Assembly (NCBI GenBank): GCA_015183035.1 | Contig: JACZZP010000009.1 | Span: forward strand, 248,001 to 312,000 | Length of the DNA: 64,000 nt | Reading direction: 5' to 3' | Source of the DNA: Meloidogyne chitwoodi | Taxonomy: Eukaryota; Nematoda; Chromadorea; Rhabditida; Meloidogynidae | Shown here: one piece after another, positions 1 through 64,000 of the stretch | Layout: each line of letters begins with the position of its first letter | Position numbering within the stretch: position 1 is the stretch's first letter | Notes under the pieces: generated by a model | Seen by the model: the letters and a program-made list of their open reading frames with translations, nothing else | Databases searched by the model: none | Told to the model about the DNA's origin: nothing | Translations under genes and position numbers: made by a program

Positions 1-2430
1 TACAATTATTTTCTAATATTTTTAAATTCTGATTTTTAATATCAGAATAAATCAGAACATTTTACTTCATTTTTATTTATTATTAGTTGATCTTCAGGGC
101 AACAGCTTTTTTTTTTACATAGCAAAGCTTCTTTACATAAATTTATTCTCATTGAATTTGCATTTTCATAGCTTTGCCGCTGTCCGGCAAATCATTTTAC
201 AAATACATAATATATTTAAAAAATAATGTTGGCCCTCACTTATAATAAGCATAAAAATGCAAAATAATTTTTGAATAAATAAAAAAATTATAAAAAATTT
301 TATTTAGGGAAAGAAAGTTTAAGGGAATACGGACGTTACATCGCGGCTTTGTAAAATAGCCAAATAAAAAATAGTGCCTTCAAATTTTGTACTGATAATT
401 TCTCTAGAATTATTTATCTATTCTAAAAATTTCAGAATTTTTGATTCGGAATTGCAAAAGTTATGGATAAAAATCTACAAAAATACAGGGAGTTTTTGAT
501 TAACCATAACTTTTGAAATTTCCAACCAAAGAGTATAAAATTTTTAAGAAAGATAAAAAACACTTAAAAGAATATCTGTACAAAATGTTATAATTCTATC
601 AATTCTTTTGTCAATCGTATAAGCGCGCGCCGAAACATCCACTATCAACACCCAAGTATTTATTAACAAATAATTTTTAATTATTTTGTTAATTTTGTTT
701 AACGAACATATATATATATATTTTCTTCAAAAACTGGAAATTTGAGGAGTGAGGAAATTAGTGAAACGAATAAAAGAGTGAAAAATGATTGTAAAAAAAT
801 TTTAAAGAAAAAACTGGGTTTATATGCGCATTTTAAATGAAGAGGAATATTTAATTAACTGGTTAAAAACTTGTATTTTTTCTTTAATTATTATATTCAC
901 GCCTTAATAGGGTATGGAAAAAGGCAACTATTCCCGTATCTCGGATTGAGATAATCACCGCTCCAGCACTTGATTTTTTCAAATTTCTCCCTCTTTATCC
1001 TTGGCATCTGTCCTCTTATTAATTCTTTTAAGCCTTACTACTTTTTTTGTAAATTAAACTTCTTATTCTATTTTGTAGCAAATTTTCTGCTCTTTCGAAT
1101 GACACAAAATTTGTTTCAAAAGGTCTTTCCATTCTTGAGTTATCGAGCTAGCACTGAAACATCCAAGAATTTTTAAAACTTAAAATCATACTTTTCCCAG
1201 AACACTATTTTTAATTATTAATTTACTCGAATCCGCCAAAAAATGCATACAAACGTAATCACTGATAATCAAAAATAAACCTGTTTTTCCTTTTTTTACT
1301 TTTTTCTTGTTAAAATTAGAGAAATAGAGATAAAAATGCTGCAACAAATAAACGAACTCTTTAATAATATTAAACAACAAAAATAAACTTTTTTCTCCTT
1401 CTCTCTTTTAAATATTAAAACTTGTTTTTAAAACTTTTTTCTTCTTTATTTCTTTTTTTCTTTATCTCTAATTTAATTTAAAAGGTTGTAAGGTTGTTCT
1501 CGTCGCAGAGCAGAAAATAAGTATACACTTTTTTAACGTCGCGAAGGTCGTCGCGTCACAGAGAAATATTTTTAAGAGCAAAATTGAGACAGAGAAGTGA
1601 GAAAAACTGGCCGGCAGAGACTGGCACCAAAAATAATTTTGTATGTTTGGCTATTTGCGCCAAAAAAAAATTTTTTGTGAGTATAGTTCTTATAGGTAAA
1701 GTCAAAGAACAGGGAAAATAATTTATTAAAATAAATAGAACAGTTTAAAAAAATAAATTTTAATATTTATTCTAATAGAAGGGCGGTAAACATACACTCG
1801 AAAAGTATAATTTCAAATATGGACGGTTCGGTGCCAGTAAATAAATATGGACGTTTCGGTGCCAGCGCAAAGTGCTGTCTATTAGAAAGAATTTATTACT
1901 TGAATTATTTTATAAAGGACGGTTGAGTGCCAAGGCCACTTGATCACCGCTTAAAATTAAAAAATTTAAACTTACAATGGAGAAATCATTCAAAATGAAA
2001 TATTGTTGCAAATTGAAGATTTTACCTGATGAAAAGTGAAAGAACTAAAATAAAGAGAAAAATAATAAATATTATAAGGGGATTTAAAAATAAATGAAAG
2101 AGAAAAAAAATTTTTTTTGGGGACAAAACTGGATTTTCACAAATTGACAAATATAAAAAAAGATAAAAAATAAATAAAAATTTAGAAATGATCGGGGGGC
2201 ATATGATTGGTATATACATATATTTTTTGGTGTTGGAGGGAAAAAATTTTTTTTGTATGTGTGACGAGAGTGCAAAAAATTGTGAATTAAAGGTTGCAGC
2301 TGTTCAAATTTTGTTGATTCAGTTCTGATGGAATTAAAAAAATAAAATACCAAAATAAATGATAATTTTTTAAATGAATAAGATAAAAACATTTTTTAAG
2401 TTTATAGAAAAATTTTTTAAAAAACGGAAA
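1..2430. other. AT-rich intergenic DNA, no gene supported
   Basis: No coding stretch with protein-like composition is visible; the short open frames are low-complexity Phe/Leu/Lys/Asn strings expected by chance. The region holds degenerate pieces of the fold-back repeat described at 2437-2745 (about 400-620 and 1080-1180, the latter ending in GCACTGAAACATC). It also holds an element at about 1765-1900 bounded by ATTCTAATAGAA and its near reverse complement, with an internal repeat GGACGGTTCGGTGCCAG / GGACGTTTCGGTGCCAG. Confidence 0.6.
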
Positions 2431-2436
2431 ATAAAG

Positions 2437-2745
2437 GATGTTTCAGTGCGAGTGTGATAACTCAAGAATGGATGAACTGTTTAAGCTGTTTTATATGTCA
2501 TTCGATAGAGAATTTAATTTTCTATAAAATAAAAAAAGTTTGACAAAAAAGTTGAGGTCAAATTTTAATGTGAACCAAAAGTTCATGTCTTTGTTTTTTA
2601 CTCCAACTTTTTTATAAACTCACATAAAATTAGGTTTCATTTTCTATTTTGTAGAAAATTTTCTCCTCTATCGAATGATACCAGAATCATCTCTAAAGGT
2701 TTAGCCGTTCTTGAGTTATACGCCGAGCACTGAAACATCTTTCAA
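2437..2745. repeat. Fold-back (MITE-like) element, best copy
   Basis: About 305 bp with long imperfect terminal inverted repeats. The left end reads GATGTTTCAGTGC, then ATAACTCAAGAATGGATGAAC-type sequence, then CATTCGATAGAGAATTTAAT. The right end carries the reverse complements (CTCTATCGAATGATACC, TTCTTGAGTTAT, GCACTGAAACATC). The centre is a poly-T/poly-A axis. I see no transposase, so it is probably non-autonomous. Related degenerate copies occur at many other places in this window, including inside introns. Confidence 0.7.
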
Positions 2746-3285
2746 AACTAAGGTGTTATTTCACCTTTAAAATAGTTGTAAAAAATTTAAAATGAATTAT
2801 ATAATACTTTGTGTATTTCCACAGATGACACAGAATAAAATGGACGTCGGAAAAGCAGAGAATTTTCAACAAGTTTTTTTGGGCATTTTTTTAAAAGAAA
2901 ATAAGGGCAATTGCCCCAAAGTTTGCGCAACCAAAAAACTGGGTCAGCAGAGCGCCGCAGAATTGGGGCGCATTTTAATTTTTTTATTATTTTATTTTCA
3001 TCTCAAAAAGCAGCTACTACTACTAGTACGAGAATAAAGAAGAAAGAAGATTCTCCTAAAAAAGATTAAAAAAAATACTTCGACGAATGACCTCCCCCCA
3101 AATAACAACTCTCTCCCCGCTTTCGTCTTCTTTTTTCTCCTTTGTTGTCCATCAATGAAAATCCTCCTCCACCCTTTTATTTAACCCAAAAGATCGACAA
3201 AAAGATAAATTTTTTTAAAGTCTAAGCGGATGTTTCTGAAGCATCTTCAAAAATTTTTCGCTTATAAAGCAGCTTCAAATGTGCT
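2746..3285. other. Intergenic DNA, no gene supported
   Basis: It has slightly higher GC at 2900-2975 than its surroundings, but the open frame there (2792-3037) has no recognisable domain or supporting exon and is probably chance. Confidence 0.4.
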
Positions 3286-3289
3286 ATTA

Positions 3290-3505
3290 GAAAATGTTTC
3301 AGAGAAAAATGAAACATGCTACATATTTATATTTTGCTTCTGAAACATACTACATATATTTTGCTTCTGAAACATCTACATATTTATATTTTGTTTCTGA
3401 AACAGATTTATATTTTGCTTCTGAAGCATGCTACATATTATTTTGCTTCTGAATCAGTTTATATTTTGCTTCTGAAACATGCTTCAGATTTATATCTTAA
3501 ATATT
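3290..3505. repeat. Minisatellite with GCTTCTGAAACATGC core
   Basis: About six to seven imperfect copies of a unit of about 30 bp, built from TTTATATTTTGCTTCTGAAACATGCTACATA-like sequence (core GCTTCTGAAACATGCTACAT). The array is open in one frame and gives a repetitive ILLLKH peptide, which I regard as an artefact. The same TGCTTCTGAAACATGCTTC motif reappears at 49435-49550 in an intron of the fumarylacetoacetase gene, so this is a dispersed sequence that locally expanded. Confidence 0.7.
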
Positions 3506-6500
3506 ATCTTTTTAACGTTGATCTTTAGGGTTGTTTATAATAAATACGTGCGCTTTAAAATTAAGAGAGGAAGAAAAGCATAAAGTATGTATAGGTCAAC
3601 ACAACCTACTTAATATAATATTATTTTTTAGCTATTATGCAACCAAAAGGGCATTTTTGTCTCTCCTCCCTTCAAAAATTTCAACGGAAATCTTCGTTTT
3701 TTTAATTCACCTAAATAATCTTTTCAAAAATAATTCAGAGACCTTTTTAATAAAAAAAAAAGTCGTGACCGGCAGAAAATTAAAAAAGAGGGATTTTGGG
3801 AAGATTTTAGTGGAAAAAGAGATGTGTTTATTTGACTTTATAGAACAAAGAATTTTGAGAAAAATAAAATCTTTTTTTACGTGGAATATTAAATACAAAT
3901 AAAATGTTCAAAAATATAAAAATTAAAAAAAAATTATTCTAATAGAAATGCGGCAGTCTAAAGTTAAATACCCCTTATGAGTGTCTGTGATCTCCTCAAT
4001 TCTAGCGCTCTTTTTCTTTCTCTGATCCTATTCTAATTAACTAAGAGATGGGATTACGAAATAAAAATTATAAAATATTGATAAAAAATATTAAATAAAG
4101 AAATAAAGCAAAAAAAAAATAAAAATGAAAGGAAAAATTAGGAAAGGACTAAGTAAGAGTTTTGACTAAATTTAGTGGTAAAAATTAATAAAATAGGCTT
4201 AATTATTAAATAAATTTGTACTTTAAAAATAAATAAAAATTAAATTTAGAATTTAAAAAAATCTAAAAATTTATTTAAGCAGCTTTCTCAATTTTCCAAG
4301 CTTATTATTATTTTTTTAAAATTATTAAGCTGAGACTAAGAGAAAGAAAAAAGAAAAAAATATGACTGAATGACTAACTTTGCTTTTGCTTGTTTATAAT
4401 CATGTATAAGCAGCTGCTGTTTTTGTGTTGTTGCTGTGTTCTGCCTCTGGCCGCACACAACCAGTACTTGTTTAGAATTTTTTTGGGTAGTGGGTGCGCA
4501 AAAATATTTTTTTTGAACGGTCAAAACGCGGAAAATGCAAAAAGAGTAGGGTAAGGCAAACACTTATAAAATGATCAAAAAAGGGTCTAAAATTGTGAAA
4601 TTTTGTATTTAGAACTATAAAAGTGTTGACTAACAATTCTAAAAATTTCAGAATTTTAGGTTTTATATTTCTAAAGTTATGGCTAAAAAAGTGACGAAAA
4701 ACAAAAATTTTAGAAAAACATTAAAATATTTTCGTCCATAACTTGAGAAAAACTAAACCAAAAGTTTTGAAATTTTTACCAAAGCTAGATAACACTATTA
4801 CAAATAAACATACAAAATTTCATATCTCTAACTTTTAATTTGACTTTTTTATAATTATTCGCCAAACATTACCACATCTCTCGCAGAGTTTGTTTTTCTT
4901 GCGCACAGCCAAATTAATAAACTTTTCTACAACTTGTTTTTGGGAAAAGAAATGAGAATAAATAATATATGTTTTGTTGTTTTAATTGTAAGTAGAGAAA
5001 AGTTGGAAGTGTTTGAAAAGTGTTGTTGTTGTATAAAAAGGAAAATAATAAATATAAATAAACTAGTCATTGAAGAACACAAAAACAACAAAAACAGGAA
5101 TTTATATAAAATTGATGAGAAAAGAAGAGAGGAAAAGTTTGTTGTGGAGGAAAAAAATATGGAAAAGACCGGATTTTATGTTGTTGATTTTCAAGTAAAA
5201 AAAGACGATATAATAGAGTGAGGAGGGGGTGGTTGATAGGGGATGTTAATATCACTCAGAATAAAACTCTTTAAATTATTGTACCCGTTAGAGTCTGAAA
5301 CTTTCTTTATTTTTTCTAAGACTCTAATGGATATTTTGGATAAATTAGAGTCACATAGTTTTTACTGTTGTACATTAGAGTCTGACAATTAGAGTCTTTG
5401 TTAGACAAAACTTTTACTCAAATGTACTTTTTAGAGTTGACCATTAGAGTCTGATGACACAAAAAAACGTTTTGTTGAGTCACTTGTATTTAAAAAAGGA
5501 AGAATTAATGTTAACAAAAAGATATATAAATAAGTCAGCATCAAGACATTTACGTCATCCACACGTGGAATTAATTTTAAAATTAAAAAAATTTTTTTAA
5601 ATTAGCTTTATACAGATTGCAAAATTTAATGAATAAAAAACTTTTTTAACATTTTTTAATTTTTAAATAAAATTGGAGAACAGACAATTCACCGAAATTA
5701 ACAAAATAAGGCCTTAATTTAATCAAAAAAATGTGGAGGGCATTAGAGTATGAAATTTATTAAATTTGTTGATCTTTTGGAATCCCCTAATTTTTGACAA
5801 TATTGTGCACTGTATTAATTATATCAGGTGTGAGAGGCTAGTTTTCTTTTTTCGCTAAACAAAAAAACATATTTTTAAGGCGCAGCGTCTCAGCGATCAC
5901 TACTTTGGTATATATATTATGATGAGCGAAAGCGAAACAAATTGTAAGAGGGAATAAAAAATAAAGAAAATAAACTAAAACTTGTTTTGGCTACTATTTC
6001 TGGAAGCAAACAATTGAGGAAAGAAAAAAGGACAAAAATAAGGAGGAAAATAGGGGTGTCGTTTGAGTCTATATCTCAGGAATAAATGAACCTTTAGAAA
6101 TAATTTTGGTATCATTCGATAGAGAAGAAAATTGGCTACAAAATAAGATTAGAAACAAAATTTTAGATTAGTAAATGAATGAGTTATAGAGCAAAAACTA
6201 AGATAATACTTAATTATTAAAAAAAAAATTATCTCAGAACACATAAACCTTTTGAGATAGTTTTTATATCTTTCGATAGAGAATTAAATTTAATATAAAA
6301 AATAATAAGAATATAAAATTTAAAAATTTAAATAAAATGTTAAAGGCAAAAATTTGAAGGCATACACCAAGTCTCTGGCCCATTGCATTTCAGGCATTAT
6401 ATATAACGAAGGGATACATCTTTTATAAAAAGCTTTCTATAAGTCTATAGAGGAGAGTTTTAGCTACAAAATAAGATAAAAATCATAATCTTAGCAACCC

Positions 6501-9500
6501 AAACAAAAAAGTTATGAAGAAAAAACTAAAGGTAGTTCAACTTTACAATTCTAATTAAAAATCAGCCTTCTCAAGACTCAACTGCAACTATCATAAAAAT
6601 ACAAAACAATGATTAAATTTATATATACAACTGCTTATTCTTTTTTTATTCATCTAAACAAACTAGTTTTTTTCACTTCTGCCAGTTCCCCTACCTTCCC
6701 CATTGTTCAACGTCTCTACAACAAAATTTTCTGTTCCGTCTTTTTTGTATTTTTATTTATTTTCTTCACTTTGCTCTTTTTATATATACCTCTTCAACAC
6801 TTGTGTATATATATTTTATGCTATTTTTGGGCTTTTGTTTGCAGTTTTTCCAATTCCGTTGTTTTGGTTAATTGCTTGATTGTTTTGTATGTTGAATGGA
6901 TTTTATTATGAGGAAAAGTGGAAAATTAAAAGAAAAAAGACGAAAATAAAAATTAATAAAAGAGAAAATAAAAATGGGTTTTTATGGATATTTTTAAATA
7001 ATTCTTAATTAAGTTGAAAAAAGGTAGGCTGAAGGGAACATATGTGGTAAAGCGAAAGGAACGTCTATAAAAATTTTTATAAAACAAATAAATGCGAACA
7101 TAAAATGTATTTAAATGTTAACAACCCTTTTATCTAACGTCTCAAAAATTTTTAAATTTTTAATTTATATCAAAATTTATTTTTTTAATATTTTAATATT
7201 TTTTAATTAATATTTTTAGTTATGACATCAGTTCCGATATTTTTGAAACTTTTTTAGAATTTATACTCTACAAAATAACCTTTTAAAATTTTCTTTTCAA
7301 AAAGATAAGAAATTTGATCACTATATTTATTTTTAAATTTTGAAAGTTTTGTAAATAAAAAAAGCATAGCTTTTAAGAACAAAAAACTCTAAAATTTAAT
7401 TCTTTTATTTATTTTTTTTATTTTTAAAAGCATCAATTAAAATAGTAAAAATAGTCTAACATAAGAGCTTTTAAAATGCTCAAATTTTCTTAAATTTCCC
7501 AAAATTTATTATTTTTAGTTATCACGCAAGAAGAAAAGCAACATATCCCTTACTTAAAGAATATTTTTTATGAACACTTTAAAAAACATTTGTTTTACAA
7601 ACATTTTTAAACATTTTAATAAACACTTTAAAAACATTTGTTTTATAACATGTTTTAATCATTTTCATAAACACTTTAAAAAACATTTGTTTTACAAACA
7701 TGTTTTAAACATTTTAATAAACACTAAAAAACATTTTATCTAAAAACTTATTTTTATAAAACTTAAGATTGTAAAAATAACATTAAGTTTAAGTGTATTC
7801 CTTATCCATAAATAGAAATATTTTTTACCCTTTTCTATAAATTAATTAAATATTACTTTCTCATTTGTTTTCTATCAAAAACTGAGTGAGTTGAGTTTAA
7901 TTAAATATGTATCCTTCAAATAAATTTGTTGCCATTTCTTATTTTTTCTTCCTCATTTAAAAAAATTATTTTTATTCTCATCAATATTTTAATATTAAAA
8001 AAATGTTTCAAATATTTAAGGAAATAAAGCTAATTTTAAAAGATGTGACAATTTTATGAAGAAAAATTTTATTAAATTTTATTTAGTATTATATAAGGAA
8101 AAAATAATGTTTTGAAAACTTGGTGACAGAAACAAAATAATATTTAGAACATTCTATTTAATAAAATGCCAAGAAAAAATTGTCAGAATAAAAATTTTTT
8201 TTCCTTAACTCTCTTTTTCAGTATCAAATAGTATACTTATGTTAGTAAATATTTATGTATAATATAACTTGTTTTCCGGAAAAAAGTTTACAAACATATT
8301 TACAAACAAAAATATTTTTACAACCTGAAAAACAACACTTAAAAAACATTTTTACAAACAGTCAAAACATTTGTTTATTTTTGTAGAAATATTTGTTTGT
8401 AAAAACATTTGTTTATTTCTGTAAAAACATTAATTTTGTAAAAACATTTGTTTATTAGTACAATATGTTTTAAATATTGTTTTTTGATTTTATATTTGTG
8501 TTTTGGATTTATTTCCACTGCCTTTTCCTTTATTCCTCTCTCAGCAATATTTTCCCCTACATACTAAAAAAAGTCATTTTCTCCTAATTAATCTCTCTTT
8601 GGCTTTTGGTCTGTTCAAAATTAATTAAATATTCGTCCAGCATTTTTTATGCTAATAAATTAGTCTTTGATGTCATATACTAAGTGGAAACTGTTAGTTT
8701 TCCATGAATATGTTTATCTTTCGCTTTAACTTTTTATTTGCTAAACTTTTTAATTTAATTTTATTTATAAGCAAATTTTTTCCACTTCCAAAAATAATAA
8801 AAAAACTCAATTAGTTAATTCATTATTAACCAAGACTCAAATGTGTCGTGACTTAACCTAATTGCTCCATTTTTCGTTTTTTCCCCATTTTTACCACATT
8901 TTCCATAAGGTTTTTGTTCTTTTAAATGCCACACACGATGTTTAGACTGGATAAAAAGGGAAAAATAAAAAGCCGTTATAAGGCGGAATTATTAGTAGGG
9001 GGAGACTACTGCAATAAAAGCAAGTTTACTTTAAGTTTTACTAAAATAAAACGGAAAAAAATGTGAATATATTTTATTTGGTATAACAAATTTGTCATTT
9101 AATAAAAATATCACTTTAAATTATTTATCTATTTTGGTAAAATAATTTTTTAAATTAATTTTTATATTTTTCTCCTCTATCCAAAATTTGAAAAAAAAAC
9201 ATTAAAATTTTTAAAAAATACAAAAATTAATTTTTAGGTATTTTTAAAAAATTTCAATAATAAAATTTAATAATTTTATTCCCTTATTTTTACATTCCTT
9301 TGTAAAAATTGCAAAAATATAAACTCCATCAAGCATGATTAAAATTAATTTACGCCTGAATGCTTTAAGAGTAGAAAATAAAGAATAAAAAATACATAAT
9401 ATATAAAGCTGAAACATATACACAATAAAAACTTATTTTTATTTAATTTTTGAATAGATGATAAACTTTAGAAAGATTATTGTAAAGAAAAAACATTTTC

Positions 9501-11100
9501 CGGAAAGAATATCTACAAAACATTTCACAAATTTATTGTAAAGTTTTTGTATCTTTGTGAATCTTTATCAGAAAAACATGAAACAATTTTTATAAAACAT
9601 TTTTCTAAAAACATGTTTACGATTATAGTTTAAATTATTTTTAGACTCTTAATTTTGAAACTAATTAAAATTTAAAAAAAAATAATTTTGAAACAAAATT
9701 TAATCTCTATTTAATTTTTGGTTTTCTAATTAGTAGAGGTCGATACAACAAAACTGTTGTTTAAATAAACTGAAGCCTTTCAAATCGTTTTATTTTCTAT
9801 AAAAATATTTATATACGTAAATAATCTTTTTTTTTATTTTTATTTAAAATTACCTATGTCTTACTTTTTTCTTGTATTCACTATTTACCGGATAATTAAA
9901 ATTTGTCTAAATTTAATCTAAATTATTTTCCGGAATATTGGAGAATGTTTTTCCGGATGTTTATGCACACTCAAAGAAATGTTGCTTACAATGTTTTTAA
10001 AATTATTTCCGGAATGTTTGCGAATGTTTTACGAAAATGTTTGGACAAACATTTCTGAAACATTTATTAGCGTTTCAGTAAAATTTGTTTGTATACATTT
10101 TTTTATAATTTTCCGGAAAATAATTTTCTCAATAAAATATATTTTCCTAAATATTCCGTAAAATATTAATCCTCATAACATTTTTCTTTACTTTTATACG
10201 TATTTACTTTTATTTTTAAAATTATTTTAATGTCTAATCTTTTTAATTCTTTTTTTTTTAAATTTTATTCCTTTTGTTTGTCTTCTTTTAATTAATTTTA
10301 AAAAATTTCTCATTCAAAATTTTATTTTCCAACAAATGCCATAAAAAGGTTTCTCATTCCAAAATGTCATATTTTTCCTAAACTTATTTACAAAAATGTG
10401 TGAAAAAGACCACCCCCAATATATAAATACAACTTTACTCACTTTGTTTAATTTTCTCTCACACCCCCCTCTTATAAAAAAATAAAGAAAATAATAACAA
10501 TTGTTCAAGAATTTTGGTTACATTTAACACATTTATAAAAACATATTTTATCGAAACAAGAAAAAAGCGTTTATTCCTTTAGGCATTAAAATAAAGAAGG
10601 ATAAAGGCGTGCATGCCCTCAAACTTTTTTTAATCATTTTTTCTCACGGCCATCTGAGTATTTAATATTGAGGTTATTTCTGCTTTATTTTAATTATTTT
10701 ATTAATTTCCCAACACGCTAAATTAAACTTTAAAAGAAACAAGCTTTTAATTGCTATTGTAATAAGTTTAAAACATGTTTTACAAACATTCCAACTTGTT
10801 TTATAAATATGTATTCCGTCCTTCCGGAAAATGTTTTACAACTCTATCTCCGGAAAAATATTACAAATATTATAGTAATTCCGGAAAATGTTTATAAGTT
10901 CCTTTATTTTCGGAAAATGTTTTACAAACATTACTTTTTTTTGGAAAACATAGAAAAATAATTAATGAACAAAATGTTTTTTGTATATGAAAAATACTTT
11001 TAGAAGCGTTTCTAAAATTTATTCTTCTGAAACATTTTAAAAAATATTTCAGAAGCAATTCTGTAAAAGAATTTTTAGACATTAGTTAATGTAAAAATGA
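3506..11100. other. Gene-poor AT-rich region with dispersed repeats
   Basis: There is no supportable gene in about 7.6 kb; the longest open frames are low-complexity. The repeats seen are fold-back family fragments at about 4575-4870 and 6055-6510, several ATTAGAGTCT motifs at 5277-5460, runs of AAACATTTGTTT-type repeats at 7560-7740 and 8290-8460, and many TTCCGGAAA motifs from 9490 to 10960. Unannotated exons of a diverged gene or non-coding RNAs cannot be excluded by eye. Confidence 0.55.
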
Positions 11101-11101
11101 T

Positions 11102-13263
11102 ATGAATGAATTAACAGTAGAAAACATTAGCAGCAATAGCGTTTATAGCATAAACAGTGAAAAACAACAACAAAGCAATGCTTTTGAATTGGATGAACAA
11201 GGGGGAATTGCTAGGCCAGAAATGGTGTTAATAATAATTATTTATTTTTTAATTATTTTTTTATTAAGTTGGCAACAGATTGGGTAGAATTATTACTTTT
11301 GAGTCTACTATTAATTTTTTGTCTTCCCTTAAATGCTATTGCCCTCAGCAAGCAACTTGGTGGAAATAATTCGTCTTTTCTTAATCCAAGGAAATGCACA
11401 TCTAGAATTTCGAGGGTAATTTTTTAATTAGATATTAACTCATAAATTTCCGGAAAATGTTTTAAAAACATTCATTTGTTTTAAATACATTCCTTTGTTT
11501 CCGGAAAACATTCCTGTTGTAAAAACATTCGTTTATTTCTGAAAAACATTCCTGTTGTAAGAACATTCATTTGTTTCCGGAAAAAAATGCTCAAAACATA
11601 TGGAAAATGCTAATTTTCTTTATTAATTTAGTTCTTTTTTATAGCAAGAAGTTACCCGAACCAATTTCTTATGGTTAAAACTTCATTTGACTGTTGTAGA
11701 CTTATTAGTGATTCTTTGTTATTGCCCCTCACATATAGCCTGGTTAGTTGGGTATACGTGGAGTGCAGGTGAATTTCTCTGCAAGGCAACGCAGTACAGC
11801 TGGTATTTTGAGTTTATTTAATAATTAGCTTTTAACAATTTTAGGGACTTTTGTTTCCACCTAATGTCTTTTGGCGTTTTAAGTATTGCTTTAGACCGTC
11901 TCAGAACAGTTTATGGACTAATGAGAATGGAAAAGACAGGCAAAATGGCAGGTGCTGTTGCCTCAAAACAAATACTATTTGTAAAGGTAAAAGTTTATAA
12001 GTATAAGGGCCCGGTCCAATAAATCTATCGCGCTTACAGCGGCTCACCGTCATACTCTTTCAGCGTCTCATTCTAATATGTTATATCGGTGCTGCAGTTG
12101 TTTCTGTTCCTCAATGGTTTGTATGGACTACAATAGATATGCGAACATGGTCACAATGTACTACTATATGGCATAAAATCCGTGCTAATGAATACATTCA
12201 TGGCGGCGAACCCACTGTAATTTTAAAATATTTACGATAATGTTTTAGACACAAAAATATTTTTCTAAAGAATTCGTAATTTTTAAAACTTTTCTATTAA
12301 TAAAATACGATTAAATTTATTGTTCATTAAAGGTAAGCTTCACTGGAGAAAAAATTTACACTTTGCTTCATTTACTCACTGTATTTTGGTTGCCCTTTCT
12401 AGCAATTCTCGCTGCTTATGTTTACATTGTTCTATTTTTGTTTTTGTATTCACTCAGGCCTAGCACTGCTCGTCCTTCAACAACTTCTTTTTATTCTTCT
12501 ACTGCAGCAGCTGTGCAATCCTCCGCATTTTATAAGCCATCATATGATCCACCATTAAGCAGCGTTAAATTAAATAGTAAACTTTTAGTTGTTCCGAATT
12601 TATGCAATGAAAAGTATGTTTTTAAGATAATAAAATGACTATAATTATATATTTAGTTCAAGTTTCTGGCCTAGTACAGTAGAATCTTCAGTATCACCAG
12701 TTTGTCATTTGAGTGGAGGTGATTCAACATTAAATGCTAGCCTTCTCTGTGCTCAAACTAGAAAACTTAGTAAGGATTTCTGGAAAATGTTGTGTTATCG
12801 TTTTTGTAGAAAATGTTTTCCGGAAAATGTTTGTATTATTGTTTCCTGAAAATCTTTTTTATTAATTGTTTTGTTTTTAATGTTTTCCCATTAATTATTA
12901 GAAGTCCCAGCTTGGCGATTAGAAATGCGTTCACGCATTTTTCAAACAACTATTCATGTGATTGCAGCTTATTTGATTTGTTGGCTACCATATAATGGTT
13001 TATCCTATGAAGAAATTATTATAATTAAAAAAAAATTTAGTTTTGGCTCTGGCTACTTTCTTCTCAAGAGATTTACAAATAACAATTTCTGTCCACTTGG
13101 AATTGGTTAATAAATAAATATCAAATTGATTTTACAAAAATTTATAATTTTAGTTACGTATTTGTGTTCTTCTCAATACTCTGCTCAATCCCTTCATTTA
13201 TGGTAAATAAACAAAAATTAACTTTTTCACTTTTTAAAAGGTTTTAAAAAGGGTCAGCCTTAA
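11102..13263 (+). CDS. Rhodopsin-type GPCR, GnRH/AKH-receptor-like
   Basis: A seven-transmembrane neuropeptide-type receptor in about ten exons. My reading is 11102-11224, 11269-11415, 11645-11802, 11845-11986, 12064-12216, 12333-12613, 12657-12769, 12902-12997, 13041-13105 and 13154 to the end. Phases match at every junction. Visible marks are TM2 LHLTVVDLLVILCYCP, the TM3 entry cysteine (FLCKATQYSW), a DRLRTVY motif in place of DRY, TM6 AAYLICWLPYN and TM7 NTLLNPFIYG (NPxxY). Loop 3 is long, Ser/Thr-rich and poorly conserved. The stop is either TAA at 13208-13210 (read-through after FIYG) or, after one more small intron, TAA at 13261-13263; both give almost no C-terminal tail, so a further tail exon may be missed. 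The DRLRTVY and TM2-TM3 pattern resembles nematode gonadotropin-releasing-hormone/adipokinetic-hormone receptors from memory; ligand assignment is inference. Confidence 0.75.
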
Positions 13264-14170
13264 CTTGCTTCATCATATCAAAATAAACTTAATTAAATGG
13301 ATAGTAACAATTTAATTAGATTCAATATCAGCAAGGGAAGGATATTTTTGAAAAAGAAAAAGGAAATACGGGTTTTGGAGAGAGGAGAACAAAAAATAAT
13401 TTCAAAAAATTAAAAATGCCTTTCCTAAAAGTGAATTTTATCCTAAACTCTATTAATGTTAAGTTAAAAAAATAATTAAATAAAATTACAAAGATGAAAA
13501 AATAAACATTCCGGAAAGAAAGTTTTGTTGATGTAAACAAATTAGGTAGTTTCTAAAAACATTTTCTATGTAGAATGTTTGTTCTTAGACATGTTTTAGA
13601 AAATAAGGAAAGGTTTGCAAAACTTTATTAAAAATGTTTTCCGGAAAAAATTGAAACATCTTTATATTATATTTTTTTAATCAAAACATTACAATCAATT
13701 AATTCAGATTTTCTAAAATAAATACTAGGCGAACATGCTAGAAAATAGGGAAATCCAAGTTGTATAGATCTACTGGCGAATAACCTAAGAGAAAGAAAAT
13801 TATTTTTTCCTTTTAAATAAAAGTCAAAACCATCCAGAATATTGTTGTCTATTACATTGAATTGGTTTGGTAGAATTATCTAATCCAAATTTTAATAAGG
13901 CATAGTCGTAGTAGATATAATGTTCAGGAGAGCGTTGTTGGGTATAGTTGGAGATGAAATGGGTGCTAACCTGGAAATTTTAGTTTTTTTGTTCAGTTTC
14001 TAAATTTTAAGTGTTTTTAAATATTTGTTTATATAGGTATTTTTTAATATTATTAGAAAACAAGGATTTCCGGAAAACTTTTTATTATTGTTTCTATGTT
14101 TTCCGGAAAATTGTATTATGTTTTTCTAAAAATGTTTTCCGGAAAATATTTGTTGTTTATATTTGTAATA
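13264..14170. other. Intergenic spacer with TTCCGGAA motifs
   Basis: The spacer lies between two convergent genes. It contains several TTCCGGAAA motifs (about 13510, 13640, 14070, 14100 and 14140) separated by AT-rich DNA. No gene was seen. Confidence 0.5.
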
Positions 14171-16181
14171 TTAAAAAAAACTAACAGCTAGCATTAGACT
14201 TCCATCTTGTCTCAGTGGTATTCTTGCTTGCCACTGACTGGGAATCATTCTAGCCATTCCTGGTGCCCATTTAGACGTTAATGTTAAAGGATGGGAGAAA
14301 TCCCAAAGAGATTTGCATTGAGATATAAATTTTTCATCAAATGATGAAGAAAGGGGTAAAATTGAATTTTGTTCGGATAACAAAACTGGATGGATTAGAT
14401 GTCGATTTGGGTCGATTAAAATGCAAAGCTGTAAGCAAAAAAATAAAAAATAATTGTTAACATACTTTATTTATTTCGGGAGGCCAATTATTCGGCCCAA
14501 ATAAATGAACAGATGATAACATGATTAAATTCATACAGATTAAGATAATACTGAGAAGCAGCGATAATGATAAAACAATGTAATGGAAAGCACTAAAATA
14601 ATTTTTAAAAATCATAAAATTATCTCATTCTTATAATTTTAATTTAAATACAAAGTGCACCGCCTAACAAGTGATTTTGCCAAATTATGACGTTTTGAAA
14701 GACTATTAGCATGGCAAAAGTAAAAATAAAGGCAAGGAGTACATCCAACCGCTAAACATGCAACAAATAAAATTAAACTAGTAAAAATACAAAATAAACG
14801 ACGAATGAGGGAACAAAGTACGCCAATACCCTATAAAATATTTTTAAAATTTTATATAAACAAATTTATGCCTTAAAAAGCAAGCAACTTATCCAAAATC
14901 CACAGCAAAGACTCAAAAACCTTTTTTCACCAGGGTCTTCTCCATATAAATAAATTGTTTTATTTGTTTTTGTCCGTTGACTAAAACAACAACTTCTTTC
15001 ATTTGTTGTGTTTGAACTTCCATAAAATAAGTTAGATGACCATTTAAATGGACAAGTTTCATCTAATTGTATATTATTGCTAATATTTGTTTCTACAGAA
15101 GTTATGTTTTGTTCGTTTAGTAGTTGATTTCTAAATGATTGACTGCGTGAAGGTAAACCAGAATTGTTTTTATTTTTAGAGGGAAACAAAAGTCGTGAAT
15201 AAGCAAAATACAGTAAAACAAGTCGCCAAACAAGTGAAAATGTTGTTCCAAACAATGAAAGAGATAACGGCCAGCGCAAAACCTTTAATAAAATAAATAA
15301 ATATCAGAATTATAGAATATTAATTAAACATTTTCTGGAAAATCAGAATTTTAAATAAACTTTTAAACTAAACATATTCAGGAATTAACAATAAAATGTA
15401 AACGAAAACTCAAGTTTTAAGTTTCTGCAAACTTAAGTTTTAATCTTACAAATTAGATAAAGCTAACTTTGTTTTTTCGCTAACTTAAACTTAATTATTC
15501 AAGAAATATTTGTTTTATAAAATTTAATTTAATATTGCCGGAAAACAAGTTTATCATTTTATATTTTTTAATCTTTGTTTCTCTAACTTGAGGTCCGTTA
15601 CAACGGCAAGAACTTAACAAGAAAAAGTTTGCTAACGAAATAGGAACATCATGTAGAGCCATAAAAAGGAAACCAACACGGAAATTATTAAAACCTTGAA
15701 GCCATTCGGAAAAAGCCTAATAATAATTTTGTTTTAATATTAATTCTCTTCTTCCTTTAATAAACCTGCCATATAAACGCCAGTCCACTTTTGTTTTCAG
15801 TGACATCTAAACGATGGACAAAGGCATTTTCGACGCATAACAACTGAAAATTAATTAATATTTTTGTTATAAAAAATTAATAACCATAAGAAGAATAATC
15901 AGCATAGACCCAGAAACAGTAGAAACTACCAAAATTAATACAAACCAAAAATGTAAGGAAAAGGAAGTCAAAAATCCTTGTAAAAGATTGTAAAGATATA
16001 ACCAATTAAATAATGAATTTATTGAATAAATAAGCAAGGAAATAGCATAAAGTGTATGCATTGTACGTGAAGTTAACATTGGAATTGTAGGGGAAGCTGT
16101 AGAGGAGGCAAACCCTGAGGCGTAGAGATCTAGCAATACCAAAACATTACCAGAACGAACTGTATTGCTAATTGAAGACAT
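14171..16181 (-). CDS. Multi-pass membrane protein, family not recognised
   Basis: Seven exons in consistent phase: 16181-15885, 15843-15766, 15716-15588, 15282-14872, 14830-14652, 14592-14466 and 14428-14171, about 490 residues. At least six hydrophobic helices are visible, in stretches such as FWFVLILVVSTVSGSMLIIL, FLFMALHDVPISLANFFLL, GTTFSLVWRLVLLYFAYSRL, LFCIFTSLILFVACLAV and YIVLSLSLLLSIILICMNLI. Between helices 5 and 6 is a long Asn/Ser-rich loop, and a tail with SKWAPGMARMIPSQWQARIP follows the last helix. The intron after exon 4 uses a GC donor (AAG|GCATAA), needed to keep frame. It could be a diverged receptor or a TMEM-type protein; I do not assign a function. Confidence 0.65.
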
Positions 16182-16641
16182 TATTGGAGTATTTTAAATT
16201 AAATTCAAAAATAGCTAAAGAAATTACTAAAAATTATCTTTGAAAAAATAAAAAAATCTTTAAAAAGATGGCAAAAAATAAAGAATGAAAAAGGGAAAGT
16301 ACTAGAATAAAAATCTTTTAAAAAGTTTACATGTTTGTGTCAATTAGCACGCAATGGGGGAATTGTGTAGACTAAAGACCGGAAAGCAAGGAAAAAGGAA
16401 GTCTGATCTATAGTCAAAGGATTCACTATTTTCCAATGACTTATTTTTTATGATTTACTCAGTTTAAAAATGTTTGTAAGACTTAAGTTTATAAATGTTT
16501 GTAAGCTTAAGTTTATAAATGTTTGTAAACTTAAGTTTATAAATTTTGTAAAAATATGAATATAAATTCAAAGTTTATTTTCTCATAGCAACAAAAACAT
16601 TGTCAAAAAACAAAAACAAAGAAAACAAAAAACATTATTTA

Positions 16642-17090
16642 TTATTTTACAGATTTACCTCGCCCAACGCAAGGTGGGGCTTTTTCTTGTTCTTTCCCAT
16701 CCCATTCTGTTGGTGTTTTTGCATCAATTCTTAATGCATGAATTATTTTATTTTGCATTTCTTCAGCTAATATATTGAAAATTATTCGATGCCTTTGTAT
16801 TTGAGAAAGACCATTAAATTTATCAGAACATATTTGAACTCGAAAATGTTTTTCAGTTCCCTTGGGTACGTTGTGGAATTGGCTTTCACATTCAACTTGG
16901 ATATGTTTTGGCTGCAATAAAATATTTTTAATTTTTCCCAAGTTTTTTCTTAATTTCAATATTTTTAATGCAAAAAAAAAACCTTGAAAAATTCTGTCAA
17001 TTTATCTTTTACAGCAGAGGTAACTGGGCCTTGTAATGAATTATCTATATTTGAATACATCATTTTTGCCGTTACAATTCTAGAAATCAT
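16642..17090 (-). CDS. BolA-like protein (BOLA1-type)
   Basis: Two exons, 17090-16983 and 16911-16642, give 125 residues. The body matches the BolA fold: VKDKLTEFFKPKHIQVECES, then HFRVQICSDKFNGLSQIQRH, then RHRIIFNILAEEMQNKIHAL-like sequence ending ALRIDAKTP.EW. The FNG.S.I.RHRIIF segment is the helix-turn-helix-like signature of BolA proteins. Eukaryotic BolA1/BolA3 act in mitochondria with monothiol glutaredoxin 5 in Fe-S cluster delivery; that role is family knowledge. Position 21 onward looks like the mature domain, and the first 20 residues (MISRIVTAKMMYSN) are short, basic and could be a targeting presequence. It is transcribed divergently from the next gene, about 600 bp away. Confidence 0.88.
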
Positions 17091-17686
17091 TCAATAATTT
17101 ATATAAATATTGATAATTTATTCTAAATAGTAATAATTTTAAAATAAAAAATAGAGAGATTAAAAATTGAGAAAATTAAAAAAAAGAACAAAAAAACAAG
17201 TTTTTATTGGCGACAGATTAAAATTTGTTACCTTTTTGGTAAAATGACATTTTGGTAAATCAACCAAAATCTGACATTTCACTAAAAGCACAGACGGCTG
17301 TCACCCATTCTCAACTGGTGTAAACAAAATCGATTTATTTAAAGAAAAGAAAATATATTGAAAAATGTTGAACATTTTTATTTATATTTAAGTGTTTTTA
17401 TTATTATTTTCCGTAAAAAACTTTATTCTTTCCGTTTATATAAATATTTTTTTAATTAGTGAAGTTTTTGATTTATTCCGGAAAGTTTATTTATTTATTT
17501 TCTGAAAATTCTGAATTTCATTTGTTTCCGGAAGTTTCATAAACTTGTTTTTTCCGGAAATTTTATTCGTTTATTTACAAGTATAACATTTGTTGAACTT
17601 TTACTTTTCCGGAAGTTTTTTTAAATTACTCCATTTACAATTATTTCAATTCGTCTCTCTTTTTAGACTTCCTAATATAAGATAAA
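17091..17686. promoter_or_regulatory. Divergent intergenic region with TTCCGGAA cluster
   Basis: This spacer between the bolA-like gene (-) and the small membrane protein gene (+) should contain both promoters. It has an ACATTTTGGTAAA-type repeat at about 17240-17290 and four TTCCGGAA-type motifs at 17470-17620. A pyrimidine-rich acceptor, CTCTCTTTTTAG, ends at about 17666, just upstream of the next ATG, and could be a trans-splice site. Confidence 0.35.
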
Positions 17687-18198
17687 ATGCCAAAACAAGA
17701 GTTTGACGTTATCGATATGATGGGACCAGTAGTGGCCGCTATTATTTTTGCAGTCATTGTTTTTGTGCGTAAAATAATTAAAAAAAAAAAGAAATTAAAT
17801 CTTTTAGTTAATTTCCTTTACAATAATCAACTGGTATTGCATCACAAAAAAGGATGATTTAACTGTTTTCGAAAAGGTAAAAGTATAAAAAATATTTAAA
17901 TTAAAACTGTATTCTTTCTAATAGAAAGGCAACCAAAAGTTAACTCGTTAAAAATGCCTTACTATTAGAATAAAATATTAAAAAAATCAAAATTTTAATT
18001 TTATAGATGGGTGCCAAAATGAATATTCGTTTGGGTCCTCATACAATGATGCAAATTAAAAGAGGGGGTTTTGTCAGTACTTATGCTAGAGAAGAAGAAG
18101 AACAACACCGAAAAATGACTTTATCCTTGGATAAACAACAAGCAGAAAGATTAATTTTAAACAAAGAAAAAGTGGTTGATGGTGAAGCTAAATTTTAA
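17687..18198 (+). CDS. Small single-pass membrane protein, hypothetical
   Basis: Three in-phase exons, 17687-17758, 17808-17876 and 18007-18198, encode about 110 residues. A short acidic N-terminus (MPKQEFDVIDMM) precedes one transmembrane helix (GPVVAAIIFAVILISFTIIN). A soluble, charged C-terminal half follows, with KKDDLTVFEK, RLGPHTMMQIKRGGFVS and a basic/acidic coiled-coil-like tail. The first donor was chosen at 17759 because the later GT would break frame. Intron 2 contains a 64-bp inverted-repeat element. I do not recognise the family. Confidence 0.6.
17911..17974. repeat. Miniature inverted-repeat element in an intron
   Basis: The termini TTTCTAATAGAAAGGC and GCCTTACTATTAGAATA are near reverse complements enclosing about 30 bp. 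Related ends (ATTCTAATAGAA) occur near 1770, 1885 and 3937. It is very short and non-coding. Confidence 0.6.
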
Positions 18199-18543
18199 GA
18201 AGAAGAAAAAAAGAAATTTAATAAAAATAATATTTGAAGATATAACTCTATTTTATTTAAAATCTAAGTGCACTTCACTATAACCTTTTTTGTTATAATA
18301 TTTTTTTTAATTTAAACTTGCCACAAATTTAGGAATAAAAAATAAACTTTAAAAAATGTTTTTAAAACTTAAACCTTAAAATTTAACTTTTGAACATTTT
18401 GTCCACTGACATTTTGTCCAATTTTATACTTTGACTTTTTGGTAAAATTATTTAAATTTTAATGAATCGTCAAAGATTTTTATTTTAAGTTTAATACATT
18501 TTCGTAAAACTTTTTATTTTATTTTAGAATATAAATTTAAATA

Positions 18544-19336
18544 ATGTCTTCAACGGAGAAAAAGCGTAAACTGTCAACTACAGAAAGTGAAGAAGATGAA
18601 ATTAGTGAGCATCCATTACCTAAGGGATGGGAGAAGCGTTTAAGCCGGTCTTCAGGTTTCTTTTTTATTTTGCATTTTTTGTATAAAACTTAACAAATTT
18701 TGATATAAAAATTAATTTCAGGACATGAACTTTGAAAAAATTAATTTTTAAAAATTAAGGTCGTGAATATTACTTTAATGTTCTCACACAAAAAAGTCAG
18801 TGGGATCGTCCGTTAAAAGATGCTGAAGAGCTTGCTAAAGAGCCTTCAAAAGTCAGATGTTATCATATTTTGGTTAAACACGAAGGTTCAAGAAATCCGA
18901 GCAGTTGGAGAACTGAGAAGATTATAAGATCTAAAGATGATTCTAAAATTACTCTTGAAGGTTTTTTTTAATTTATTTAATTAAAAAGGAAGGAATTTGG
19001 GAAATTTATAAGTTTAATAAATAGAATTAATTAAATTCAACGTTCTCTTCAGCTTATCGTGACGAATTGCAAGGACTATCCGAAGATTCCAAATTTTCCC
19101 GTTTTAAAAAAATTGCAAAAGAATATAGTGATTGTAGTTCAGCAAAGAGAGATGGAGATTTGGGATTTTTTGGAAGAAAGCAAATGCAAAAACCTTTTGA
19201 AGATGCTTCTTTTGGGTTGAAAATTGGGGAAATGTCTGACATTGTAAGGGGAAAAAAACAAAAATTAATTTTTGTTTTTTTTAATTTTTAGGTGGAAACT
19301 GATTCTGGACTTCATCTTATTTATCGATTTGCTTGA
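18544..19336 (+). CDS. pin-1: Peptidyl-prolyl cis-trans isomerase Pin1
   Basis: Phospho-Ser/Thr-Pro-directed parvulin. The exons 18544-18655, 18760-18960, 19053-19243 and 19292-19336 are all in phase (182 residues). The N-terminal Lys/Glu-rich leader (about 27 residues) is followed by a WW domain, [20 protein letters not shown]...SQWDRP, with both tryptophans. The rotamase domain has HILVKH, the phosphate-binding loop GSRNPSSWR, the catalytic-cysteine block [32 protein letters not shown] and the terminal [10 protein letters not shown]. Relative to the human loop (Arg68-Arg69) the second arginine is Asn. Pin1 binds phosphorylated Ser/Thr-Pro sites in nuclear and signalling proteins. A TTTTATTTTAG acceptor sits about 17 nt before the ATG, and the upstream gene ends only about 345 bp away on the same strand, so co-transcription with trans-splicing is possible. 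Confidence 0.95.
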
Positions 19337-19498
19337 GAGATTAAAAAATAATTTAAATTATTTGCCTTTATTTTTTGTCAAAATTATTTTTGGAAATATT
19401 TTCAAGTAAAATCAAAAAATCAGGTTTTTTTGATTTTTTTTCGTTTATTAATTAAGTAAATTATAAATTTTTAACATTTAAAAATATATACAAAATAA

Positions 19499-21163
19499 TC
19501 AAGATATAGGCTGTTGAGTTCTTATTTGTACATTTCCAAATATTTTGTGACAAACTACAAATGCTCTCTGTTCTTTTATTAGGCTATTAAATGGTAGTGA
19601 CCAATAACTTGAAAAAATAAATTTAAAATTTTATTATAATTTTAATTTATTCTTACACATCTGGTGGGAGTGGTTCATCTTTAAAAAGTGATTTTTTAGA
19701 CTTCCTGTAGACTGCTTCAACCTTTTGTTGTGTTTGCATTAGTTTTCGCACATCCCTAAGTTTTTAAATGTTTTTAATGATGTTTGTAATTTTTCAAAAG
19801 CTCTAACATGTTTTAAGTTTATCTTAAATCTATTTCAATGTTTGTTTGAATTTTTTTAATGTTTGTTTGAATTGTTTTAATGTTTGTTTCAATGTTTGTT
19901 TGTTTAGTTTGCAATGTTTTATTTTTTGTGTTCTAAGTTTATTTTACTTATGTTTTAAGTTTAAGTTTGTACTTTTCAAGTTTGTTTAGATTTTATATTA
20001 AATGCTTATATTCTTAAGTTTATGCTTTCTATTTAAGTTTGTATTATTCATGTTTGTTTTAATTTGGAAGTTTGTACATACCTATCAAAAACATAAATAG
20101 TTGCAAATACACCAAGCGAATGAATATTATTTCCTCCATCCTTAATAAAAAATATTTTAAGTCAACCTCAACAATTTTAACCAAACCTCAGATTGTATTA
20201 AACTCCTAAATGTTTCTTTAGTTAATCCCTGACTTTTCAACATTTCATCAGCATTTGGCAGACAAAAAGCTATAAAATTTAAAAAGTAATTATTATAAAT
20301 ATTTTTAAATTAAATATTTTAAAAATAATTTTACCCACCTAATTCCATATTTTCATATGTCCCAGGTTTTACTATTTCCCCACAACTTATTGGCTTTCCA
20401 TTTAATAAAAGTTGAGCCTTAAGTTCTTTGTTTGTTTCAAGTGTTTGACAAGCATCACAATAAAGACTTAATTAAATATTAATAAAATTAAAATAAACTA
20501 ATATTTATTACCATGATCCAAAACCACCGCAACCATCTTCACGCCGGTTTGTGCACTGTTCAGGCACTTGCTTAAAATAATATACTTGAATTATTATAAA
20601 AATAAGTGTATTATTATATTCAAGTTTATTTTTTATTTGTTTCTTATTTTTATTCAAATTTGCGAAATAATTAGGTTTGTAATATTCAATTTGTTTAAAG
20701 TTTTTTTATTGTTTTTATTTGCAAATATTTATTTAATAACCTTTTTGTTTGCTGAACTACGCAATTCCAAATAAATACTGAATTCACCTTTAAATTCGCT
20801 ATAGACAGTTACTTTACCTCCGATTGAATAACACTGTATATTTTACAATAATATAAAAATGGTTTTGATTTTAAAATTTACATTAGTCTCATTAGGCCTT
20901 GGAATCAATTTAGGACCTTCCTTTTCATTACCCGCTTCAAATTCTACTTTTCTTTCCCATTTGCTTTTCTCTTGTCTAAATGCACATGGCTGATGTTTTA
21001 TCAGTTGTAAATTTAGTTCAAACTCATCGTTGTCGAATTTTAACCCTTTTGAAGGAAATATCAAAAATGCTGCAATCAACAAGTAATAATAAATGGAGAA
21101 ATAAAAATAGTAAAAAAATTGACGAGGAAACAATGAAATAGAATCAGTTGTCGGACGATACAT
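19499..21163 (-). CDS. Cysteine-rich secreted/anchored protein, GM2-activator-like (tentative), copy 1
   Basis: Eight exons, by phase: 21163-20882, 20833-20788, 20566-20512, 20466-20339, 20269-20187, 20140-20082, 19755-19657 and 19607-19499. The N-terminus has a Tyr/Phe-rich hydrophobic stretch (FFYYFYFSIYYYLLIAAFLI), a signal anchor or signal peptide. The body carries REDGCGGFGS, CLYCDACQTL, LLNGKPISCGEIVKPGTYEN and FCLPNADEML. The arrangement GSC..C, C, PGTY, C resembles the ML/GM2-activator lipid-binding family; this is a pattern judgement, not a search. It is clearly paralogous to the gene at 23301-24904 and the two are transcribed away from each other. The exon 2/3 junction uses an unusual acceptor (GCAAG) and is uncertain. 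Confidence 0.6.
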
Positions 21164-23300
21164 TGGAAAATAAGGGATTGACTGAAAAATAAACCTAAAT
21201 AAAAAATGAATAAACTAAAACGAGAACTTGACTAAAACAAACTTAAGTTTTAGTAAAACAAAAACAAACTTAACTAAAACTATAAGTACAGAAAATAAAC
21301 AACAAAAATAAACTTAAACAAACAACAAACATAACAAAACAAAGTTAACATGTTATATACTAACAAAAATGTTTATTTAAATATAAGATTAATTTTAATA
21401 ATGTTTAAAAAAAGGTAGGACGATTGAGAAAAAGGATCATGTTACACATACATCGAATAAATATAAATAGTGATGAAAAATTCAGCTAAGGATTCTCCGC
21501 TAATTTGATATCAGTTGAATCGACAGCAAATCTATATACGTATATGTTTCTTCCATAAATCTCCTCCTATTCTTCCCAAAATATTTTATTTTTCCATTCT
21601 TTTGTGATTTTATAGTTTCGGGAGATTTTTATACATTAAACCGGTCTAACTGATTTAAGAAGAGAGATGTTAGCTAAAAAGATCGTGGGCAGTAAATCGA
21701 ATAAATTCTTTCACAAAATTTTGCAGCGTGAACATTGAATTTAATATAACAATCGTTGATTACTTAATTAATATTATCGATATTTATTTTAACTTATACG
21801 TTTAGATCAATCTAGATTTACTAATTTTATTATTTACAAAATATCAATTCAAGTTTGTAAAGTTGAATTATTTTTTATCAAGTTTGCGCTTATTTAACAC
21901 AATATTATAATTTAAAGTTGTTTATCAAGTTTTATTATTGTACTTATTTAAGTTTGTAAAATATATATTCAAGTTGTATTATTCAAGTTTATATTATTCA
22001 AGTTGTATTTTTATATAATATCAATTTAAGTTTGATTATACTATATTTGTTTTATATTTGTCTACTTTTGACTTACATTCCAGACTTTAATATTAATATA
22101 CCTATTTTGATGTCAGGGAGGTTTGACCTTCTCTAAATATTTTTTGGAATTTTTCGATCGTCTATCATTAATTTTAAATATAACTTTTTTAAGTTTTTTT
22201 TTTATTTTTCGTCAATCGAGCGCAAAAAGACAAAAAAAGTTTATTAATTGTATTAATTTTTTCAATTTTCGCACAATAATTTTTTTTGCATTTAACCCTT
22301 CAATGTTAAGAACTAAAAAATTGTTTGAGAAGAACTTTTAGATAGAATACGAGTTTAATTTAAAGGTCATTTTTATAGAATTTCATAGATTGTCTGTAGC
22401 CATTAACAAGATTTTTTAGAATTCTTCAAATTTTATTTGGAGGAATGCTTCAACTGCTTTACCTTGTTATAAGTATAAAAACATTTTCGTTGTAATTACT
22501 ATTTTACCTCCCCTTCTATCACTACAAATAAGCAAATCTGTACGTCGACTGGAGGTAGCGACGTTGTCATCAATTAATTTTCTTCAGCCCTCTCATTTTT
22601 TCTCCAAAGTCAAAAGTTGTGTGTGTTTGCATCCATTTTTTTCTCTAATTCTTTTTCTCATGCGCAATTTTCTTATTATTACACACAACTACACAACTAT
22701 TTAGTTTCAAGGTTTTGGATACTTTTATGTGTATTTTTTTTATAACAAAACCTCACTAAAAGAAGTTCCATCACAAATTACAACTACTAGTCACTGCCTA
22801 ATACTCTTTGGCTCATACCAAATTTTTAAAACAATTTTATTTATAACATTGAGCAAAAATAAGAAAAAATTGCCTTTACCTTTTCTACATTTTATATTGT
22901 TAAATTTTATTGTTTTTATTTACGATTATTTAGCGCAACTCTTAAAAATAGTTGTCAATATTTATTATACATAATATTATCACAAATATTACAAGTAAAG
23001 ATATAAATATAAGTCTTAAAGTTCAAACTTTTAATTTAATCTTTGAATTTGTAAACTAGTAAAATAAAAGTTAAATAAACTTGAATATTATTTACAAACT
23101 TGAATAAAAGTTAAGAATAACAAACTTGAATTTTACAAGCTTAAATATAATCAAGCTTTGTAAACTTAAATATATAAAACTTTAATAAGCTTTGTAAAAC
23201 TTAACAAGTTTGCTTTTTCTCTTTTACTGCAATCAGTTTAGTACTTCGCTTATTTCTTTTTCCATTTAAATAATATAAAACATTTCTATTTGTAGGAGGA
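21164..23300. other. Intergenic region between divergent paralogues
   Basis: About 2.1 kb containing the presumed promoters of both flanking genes. It is rich in short AAGTTTGTAA / TTCAAGTTT repeats (21230-21340, 21840-22030 and 22990-23210). The open frame at 22123-22341 and others here are low-complexity and not supported. A higher-GC patch at about 22500-22640 has no recognisable feature. Confidence 0.45.
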
Positions 23301-24904
23301 ATGAAAAACGAAGGAAAAAGGAAAAGCATTGCTTCTGCAACTAAACATTTTGCTTACAAAAAATCAGAAATCGCCACGCAACTGAGAACAACAAAAATGG
23401 TTTCTCATAGAGAGCTATCCTTTATAAATATTTTATTGCTAATCATATCTATCTTTTTTGGTTTATTATCGTCTTATGTGGATGCCGACATTGCTGTTAA
23501 AATTGAGAGACACTTTCCATGTTCTCCTTCTTCCGGTTAGAATTTTTTATAAAAATTAATATTAAAATTTATTTTTATTAATTATCAGGTCCAAACAAAA
23601 ATAATATGCTCATAAAGTTTCCTAGCTACAAATCTACAGGCGTAAACTTTAAAGAAGAAACAGACAGTTCTGGTCATAAATGTTTTCAAATGAGTGGAGG
23701 AAAAGTAGAGGTATAAAAATTATTATTTTAGACTATTTAAATGGCTTATTTTTAAGGTTAATTCCCCAGGCTTGGATGGTTCAAAAAAGTATTATGTCCA
23801 TGTTGAGACGAGAATTGGAATTCACGGCAAACCCGAACGTTGTGTTAACCCTGATAAAGATAATTGTGGAGGGATTGGTTCTTGGTGAGGGAAAAATATT
23901 TATTTAGTATTTTTATTTTTAGTGTCCATTGTGATATTTGCAAAACAATGGGAGGATCACTTAAAAGTTTTATTCAAATTTTCAAAGGAAACAAACCGGC
24001 TGAATGCAGTGCTCAAGGTAGGAGAAATATTTACAATTGATTTAAAATTAAACTTTTTCCGGAAATAAAAAGAAATATTCTTACTGAAGTCCCTAAAACA
24101 ATTTTCCGGATAATATTAAAAACTTACAGTAAACCTCAAACACTTGAAATATAAAATACAACTTTGATAAAAAAGCTGAAACTTAAAATACAAATAAACT
24201 TGAAACTACAAACTTGAGAATACAAACTTTAAGCACACTTACTTAAATAAACTTGAATATTACTTAAAACTTGAATAAGCACACGTTAATTAAATAAACT
24301 TGAATATTACAAACTTAATATTATAGAAAAATAAATGTTTTTAATAAAATATTTTCATAGGTTTACCGGCCGGAACATATGACGATCTTTCCCTGCGAGT
24401 GTGTCTTCCAACAAAAGAAGAGCTTCTACCATTCCTCGACCAGGCAATCGCTTCAAATTGTAAAATCTATTATTTTGTTAATTTTTCACAATGTTAGAAT
24501 TCGAGTAGAGCAGAACAATTGTGGGATATTTTCATCAGTAGCAGAGCTCGTTCTGGAGGAGTATGTTATTTTTATTTTATTTTTTTAAAGTTTATTGTAA
24601 TAAAATTAATTTTTATTGACAAAATGTTTCTGAAAGCACTAAAAATTTTATTAAACATTTTTTCCTTTATTAAAATTAATTTATTTTAAGGAAATCCCTT
24701 TGGTTATCGCCGCACGCATTTTTGACCGTCCTATAAATAAATTGTCAATAAAAGATTTAAATGATGCTTTACATGGAAGCAAGCATGGAATGATTGGGTA
24801 AAAAAATTAAAATTAATATTTTTAATAATTAATTTTTTAATAATTAATTTTTTAATTTAAGCTGTCATTGGATCTATGCAACAGTCAAATCTGTTGGGCA
24901 ATGA
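23301..24904 (+). CDS. Cysteine-rich secreted protein, GM2-activator-like (tentative), copy 2
   Basis: Eight exons: 23301-23535, 23589-23710, 23757-23884, 23923-24017, 24361-24459, a short exon ending at about 24559, 24690 to about 24799, and 24861-24904. The ATG at 23301 follows TTTGTAG by a few bases; the internal ATG at 23397 starts a better signal peptide (INILLLIISIFFGLLSSYVDA) and may be the true start. The body carries KDNCGGIGSC, VHCDICKTMG, GNKPAEC, GLPAGTYDDLSLRVCLP, and the end MIGCHWIYATVKSVGQ. The final G.GC.WI.A pattern and the cysteine order recall GM2-activator/ML proteins, which bind lipids in an extracellular or lysosomal setting; tentative. Residue-by-residue similarity to the 19499-21163 protein is evident across the central cysteine block. 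The exon 5/6 junction is uncertain. Confidence 0.6.
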
Positions 24905-27900
24905 ATATAATTAAAAAAAATTAAAAAAAATATTTTTTCCATTTTCTAATAATTTTCTAGATCTACAAGAATAAATTTGAATTTTTTAAACAATTCTAAA
25001 AATATTTAAAATTATAATAAAATTATTGGTTTTATCTCTCCTTTTGCTTCAACTCCCAAACCTCTCTTTTCATTTTATGCCCATTCTGGACAAAAATATA
25101 ATAATTTTTAATATTCTTTTGCTTTTGTTAGACCGGTTTTTATTCCTTATCCTTTTCTTTCCAAATATTTATTATTATTTTTTTTCCCGTGTTCTCTCCA
25201 CAATCTTTTTATCCTTTTTTCCCCAACTTCCGTCGGCTCTTTTATTTATTATTTTTCCCATAAAATTTTTTTTTCGGCCTAACTTGTCATTATCCATCTC
25301 TCGACATATCAAAAACCACTGCACAACTTTTGTGTTGCGGCGATGAACGTAAAAAGGCTAAAAATATAACATACTTATTTTCCCTCACAGCCTTAATCAC
25401 CCTAGAAAAGTGCACATTTTCAGTCTTATTCAGTTGATTCGCAGCCTTAAAACTTTATAAGGAATGAAATAATTTGATGAGTTCTCAATAATTTTGAATA
25501 GAGAATTAAATTTACTATAAAATGTATCCAAATTAAAATTATTTATTTTATTTCAAACAAGTTGTGTGTTAAAAACATCTCAAAACGCGCATTTTTACCA
25601 GTTTTTTGACCACAACTTTTTTCACTTTCATTCAAAAAATTTGAATTATTTATATTTTGTAGCAAATTCAATCCTCTATCGATTTATATCAAAAGCATTC
25701 GAATTGATTTATTATTTTTTGAGTTATGATCATCAGACTAGACTTGGTCAGAACCTCCCCATTCTCGGCTAATTATGTCTTAAAATCTCCCGTGAAAATA
25801 AATTTAGCATGTTTCCAATCCTTTCATTTTTTATACTCCTCCAAACAAGTAAAAAAGAGGGAAAAGAGTTGAAGGATTAACCTAAATTATTTTTTTCTAT
25901 TCCAGTCGGATTATACTTTTTTGCTTTTTTTAAATACTTTCACTTTTAATGTTGCTTCAAGGTTGAAATAATAAATTATTTTTTTATTTTATTGTTTATA
26001 AAACTTTTTTAAATTTAAAAAAAAAAATTTTTTTAATTTTGTTAAATTTTAAAAATATTTAAATAAAAATTGCCTGAGGGCATGAAAATAAAATTTGCAA
26101 TTTTAACCTTTATTCTTTGTGAAAAGTTTAAATTTATCTTTTTTGCATTTTATAACAAATTTAATTAATTTTCTATCGAATAATAGAAAAAATAAAAAAA
26201 TTTATTTAAATCAAACACAAGTTTTTTGGCTATAACATTTAATAAAATGAATAAATCAGAATGATCCCGCTGGGAAAAATATTCCCCAAATTCAGAGCTT
26301 TCGTTTTATATAAAAATTGTTTTAATTGAGATTAAATTAAAAAAGTTAAGGACCAAAAAACGCAAAGTACTTCACTCACGCCTACAACTCTTAATTCACT
26401 CTTCTTTAATCAAGTTTTTAGTTTTTTTCTTTTTTTTTCTACAACTTTCATTATCTTGTTTTTCTGGCCTATAATTATATTTAAGCTCAGAATTAATTGC
26501 AATTTTTCCCTTTCCATATTCTCTTCACTTGTAATTTCCGCATACTTTTTAATAAAACTTAAGTAGCTCATTTTATATAATTAATAACATGTTTTCTATG
26601 AATTTTTACAACTTTAACTAGTATAAAAATAAAATTACAAATGTTTATTTATTTGTGGATTATTAAATGTTGTAAAGTTTTAAGTTTGTAATATTACTTA
26701 ATTGTTAGATTTCAAATTTTAGTTGTTGTTTAAGTTTTTAGGTTTGTAATATTACTTAATTGTTAGAGTTTAAGTTTTTTTAGATTTATCATATAAAACC
26801 AATTAAATTTTTAAAAATATTAAATTATGTTTTAATTATAAATTTTCTTCCTCTATATATCTTAAAATCGTTCTTTCAAAAATAGGCCAATAATAAAAAA
26901 TAATAGCACAATTAAAATCCAAAAAATGTTTTTTTAATGTCCTCCTTATTTTTTATACATAACGATTTTTATTTTCTTTACAATTCTTTTTTTAGTGTGT
27001 GAATATATAACAAGCCAAAAATTAACAAGTTTCAGCAAATGATGTAATTTTACAATATAAGGAGGGATATAACAACCACCAATTTATTATTTTTTCTCTT
27101 TCTTCTTATGACTTAAGCTTTTATACTTTTCTTATTTTTGATCGCGCAATTTTCAAAAAGAAGAATTCTTCACGTGGCTAACGGCAATAGGGCCTTTTCT
27201 TATTTTTAATTATTTTAATAATTGACTAAACTTAAAACTTTTTTCTATTGTACAGAAATTAAGTTTTACAAAAGCAGGCGTAAGTTTGTAATGTTTAAGT
27301 GCAAGTTTTAAGTTTGTAATGTTTTAAGTGCAAGTTTTAAGTTTATAAAAATTTATTTGTTAAGCTAAGTTTGTAATGTTTTAATTGTCTGTTTTTTGTC
27401 TTGTTTTAAGGGAAATAAATTTAAAATATCTAACGGGCGGCGTTAGATTTTATGAAACAGACGTTAAATATAAATTATGTTTATAGGAATATTGTTGTAA
27501 AAAAATCTTTTTTAAGTAAGCAATATTTTATTCTTCAATTATTAACCCTTTCGGCAATTTGGCAATAAATAGAGACCAATTTTGTATATAAGAAAAAGTT
27601 ATTAAAAAGGCATCCGTTCATTTATGGCGGGATTTTTCAGATTTTTCCTCGAAAAACCGGTCTAATTTTCTTTCTTTTCTCTTTTTTCTCCTTACCAGGT
27701 ATATATAATATATATGGGGCCATCATTTTTTAGTCTCCAACCGCAGAAAACAGCATTTTTCTGCAGTAACAGAAACATTAATTTGCCTGCGCGGAAACCT
27801 CTTACTGCCGCCCTTCTTTTTTGCTTTTTTTTAATATATTTTACCCAACTTTTCTTCATTTTAATATATATATTCCCGTCTCCTTCCTTGTATCATAAGT

Positions 27901-28342
27901 CCTTCAACTAATTTTTTCTTTTTTTAATGCCATTATTTTTCTTTAAAAAATTAATTTTGGCATCCCATTATATAAAAATACAAAATAAATAATTAATTTT
28001 CTAATTAGCTTTTTTTGAATTTTAAGTAAACAATTTATAAAAAATATGATTACATAAAGAGTGCATTAAAGAAATAATTTATTTTTATTAAATAGGCGTT
28101 AACATTGTATAGTTGTCAACATTTAAGTTTGCAAACTTATATTCTTTTAAATGTTTTGCAAGTTTTTAAGTTTTTCAAGTTTTTGTTTAAGTTTGATATT
28201 TATATTTGCATTTTTAATTTTGTAAAAGTTTAATGTTTTACAATTTTTAAGTTTGTAAAAGTTAAATATAATTTTTTATCTTTTACATATAAAACTTTAA
28301 TAATACAGTTTTATGTAAGGTAGAAGTGTGGTAGTATAGTCC
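24905..28342. other. Long intergenic region, no gene supported
   Basis: About 3.4 kb of AT-rich sequence. It contains a degenerate fold-back family copy (about 25430-25775, right arm TTTGTAGCAAATTCAATCCTCTATCG) and clusters of AAGTTTGTAATGTTTTAAG repeats (26680-26780 and 27260-27430). The open frames at 25026-25346 and 27714-27911 are Phe/Leu-rich pyrimidine tracts and look spurious. Confidence 0.5.
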
Positions 28343-30468
28343 ATGCTCCCGATTGACGCTGATCAACAACCTATTCTACACCAAATTAAGACTGAACCTG
28401 AATTAATTACCGCAAAAAACAACGTAAATTTATTGAAAAATACATCCATAATAAAACATTATTTTTTGGAACCAATATTTACACCCCAACCAATTATTGA
28501 TACCTCCACACCTGAGAGTTTGGAACGAGATTTTCACGCCTGGATGAAGGTTGGGAAAATTATAAAAAGAAAAATTATTATTTTTCCTTAATTAATTTAT
28601 TTATTTAAATATAAAAATCATATATTTCTCCCCTTTAACCATAATTACTAATTTTCCTTTCTCAACTTTCATTTTTACCTGTCATTAATTAAATTATTAA
28701 AAAAGAACAAAAAAACATTTAGTTTGGCTGTTAAGAAAATAAAGTAAAATAAACACATTTTTGCCGCAATTATTAAACTTTCTATAAAATAATCATTAAT
28801 CACTTGTAAAAGTATTCAAAGAAAAAGTCTATTCATAAAAACAAAAACAACATTCTCCCCTTATTTTACGCATTTTGTTTATCAAATTGTAAAACAACAA
28901 AAAATTTATTTTTATAAGCAAAATTATTAAAAAAAAAACCTCAATTCTTTTTTGGTAAAAAGGTTGTGCGCGCAACACTCCAACTTTGTTTATGTAGCAG
29001 GCGTCAATTTTTATTTAATGCAGCAGGCGCAGTTTTGATACAAAACATTAGGTTTTCTTAAGCAGGCGTCAAGTTTTATTTATATAATAAACATCAAGTT
29101 TTATTTATAAATCAAATATTAAGTTTGCGAAAATTCAATATTTTTATGCACAACCGTAGTATGATTTCCAACTTTTTTATTTATTTATTAAATCGTCAGC
29201 AAAAATATTGTGTTTTGTACTGTTTGTTTGTTTTTACAAATTGAGACAAATGAACGAGAAAAGTTTAATAATAAGAGTAAAGATAGTGTTATAGTTTTTT
29301 GCAGTAGTAAATCAGCAGGAAATAAAAATATCAGCAATTTTGCTTAATTTTTGATAAAACAGGAATTTATTTTACAGTATTTATTAATTAATATTTTTTG
29401 CTTTTTAATAATAAAATGATCTTTGATTATTTTATAATTATTTATTTTGGACTTGGAAATTTAGAAATTTTCAAACAAAAAATTAAAAAAAATTAAATTT
29501 TCAGGGCGAATTGAAGACGAATAAGAATTTCACATCATTAGAGCCTGTCAGCATGTATTTAAGTCCTTTAAAAGGAAAATTAAATACAACAATAAGTTCA
29601 CTCCCTTTGGATGATCGTTACTCTCCTCAACACTACTATTCTCTACAACCATTTTTACCTTTTTCAAATGAAAATGAAAGACGATTTAGTTTACCTTCAT
29701 TAAGATTTAAGGTGTTTTTACCTTTTAACCTCAATAAATTTAAAAAAATTAATTTTCTTAAAGGACAATTGTTTTGTTTTACCATCAGCAGGGCAGAGCC
29801 CTTCAAGTTCCACTCATTCTTCTTCATCTGAAGGATCCCCACAAATACAAAGATTAAATGAATGTGAACAATTTTTCCCAATGGGTGGATTATTGACTAA
29901 TAGAGAAATTACAAGGCCTTCTATTGATGTTATTAATGCTTCTCAGATTGATTCTTCTGCAAGTCGAAGTTCAGGTAGGAGCTATTTGAGTCTGGACTTA
30001 TTTTTGAATTTAATCAAATAAAGGTGTCAATCAGTTGGGTAGAACATATTCACCAGGACTGCCTTTATCAATGAGTGAACGTCAACAAATTGTAGATTTA
30101 CATAAATCAGGATGGAAAATTTGTGATATCTCCAAGTTAGAATTTTTTAAATTAATTAATTATTTATTTTTTTAATTTTTGAGATGTCTTTGTGTAACAC
30201 ATAGCTGTGTTTCCAAAATTTTACAGAGGTTTGGCACATAAAATCAATTTTTAATTAAAATATCTAAAAATTAAGATACCGTACCACAGGGTCGGTTAGG
30301 CCAAAAGATGCTAAAGAAGGCAGACAAGAAAGTCCATTGGTTTCTGCCATTAGAGACTACAGAATGCGCTTAGGTATAGTTAGACAATCTGAGATTAGAG
30401 AGCAATTAATACGTGATGGTTTATGCAGGAGAGAAAATGCTCCCTCACGTTCATCAATAAACCAGTAA
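28343..30468 (+). CDS. Paired-domain (Pax-family) transcription factor
   Basis: Six exons: 28343-28549, 29505 to about 29711, about 29790-29974, 30024-30135, 30184-30228 and 30276-30468. The N-terminal half is Ser/Pro/Leu-rich and unrecognised. The last three exons encode a paired domain: GVNQLGR, then RQQIVDLHKSGWKICDISK, CLCVTHSCVSKILQRYRTTG, SVRP, then the C-terminal RED subdomain (SAIRDYRMRLGIVRQSEIRE, LCRRENAPSRSSIN). The usual GG.F.NGRPLP turn is replaced by GRTYSPGLPLS, and the GG/KP.VAT linker is divergent (KDAKEGRQESP). The protein stops right after SSINQ, or splices at CCA|GTAATT into a further exon I cannot find; no homeodomain was seen. The exon 2/3 frame is uncertain: the obvious donor at 29712 does not keep phase, and an earlier GTTTAC donor would. 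Sequence-specific DNA binding is family knowledge. Confidence 0.85.
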
Positions 30469-31216
30469 TTTATTTATTTGTAAAACATCCCACAAACATT
30501 TAAGTATTTTACGAACAAAACTTAATAACACTGTTGATCGAAACATCAAAACTGAAGCAAATAAGCATAAATAATAGTTAGTGAGAGAATACTAGACAGC
30601 AATAAAATGAATAGACAGCAAATAATTGAAACTTTATTTTTAATAAAATTCGAGAAAGAAAGTAAACAAGTTTTTTAGAATAATGTTAGAGCAATAAAAC
30701 ATTTTACAAACTTAAAATAAAAAAATTTCATTAAGTCAAAACTTTACAATATTACAAACTTTAAAACAAAACATGTTAAAAAACATCCAAAACATGTTTT
30801 GGATGTTTGAAATAATAAAAATAAGTTTAAAGAAACAATTTGTAAAACATTCACAAAGCATTAAACAAACTATAAATTATAGTTTGTAAAGTTTAAAAAT
30901 ACAAGTTTGTAAAACTATTAATCTATAAGCATTTGATTTGTTTAAATTACTTTATTTAAAATCACTAATATTTTTTATTTAAATTTCTATTTATTTTTGT
31001 GATAAATCTTTGTTGATAAAATGTTTCAATTAAAACATGTTAAAAACACTGCCGAATTTATTTTTTATATTCCAATTAATTTCTTTGACTTCTTAACTTT
31101 TTTATTATTTAACCCACCCTTTTATTAAATTAAAATTGAATAAATAATTTAATTGTTTTTATTAAAGTTTTAACAGTTTAAAAGTGTAAAATTGTATTAA
31201 TAAATATTTTTAATCT
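30469..31216. other. Intergenic region, repeats only
   Basis: It contains AAACATTT/AAACATGTTTTGGATG-type short repeats including a palindrome around 30775-30810 (AACATCCAAAACATGTTTTGGATGTT region). No gene was seen. Confidence 0.4.
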
Positions 31217-31747
31217 TCACTCTTTGATAATATTATTTTGAGCGCCCTCAAGTTTAAGCAAGGCCATTTCCTCCTCACCTCCAAGAGGGGGAATTGATGG
31301 AGTCAATTCATTCGGAACGGAGATAGTATCTTTTCTTTCACTAAAACGATGAAAATTAAAAAATAATTTGAATGGAAATTAGCGTTTTTTTCTCACTGAC
31401 CTTATATTTATTGCTACACTTTCCTTTTCTTTAAGTTCCTCTACTTCATAATCAGGCAAAGGTTCAGTAACAACTTCAGGCTCTTCCGCAATACTTCCAT
31501 TATTATTTTTCTTTTTTTCTTCTTCAATATTATTATTTTTAATGTTAGTCCATTCCGTTGGAATACTTGGTCTTTTTGTTGTTGGAATTCTAAAAGTTTG
31601 TTGTTGTAAAAGCCCATATTTATGAGCTATATTTTTATTAATTGTTCTATAGAAGCCTGAATGACTCCCTTTAATTGTTACAAATTCCATTCCAATGCAT
31701 TTTGGACGAGGAATTTGAAAATGGCCGCAAACTGAATCGGCGGCCAT
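31217..31747 (-). CDS. Hypothetical protein, two exons
   Basis: Exon 1 is 31747-31401 and exon 2 is 31340-31217, phase-matched, 156 residues. The N-terminal half looks like a compact conserved domain (MAADSVCGHFQIPRPKCIGM, then GSHSGFYRTINKNIAHKYGL, then FRIPTTKRPSIPTEW). The C-terminal half is low-complexity (Asn/Glu/Lys-rich) and ends KLEGAQNNIIKE. There is no signal peptide or transmembrane segment. I do not recognise the family; the small basic N-terminal domain would fit a mitochondrial or complex-assembly protein, but that is a guess. Confidence 0.6.
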
Positions 31748-32104
31748 TTACCTTATTTTCTAAATTTTAATATAAAACAAATTGTGAATTAAATGTAGTA
31801 AAACAATAAAGTTTAAAATGTTGAGAAAAACAAATTCAAAATGTTTTGGTGTTTTAATGTAAAACAAGCTTAGTATTTTTGTTTGAATTGTTTGGGAAAC
31901 ATTTTAAAAATGTTTTTAAGTATTGAAACAAGCGTAAAAACTTTAAAATGTGTGTATAACTAATTTAAGGTTTATGTTTTGAGAGAAACAAGTTGAATAA
32001 AGTTTGCGAAAATGTTTCAAGTTTGCAATCTTTAATAAATACAGCATGTTTTTGAAGCATATTTTCTGATTGATAACAAAAAATGAAATAAATGTACCCA
32101 TAAT

Positions 32105-32212
32105 AGAGTAAAAAATAATAAAAGCTAATTCCTTTTGTTTCCCCCTACTTTTTGAATCGATCCAACTCTGTCCACCAAATCGGCTTAATCTACACTTCGC
32201 GATGTGATCCAT
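32105..32212 (-). CDS. Possible short membrane-protein exon, weak
   Basis: A frame from ATG at 32212 reads MDHIAKCRLSRFGGQSWIDS then KSRGKQKELAFIIFYSIMG, with protein-like composition and a start of a hydrophobic helix. After a possible donor at G|GTACATTT the frame degenerates. It could be the first exon of a small gene, or an upstream exon of the gene at 31217-31747, but the phases I tried do not join. Confidence 0.3.
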
Positions 32213-33441
32213 TTATTCATTCACCCAACAATCCTTTTATTTTATTAATTTTTTTTTAATATTTTTGGTTATACTTTAGTCTTCTTATTGCCCATTTCCT
32301 CATTTTTATTGGATAAAATATATTTATTTTTAACTGAAGAATTAAAAATTTATTAAATTTATACTGGAAATATAATTAAAAATAAATATTTTATTTATTT
32401 TTAAGAAATTATAAATTTATTTAAGAACATCTAAGGACAAAAACTACCTTTTTTGTGTAAAAAAATAAAATAAAAGAAAATAAATAAAAAAGAAAATTTG
32501 CAACAAATAATAAATATCCCAAATGAATGTTTTATGTCCGTCCCGGACCTTTTAATCAAAAAAAAAAATAAAGATTGCCTATTACTTATTATACCTTCTA
32601 TGTTTGGAGAGACCGGTTGGCGTCAAAAGGCTATTCTCTTCCCTCAACACTTTTTTGTCTTTATATTATTTCTTTTCTTGATAATCCATCAGAAAAATAC
32701 AAAAACAATTTGCCTTGTATTTACAATTAAATATACTAATTTTAACACTAAAAAAAATCAGAGAAAATTAAGAAAATTGTACTCAATTTTGTTGTAGACA
32801 TTAGTAGGGTTTAGACCAAATAACTCGTGAATGAATAAACCTTTCGAAATAAGATTAGTATCATTCGATAGAGAATTAAATTTTTTATAAAAAAATAAAA
32901 AATAAAAATTTTAATTAAAAATGCAGACATGTTATGATTGAAAAACTAAGCATTTTGCGAAAAATAACAGGTTTTTAAATCATAATATTTTTTCTCATTC
33001 ATCTAAAATTTTGATTTCTATTTTGTTTTGTAGCTATTTCAATTCTTTATCGAATGATACCAAAAACTTTTATAATTAGTTAAAATATCCCTACGTTTTA
33101 AGGCTTTGAATCAACTCAGTTTAAGCCTAGATTAATAACAAAAGTAAACAAAAAAATTAAAAAAAAATGAATTTTTTTATTTATAAATAAAATAACCATT
33201 TTATTGAGTTAATAGAACATTAAGAGTTAAATAAAATTAAAAAAATGGAAAGGATAATAAAACATTTACTATTTATTTATTTTTAGTCACCCACTTATTT
33301 TTAAGTTAATTACTCTTTTAAGGTAAAGTTGAGTTGAGAAATTGCAAAGACCTCTAAAATATTTGTTTTATGCATTTGTCCCGTTTAAGGAACTCAATGG
33401 TGGATGTTTCTTAAATGAAAAAAATTAAAAAAAAATTATTT
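32213..33441. other. Intergenic region with a fold-back repeat
   Basis: No gene is supported. A degenerate copy of the fold-back family spans about 32798-33130 (left ATCATTCGATAGAGAATTAA, right TTTATCGAATGATACCAAAA). Confidence 0.5.
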
Positions 33442-34936
33442 TTATTTTACAAGATCACGCTCGCTGACAACCCATTTTGACTTGTCCACAACTGGCCATA
33501 CAATACCAATCTTTAATTTTAATATTTTATTAGAGATAAATTGGAATTTAAAAAAGTTAAAATTTTAATTTTGGTAAATTTATTTTGCGAGAAATTTTTT
33601 TTTAATATTATTCCTTGCAGAAAAGGTAAGGGAGTAACTGAACGCTAAATTCTATAACTCTTGAATAGATAAACATTTTTAAAAGCTATTGATATCGTTA
33701 AATAGAGCAGAATCTAGGCTATAAAATATAAAAAAATCAGAATTTTAGGTAAAATAAAAGAAAAGTTATAAGCAAAAAAGAAACAATTTTTCGAATAAAA
33801 CACCATTTACGCGATTCTTGGACCTTTTAAAAAGAAGCTAATATTTTAAATTTTTTATATTTTGTAGCAAATTTAATTCTCCATCGAATGGTAAATTTTT
33901 ATCTTTAAATGTTTGTCCATTCAAATGTTATAAGGGTTGGCGCTCAGTGTGTCATTTAACACATTACCTGTTCATCAAAAGGGTCAACACCAAATTCTTT
34001 GTCAGAATTGTATTCAGTAGTACACTAAAAACAAATTTAAACATTAAAATAAATTTTAGAAAAAATTTTAATAATTTAAAAGTTACTTTATAGACAACAT
34101 GCGCGCCTTCCTCAGAAATACACTTTAAAAAATAAATAAACCTTTTTAAATTAAATTTAAATTAAATCATTGCCTGAAAGCCATGTAAAAATCCTTAAAA
34201 TATTTTAAAAAAATATTTGAATATTTAAAAAATTATTTTTAACCATCAGGGATCCAAAAAGAAGTCTTTTCTTTAGAGTCAAGAATTATCCCATGCCATT
34301 TACCAAAAGTAGGGGACTCTAAACGGGCATCGATTGCTACATCTAAAAAATATTTTTAAAAATCAGAAATTTCAATTTTTAAGTATTTTAACCATAAATA
34401 GTTCCAACAAGTACTGATACAAGTTTACCCATTCCCTTTTGTGCGTGTAATCCTCTAATAACTCCAAATTGTGAGTAAGAATGATTATCTTGTAAAAATT
34501 GTTCCTCAAACCCTAATTTATCTTTCCACTCGCTAGCATTGTATGATTCACTAAAGAAGCCTCTTTCATCAGGAAATACCTAGGATGGTCGTTAGATTAA
34601 ATTTTAATTCTGATTTTTTAGTTCTAATTTGTTAATTCTGATTTTTTAATTCTGATTTTTTAATTCTGATTTTTTTTAATTCTGATTTTTTTTAATTCTG
34701 ATTTTTAATTCTGATTTTAATTCTGATTTTTTAATTCTGATTTTTTAATTCTGATTTTTAATTCTGATTTTATTTCTGATTTTTTATTTCTGATGTTCAA
34801 TTCTGATTTTAATTCTTTTTTAATTCTAATCTAATAAATATATTTAGCGTTGTACCTTTTGCTTAATAAGTTTAAGTCCTTCAATAGTTGGTAAAGATTC
34901 AATTTGAGGAGAAACTCTTTTCACAACTTGAGACAT
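33442..34936 (-). CDS. rml-3: dTDP-4-dehydrorhamnose 3,5-epimerase (RmlC type)
   Basis: Seven phase-consistent exons: 34936-34856, 34579-34393, 34342-34244, 34193-34174, 34122-34087, 34024-33968 and 33510-33442, 182 residues, the normal RmlC length. Family marks in order are FPDERGFFSESYN, FLQDNHSYSQFGVIRGLHAQ (catalytic-His RGLH block), GKLVSVLVGTIYDVAIDAR, SPTFGKW, FWIPDGFLHGFQ, AHVVYKCTTEYN and the C-terminal VDP.D..IGIVWPV. The enzyme epimerises C3 and C5 of dTDP-4-keto-6-deoxyglucose in dTDP-rhamnose synthesis; nematodes are known to carry this pathway, linked to surface glycans. Exon 4 is only 20 nt and is followed by a GC donor (CAG|GCAATG). The last intron holds a fold-back repeat and the first intron a TTCTGATTTTTTAA array. 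Confidence 0.93.
33617..33962. repeat. Fold-back element copy in last intron of rml-3
   Basis: The left arm has ATAACTCTTGAATAGATAAAC and TAAATAGAGCAGAATCTAGGC-like sequence; the right arm has TTTGTAGCAAATTTAATTCT and CCATCGAATGG. It is a degenerate copy of the family at 2437-2745 and accounts for most of this 457-bp intron. Confidence 0.55.
34600..34820. repeat. TTCTGATTTTTTAA tandem array in rml-3 intron 1
   Basis: About 14-17 irregular copies of AATTCTGATTTTTT (about 12-15 bp). It is the left half of the AATTCTGATTTTTCCGGAAAA module that forms arrays in other introns of this window. Confidence 0.8.
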
Positions 34937-35785
34937 TTTAATAAAATATTAATTAAATATAAAGAGAAAATTAAAAACAAATTTTAAGTAAAATTTGGAT
35001 AAATAAAATATAAATTGAAGAATATTTAAATATAAATAGAAAGAAGATTTAGAAGAAAAGAGGGTTTAAATGAAAGATAAAAATCTATTAAAGGCGGTCA
35101 TTAACAAAAAAGTTAATTAAAATCGATTTCCCAGAAATACAATAATTTTATTAGTTGTAGAAGAGATGAGAGGGATTTAAAAAATATTTTTTAGTTTTTT
35201 TTATTTTTAAATTTTTTTTTATTTTGAAAAAATTTTTTAAAGCCTAAAATTTATTAAGTTTTATTTTTTAGTAATTTTTAAATAATTATTTTTTATTTAT
35301 TTAATATTTACCAATTGTTGGATTCGAACTTATTACCTATATTGATAGCAATTTAGTTGTCTTCCCACTTAACCAATAATTTTTATTTAATTTATTTGTT
35401 TGTAGAGATATCGTTATTTTTCTAATTAGTTGACATTTTGAAATTATTCTTTAAATTATTTTTCTTTGTTTGTAGAGATATCGTTATTTTTCTAATTAGT
35501 TGACATTTTGAAATTCTTTCTTTAAATTTTATTTTTTATGATTTTGGTGTTTCGTTTTCCTTGGGTAACATTTTAGTATAAAAGCTGAATTTTTTCTACA
35601 GTTCATTTTAGTCATTTTTATTCATTTTTATTTCTATGTAACGTTTTGTCGCTTTTTTATCTTTTATTTTCGTATTTCCTTTTTTACTAAAAATATGATT
35701 ACAATTTTTATTTAAATATTTTGATGATATTATTTATTTCGCAAAATTTTTTTTTTAGCAAATTATTTATAAAAAGCTTTAAAAG
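34937..35785. other. Intergenic region with tRNA-like relic and tandem duplication
   Basis: It contains the tRNA-like sequence at 35311-35378 and two copies of a segment of about 60 bp (TGTAGAGATATCGTTATTTT onward) with a 70-bp period, at about 35397-35455 and 35467-35525. The promoter of the PSME4 gene should lie here. Confidence 0.5.
35311..35378 (-). other. tRNA-like sequence (pseudogene or SINE head)
   Basis: On the minus strand an A-box-like TGGTTAAGTGG is followed about 40 nt later by a B-box-like AGTTCGAATCC. I could not form a convincing acceptor or T stem, so a functional tRNA is unlikely. Confidence 0.35.
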
Positions 35786-38700
35786 TGGATTCCAGTGACT
35801 CTTCCGATTATTCCGACGAATCTGATTTTGAAGAGGAAATTGATTATACTTTCACTGAAGACTCTTTTGGAAAAATGGAAAACGAAGATTCTGATATTGA
35901 AGTTGCTGATAGCCAAGGTTTATTTTTGTTTTTTGAGTTAATCACTTGTTAACCGGTCAATTACTAATCTCTTTATTACTCTTTTTCGAAACTCTTGAAA
36001 AATAACTCCCACTAAAGGAAAAGAGATTTTATTCAGACCTGAAATGACTAAATTATTGTTTTTAGAAGATAATGGTTCTCAATTTCAACGGGTTGTGTGG
36101 CATCACCGATTACTTCCTTACCAAGCAGAGTTAGAGAAAGAGGCGGATTATTACTTCTCTAATATCAAATCTGGATTGGCTTACTCTGTTCTCATGCGAG
36201 ATGCTCGGCCTGGCTTGGTTATTTGGGTGTATGAATTGGACAGGTTTTACATTTTAAACATTTTAAAATTTTGGGGGTTGTGTTCGATCAATTTATTTTC
36301 TTTTTCTAATTCCAATATTTTACAGATTCATTAAATTGCATTCATTTCGCTTCACAAAGCAGGATCATGTAAATATGCTCAACTTGCTTTACAATTCTCT
36401 TATATTGAAAGATCTGGATTTACGTGTGGTCAAAATACTCTGTTCTTCAATTCGCTCTCTTCTATCGTAATTTTTGATTTTTAATTTATAAAAAAATTCT
36501 CCGCAATTTTATTTTTGTGGATAAAAAAGAAAACTTTTCATATAATAAGAAATAATTTTTAGGCGAAAAACATTAATATCTCGTGAAGATTTTCAATTTG
36601 ATTGGCGCCCATTATACGATTTATATGTCCAAGTTGCTTATAAAAATCTTGAAGAGGTTTTAATTTTATTTTAATTAAATTTATATTTTATTAATTCTAG
36701 GATGGAGTCTTTTTAATCCCTGATGATATGAAGAAAATTTTGGGCGCAACGATTCTTGACTGCAATCGTTTTTTCAATAATTCTGCGACTCAGGAAATTT
36801 TGGATGAGGTTTGATTTTTATTTTTAAACTTTTTGGATCGTGCTTTCGATTCCTATTTTTATTTTTACATTAAAAAAATATTTTTTAGGTTCGCCCTTAT
36901 TTTTGTCCTTGGGATGACAGTTCAATGAGAGGATTTAAAATTTTATCAATTTTTCTGCCTACATGTCTGACTAAAGAAGAACATGATTTATTTGGAGCAA
37001 AACTTTGGATTGATGAATTGTTATTTTTTCTTAAAGCTCCAGGAGCTTTGGAAAGACAAAATATTTTTAATATTTTTGCAAGGTTTTTTTTATAATAATA
37101 TTTTTTAATTTTTTTAATTTTTCAGATTGTCAATTAACTGTCCTGGATATTTTGATTTTTCTCCTCACTTCAATTTCTTCTTTACTTGCCTTCTTTCCTC
37201 ACTAAACATTCAACTAGGCGTGGACAGAGTTGTTGCCTTAAATAGTTGTACAACAGATGTTATGTCACTTGCAAAAATTTTTGCTTATTCTTTTGGAATG
37301 TCTGATAACAAGTATATTTTTTTAATAGGCTTTGGAATATTTTTTATGTTGACCATTTGTTTAATTTTTTTCTAATAATTTTTTTTTGAAGAATTCAAGA
37401 ATGTTTTGATCAACTTTTTCTTACTCTTGAAAGCTATTTCCACCCTTCTAACACTGGAAAACATACCAAACATCTTCTCGATTTTTTGTATAAATTATGC
37501 CTTTGTTTTGTTGGCAGAGTTTCTCGAGAGCGATATACTTGTAAACGTTATGTTAATGAGGTTTTTTTTAATTTTATTTGTTTTTTTATTTTTTTATGAT
37601 TTTTAGATTCCCAAAAAGATGAACATTACAAATGTACAAATTGACAATTTTGTTAAGTCAATGATGCCATGTTTGGAATATGCTGCTTTTGCTAAACAAA
37701 AAGATGATTTTGTACCTTCAATTATTCGTTTATTAGCCTTTTTGTCGCCTGGAATTATTGTTCCTTTTGTTTTGGATTTGTAAGTTTTTATTTTGTTTAT
37801 AGTGAGTTGTGGGTTAGTGTCAGCTTTTTTATTTCTTTGAAAGGATGTTTTGGTTCATTAAATGCTAATTTGAGTCTATTGGACTTGTTTTACTTTTTTC
37901 TTTAGATTAATTTCGATTTTCATATATTTTTATAATTTTTTAAGAGTTTATCCTTCCTTGCAAACTTTAACTGAGCCTCATCGTCTAACCCAATCTCTAC
38001 AAATTCTTTCACGTGTTTGTGTGGTCATTGCGCGTGATCGTCTACCAAACATTGATGATAATGTTCAACGCTTACCTGTTAAAAGTTTGGAAGATTTTGA
38101 AGCAAACACAAAATCATATAGACGTCATGCAATTATTTTGATGAATAATTTATTGCCTGGAGTTGATGTTAATGATTTTGCAAAGTGTGGACTTGTTTTT
38201 CAGGTTTATTAATTTTTTTAAAGTTTTGGTGTTTCTTCAATTTTAGTTTTTTTTACCAAAAATACTTGAATTGTACCTTTTAAATTTTTATTTTAAAGAT
38301 ATTGTCAATATTTATGATGCTAATTCCCATCGTTGATTGTTCACAGGCCCCTCTGACTTGTACAGATTTGACACCAGAAGAAATTAATCTATGTTCTGAA
38401 ACAGCTTCTTTTGAATTTTATGTTGACGAACTAATGAGAAAAATTTTTTCTATGTTAATGTTACTTGGAAGTAGTGTGAACGATAGACAGGATTTAACAT
38501 CAACCAGAACTGCAGGAAAGAATTTAGAAGAAATAGTTATGGAAAAGGGCATTCTGATCGTTTTTCGCTCACTAGTGAAGAATTGCAGTTGTGCCTTTTA
38601 CAAGGTTTTTTTTTAATTTTTAAAATGTTTTTTGTTGGCTTAACATTTCTGGTAACCTTTTATATAAATAGGGGAACTGTTCAAAAATTAATATATATAT

Positions 38701-41700
38701 AAATATTAAATAATATAAGGATTAAAATTCATTTATTAATTAATGGGTTCTTGGTATAGTGGTTTAGTCGTTAGTTTTGAAATAATTATGGGAAGGGTTC
38801 ATGCACTTTGTTAGTTTATGTTTTATTTCTTTGCGTTAAACAACAAAACAAATTAGTTGTTTAATTGAAAAATTTTTTTAAAGCAACTTTAAATTTTTTA
38901 GAATTTTTTCTTTACTTTATTTTTTAATATTAAAATAAAAATTAATTTTAGCACATCACCAATCTGTTTTATAATTTTGTAAATGAACACTTGTTTAATT
39001 CGAAACCTGCGATGAATACAATTTCAAAAATGGCTGGATCTATTGTTGCAGTATGCTTTTTTTAAATTATTTTAAATTAATATTTTTTAGTTTGATTCAA
39101 AAGTTCAATTTTCTCGTTTTTTCAATTTTGCTGTTAAAAAGTTTGAAGAACATTATCATGGTTTATTTTGTAATTTTTAATTAAATATTTGTTTATATTT
39201 TTAAGTTGGATCTGAACAAGAAGAAGAAGTTGATAGAGCATTAATTTGGTATATTAACTTTGCTGCTGAAATTGTTCATAATACTCCTGGAACAATTCTT
39301 TTGGAAAATAAAAGTCTACTTGATTCTTTTATTTCGAAAATTTTATGCTTTAAATCGTCAAATATTTTTAAGGTTTGAACCTTTTTTATTTTTTTGCTAT
39401 TTTCTTTTAACTGCTTGTACACTTTTCTTTTTTTAATTTAGTTGGTAGCTGTTTTTGCTCAAAATGTTTTACATTTACTATGTTCAGTATATCTAATTCC
39501 AAAATCTGATAAACTTTGTGATCAACCTTTTGACAAATATTTGCCTTTAAGAGTATATTTTTCTGTTTTTTTTTAATTTAATATTTTTAATTTAGCACTG
39601 GGCTGAACCAATAAATAGGAACGAAGTAACATTAGATTGGCATATTCCAACGGATGATGAGGTTTATTTTAATTTTTTCAAATATTTTTTATTAATTTTT
39701 TTATCTCTCAAGGTTGATTATGCTTCAAAACTAGTCGATCAATTCATTACAATTCCTTTGCAAAATATCTTGGCTAATTTTAAAGATATGACTGAGTTTG
39801 TTTATTTTTTGATCATTTTATATATTATTTTTAAATTTTAGTAAAGAAATATTAAAAAGCTTAAAAATTGCTCATCATGCATTGAGTGGATGTTCAAGCC
39901 TTTGCCCGTTTTTCGATGGAGAAGTTTTATCACTTATACAGATGGCTACACCAAATGTTGTTTTGGACACTGTTGCTAAACCTTGTAATGTTAAAAGTTT
40001 GTTTGTTTATATACTAAATTAATTATTTTTGGAGAATTAAAAAATTAAATGAGTTGGGATTGTTATAAAATGATTTTTATAAAATAAATTTAATTAAAAA
40101 TATTAGGTCTTTTTTTTAACGATTTTGAAGTGTGTTAGTATGGTGTAATGGTTAGTGAGATGGATTTGTTGTTTGGGCGACGGAGGTTCGAGTCCTCTCT
40201 TACCCTATTTTTCTTTAGTGTGTTGTATTTTATAATTTTGCTTAAAATTAACCTTTTTTAATTAAATTTACTTTTAAATATATTTTTAAAAAATTATTAA
40301 CGTCGTTTTGATACTTTTTTACCTTCTAAAATTTTAACTTTTAAATAATTTTTTAATTTTTAGAAATAACGGCTAATGATGGAAGCAATTATAGAAATTT
40401 TTTATTCAAAATTGTGAAACAAATTGGAGAAAATTTATTAGATGAAAGAGAAAATGATACAAAATCTAGCCTTGAGGTTTTTTTAATTTTTTGATTTTTT
40501 TAATTTTAATATTTAGCTTCTTCACATTATACGGATTCTTTTACATGAACGAGGTTCTAATTTGGTTTGTTTTTTAATTTTTTCTTTTAAAAATTAGTTT
40601 TTTTAATATATTCCATTAATCGAATTAATTTTTAGACAAATCACCAATATGCAGCTACTTCACTTCAGCTAACTAAGAAAATCTTGAATGATCCATTGCG
40701 TGGTTTTACTCAAACAGTTGAATCAGTTATGGAGGGGACTGTTGCATTAATGCACACGGTTTGGATTTATTTTTTATTTGTTAGACATAGGAATTTTTTA
40801 AATTTGTAAAATATCCTATTTTAAGTGGAAGCAATGTTCCCTCCAGCCTACCCCTTGGCTGGAAGGAACATTTATTTTATTATTTTTGTTATTTATTTTT
40901 TCCAGAAACGTTTGATACACCGTCCATTAGTAGGCCTTACTCAAACTCATGTAGAAGTTCTTCAACTAGCTTTTCGTTTTTCTACTTCTACCTACGCACT
41001 TGTAAGACAGACAGCTCAAAAACTATTAGACAGCTCTTTTAATTGGTGGTCATTCTCATACAAATTATTTATCGACAATTTGGTGCAAATACTTCAAAAC
41101 AAATCTGCTAGTTATGAACAATTTAAGGTAAGTTAATTTTCTTAAATTTTTGCGGTATATTTAATTTTTTTATTTTAGGGTACATTATACATTCTCGCAA
41201 ATGGAAAGCAAACATCTATTCTTACCAGACAAGTATGTAATTTTTAAATTAATATTTTAAAAAATAAATTTTGTTCAATGTTCCCTCCAGCCCACCCCTT
41301 GGCTGGAGAGAACATAATTTATAGAAAATAAAAATTCTTTTTTTTTAGGATTGGGAGACCGTATCCAAACTTTGGCCAACTTTATGTTTAGCAGAATCTC
41401 CAGATTCCAGTAAACAATCAATTGTTTTACTTTTTGATTTGATTCGAGATTATATAATAAATAATCATACATCTTTTCAAATTGAATTTAAGGTTTATTT
41501 TTTTAATTTTTGTAATTTTTATTAACTTTTTTATTTTTAGTTTTCTAACAATGTTTTTCCTTTTGCCAAAGCTTTAATTGAAGATTATGATGGAAATTTG
41601 CACAAAGATATTTTATTAATATCAGAAGAATCAATACAAAATTCGACTAGAAAAGAGGCAGAAATTAACGAGAAAAATAAAAGGTTTTTAATTTTTTTTT

Positions 41701-44700
41701 AATTATTTTTGGGCTTACTATTAGAGAGAGGTTTAAAAATGAATTGTTGCAAGTACTCAAGTGTCCCTTATTTTCAAATTTAGTTTAAAAAAGAAATTAA
41801 AATATAATTTTTTAGTTGTTATCTTCAAACAGCCACAGATCTTTGTCAAATATCAGCTAATAATCAACTTCATTGGCGTCACGTAGATCTTTCTAGAGCT
41901 CTATTAAGCCTTTTACTTCGTCGTGATTCAACTTTACAATCAACTATTGTTTTACATTTTTTCCAACTTTTAATAGATGATTCTATTAAAACAAGGAAAT
42001 TAGCTGTTAGTTTTTGTGGTTCTTGGCTAAAAATAAATAGACAAAAAGCAAAGAAACTTGTTAAGAATGTGATAAGTGAACCAAATACTGGTCCTGGTGC
42101 TACATGGCCAATTAAATATGGAATTAGAAAGGATAACAGGTTTTATTTATTTTTTTTAATAATTTTAATTTATTTTTTAGTTTTCTTCTTTATGATTCTG
42201 ATAATTTACCATCTGTGCAAAATGAATGGGACAACGCTGAATTTCTTCATGTAATTTTTGATTTTAAATTAAGAAAAAAGCAACAGACCTTTTTAATAAA
42301 ATTTTTGTTTTTTTAAACATTTATATTGGAAAATTAAAATTATTTAAATTAAATTTTTTAAAGTTGCCTCACTGGGGATATTATGTTTGGCCAAAAGAAT
42401 TTAAATGCTATGCACCGCCTTCACAACAAGATTGGGTTTATATTTTATTTTATGTTTTTATAAATTTATTTGTTTTTTAAAGGCTAATCGTGATTATTCT
42501 CAAATGAATGAAATTGAACATTCTATAATTGACATTTTAAAAAATAAAGAATTTTTAAACAAATTTTCCATTCTTTTTTCTTTGGAGGATGAGGTAAATT
42601 AATTTTTTATACTTTTTTCGGAAAAATACATTGTTATATTTTAATTCTGATTTTTCCGGAAAAATGTTTTTATTAAATTCTGATTTTTCCGGAAAATGTT
42701 TTAATTAATTTCCGTTTTTTCCGGAAAATGTTTTTATTAAATTCTGATTTTTCCGGAAAATGTTTTAATTAATTTCCGTTTTTTCCGGAAAATGTTTTTA
42801 TTAAATTCTGATTTTTCCGGAAAATGTTTTTATTAAATTCTGATTTATCCGGAAAAATGTTTTTATTAAATTCTGATTTTTCCGGAAAATGTTTTTATTA
42901 AATTCTGATTTTTCCGGAAAATGTTTTTATTAAATTCTGATTTTTCCGGAAAATGTTTTTATTAAATTCTGATTTATCCGGAAAAATGTTTTTATTAAAT
43001 TCTGATTTTTCCGGAAAAATGTTTTAATTAATTTCAGTTTTTTCCGGAAAAATGTTTTTATTAAATTCTGATTTTTCCTGAAAATGTTTTTATTAAATTC
43101 TGATTTTTCCTGAAAATGTTTTTATTAAATTCTGGTTTTTCTGGAAAAATTTTTCTATAATTTAATTACATATATTTTCTATTGTTTCAGAAGCAAGACA
43201 GGGAATTTGATGCAGTTAATTTTTCTTTGTTTAATGTTCGTTTTTATTATTATAATTATATGTTTATATTTTTTTTAATGTTTTAGCGTATTTTCCGCAC
43301 CTTTAATGATATTTTGCTTGTTGAATTTATTGAAATTTTGAATAATTTATTGAAAGAAACTAAAGTAACTTTTTTTTTATTTAAAATTTTTTTTAATTTT
43401 TAAAGGAAAGTTATCAAAGATTAGCATCAGAAATTATTGCTGGAATAATTTCTGGATCAAAATTTTGGAAATTTGAAAAACGCGAAAAATTGTTAACTTT
43501 TTTAATACCTACACTAGAAAAATTTTTCTTGGAAATACCTCAAGAAGCAGAAAAATATTGGGTTACATGTTTATCTACAATTGTATGTTTTTTTTAAATT
43601 TTTTTTGAATTTTTAAAACAAAAAATATTATTTTTTAGAGTTGTTGTTGTGAGCCAAGGCAGGTTGGATGGCTAATTAAATTACTTTTTCAATTAATTTA
43701 TAAACAAACAGAAATTAGTAGTCAATTGAAAAGGTTTTTTTTTTATTTAAAAAATTTAAAAAAAATTTAAATTTTTTAAAGTCGAATTTATCTTCTTCAA
43801 TCTTTACTTAACGAATTTGAATGGCGTATTCCTTCTGAATGGAAATTGTTTGCTTCTTTTTGTTTTAAATTAACTGATAATACATTTCAAAATGTTAGAA
43901 TTCGTGCTGGAAGGTTAAAAAAAATTTTTGAAATTTTTTTTAATTTTAATTTTGCTTAGTTGTATTGCTACTTGTACTCGCTTTGATTATATAAACGCTT
44001 TTTATGATGATGAAATGGATGAAAAATTTAAATTTTTGACTGTTGCTCAAGTTGTTGATGAAATTAATAAAAAGGTTTAGTAACATTTAAATTAGAGTCT
44101 GAGACATTTTTTAGCTGATTCTCAAATTAATTTTTGAATCGAAAATATGGACATTCGAGTCTTGAATTTTTATTTTTGTGTCTCAGACTCTAATGGACAA
44201 TTTTTTAATTTAATAATTTTATTTTTTAAAGATTGAACCTTTATGGAATGAAGCTTTTTGTACAACAAAAAATAATAATGACGTTTCAATAAAACATGTG
44301 GATTCTAATTCTGTCCTTGTTAATGTAGATGAATTCAAACAAGAAAAACTTAGCTTTCTAACATTAATATCTGTCCTTTATTCACTTAAATCTTTGACTG
44401 GTACATTTACTGATGTTTCAACAATTAGGCTTTTGCCTCTATTTACACATTACTCCAACGACAAAACGTTTGTTTTTTTCAGTTGTGACATTTTGTCTTT
44501 TGACCGAAATGAAATTTTTTGGTTTTTGGCGAATTGTCTATTTTTTAATTTTAGGGATGAAGAATTGAAGGCAAGCTGTATTACTCATATTATACAATAT
44601 ATGGGACTTTCTCTCATTTCTGATGATCAAATCGATGTTTTATTTGAAGTATGCCAAACAATACAGGAAAAGGGATCTTGGAAAGCTAAAATAACGTTTG

Positions 44701-45697
44701 TTTATTTTTTTAATTAATTAAAAAAAGAATTTGACCTTTCTAATATCAAATTTATTTATTATTTTATTAATTTGGGCTATTTACGTGAAATTTTTGGATG
44801 GCCATTTTGGTGCCATTTTTTGTGTCACCTATTTTTTTATTTTCCTAATAAAAATTTTAATTTAATTTTTTCTTTTTTAGTCTTCTCCGATTTTTACAAG
44901 TTTTTGTCTTCACAAACCTTTTTATTTTGCGAGCAAAGGAAGGAAGCATCGACATTTTGCGAGCATTAATTTTTAAGCTTCTGATTGATAATCGTTTTGA
45001 AGTGAGAGAAGCAAGTGCTGAAACATTTAGTGGATTGGGTATTGTTTTAATATATATTTTTATTAAAATATTGTTTTTTAATTGGGTGGCCAGTTGAGTG
45101 CCGCCTAAATTTATTTAATAAATTAATTTTTTATAGTCCGAGCAGGGATAATATGCATCAACGAACAGGTTGTTAAAAATGCAGAACAGCTTGCTTCGTC
45201 ACCCCAAAAATCAATTGAAAGACATAGTGGTGTTTTAGCGCTAGCATCTATTGTTTTGGCCTTCCCTTACTCTGTCCCTTCATTTCTACCCAAAGTTCTG
45301 ATGCATTTGTGTACACATGCCAGTGAACCTCAACCAATATATGGAACAGTGAAAAGGGCACTGTCTGAATTTAAGGTTTTTATTTTATTTAAAATAGGGG
45401 GTAATTTAGAGTTTTACAATTTTTGTATTTTAAGTTTAAGTTTTTACAATTCAAGTTTTTACAATCAAGTTTTACAATTCAAGTTTTACAATTATGTTGT
45501 TTTTATATATTTTTGTATCCAAAGTCCACATATAAACAGAATCAATACTTAAAATTAATTATAGCCTAAATTTTTAATTTTTTTTCAATTATTAGCGAAC
45601 ACATCAGGATGAATGGCACGAACATAAACTTGAATTTACTGAAGATCAACTGCAGATTTTAACTGATCTTATTGTTTCGCCTAATTATTATGTTTAA
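35786..45697 (+). CDS. psme-4: Proteasome activator complex subunit 4 (PA200/PSME4/Blm10)
   Basis: A giant HEAT-repeat protein that caps the 20S proteasome and promotes ATP-independent degradation, classically of acetylated histones and peptides (family knowledge). I read about 40 exons and roughly 1,850 residues, close to the human length. Diagnostic blocks are [105 protein letters not shown], and the C-terminus [20 protein letters not shown]...LIVSPNYYV. The last residues Tyr-Tyr-Val fit the HbYX motif that docks in 20S alpha pockets. The N-terminus is acidic ([19 protein letters not shown]). The first ATG is unclear: either split by an upstream intron (A|TG at 35786) or ATG at 35875. Exon 38299-38604 was duplicated downstream. 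Introns contain minisatellites, two hairpins, tRNA-like sequences and an inverted-repeat element. Confidence 0.95.
38746..38815 (+). other. tRNA-like sequence in a PSME4 intron
   Basis: An A-box-like TGGTATAGTGG is followed by a B-box-like GGGTTCATGCA. The anticodon and acceptor stems are not convincing. It is probably a tRNA relic or the head of a tRNA-derived SINE. Confidence 0.35.
40137..40207 (+). other. tRNA-like sequence in a PSME4 intron
   Basis: The A-box-like TGGTGTAATGG and perfect B-box-like GGTTCGAGTCC sit within a good T arm (GGAGG / CCTCT). The acceptor stem (CTTACCC side) does not pair with the 5' end, so I call it a tRNA pseudogene or SINE head rather than a working tRNA. Confidence 0.4.
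40834..40871. repeat. Hairpin A in PSME4 intron
   Basis: A stem of about 14 pairs: ATGTTCC.TCCAGCC pairs with GGCTGGA.GGAACAT around an 8-nt loop (TACCCCTT). It is GC-richer than the surrounding intron and nearly identical to hairpin B at 41278-41315. Confidence 0.75.
41278..41315. repeat. Hairpin B in the neighbouring PSME4 intron
   Basis: ATGTTC.CTCCAGCC pairs with GGCTGGAG.GAACAT around the loop CACCCCTT. It is the same element as hairpin A about 440 bp upstream, with two or three differences, one of which is next to a compensating stem change. Confidence 0.75.
42625..43155. repeat. 32-bp minisatellite in a PSME4 intron
   Basis: About 16 copies of a unit of about 32 bp: ATTCTGATTTTTCCGGAAAA followed by TGTTTTTATTAA. 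Variants substitute AATTTCCG or TTTCAG in the left part and CCTG for CCGG at the 3' end of the array. The array fills most of the intron between the exons ending at about 42596 and starting at about 43192. Confidence 0.9.
44091..44194. repeat. Inverted-repeat element TTAGAGTCTGAGACA in PSME4 intron
   Basis: It begins ATTAGAGTCTGAGACA and ends TGTCTCAGACTCTAAT, giving 15-16-bp terminal inverted repeats around about 70 bp. It is non-coding and MITE-like. Related ends are found at 5277-5460 and 58852-58918, and as ACATTAGAGT at the edges of the PSME4-exon hairpin. Confidence 0.75.
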
Positions 45698-45811
45698 TTT
45701 ATATATGTTAAGATGTAATTTTTTTATTTTATTGTTTATAGTATATTGATAATAAATTTGTATATATATATATATTATATTGTTTTAAAAATAATATATC
45801 GATTTCATTGA

Positions 45812-47462
45812 GATGTTCACCGATGTTTTTTCACGCATCTCACCGATCTTTTTTAACCGATGTTTTTTCACCGATCTTTTTCACCGATGTTTTTTCACCG
45901 ATCTCACCGATGTTTTTTCACCGATCTTTATCACCGATGTTTTTCACCGATCTCACCGATGTTTTTTCACCGATCTTTTTCACCGATGTTTTTTCACCGA
46001 TGTTTTTTCACCGATCTCACCGATGTTTTTCAGCGATGTTTTTCAGCGATATTTTCGGCGATATTTTTCAGCGATGTTTTTCAGCGATCTTTTTCAGCGA
46101 TGTTTTTCAGCGATATTTTCGGCGATGTTTTTCAGCGATATTTTCGGCGATGTTTTTCAGCTATCTTTTCGGCGATATTTTTCAGCGATCTTTTTCAGCG
46201 ATGTTTTTCACCGATCTTTATCACCGATGTTTTTCACCGATCTCACCGATGTTTTTTCACCGATCTTTTTCACCGATGTTTTTTCACCGATCTCACCGAT
46301 GTTTTTCAGCGATGTTTTTCAGCGATATTTTCGGCGATATTTTTCAGCGATGTTTTTCAGCGATCTTTTTCAGCGATGTTTTTCAGCGATATTTTCGGCG
46401 ATGTTTTTCAGCGATATTTTCGGCGATGTTTTTCAGCTATCTTTTCGGCGATATTTTTCATCGATGTTTTTCAGCGATCTTTTTCGGCGATCTTTTTCAG
46501 CGATGTTTTTCAGCGATATTTTCGGCGATGTTTTTCAGCTATCTTTTCGGCGATATTTTTCAGCGATCTTTTTCAGCGATGTTTTTCAGCGATCTTTTTC
46601 AGCGATGTTTTTCAGCGATCTTTTTCAGCGATGTTTTTCAGCGATCTTTTTCAGCGATGTTTTTCAGCGATCTTTTTCAGCGATGTTTTTCAGCGATCTT
46701 TTTCAGCGATGTTTTTCAGCGATCTTTTTCAGCGATGTTTTTCAGCGATCTTTTTCAGCGATGTTTTTCAGCGATATTTTCGGCGATGTTTTTCAGCTAT
46801 CTTTTCGGCGATATTTTTCAGCGATGTTTTTCAGCTATCTTTTCGGCGATATTTTTCAGCGATGTTTTTCAGCGATATTTTCGGCGATGTTTTTCAGCGA
46901 TATTTTCGGCGATGTTTTTCAGCTATCTTTTCGGCGATATTTTTCAGCGATCTTTTTCGGCGATCTTTTTCAGCGATGTTTTTCAGCGATATTTTCGGCG
47001 ATATTTTTCAGCGATGTTTTTCAGCGATATTTTCGGCGATGTTTTTCAGCTATCTTTTCGGCGATATTTTTCAGCGATGTTTTTCAGCTATCTTTTCGGC
47101 GATATTTTTCAGCGATGTTTTTCAGCGATATTTTCGGCGATATTTTTCAGCGATGTTTTTCAGCGATATTTTCGGCGATATTTTTCAGCGATGTTTTTCA
47201 GCGATATTTTCGGCGATGTTTTTCAGCTATCTTTTCGGCGATATTTTTCAGCGATGTTTTTCAGCTATCTTTTCGGCGATATTTTTCAGCGATGTTTTTC
47301 AGCTATCTTTTCGGCGATCTTTTTCAGCGATGTTTTTCAGCTATCTTTTCGGCGATATTTTTCAGCGATGTTTTTCAGCTATCTTTTCGGCGATCTTTTT
47401 CAGCGATGTTTTTCAGCTATCTTTTCGGCGATATTTTTCAGCGATCTTTTTCAGCGATGTTG
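45812..47462. repeat. Simple satellite, 13-14-bp unit (CAGCGATGTTTTT)
   Basis: About 1.65 kb of tandem 12-14-bp units starting about 115 bp after the PSME4 stop. Two unit classes occur: CACCGAT(G/C)TTTTTT in blocks at 45820-46030 and 46205-46300, and CAGCGAT(G/C/A)TTTTT or CGGCGATATTTTT elsewhere. Later copies form a higher-order pattern of about 38 bp (CAGC-TATCTTTTCGGC-GATATTTTT). All three plus-strand frames stay open over more than 1.6 kb because the unit lacks stops; this is a compositional artefact, and no signal, domain or splice context supports a protein. Confidence 0.92.
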
Positions 47463-47616
47463 GCCACCTTATATAAATTAATATTAAATTTTCCATAGGC
47501 AATACTCAAAACAAGATTTGTAAAATGCAAGTTTTAAAATATAAAATTATTTACTTTAATACTATAAAATTTAAGTAAAAAGTCCATCACAGCTAATTAT
47601 TAAAATCATCAATTCT

Positions 47617-50553
47617 TCATAAGGCAGGTAGTAGCATGGAGCGACACTCTCCAAAACCAATTCTTTTGTTTGTTTTCTGATTGAAACAAAATCCTAAAAA
47701 ACAGAAGAAAATTAATGAGTTTATTACTGAAAAATACAAAATCAGAATTTCCGGAAAACAAGAATGTTTGAATTAAATTCTAATTTTCCGGAAAAACATT
47801 AATTCTGATTTTTAAAAAACAAATTCTGATTTTCCAGAAAAACATAAAAATCATTTTCTCTACCTGTTATGGTCACTTCATCACCATCAACTAAAAATTT
47901 TCTTGTCTGACCACTATCACCCAATTTAACTGGATTTTGACCTCGCCAAGAAAGTTCTAATAAACAGCCTAATGAGTCCGGAGTCTAAAAAAATAAAATT
48001 ATAACATTTAATTTAATTTTACTAACAGGTCCACTAATTGTTCCAGAACCCATCAAATCGCCTGGGCGGATATTGCAGCCATTACTTGTTTGATGAGCTA
48101 ATTGTTGTTTAATTGTCCAATATAAATGTTTCAAATTTGTTTTGGAAAGAATGTACTCGCTTTCACTGCCACGAGCTAAAATTTTAAAGAAAAAATTGAA
48201 AATTTAAATTAAATAAAAGGTTTTAGTCATTAAATCATCTAGGCGATTTATTGCTTGCCTGGCGATTTAATGGCTGAACCGGAATGTTCAAATAAAATTC
48301 TTATTTTTCCGGAAAACACAAAATGTTTAAATAAAATTCTGATTTTCCGGAAAACACAAAATGTTCAAATAAAATTCTGGTTTTTCCGGAAAACACAAAA
48401 TGTTTAAATAAAATTCTGATTTTTCCGGAAAACATAAAATGTTTAAATAAAATTCTGATTTTTCCGGAAAACACAAAATGTTCAAATAAAATTCTGGTTT
48501 TTCCGGAAAACACAAAATGTTTAAATAAAATTCTGATTTTTCCGGAAAACACAAAATGTTTAAATAAAATTCTGATTTTTCCGGAAAACACAAAATGTTC
48601 AAATAAAATTCTGGTTTTTCCGGAAAACACAAAATGTTTAAATAAAATTCTGATTTTCCGGAAAACACAAAATGTTTAAATAAAATTCTGATTTACTGAA
48701 AAAACAGAATGTTTAAATAAAATTCTGATTTTCAGAAAAAAACAGATGTTTAAATAAAATTCTGGTTTTTAGAAAAAACAAAATAAAATTTAAAAAAATA
48801 AAAGATTAATTACGTTTTATAGAAACAGCCAATTCAATATCAAAAGTGTAGTTATCAGAATGAAACAGATGTTTCATTGGAGGAGGATTTTGTATTGGAT
48901 TAGCAACAATAAAATGACCAAGTGCTTCCATTGTAACAACCCAAGGCGAAATACTTGTAGTAAAACTTTTACTTAAAAAAGGTCCAAGTGGAACATATTC
49001 CCATTTTTGAATATCTCTTGCTAAAAAAAATAAAATAATTGAAAAATTAAAATTATTTTAAAAAATATATTCAAATTACCACTCCAATCATTCATTAAAA
49101 CCATTCCAAATATATGTTCTTCAACTTTTTCAATAGTAATAGGCTTCCCTAATTCATTCTCTGATCCACCAACAAAAAATGCCATTTCTAACTCAAAATC
49201 CAGTAATTTACTTGGAATAAATTCTGGCTCCTTTGCTAAATAGAATTAAAAATAAATTTAATAAAAAAAATCAAAAAATCAAACCTTCATCAGATTTGAC
49301 TTGCCCCCATGGACGATGAACTGGAACTCCTGAAACAATTATACTTGATGCCCTTCCATGATAACCAACAGGAAGGTGTTTCCTAAAATAAATGATTCTT
49401 AAAGTTTCTCACAATTTTAAAAAACATTTAGGACTTGCTTCTGAAACATGCTTCAGTTTCTAAACATTTTAAAAACATGCTACATTTTTAAAAAATGTTT
49501 CTAAAAATATTTTGCTTCCGATACTTCAAAAAATATTTTTGAATCATGCTTCATAATTAATTATATAATACCAATTCTCAAAAAGTGCATTTTCCTTTCC
49601 TCTAAACATTGTTCCAACATTTGTTGCGTGATATATAGATGAATAAAAGTCAGTATAATCACCTTAAAAGATAATTTTAATTTATAAAAATATTTAAAAA
49701 ACCTATTTTTGCTGGTAAATGCATTTTAGCATTGCTTCTTTTTACCAGAACACGTTTCCTATGAAAGTGAAATATTTAATAAAATTTAGAAGATTGTTCT
49801 AAATTTTCCGGAAAACACAAAAATATAAATTGAAAAATAACGGTTATAAAATACAGGTTTTATTTAATGCTGGTATTCCGGAAAATACAAAATGTTTTGC
49901 TAAAAATTTAGTTAGAGAAAAAACAACAACACAGAATGTTTAAATAAAATTCTGGTTTATATAAAAACACAAAATGTTTATAAAATTCTGGTTTATAAAA
50001 AAACACAAAATGTTTATAAAATTTATGTTTTAAAAACACAAAATGTTTAAATAAAATTCTGGTTTTTAGAAAAACACAAAATGTTTAAATAAAATTCTGG
50101 TTTTTAGAAAAACACAATGTTTATAAAATTAACCTTAAATTTTCATCGTCTTTTAAGACAGCATTATTAATTGAAAGAAGAGACTGCAATGTTTCCCTTG
50201 CTTCTACCCAAGCAGCGCGTTCGAGTCCCATAAAAGCGTTCAAATATTCCCAAAATAAAACAAAATTAATTTTATTAAAATAATTAAAAAAACCTCAGAA
50301 AATACATGTTGATTTTTAGAAAGTAAAGGACCATTAAATAAATATTTCAACAAAGACAAATCCAAAATTTCTTCTCCAATAGCTACACCAATTCTTTTCT
50401 TTTCCTAAAAAAATAAAATAATTTCAAAAAAAAATAAAATAAATTAAAAAATTAAAATTTTACATTGTCTTGTGTAGAGAAAATACCATAAGGCAAATTA
50501 TCAATTGTAAAGTCACAATTTTCTGGAATTTTTATAAACGTTTCTAGCTTCAT
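47617..50553 (-). CDS. fah-1: Fumarylacetoacetase (FAH)
   Basis: The last enzyme of tyrosine catabolism; it hydrolyses 4-fumarylacetoacetate to fumarate and acetoacetate. It has about 11 small exons from ATG at 50553. In order: [63 protein letters not shown], then the metal/substrate blocks [99 protein letters not shown], and the terminal [15 protein letters not shown]. The catalytic Asp/Glu ligands and the Lys of FLSKSF are present. The stop was chosen in the frame giving the family-like end GFGEC...LLPAL; another frame of the last exon is also open but does not match. One intron holds a 39-bp minisatellite. Confidence 0.95.
48290..48730. repeat. 39-bp minisatellite in a fumarylacetoacetase intron
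   Basis: About 11 copies of a 39-bp unit containing ATTCTGATTTTTCCGGAAAA, then CACAAAATGTTTAAATAAA. Because 39 is divisible by three and the unit lacks stops, two minus-strand frames stay open (13-residue repeat), which I reject as coding. The first 20 bases of the unit are the same module as the 32-bp array in PSME4, with a different spacer. Confidence 0.9.
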
Positions 50554-50913
50554 TCTTTTTTATAAAAAATATTAAAACAAAAAAAAATTAATTAAAAAAA
50601 AAAATAAATAAAAATTGATAAAAATTCACAACTTTTTTAACATTTTTTAGATTAAAAATATTTATTTTTTAATAATAGGTAAAATATATTAAACTTGTTT
50701 TTTCATTTTGGAAAGATATGGACATAAAGAAAAAATAATATATAATAATAGAAGGAAAAAAAGAAAATTGTGTATAAAGAAGCGAAAATATATCAAGGAA
50801 AAATGAAAAAAAAATAAATATGCATAGCTAGAGAGAAAAATCAATCGGTCTCAGACATTTGCGCAGACCGACATTAGAGTTTAAAAAATAAATTTTTTAA
50901 TTAGAAAAAAACC

Positions 50914-51218
50914 TGGTAAAAGGCACAACTGCAATTCTTCACTAATGAGCGAAAGACAATCAGAATGCTCTTTTCCATAACAATTTCTTCAAGATTTTTT
51001 CCAGCAGTTCTTGTAGAAGTTAAATCTTGTCGATCATTCACACTGCTTACAAGTAACATTAACATTGCAAAAATTTTTCTCATCAATTCGTCGACAAACA
51101 ATTCAAAAGAAGCAGTTACAGAACATAAATCAACTTCATCTGGTGTCAAATCTTTACAAGTCAGAGGGGCCTGTGAACAATCAACGATTGGAATTAGCAT
51201 CATTAATATTGACAATAT
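50914..51218 (-). pseudogene. PSME4 exon copy, left arm of hairpin
   Basis: This minus-strand copy matches PSME4 exon 38299-38604 across its full 102 codons and keeps the reading frame ([20 protein letters not shown] to [10 protein letters not shown]). It also keeps an acceptor-like TTTAAAG and a donor CAG|GTTTTT. About ten amino-acid differences from the source are seen. There are no flanking PSME4 exons, so it cannot make the protein alone. Confidence 0.85.
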
Positions 51219-51266
51219 CTTTAAAATAAAAATTTAAAAGATATGGTTTTAATATTTTTATTTTAA

Positions 51267-51572
51267 AGATATTATCAATATTTATGATGATAATTCCTAT
51301 CGCTGATTGTTCACAAGCTCCTCTTATTTGTAAAGATTTGACAAAAGAAGAAATTAATCTATGTTCTGAAACAGCTTTTTTTGAATTTTATATTGACGAA
51401 CTGATGAGAAAAATTTTTTCAATGTTAATATTACTTGGGAGCAGTGTGAATGATCGACAAGATTTAACTTCTACAAGAACTGCAGGAAAGAATCTTGAAG
51501 AAATTGTTATGGAAAAAGGCATTTTGATTGTCTTTCGCTCACTGGTGAAAAATTGAAATTGTGCCTTTTACC
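51267..51572 (+). pseudogene. PSME4 exon copy, right arm of hairpin
   Basis: This plus-strand copy of the same exon (IIPIADCSQAPLICKDLTKE onward) has an in-frame stop where the source has Asn-Cys (AATTGA for AATTGC). It shares with the left arm several substitutions absent from the source, for example CKDLT and the silent changes in the block around [20 protein letters not shown]. This indicates that the two arms descend from one copy. Confidence 0.85.
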
Positions 51573-51789
51573 AGGTTTTTTTCTAATTAAAAAATTTATT
51601 TTTTAAACTCTAATATCGGTCTGCGCAAATGTCTGCACCAACTTAAATAATCTCACCAAAAAACTTTCTCTCCCCAACCTAAGCATATCCTCTCTTTAAC
51701 AAACAAAAAATATAGATGCAAAAATACTGTTTTTTTGTAGCTGCAACGATTCCATGTTTTCTAAAAGATTCAAAAAGGCTTCTCTTTTT

Positions 51790-54203
51790 TTAATCATTCA
51801 TCTCATTTTGAGCCATTAATTCGGTACCACGAGCACGATTACGAGCAAAATCTTCAAAGATTAGATCTTCATCTTCAAAACTAAATAATAAATTTTAATT
51901 AAAAAAAAATTAATTAAAAAATTTTAATAAACGTAGAAGAGGTTCTCTCTCCAATTAGAAAGAGAATTTTTTGTTTAAACCTGTCAAATTGAATGAGATC
52001 AACATCAGCCGTTTGGTCATCATCATCATTTTCGTTATTATTATTTTTTTGTTGTTTTTGTTCTTCTCCTCTTTCAGCAATATTTCCAACAATACAATTA
52101 TCAACAACAATTTGTTTATTATTTGGTGTTATTATTGTTTTATTATTTAATTCTGTCAAATTATTTTCTGGATGTGTTAGAGTAAAAGGTAATTCAGCTG
52201 CAAGTTCTCCTCCTAATGCCCCAGCAATTAAAAGTCGGATTTTGACCTTATAGGCCACTATGATTCCGAGATTTTCTCTAACAGAATGCTAAAAAAGAAA
52301 TTAATTAAAAAATAAATTAATTATTTATTAATTAAAAAAGGTATTTATGTCACACTTTTATCATTCTTTTAAACTCAAAATTTTGATTATAATTTATTTT
52401 AAATTAAAAGACGTGTTTTATTCCCTATTTTTTAAATTAAAAAAAAATATTATTAAAAATTACTGAAAGTGTCGCAAAGGTAGTAGAAGAGGCAAGATTT
52501 GTATCTTCATGTTTTAATTGTCCATCCAACGCAAGTCCTCTTTTATCTTTGTTTTTGGCAAGTAGAGGACAGAGGGTATAAATTTTAGAAAGTGTAGAGC
52601 CCGGTCCTACAGGAAATCCTTCGCTTTAAAAAATAAAATTAATTTTCTAAATTCTATAAAAATTAAAAAAACCATGATTCAATTTTATCAACATCACAAG
52701 TATATTGAGCAGTAGTAAAAATACAAATATCCGCTACTTGTGAAACAGAAACTTTAATCTTTTTGACTGTTTTATTGCTGTTGTTTTGCACATGGACATT
52801 TACATTAATTGATTCTCCATGATAATACATCTAAATTTATTTTTTTATTAATTTTATTATAATATTTTTCAGAATAAATCTGATAATTTTTCTGATTTAA
52901 TTCTGTTAATTTTCAGAATAATTCTGATAATTTTCAGAATAATTCTGAAAATTTTTCAGAATAATTCTGACAATTTTTCAGAATAAATTCTGATAATTTT
53001 TCAGAATAAATTCTGATTTAATTCTGATTATATTTCAATTAAAATTCTGAAAAAAACCTCTTTATCAAGAGAAGCTTCCAAATGAAGTCCTCCAGGACTT
53101 ATAATAAATTCTTTAGTAACATCAATCATTGGTTGAGGTCTTTCAATTTGTGGAGAATAAGTGAGCTTTCTAATGGCAAGACGAACAGAATTACTTAAAA
53201 AAAATATATTTTAAAAAATTAGAAAATTTTAAAATAAAACTGTTTTTTCGGTTTTTCCTGAGAATCTCCACCACCAACAATAGTTTTAACTTCATAATCT
53301 ACTCCACAAGGTTTACCCGTGTCTCCTTGAGCAGGCTATAAACAATAAAAAAAATAATAATAAAAATGGAATATTAAAAAAAACCTGTAATGTAACTGAA
53401 GAAGCTGAATTTGGTGGAATTTCAAACCAAAAAGGAAAAGCATTATTTCCCAATTTCTTCTTTAAACGTTCTTGTAGCCTTGTCATTGAACGAATATTTG
53501 ATACAGTTGAATTAGGTGGATAAATCTTTAAATATTTTTTTTTAATTTTTATATAGAAAAGTTCGTAAAATTGTAAGTTTTCAATTTTAAAAGTTTTGGT
53601 CAATTCTTAGAGTATCTCCAAAAATTAAAAACAAAAAACCTGAACAGATTGTGAGATCAAATCCTTGCGAAATGTAAGTCCTAAAACATCCAAATCTTCT
53701 CGACCATAACGAAAAGCTGCTAACAATTGAACTGAGACCTTCTTTTTCCCCGCGATATATTCATCATCGATTAAAACCATTCCATCTGAAAAAGGGTAAT
53801 TTTGGTATAGTGAAGAATTTTAGTTTAAACAGAAAAGTGGGGGAAAGGTTCAACACTCACTGATGGAAAATTATTTAAATTTAACAAATAAATTTTGCTT
53901 TTTAGATTATTCTTATGGCTTTGATGCCCTTTTAAACATTAAAATATATACAAGAAATCAGCGAAAAATCGTAAGAAGCTGATTATTCTCATAAAATATT
54001 CTTTTCTAACTTTTATATTTATAAAATAATACCAATTAAATCAACACTTTCTCCTCGATCCAAAAAATCACGTTTTCCAAGATAGGTAGTAATTTTTCCA
54101 TTTGGTGAAGTTTTCTTGAAGACTCTTTAAAATTATATTAAATTTAAAATAATTTAAAAGACAAAATAAACCTTGTTCCAGACTTCTTCTCATCGTCATC
54201 CAT
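51790..54203 (-). CDS. arr-1: Beta-arrestin
   Basis: A scaffold that binds phosphorylated GPCRs, stops G-protein coupling and links receptors to clathrin-mediated endocytosis. About ten exons start from [20 protein letters not shown]. The N-domain has [52 protein letters not shown] and [12 protein letters not shown]; the polar-core strand is CGVDYEVK; the C-domain begins [14 protein letters not shown], with the phosphate-sensing Arg, then [20 protein letters not shown]. The C-domain loop is expanded by an Asn/Gln/Asp-rich insertion ([16 protein letters not shown]). It is followed by a clathrin box LIQFD and an AP-2 motif FEDFARNR (FxxFxxxR). Both endocytic motifs are visible, so it should act as a canonical non-visual arrestin. 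One intron holds a TTTTTCAGAATAAATTCTGA array (52866-53056). Confidence 0.95.
52866..53056. repeat. CAGAATAAATTCTGAT repeat array in an arrestin intron
   Basis: Seven to eight irregular copies of TTTTTCAGAATAAATTCTGATAA. Each copy is itself palindromic (CAGAATnnATTCTG). It uses the TTCTGAT half of the module seen in the PSME4 and fumarylacetoacetase arrays. Confidence 0.75.
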
Positions 54204-55938
54204 TTTTAAGATTATTTTATTTTTTAATTTTAAAAAAGCTGCTTTTTTATGAATTTAAAATTTATTAAAAGCTTTATAAAATAAAATAATTCATTTAAAT
54301 TAAATACATTAAGTATACCTAAAAATCAAAAAATAATACATGTACAAAAAATCGGAAAAAAAACAAATACTCTCTATCTGTAAATATGGAAAAGAAAAGA
54401 GAAATGACTCGCTTGTGTATTATTAAAGTGTTTATATAGTATTTGACTTGCCTTATGCAGTGCACTCTTTCTTCATCATAGACTTAGAGAGAGAGAGATG
54501 AGCATTTACCCAAGAGATCAATTCTTAAGAGAGAAAAGAGGAAAAATAGTGTATGCATTTTCTTTTAAGGAAAATACAAACAGGAAAATTCTGATTTCTT
54601 TTTGAATACAACAAGTTTTTGTATTTCCGGAAAATATATAAATACATATATAGTTGAATTCTGATTTTTATGGAAAAAGTTCTCTTTTTAAAAACAATTA
54701 AAATTTTGATTTTCCGGAAAATACAAAAATGTTGATGAAAACAATGTTGATATATTGGGCTAAACTAAAATAATGAGGCAGTTTACTCTTGTCTGCGTCC
54801 ATTTTTAAAGTTTTAAATGTTTTTATACTTGTGTATTAAGTATTTATAATAAGTTTTTAGCTTATTTTAATTTAAAAAAATTGAAAGCATAATATGAAAT
54901 TATTTTTAACATATTCACGCAAAATTATATGTGAATTTGAAAAAATACAAACTGCCAATTTGGCATGATTTCGAGTGATAAGAAAATGAGTGAAAAGAAT
55001 GTAAATATTTAGGTACATATTTTAATAATAAATTAAATAACTACAATTAGCGAAAAGATAAAATGAATTTACCGAAGAGAAATTTAACTAACAATTTTTA
55101 TTATTTATCGAAAAAATGAACTTATATTTAAATAAAAATACGTTTGAACGGAAATTTTGTATTTCATTTCCGGAAAGTTTTATTTGTTGTGAAAAAAAAC
55201 AAACAAACAAAAACATCAACAAATAAAAAGAAAAACATTAATAAAACATAAACAAAAACATAACAAAAACATTTATGAAGAATTTTATTTTTGTACAATT
55301 TCCGGAAAGTTTAATAAATAAATCAAACAACTTTCTTTTAAAACGTGATCAAAACTAATAAATTGATTTATTTTACTTGTATATAAAAGTAAATAAAATA
55401 AAAGAAAAAATTAAGTTTAATGATTATATTATAAGTCGAGAGAGATCGTGATGGTGTGACAAAAATATTATTAAAAAAAATATGGATGACTGAATACTTT
55501 TAAGAGAAAATGCCTTTCTTGTTGTGTTCGTCGTGTCATATTTGTCGATGCAGAAAAATAAAATATAGAAGGGAGGGGAATTAACGGTGTAAAATCGATT
55601 TGCCAATTCACGAGGGTTTAGTTTGGACATAAGACTAAAATGTATTTTTAATTAAAATGACAATGCTTGAAAAACACATTAAATGAAAAAAATCTTTAAT
55701 TATTTTCTCTAAAATTAAAAAATAAAATTTAAAAAATAAAAATATTGAAAAAATAAAAAAAAATACCAAAAAAAACTATTTTATCTTAACATTTCGTCAG
55801 CCGCCTAGTAAATCACCTTTTAATCAACAATCAAATAAAACCAGATTTTTAATGGCCAGTTATCTTGCACAAACAATTATTTTGGGGATTTAACATTTAT
55901 TTAGTCGATTTTGGAGATTGTGTAAAAATAAAACATAA
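54204..55938. other. Divergent intergenic region
   Basis: This spacer between beta-arrestin (-) and collagen (+) should contain both promoters. It has scattered TTCCGGAAA motifs (about 54625, 54712, 55168 and 55300), an AAAACATAAACAAAAACAT run at about 55200-55270 and a short GAGAGAGAGAG run at about 54490. No gene was seen; the short open frame at 55424-55630 is unsupported. Confidence 0.45.
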
Positions 55939-58480
55939 ATGAAAAACACTAATATTCAACAACAAAAATTATCTCGAGAACAACTTATTGCTGAAGCATC
56001 AAAAATTCGTTTTGTAAGTATTTTTGTATTAGTTAATTATTTTTTGTTTGTAATAGTTGGCTATTAGCACAATTTGTTTGAGTACAGTTTCACTAGCAAT
56101 GGTTGTTCTTGCAATCCCTTTCCTCTTCTTTAAAGTACAAACAACACAATCGGAAGCAAAAGTTAAATATACACTATAATTTATATTGTCCAGAAAATGA
56201 ATATAAACCAGAATTAAAAATAACAACTTTCCGGAAAATAAATATAAACCAGAATTAAAAATAAACAACTCTCCGGAAAGTAAATATAAACCAGAATTAA
56301 AAATAACAACTTTCCGGAAAATAAATATAAACCAGAATTAAAAATAAACAAATTTCCGGAAAGTAAATATAAACCAGAACTTTTCCGGAAACAATATAAA
56401 AATACAAACAAGTAATAAAATAAACATTTGTATTAAAGGAGCACAGCAATTTTTGTCAGAATCGAGTTAGTTTGCTAACCCAAGAATTAAAATACGAAGA
56501 AGAATTACGATATCGTTCAAACAGAATTAAAAGGAGTGAGGATTCTGGTCAATGTTGTAGTTGTGGGAGAGGGCAAATTGGAAATATGGGAATATCTGGA
56601 GAACCAGGAGAAGACGGCAGAATTTTATAAATATTTTAATAAAAAATTAATTAATTTAAAAAATACAGGTATCGATGGAAAACAAGGACAAGCAGGAAGT
56701 ACAGGAAAGCCATCTCCGCCTCCAGTTCCTTTACAAATAGAATGGTTGGTTAAATTGAAAAAATGTTCAAAATCACTTCAAGAAATAAAGAATATTATTA
56801 AAAACAATTAAAAGGTGTTTCATCTGCACTCCATCACTTGCCGGACAAATTGGACCTCCAGGCTTAAAAGGTCCCCCAGGGAAGAGAGGAATACCTGGAA
56901 AGAATGGAAAATCAGGATTGCGTGGTTTGCCTGGAAAAATAGGGGAACGTGGAGCAGAAGGTGCTAGAAATAATTTTAGTTAAAATTTAAATAATGTTTG
57001 AATGTTAGGTCCACAAGGATTACCTGGACTACCTGGATCAAGAGGGGGTGAAGGAGATGTAAGTTGAATCCTTACAAAAATCCCAATAAAAATGTTTAAT
57101 GAGACAAAATGTCCAATTTGGTAAAAATGGACAAAATGTCCAATTGGGTAAAAATGGACAAAATGTCCAATTGGGTAAAAATGGACAAAATGTCCAATTG
57201 GGTAAAAATTGACAAAATGTCCAATTGGGTAAAAATTGACAAAATGTCCAATTGGGTAAAAATTAGTAATATAAAGACAAAAAAGAAGTTCAAACAGGTA
57301 AAAAATTGGAATTATAAAAAATAATAAATAAAAAAATTAATTTAAATAGTAACTGAGAAACGCACGCAAAAAAAGCTTTTATTACCTAAAATTACATTAT
57401 CTTTTTTTATGTACATGTGAAATAAATTTAAATTAACTTATGACTTGACAGTGCCGCCTTGTTCTTAATACGTATATAATTAAAAAAAAACTCAAGCTGT
57501 GGGAAAATACAAAAATTAGCCAAAAATAAATTTATAAAAATGTAAACGCATAGAAAGGATACTATTTGAGTCTCAGACATAAAACTAATAAAATCCAATA
57601 TTTTTTCAAATTTTTTGATATCAATAGATAGAGGATAAAATTAGCTACAAAATGATATAAAAATTAAATTTTTATTTTCATTGAAAAAAAAGTTATGGCC
57701 AAAAATACGCAGAAATTGATGACCTTTTCCTCTTAAAAATGGTCATTTTAAAAAAATCATATCTCTAATAAATAAATTAATAAAATTTTAATTTTACTTT
57801 CATTTTATAGCTAATTTTATGCTCTATCTAATGGTATAAAGAAAAGGTTAAATTGGTTTATTATTTTATGAGTTATTTTGTCGAGACGAGGTTAATGTTT
57901 TTTATTACGCAATTAAAATACAATTTATAAATAAATTGTATTAATTAAATTAATATTTATAAAAAAATGATTGTATTCTTACGTGATAAGTATTAAAAAA
58001 TAAAAATGTATTAACCCAAATTTAAATAAAATTAAAAAAAATTTTGAAAGAAACAGTCCATTTCGCCAAGCAGCGAAAAATACTCATTTGGTCACATACT
58101 CTTTTAATATTTCTATCACAAAATTTAAAGTAGATTTAATATTAAGATACAATCAATACCTGGCCCTCCAGGTCTTCCGGGCCCTTCAGGACCGATTGGA
58201 CCAAAAGGAACGTTTGGCCCGCCTGGACGTTTTGGACAATTTGGAGTTAACGGAATAGCTGGTAATATTAAAATATAATTTATTTAATTATTTAAAAATA
58301 GGTGAAATTGGAGAACCCGGACAGATTGGGGCTAAAGGACAACCTGGGCAAATAGGCGAGGACGGATTGGACGGAGAACCAGGCTTGGAAGTTGGCTGTG
58401 GTAAATTAATAAAAATTAATTTAATTAAAAATATTACTCTAGATCACTGTTCTATACCTAAAACACAATCTGGATATTGA
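55939..58480 (+). CDS. Cuticle collagen
   Basis: Exons: 55939-56013, 56057-56161, 56439 to about 56623, 56669-56744, 56815-56960, 57009-57058, 58147-58261, 58302-58400 and 58443-58480. A short N-terminus precedes one hydrophobic signal-anchor helix (LAISTICLSTVSLAMVVLAI). Next is a non-collagenous region ending in a basic, subtilisin-like cleavage site (RYRSNRIKR). Cys clusters (CQNR, CCSC, CFIC and terminal DHC) flank Gly-X-Y blocks such as GPPGLKGPPGKRGIPGKNGK and GPPGLPGPSGPIGPKG. The interruptions and short blocks are typical of nematode cuticle collagens. Exon 3 ends with a GC donor (GACG|GCAGAA), required to avoid a stop. The 1.1-kb intron 6 contains a 27-bp minisatellite and a fold-back repeat. 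Confidence 0.92.
56190..56410. repeat. Minisatellite in collagen intron 2
   Basis: About five copies of a unit of about 40 bp, CTTTCCGGAAAATAAATATA followed by AACCAGAATTAAAAATAACAA. It is another array built around TTCCGGAAA plus AGAATT. Confidence 0.85.
57109..57262. repeat. 27-bp minisatellite in collagen intron 6
   Basis: Between five and six copies of a 27-bp unit containing GGACAAAATGTCC followed by AATTGGGTAAAAAT. It is open on both strands, giving nonapeptide repeats, and I do not regard it as coding. Related single motifs (ACATTTTGTCCAATTTT) occur near 17240 and 18400. Confidence 0.9.
57548..57897. repeat. Fold-back element copy in collagen intron 6
   Basis: The left arm has ATAGATAGAGGATAAAATTAGC and the right arm GCTCTATCTAATGGTAT, with AGTTATGGCCAAAAA in the middle. 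It is a degenerate member of the family described at 2437-2745, about 350 bp. Confidence 0.55.
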
Positions 58481-58637
58481 AAAATAATATTTAAAGAAAT
58501 TAAATAATCAACAAAAGGGCACTAGAGTCTGAGAATTTTTTTTAAATTTTTTTTATATTTAACTTTTTTTCTTCTTTAAAATTTATAAAATGAGCAATAA
58601 ATTTAAGATTTAAAAAAAATTATTTTTTTTTTTAATT

Positions 58638-61600
58638 TTAATAGTCAACATCCCAACTTATAGGAGAAGAACTAGGACAAAAAGTGCTTACTAAATTAGC
58701 AAAATCTGAAAGACTATTATTTACATCATCAGAATCAAATGATAATGTTGTTAAACAATCATTATTGTTGTTGGATTGTTGTTGCTAAAATTTAAAAAAA
58801 AAAGTTTAAGACTCAAAAAGTTAAAATTCAAGACTCTATTTGTCAAAAAAGACATTAGAGTCTGAGGAAAATTAAAAAGAAAACGGTTAATATGAAAAGT
58901 AATGATAGACTCTAATGGCCAATTTTTTTTAAAGTTTTTTCCCCTTAATCTTCAAGACTCTAAAGGTATTAAAATTACTCGATGGCTATTAGACAATTGT
59001 TCAGTATTAGGTTGAAGAGTAAAATTATTGTTAGCAGCACAATTAGTAGCAATATTTGATGAAGAAGGTGTTGTTACTAAAAAAGAAAAAAGTTTAAAAA
59101 TAATTTTAAAAAAAATTTTTCCACCTAAACTAGAAAAATCTTCCATTTCAGTATTAGTTGTCAACAACTTGCAACTTTCTTCTCCAAAGGTAAATTGTTG
59201 TTGCATTTTTCTTCCGGAAAAGTTTAATTGTTTTTGTTGTTTTTGTTCTTTATTATTATTTGCTAATTCAATCATTTGTAATATTTGGCTAGCCAAACGT
59301 GCTGAGTTTATATCATTATTATTAGACATCCATCTATAAAGTGAATCTAATGTTTGTTTATCTTTTCCGATCATTAGAGCAGCTTCAGGAATATATACAA
59401 GTTTAGCAATTAATGCTAATGATGTTGGGGAAAGTTGGTCAAAGAATCGAAGAATTAGTTGAGGTGCCAAAAGTTTTGGTTGATTTTCATCAAGTTTTAT
59501 CCAACGAGCGGACAATTGATTAAAAATCTAAGATTTAAACATTAAAAAAGTTTGTTTAAAGTTTTAGTTTATTTGTTTTAATGTTTTGTTAAACAAAGCA
59601 TTTAAAATGTTTAATTTATTAAATAAAACATGTGTTTTGTCGATTATTTGTATGTTTTATTGTTAAACAAAACATTGTTTTTTGTTTCATTGATTTTGTT
59701 TTATTGTTAAATAACAAATTGTGTTTTGTTTCTTATTTGAATGTTTTTGTTTTGTTAAAAAACATTGTTTTGTTTCTTATTTGAATGTTTTGTTTTGTTA
59801 AAAAACATTGTTTTGTTTCTTATTAAAAATGTTTAATTATTATTAAAAAAACATTGTGTTTTGTTTCTTATTTTAATGTTTTATTATTTAAAACATCGTG
59901 AAAAACATTTTATATAATTAATATAACCTCTTTAAGTAAACCTTCATCACAAGTTAATAATTTAAGCAAATCCATACATCTTTGACACAATTCCCAACTT
60001 TCTGGAAGAGAATTTAATCCTTCAGTCAATAAAAGCACTGTTTGACTAACAAAAGAGCATTGTTTTGATTGTCTTAAAAGAGGAGCATCAGGTAATTGAG
60101 GAAAATTTGGAGAAAAATTAATGGAAAAATTAAATTCTGTCAAGAGATTTATATTTCCTTCTTGAGCAATATATTGAAGTAACTGAAGAAAAAATTTTTT
60201 TAGCCTTTAAAATAAATTTGGTGATTTAAAGACTCTAATGTACCCACCATAAGTGTTCGTCTAAGCAAAGGCCAATTTCTTTGTTTGTTTCTCATTTTCT
60301 CCAATAATATTTGTTTGTGTATTTCTTTTGTAATAATTTGTTGTTTAGCTTTTCCGGAAAAATCATTTCCTGAAGAGAGTGAACGCAAAAGTGAGAGAGC
60401 TCTTTCTTGAATATTATGCCTTTGTGTATTTCCCCCTAATGCTTCGTCTAATGCATTCATTTCATATAAAAGCTGAAATAGACCAAAAACTGCCCCCTTT
60501 TCAACCAAAAATTCTTTGTTTTTAGCATTATTTGCTGATAAATTTGCTAAAATGTCTGCGCAGCTTTCCTTCAATCGCATATCATTTGTGCCTTAATAAA
60601 ATAATTTTTAAAAATAAAAAGTTTCAATTTACCTAATAATTGAAGCAATTTTTGTAATAAATTATTAATTTTATGATCTTCTGAAGGGACATGACTTATT
60701 GCCCTAATACAATCAAAAAGTTGGCGCAATAGTCTCTGACTGGCTTGATCTAAATGTTTTTGTGCTGCTTCTAATAATCCAGCAGCAACTATTTTATTTG
60801 GATCCTTAAATTTTTGAAATATTAAATTTTAGGTATTTAAAAAAAATTTTTAATTAAAAAATATAACTTACCAAATGTACAACTTTATTTAGTAACTTTA
60901 CAGCTCTATAAAGAAGTGGTTCCTGTTGAGAATTTGCCAAAATATTAATAAGTTTTTGGTGTCCATTTAACCCAAGGAAGAATGACTATAAATAAAAGTT
61001 TAAAAATGTTAATAAAAAAAGTTCTGACCATTTGCTCACTATTTTTATTAATAAGCATATTTACAATGTCCGTCACAATATTTAAAAATTTTTCATTTTT
61101 GTCAGATAGCCAACACAATACTTTTGTTAATATTTTCATTTCACACATATAAGCAATAACTTTTCTTCCAATATGAATATCAGTCATTAAATTGTGCAAA
61201 ACTAGAAAGGCATATTTAAAACAAGAATGTTCTTGAATGCTAAATTTAAAAGAAATTTATTTAAAAAATTAATTAAAATAATAATTTACCCAATACAATG
61301 GACTAGTTCCTCAAGACAATCAGTCCCGTGAGCATTTAATGTTTTTACAAAAAGTTCACGCCCACTTGGTTCATTGTCAGAAATAAAATGTAAGGCTCTA
61401 AGAACATAGCAGGCAACCTTCTGAAAAAGAAAACTAAATCAGAATAATAAACATTTTTGAAAAATCAGAATATTTAATAAATATAAACATTTCCGGAAAT
61501 CAGAATAAACATTTCCGGAAAATCAGAAAATTTAATAAAAATATTTCCGGAAAATACTTCAATAAAATATATTTCTCAAATTAAATCAGAATATTAAAAA

Positions 61601-62966
61601 ACTTGCCTTATTCTTCTTATGTGTGCGCAATGTTCTTAATAATTCCTCTACTACTCTCTTCTCCCCAATTAAAGGACCATCAAATTGAGAACGTATTAAA
61701 CAAAGTTCTTTGTCTTTTCTGGCAATACTAATTAATATTGTCTAAAAATTAATTTTTTTATAAATTAAAAAAAAATAAATTTACAAGAGCACGTAAAACA
61801 ATCTCTTCAGATTCATCGTTAATAAGAGGAATTAATTCGGGAAGAACTTGACGCATTTTTTCAGGTTCTTCATGACGAATACTGCTTGGCATGTTCTTAA
61901 AAAAATAAAATTAATAAATTAAAAAAATAGAAAATTAAAATACCTGAAAATAAGGATGCTCCTTTAATCCAGGGAATTCATCAGGCAAAGAAGAAATTGC
62001 TGACATACAAGAAGCTGGATGAATTGAAGACATTACCGAGGGTGCCTAAAAAGAATATTTGTTGTTTAAAAAAAGATTTTATTTTTTTAAATTGACAAAC
62101 TGTGCTATGACTCATAGAGTGTACTCCACTGTCCTGAAGAGGCATTTGTCCAAACTGTTGCCATTGCTGAACTTTATTTTGGGAAGTTAAACATCTCCGT
62201 TGTTCGCGTAGTTTTTGTTGTTGTTCTTGTTGTAAATGCTGAGGATTTGGCTGTTGAATTTTTTGTAAGGTAGGAGTAATCGAAGGAGTTTGGGAGTGAC
62301 TTTAAAATTAAAAAAAAATTTATTTAAAAAATCAAAAAAATTTACTAACATTGAAGTTTCAATTTCCAACTTTTTAAACTCTTCAAAATTCGATTGAATT
62401 GATGGTTTAAAAGTTGCAAATGTTTGTTGAGGATTTTGAGGAGAAAAGCTTGGAGATGACCATTCTATTGAAGTATTGCTCATTAATGGAAGTTTTTGTG
62501 GTTGATCACTTAGACTGTGAAATTTAAAAAATAAAATTTAAAAAAGGTCAAAATGTCGAACTTTAAAAAAATGTCAAAGTTTAAAAAAAAATAAAATTTT
62601 CACATACTTAAAATTATTTAAAAAATTGCTGCTTTCTCTATGCTGCATTTGTTCATCCATAAATGGAACGGGAGTAAAGGCATTTTCAGATTGAGTAAAA
62701 GAAGAAGGTGGTAGAGGGGCAATTTCACTAGTCGCTTCCATTCTTTGGACAGGGGACGCCATTGGAGTGCTGCAACCAGGAAAAGAAGAATAATAATAAT
62801 TATGAGAGGAAGGGATAGAATTAGACAATGAAGAAGAATGTTGTTGTTCATTTTCTTCAGGCAAACACCAAAGATGGTTAAAATTTTGTTGTTGGTTTAT
62901 TTGTGGGGGGTGTTGTTGCCAAAGTTGTTGGTGATTATTATAATAATAATGATGATTATTGTCCAT
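58638..62966 (-). CDS. bar-1: Beta-catenin (armadillo-repeat signalling protein)
   Basis: Wnt-pathway co-activator and possible adhesion protein. There are about 14 exons from ATG at 62966 to TAA at 58638, about 800 residues. The N-terminus is His/Gln/Asn-rich. The next region contains an intact phosphodegron DSGVHS (62116-62133), matching the GSK3/beta-TrCP site DSGxxS. A long armadillo region follows: EEIVLRALTILISIARKDKE, RALHFISDNEPSGRELFVKT, HNLMTDIHIGRKVIAYMCEM, LLNKVVHLDPNKIVAAGLLE, and the conserved-type ADILANLSANNAKNKEFLVE. The C-terminus is Asn/Gln-rich, acidic and ends ISWDVDY. The last exon (58784-58638) was assigned by phase from the preceding donor (CATCGA|GTAATT). The degron favours the signalling (BAR-1-like) class over HMP-2 or WRM-1; exact orthology is inferred. 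Confidence 0.9.
58852..58918. repeat. Short inverted-repeat element in last beta-catenin intron
   Basis: It begins CATTAGAGTCTGAGG and ends TAGACTCTAATGG, with about 40 bp between. It belongs to the same family as 44091-44194. Confidence 0.65.
59560..59905. repeat. AAACATTGTTTTGTTT repeats in a beta-catenin intron
   Basis: About eight irregular repeats of AAACATTGTTTTGTTTCTTA with TTTGAATGTTTTG fill this otherwise unusually long intron. Confidence 0.7.
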
Positions 62967-64000
62967 AAATTTTTTCTTTATTTATTTATTGGAATGAAGA
63001 AGAATAGTAAATTAAACATTAAACTAAAAAAAATTAAAAAAAAAATTTTTTTTTAACTCTAAAATCCTCCTTTTTTAGAAATAATGACCTACATCAAATC
63101 AAAACGAATAACTTTTCACATAATAAACCTTAAAAATTTTAATTGATATCATTCGATAGAGCAGAAAATTTGCTACAAAATGCAATAAAAATTAAATTTT
63201 TAGATGTTAGGACAAAAAAGTTATAATTAAAAAACTGGCATTAATGGGAAGGATTGTTAAAGTTTTTTCGACAAGAAATTTTTTGTTTTAAAATTTAGCT
63301 AAAATTTTAAGAATAATTTTATTTTAAAGAAAAATCTTTTTACTATCCAATGATATCAAAATTATTAGAAAAGGTTGATTTTAGGATAAGTTATGAAGGC
63401 TAGACCCAAATTAGTTTTGATCATTGAACGATTTTATTGATAATTTATTAGCAGCTTATTAATTTTGGAAGGAAAACTCATTTTATTATTATTAACAAGA
63501 CGAAAAACAAGAAGAAATAGGGGCTAAACCATTAAATAAATATATACATTTACGAGTGAGGGCAGATTGATGTTAACGGGGAATAAGAAAAGTGATGACT
63601 TGTGAATACCCAGAAGATCAAATTTTAAAGATAAATCAGACAAAATCAGAAATTAAAATCAGAACAAAATCAGAAAATTAAATCAGAACAAAATCAGAAT
63701 AAAATTAGAACAAAATCAGAATAAAATTAGAACAAAATCAGAATAAAATTAGAACAAAATTTGAACAAAATTTGAATTAAAATCAGAATAAAATCAAAAA
63801 ATCAGAATTTTACCTAAAGAACTAAAGTATGTAACCTCTAAAGGTGTAGGAGGCGATTAATACTTAACATGCTTTTAAGTTGTTTAGTGATGTAGTTAGT
63901 TAATCGATGTGTTTGGTTAATTTCTCTCTTTTTCCTTCAATTAATTTACTTTTGCTCTCCCGATATTTTTTAATCACTTTTGGGTGGTAATAAAATATGA
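62967..64000. other. Upstream/intergenic region of the beta-catenin gene
   Basis: It contains a degenerate fold-back family copy at about 63080-63420 (ATATCATTCGATAGAGCAG on the left, CCAATGATATCAAAAT on the right). An AAAATCAGAATAAAATTAGAA array lies at about 63640-63800, the reverse complement of the TTCTGATTTT half-module. The beta-catenin promoter is presumably near 62970-63080. No other gene was seen. Confidence 0.55.

Follow-up and report, generated by a model that had tools for sequence, protein, structure and literature searches.

By anatomy, the nearest known counterpart of the locus described here is the Drosophila hpRNA gene Dsim-hp58, an inverted exon fragment that lies one gene away from its progenitor (PMC10317233, in excerpt). 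The hairpin of the root-knot nematode Meloidogyne chitwoodi is unlike Dsim-hp58 in that it is known from DNA alone, in that it belongs to an animal with RdRP genes, and in that its source gene is conserved; by analogy, we regard it as a candidate hpRNA gene only. Foldback inversions and short-spacer inverted duplications share with it a long inverted duplication, and a hairpin-mediated origin has been described for them in yeast (PMC7467729, in excerpt); here, however, a small copied exon stands at a new place, and the mechanism is one that we infer. In mouse oocytes, too, gene-derived copies feed an siRNA pathway, yielding pseudogene-derived endo-siRNAs (PMC3213143, in excerpt); in that system the small RNAs are known and there are antisense pseudogene transcripts, whereas M. 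chitwoodi presents an exon palindrome seen as DNA. Among the literature matches listed, no title or abstract opening describes an exon-derived hairpin gene in a nematode.

The hairpin lies within a stretch of 64,000 nucleotides (the window, G000:C30:248001-312000), in which positions are counted from the first letter. Its parts, and the exon from which they derive, are as follows.

38258..38633, plus strand: full source stretch matched by the arms, consisting of the exon, 41 nt of upstream intron and 29 nt of downstream intron
38299..38604, plus strand: source exon of PSME4, 102 codons; the arms are the only further copies found in the assembly
50852..51239, minus strand: left arm, 388 nt, repeating the PSME4 exon and part of each adjoining intron, with the minus strand as sense
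50852..50927, no strand: outer end of the left arm, 76 nt, 99% identical to its counterpart in the right arm, 51560-51635
50913-51218, minus strand: exon part of the left arm, with an open frame and with the AG before and GT after it retained
51234..51253, no strand: spacer or loop, the 20 nt enclosed by the longest perfect inner stem
51248..51635, plus strand: right arm, 388 nt, the second, inverted copy, with the plus strand as sense
51269-51574, plus strand: exon part of the right arm, with one stop, at codon 96
51560..51635, no strand: outer end of the right arm, within a 77-nt tract that has one difference

An inverted-repeat search places the two arms 8 nt apart, with 90% complementarity over their 388 nt; compared without gaps, they differ at 40 of 388 positions. 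The inverted PSME4-exon structure is real, and the original prediction of two exon copies facing each other is confirmed as an observation. The gap of about 15 nt given there falls between the 8 nt of the arm match and the 20 nt inside the longest perfect stem. The source match of the left arm starts at 38258 and that of the right arm at 38278, such that the left arm extends 20 nt deeper into the upstream intron. The outermost 33 nt, common to both arms, have no match in the source.

The gene order is PSME4 (plus strand), fumarylacetoacetase (minus), hairpin, arrestin (minus). The hairpin takes up 784 of the roughly 1,236 nt that separate the two minus-strand genes, the fumarylacetoacetase start ATG at 50553 and the arrestin stop at 51790-51792 both having been placed by eye. 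Pfam matches over the cut-off (FAA_hydrolase in all three minus-strand fumarylacetoacetase pieces, Arrestin_N in one arrestin piece; a match to Arrestin_C is below cut-off) bear out the flanking minus-strand beta-arrestin and fumarylacetoacetase genes that had been named. One end of the hairpin lies about 300 nt before the fumarylacetoacetase start codon, and the left arm, on the strand of that gene, carries an open exon with splice-like ends; a long hairpin or spare exon in this 5′ region might thus act in cis on fumarylacetoacetase transcription or splicing. However, we found nothing specific to such an element in the sequence, and we consider it very improbable. In the wider neighbourhood, tandem repeats with spacings of 13 and 25 nt and their sums occupy about 1.8 kb just downstream of the PSME4 exons (45742-47521 in the window), with all three plus-strand frames open. 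Units of about 32 and 39 nt are repeated in tandem at 42568-43212 and 48206-48787, beside or within PSME4 and fumarylacetoacetase; the two arrays share a motif with the core CCGGAAAA in inverted orientation. Piwi-domain (Argonaute) matches occur on the same contig about 40 kb before the window (G000:C30:205862-207815).

The identity of the source gene comes from protein comparisons. Three joined exons, taken from frames 37607-37780, 37874-38209 and 38284-38613, were compared with PDB chains; those named proteasome activator complex subunit 4 match with a best E value of 5.5e-27, and the source exon falls within the best-matching stretch of that comparison. A longer model of PSME4 (PA200) has 12 homologues, which are nematode PSME4 proteins, the best six being from Meloidogyne. 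In Pfam, the preceding PSME4 exon matches HEAT_PSME4_mid over the cut-off, the source exon by itself has no match to PSME4, and the one PSME4 match of the left arm falls below the cut-off (E 0.24). Among the homologues, M. graminicola contributes three PSME4 entries (P0003, P0004 and P0005), of which two closely resemble each other and the third stands apart. Over 38258-38633, the left arm is 87.5% and the right arm 88.0% identical to the source, in agreement with the proposal that the arms are inverted PSME4 exon copies with intron flanks, derived from an exon 12 kb away. Within the exon, the identities that the original prediction had called for are 272/306 (left arm to source), 270/306 (right arm to source) and 269/306 (arm to arm).

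We searched the M. chitwoodi assembly (47,477,280 bases in 30 contigs, with simple repeats and very common words skipped) and found no copy in these 47.5 Mb besides the hairpin and its source; in a search with the same words skipped, the outer 81 nt of the arms were found here alone. A second, diverged PSME4 copy elsewhere in the genome, suggested earlier as a possible source, was likewise not found in the assembly; a second PSME4 haplotype may have been collapsed in it. Three other identities were rejected. A processed retrocopy would have had its introns removed, and here a single exon keeps intron flanks on both sides. A mobile foldback or TIR element is not indicated, the hairpin and its outer ends having been found nowhere else in these searches apart from the source. 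Nor is this a known RNA family: of 12 Rfam matches up to E 1, none exceeds its gathering score, the best being MIR821 (E 1.9e-14, 80.6 bits against a gathering score of 249). A search with the left-arm frame for a hairpin in other species gave one match in six candidates, a 111-aa metagenome protein on a contig of 1,138 bases, whose sequence suggests a normal PSME4 exon with the frame running on into the adjoining intron.

A minus-strand RNA of the hairpin is predicted to form 362 pairs in register (348 Watson-Crick and 14 G-U), upholding at the level of prediction the long RNA duplex proposed for this locus; for a plus-strand RNA, 348 Watson-Crick and nine G-U pairs are possible in register. 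The predicted fold of the minus-strand transcript has an energy of -515 kcal/mol, compared with -145 ± 6.8 for 20 dinucleotide shuffles (z -54.7), and as modelled it is far beyond chance. The duplex between the arms includes five perfect runs of at least 19 nt, the longest of 56 nt.

We next consider how the exon copies relate to the source. Among the variable exon sites, 19 set the right arm apart, 17 the left arm and 16 the source, counts that leave out one exon site with three different bases. At the sites where the arms agree against the source, 13 of 16 differences are synonymous (about four expected under neutrality) and three change an amino acid; neutral placement predicts 11.8 changing differences of 16, and none of 20,000 simulations gave as few as three. 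Since the substitutions common to both arms are mostly synonymous, they arose in coding sequence and not in a dead copy. Judged from their pattern, they would have arisen in PSME4 itself after the copying, or in a donor allele. Codon 22, which encodes K in five of six relatives (R in the sixth) and in both arms, and T in the source, is a clear case of a change in the source itself. The original prediction had read the shared substitutions as the mark of a copy that was made first and then inverted; the 13 synonymous differences of 16 and the change of codon 22 in the source speak against that reading.

The changes specific to one arm present a different picture. The right-arm stop, eight further codon changes specific to the right arm and ten specific to the left arm support decay, although up to three of the ten left-arm changes look ancestral by comparison with relatives. 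In all, about 1.8 stops are expected in the arms and one is seen, in the right arm, so that the open left-arm frame is no evidence of function. However, 20 of 36 arm-specific changes alter an amino acid where 27.1 are expected, fewer than under neutrality (p 0.006), suggesting that these changes are mostly decay, yet not wholly neutral. Given this deficit and the fully open left frame, part of the divergence between the arms probably arose in a coding state. Conversion from functional alleles, or an origin in them, accounts for this constraint better than the decay of a single dead copy would on its own.

The order of the three classes of site along the exon is clustered (26 runs against 35.6 expected; runs test, p 0.0036). 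Upstream of exon nt 134 the source stands apart at one of 23 variable sites, downstream of it at 15 of 29 (maximum chi-square, p 0.003). For right-arm against left-arm sites alone, clustering is weak (runs p 0.31, chi-square p 0.051), and the patchiness therefore depends on the positions that set the source apart. The 77-nt tract with a single difference, at the arms' outer end, has p 0.035 under a uniform spread. Individual codons follow conflicting histories. Codon 41 is F in all six relatives and the left arm, and Y in the source and right arm; codon 30 is D in four of six relatives (E and Q in the others) and the left arm, and N in the source and right arm; codon 5 behaves like codons 30 and 41, in four of five relatives. 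At codons 30 and 41, the residue common to the source and right arm and absent from the left looks derived on this comparison, although the left-arm residues at codons 30, 41 and 5 may be chance reversions. Codon 102 would count as an arm-shared change only if K is ancestral (K in two of six relatives, N in four). No single tree fits these sites well, whereas tracts of conversion, or alleles that differ in age, would explain them. Thus, the simple tree of copying followed by inversion gives way to a mosaic, and gene conversion, which the original prediction had offered as its alternative, stands as one of the two readings that are left.

The other reading is that each arm stems from a PSME4 allele or haplotype of its own, the two having already diverged when they were joined in opposite orientations; their differences would then be largely old allelic ones, making gene conversion unnecessary. 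The shortage of amino-acid changes among arm-specific differences (20 of 36, 27.1 expected) would follow, as would the apparently derived residues that the source and right arm have in common at codon 30, at codon 41 and probably also at codon 5, where the left arm has the relatives' commoner residue; moreover, heterozygosity is reportedly high in the close relative M. fallax, at 3.31-6.95% (PMC12002905, in excerpt). However, independent origins would not give the arms a common outer sequence that is absent from the source and 99% alike over the outer 76 nt, and the assembly search found no second PSME4 copy. We consider an origin from two alleles unlikely, though not negligibly so.

The reading that we favour, and hold to be probable, is a foldback-type inverted duplication that is now decaying, that has exchanged tracts, and that would yield double-stranded RNA if transcribed. 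A single PSME4 exon with pieces of both its introns would have been copied at the DNA level into the interval between arrestin and fumarylacetoacetase; that one exon is present with cut introns at both ends indicates a DNA-level copy and speaks against an mRNA retrocopy. A foldback or template-switch inverted duplication would then have turned this copy into a palindrome with a short spacer. The short spacer and the 20-nt asymmetry of the inner breakpoint fit a foldback junction, as if a strand had folded back and copied itself. The 33 outer nt common to the arms fit either a copy put in place before the inversion or a flank copied from arm to arm later. The arms would since have largely decayed as non-coding sequence, with tracts swapped between them and perhaps also with the source gene or a second allele. 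The hairpin could be transcribed by read-through from arrestin or as a fumarylacetoacetase leader, for example; the resulting RNA would be a duplex of about 360 bp usable by Dicer, and any effect on PSME4 a by-product.

We estimated how common such structures are in a sample of 23 stretches of 10 kb (230 kb), with a threshold of arms of at least 300 nt at 85% identity or more; the hairpin window, chosen for its hairpin, was not counted, and a palindrome spanning the border of a stretch would be missed. In 21 of the 23 stretches there is no palindrome at this threshold. The other two gave one each.

G000:C1:526407-527782 (6407-7782 of stretch L018): palindrome, arms 678 nt, 100% identical, 20 nt apart
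G000:C1:531076-532617 (1076-2617 of stretch L019): palindrome, arms 765 nt, 97% identical, 12 nt apart

Note that the spacer of the L018 palindrome is 20 nt by arm match and 28 nt in the inner-stem count, which ends a few pairs early. The two palindromes lie 3.3 kb apart on contig C1. Both have diverged relatives in the genome, mostly on the same contig (at least 69 matches for L018, at least 48 for L019), an F-box gene adjoins that of L019, and both may be built from pieces of an amplified F-box-associated family. They resemble the PSME4 hairpin in their long arms, short spacers and use of sequence with relatives elsewhere in the genome; they differ from it in their higher arm identity and in having many diverged relatives rather than a single-copy gene as kin. 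Each could be a recent inverted duplication; L018, with its 100% identity, might instead be an assembly artefact. Long palindromes with short spacers seem to recur in this genome, in a small sample whose two examples are neighbours. Two further stretches contain inverted arms of about 120 nt, about 350 nt apart (L014, 4365-4486 and 4834-4954, 98%; L021, 9397-9515 and 9881-10000, 91%), which resemble the terminal repeats of small mobile elements.

False palindromes can occur in long-read assemblies. The PSME4 hairpin might itself be such an artefact, a palindrome read through a missed adapter, and the L018 palindrome, its arms 100% identical over 678 nt, possibly is one. However, the arms of the PSME4 hairpin differ from each other at 40 of 388 positions, and each differs from the source too. 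A missed-adapter artefact is hardly likely given these differences; the assembly error that had been named in advance as a refutation is disfavoured, and we give it next to no weight.

Finally, we consider whether the hairpin could work in RNA interference. The genome encodes RdRP domains at two loci and has one Dicer_dimer match; its 38 Piwi-domain matches are exon pieces and not genes. No ADAR-domain match was found in the genome, nor in any of 14 control genomes, hence its absence is not demonstrated. In the tables of PMC3110158, dcr-1 is marked for M. incognita and not for M. hapla, and rde-4 and rrf-3 for neither. For the clade IV nematode Globodera pallida, PMC4323106 (in excerpt) reports 5′-triphosphate RNAs of 22-26 nt starting with G, along with RNAs of 23 nt that it attributes to Dicer. 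The same excerpt, in which Meloidogyne is unnamed, gives piRNAs as not detected outside clade V. From the domains that are encoded, a hairpin RNA could enter a Dicer- and RdRP-type pathway, and silencing of PSME4 would be possible.

A working hpRNA gene would be transcribed, diced to siRNAs of about 22-23 nt and amplified by RdRP, lowering PSME4 mRNA. The locus has a long inverted repeat able to form one predicted RNA duplex, arms that agree with a protein-coding exon at 272 and 270 of its 306 positions, five perfect runs of at least 19 nt between the arms, RNAi-domain genes in the same genome, and an anatomy near that of Dsim-hp58 (PMC10317233, in excerpt). Full complementarity to the target at siRNA length is also present, but sparse: just 23 of 286 exon 21-mers in the left arm, and 12 of 286 in the right, match PSME4 exactly. 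Furthermore, the 40 arm differences do not clearly point to selection for pairing of the duplex, G-U pairs accounting for 14 on the minus strand and nine on the plus strand. In addition, novel D. simulans hpRNAs prefer de novo X-linked genes as targets, according to the same excerpt, whereas PSME4 is old and conserved. A working hpRNA gene is, in our judgement, a rather poor prospect. Less probable still is a self-targeting form, in which RdRP-amplified siRNAs would tune PSME4, exchange with PSME4 would keep the arms matching, and the hairpin would be one of many gene-derived hairpins arising continually in this genome. From the sequence, a function is more likely absent than specific.

Should the hairpin be transcribed, a nematode outside clade V that has RdRP genes would possess an equivalent of Drosophila's young, exon-derived hpRNA genes, and the locus would show the birth of single-gene hairpins. 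Should short-spacer palindromes prove common in so small a genome, one could count how often they arise and what becomes of them.
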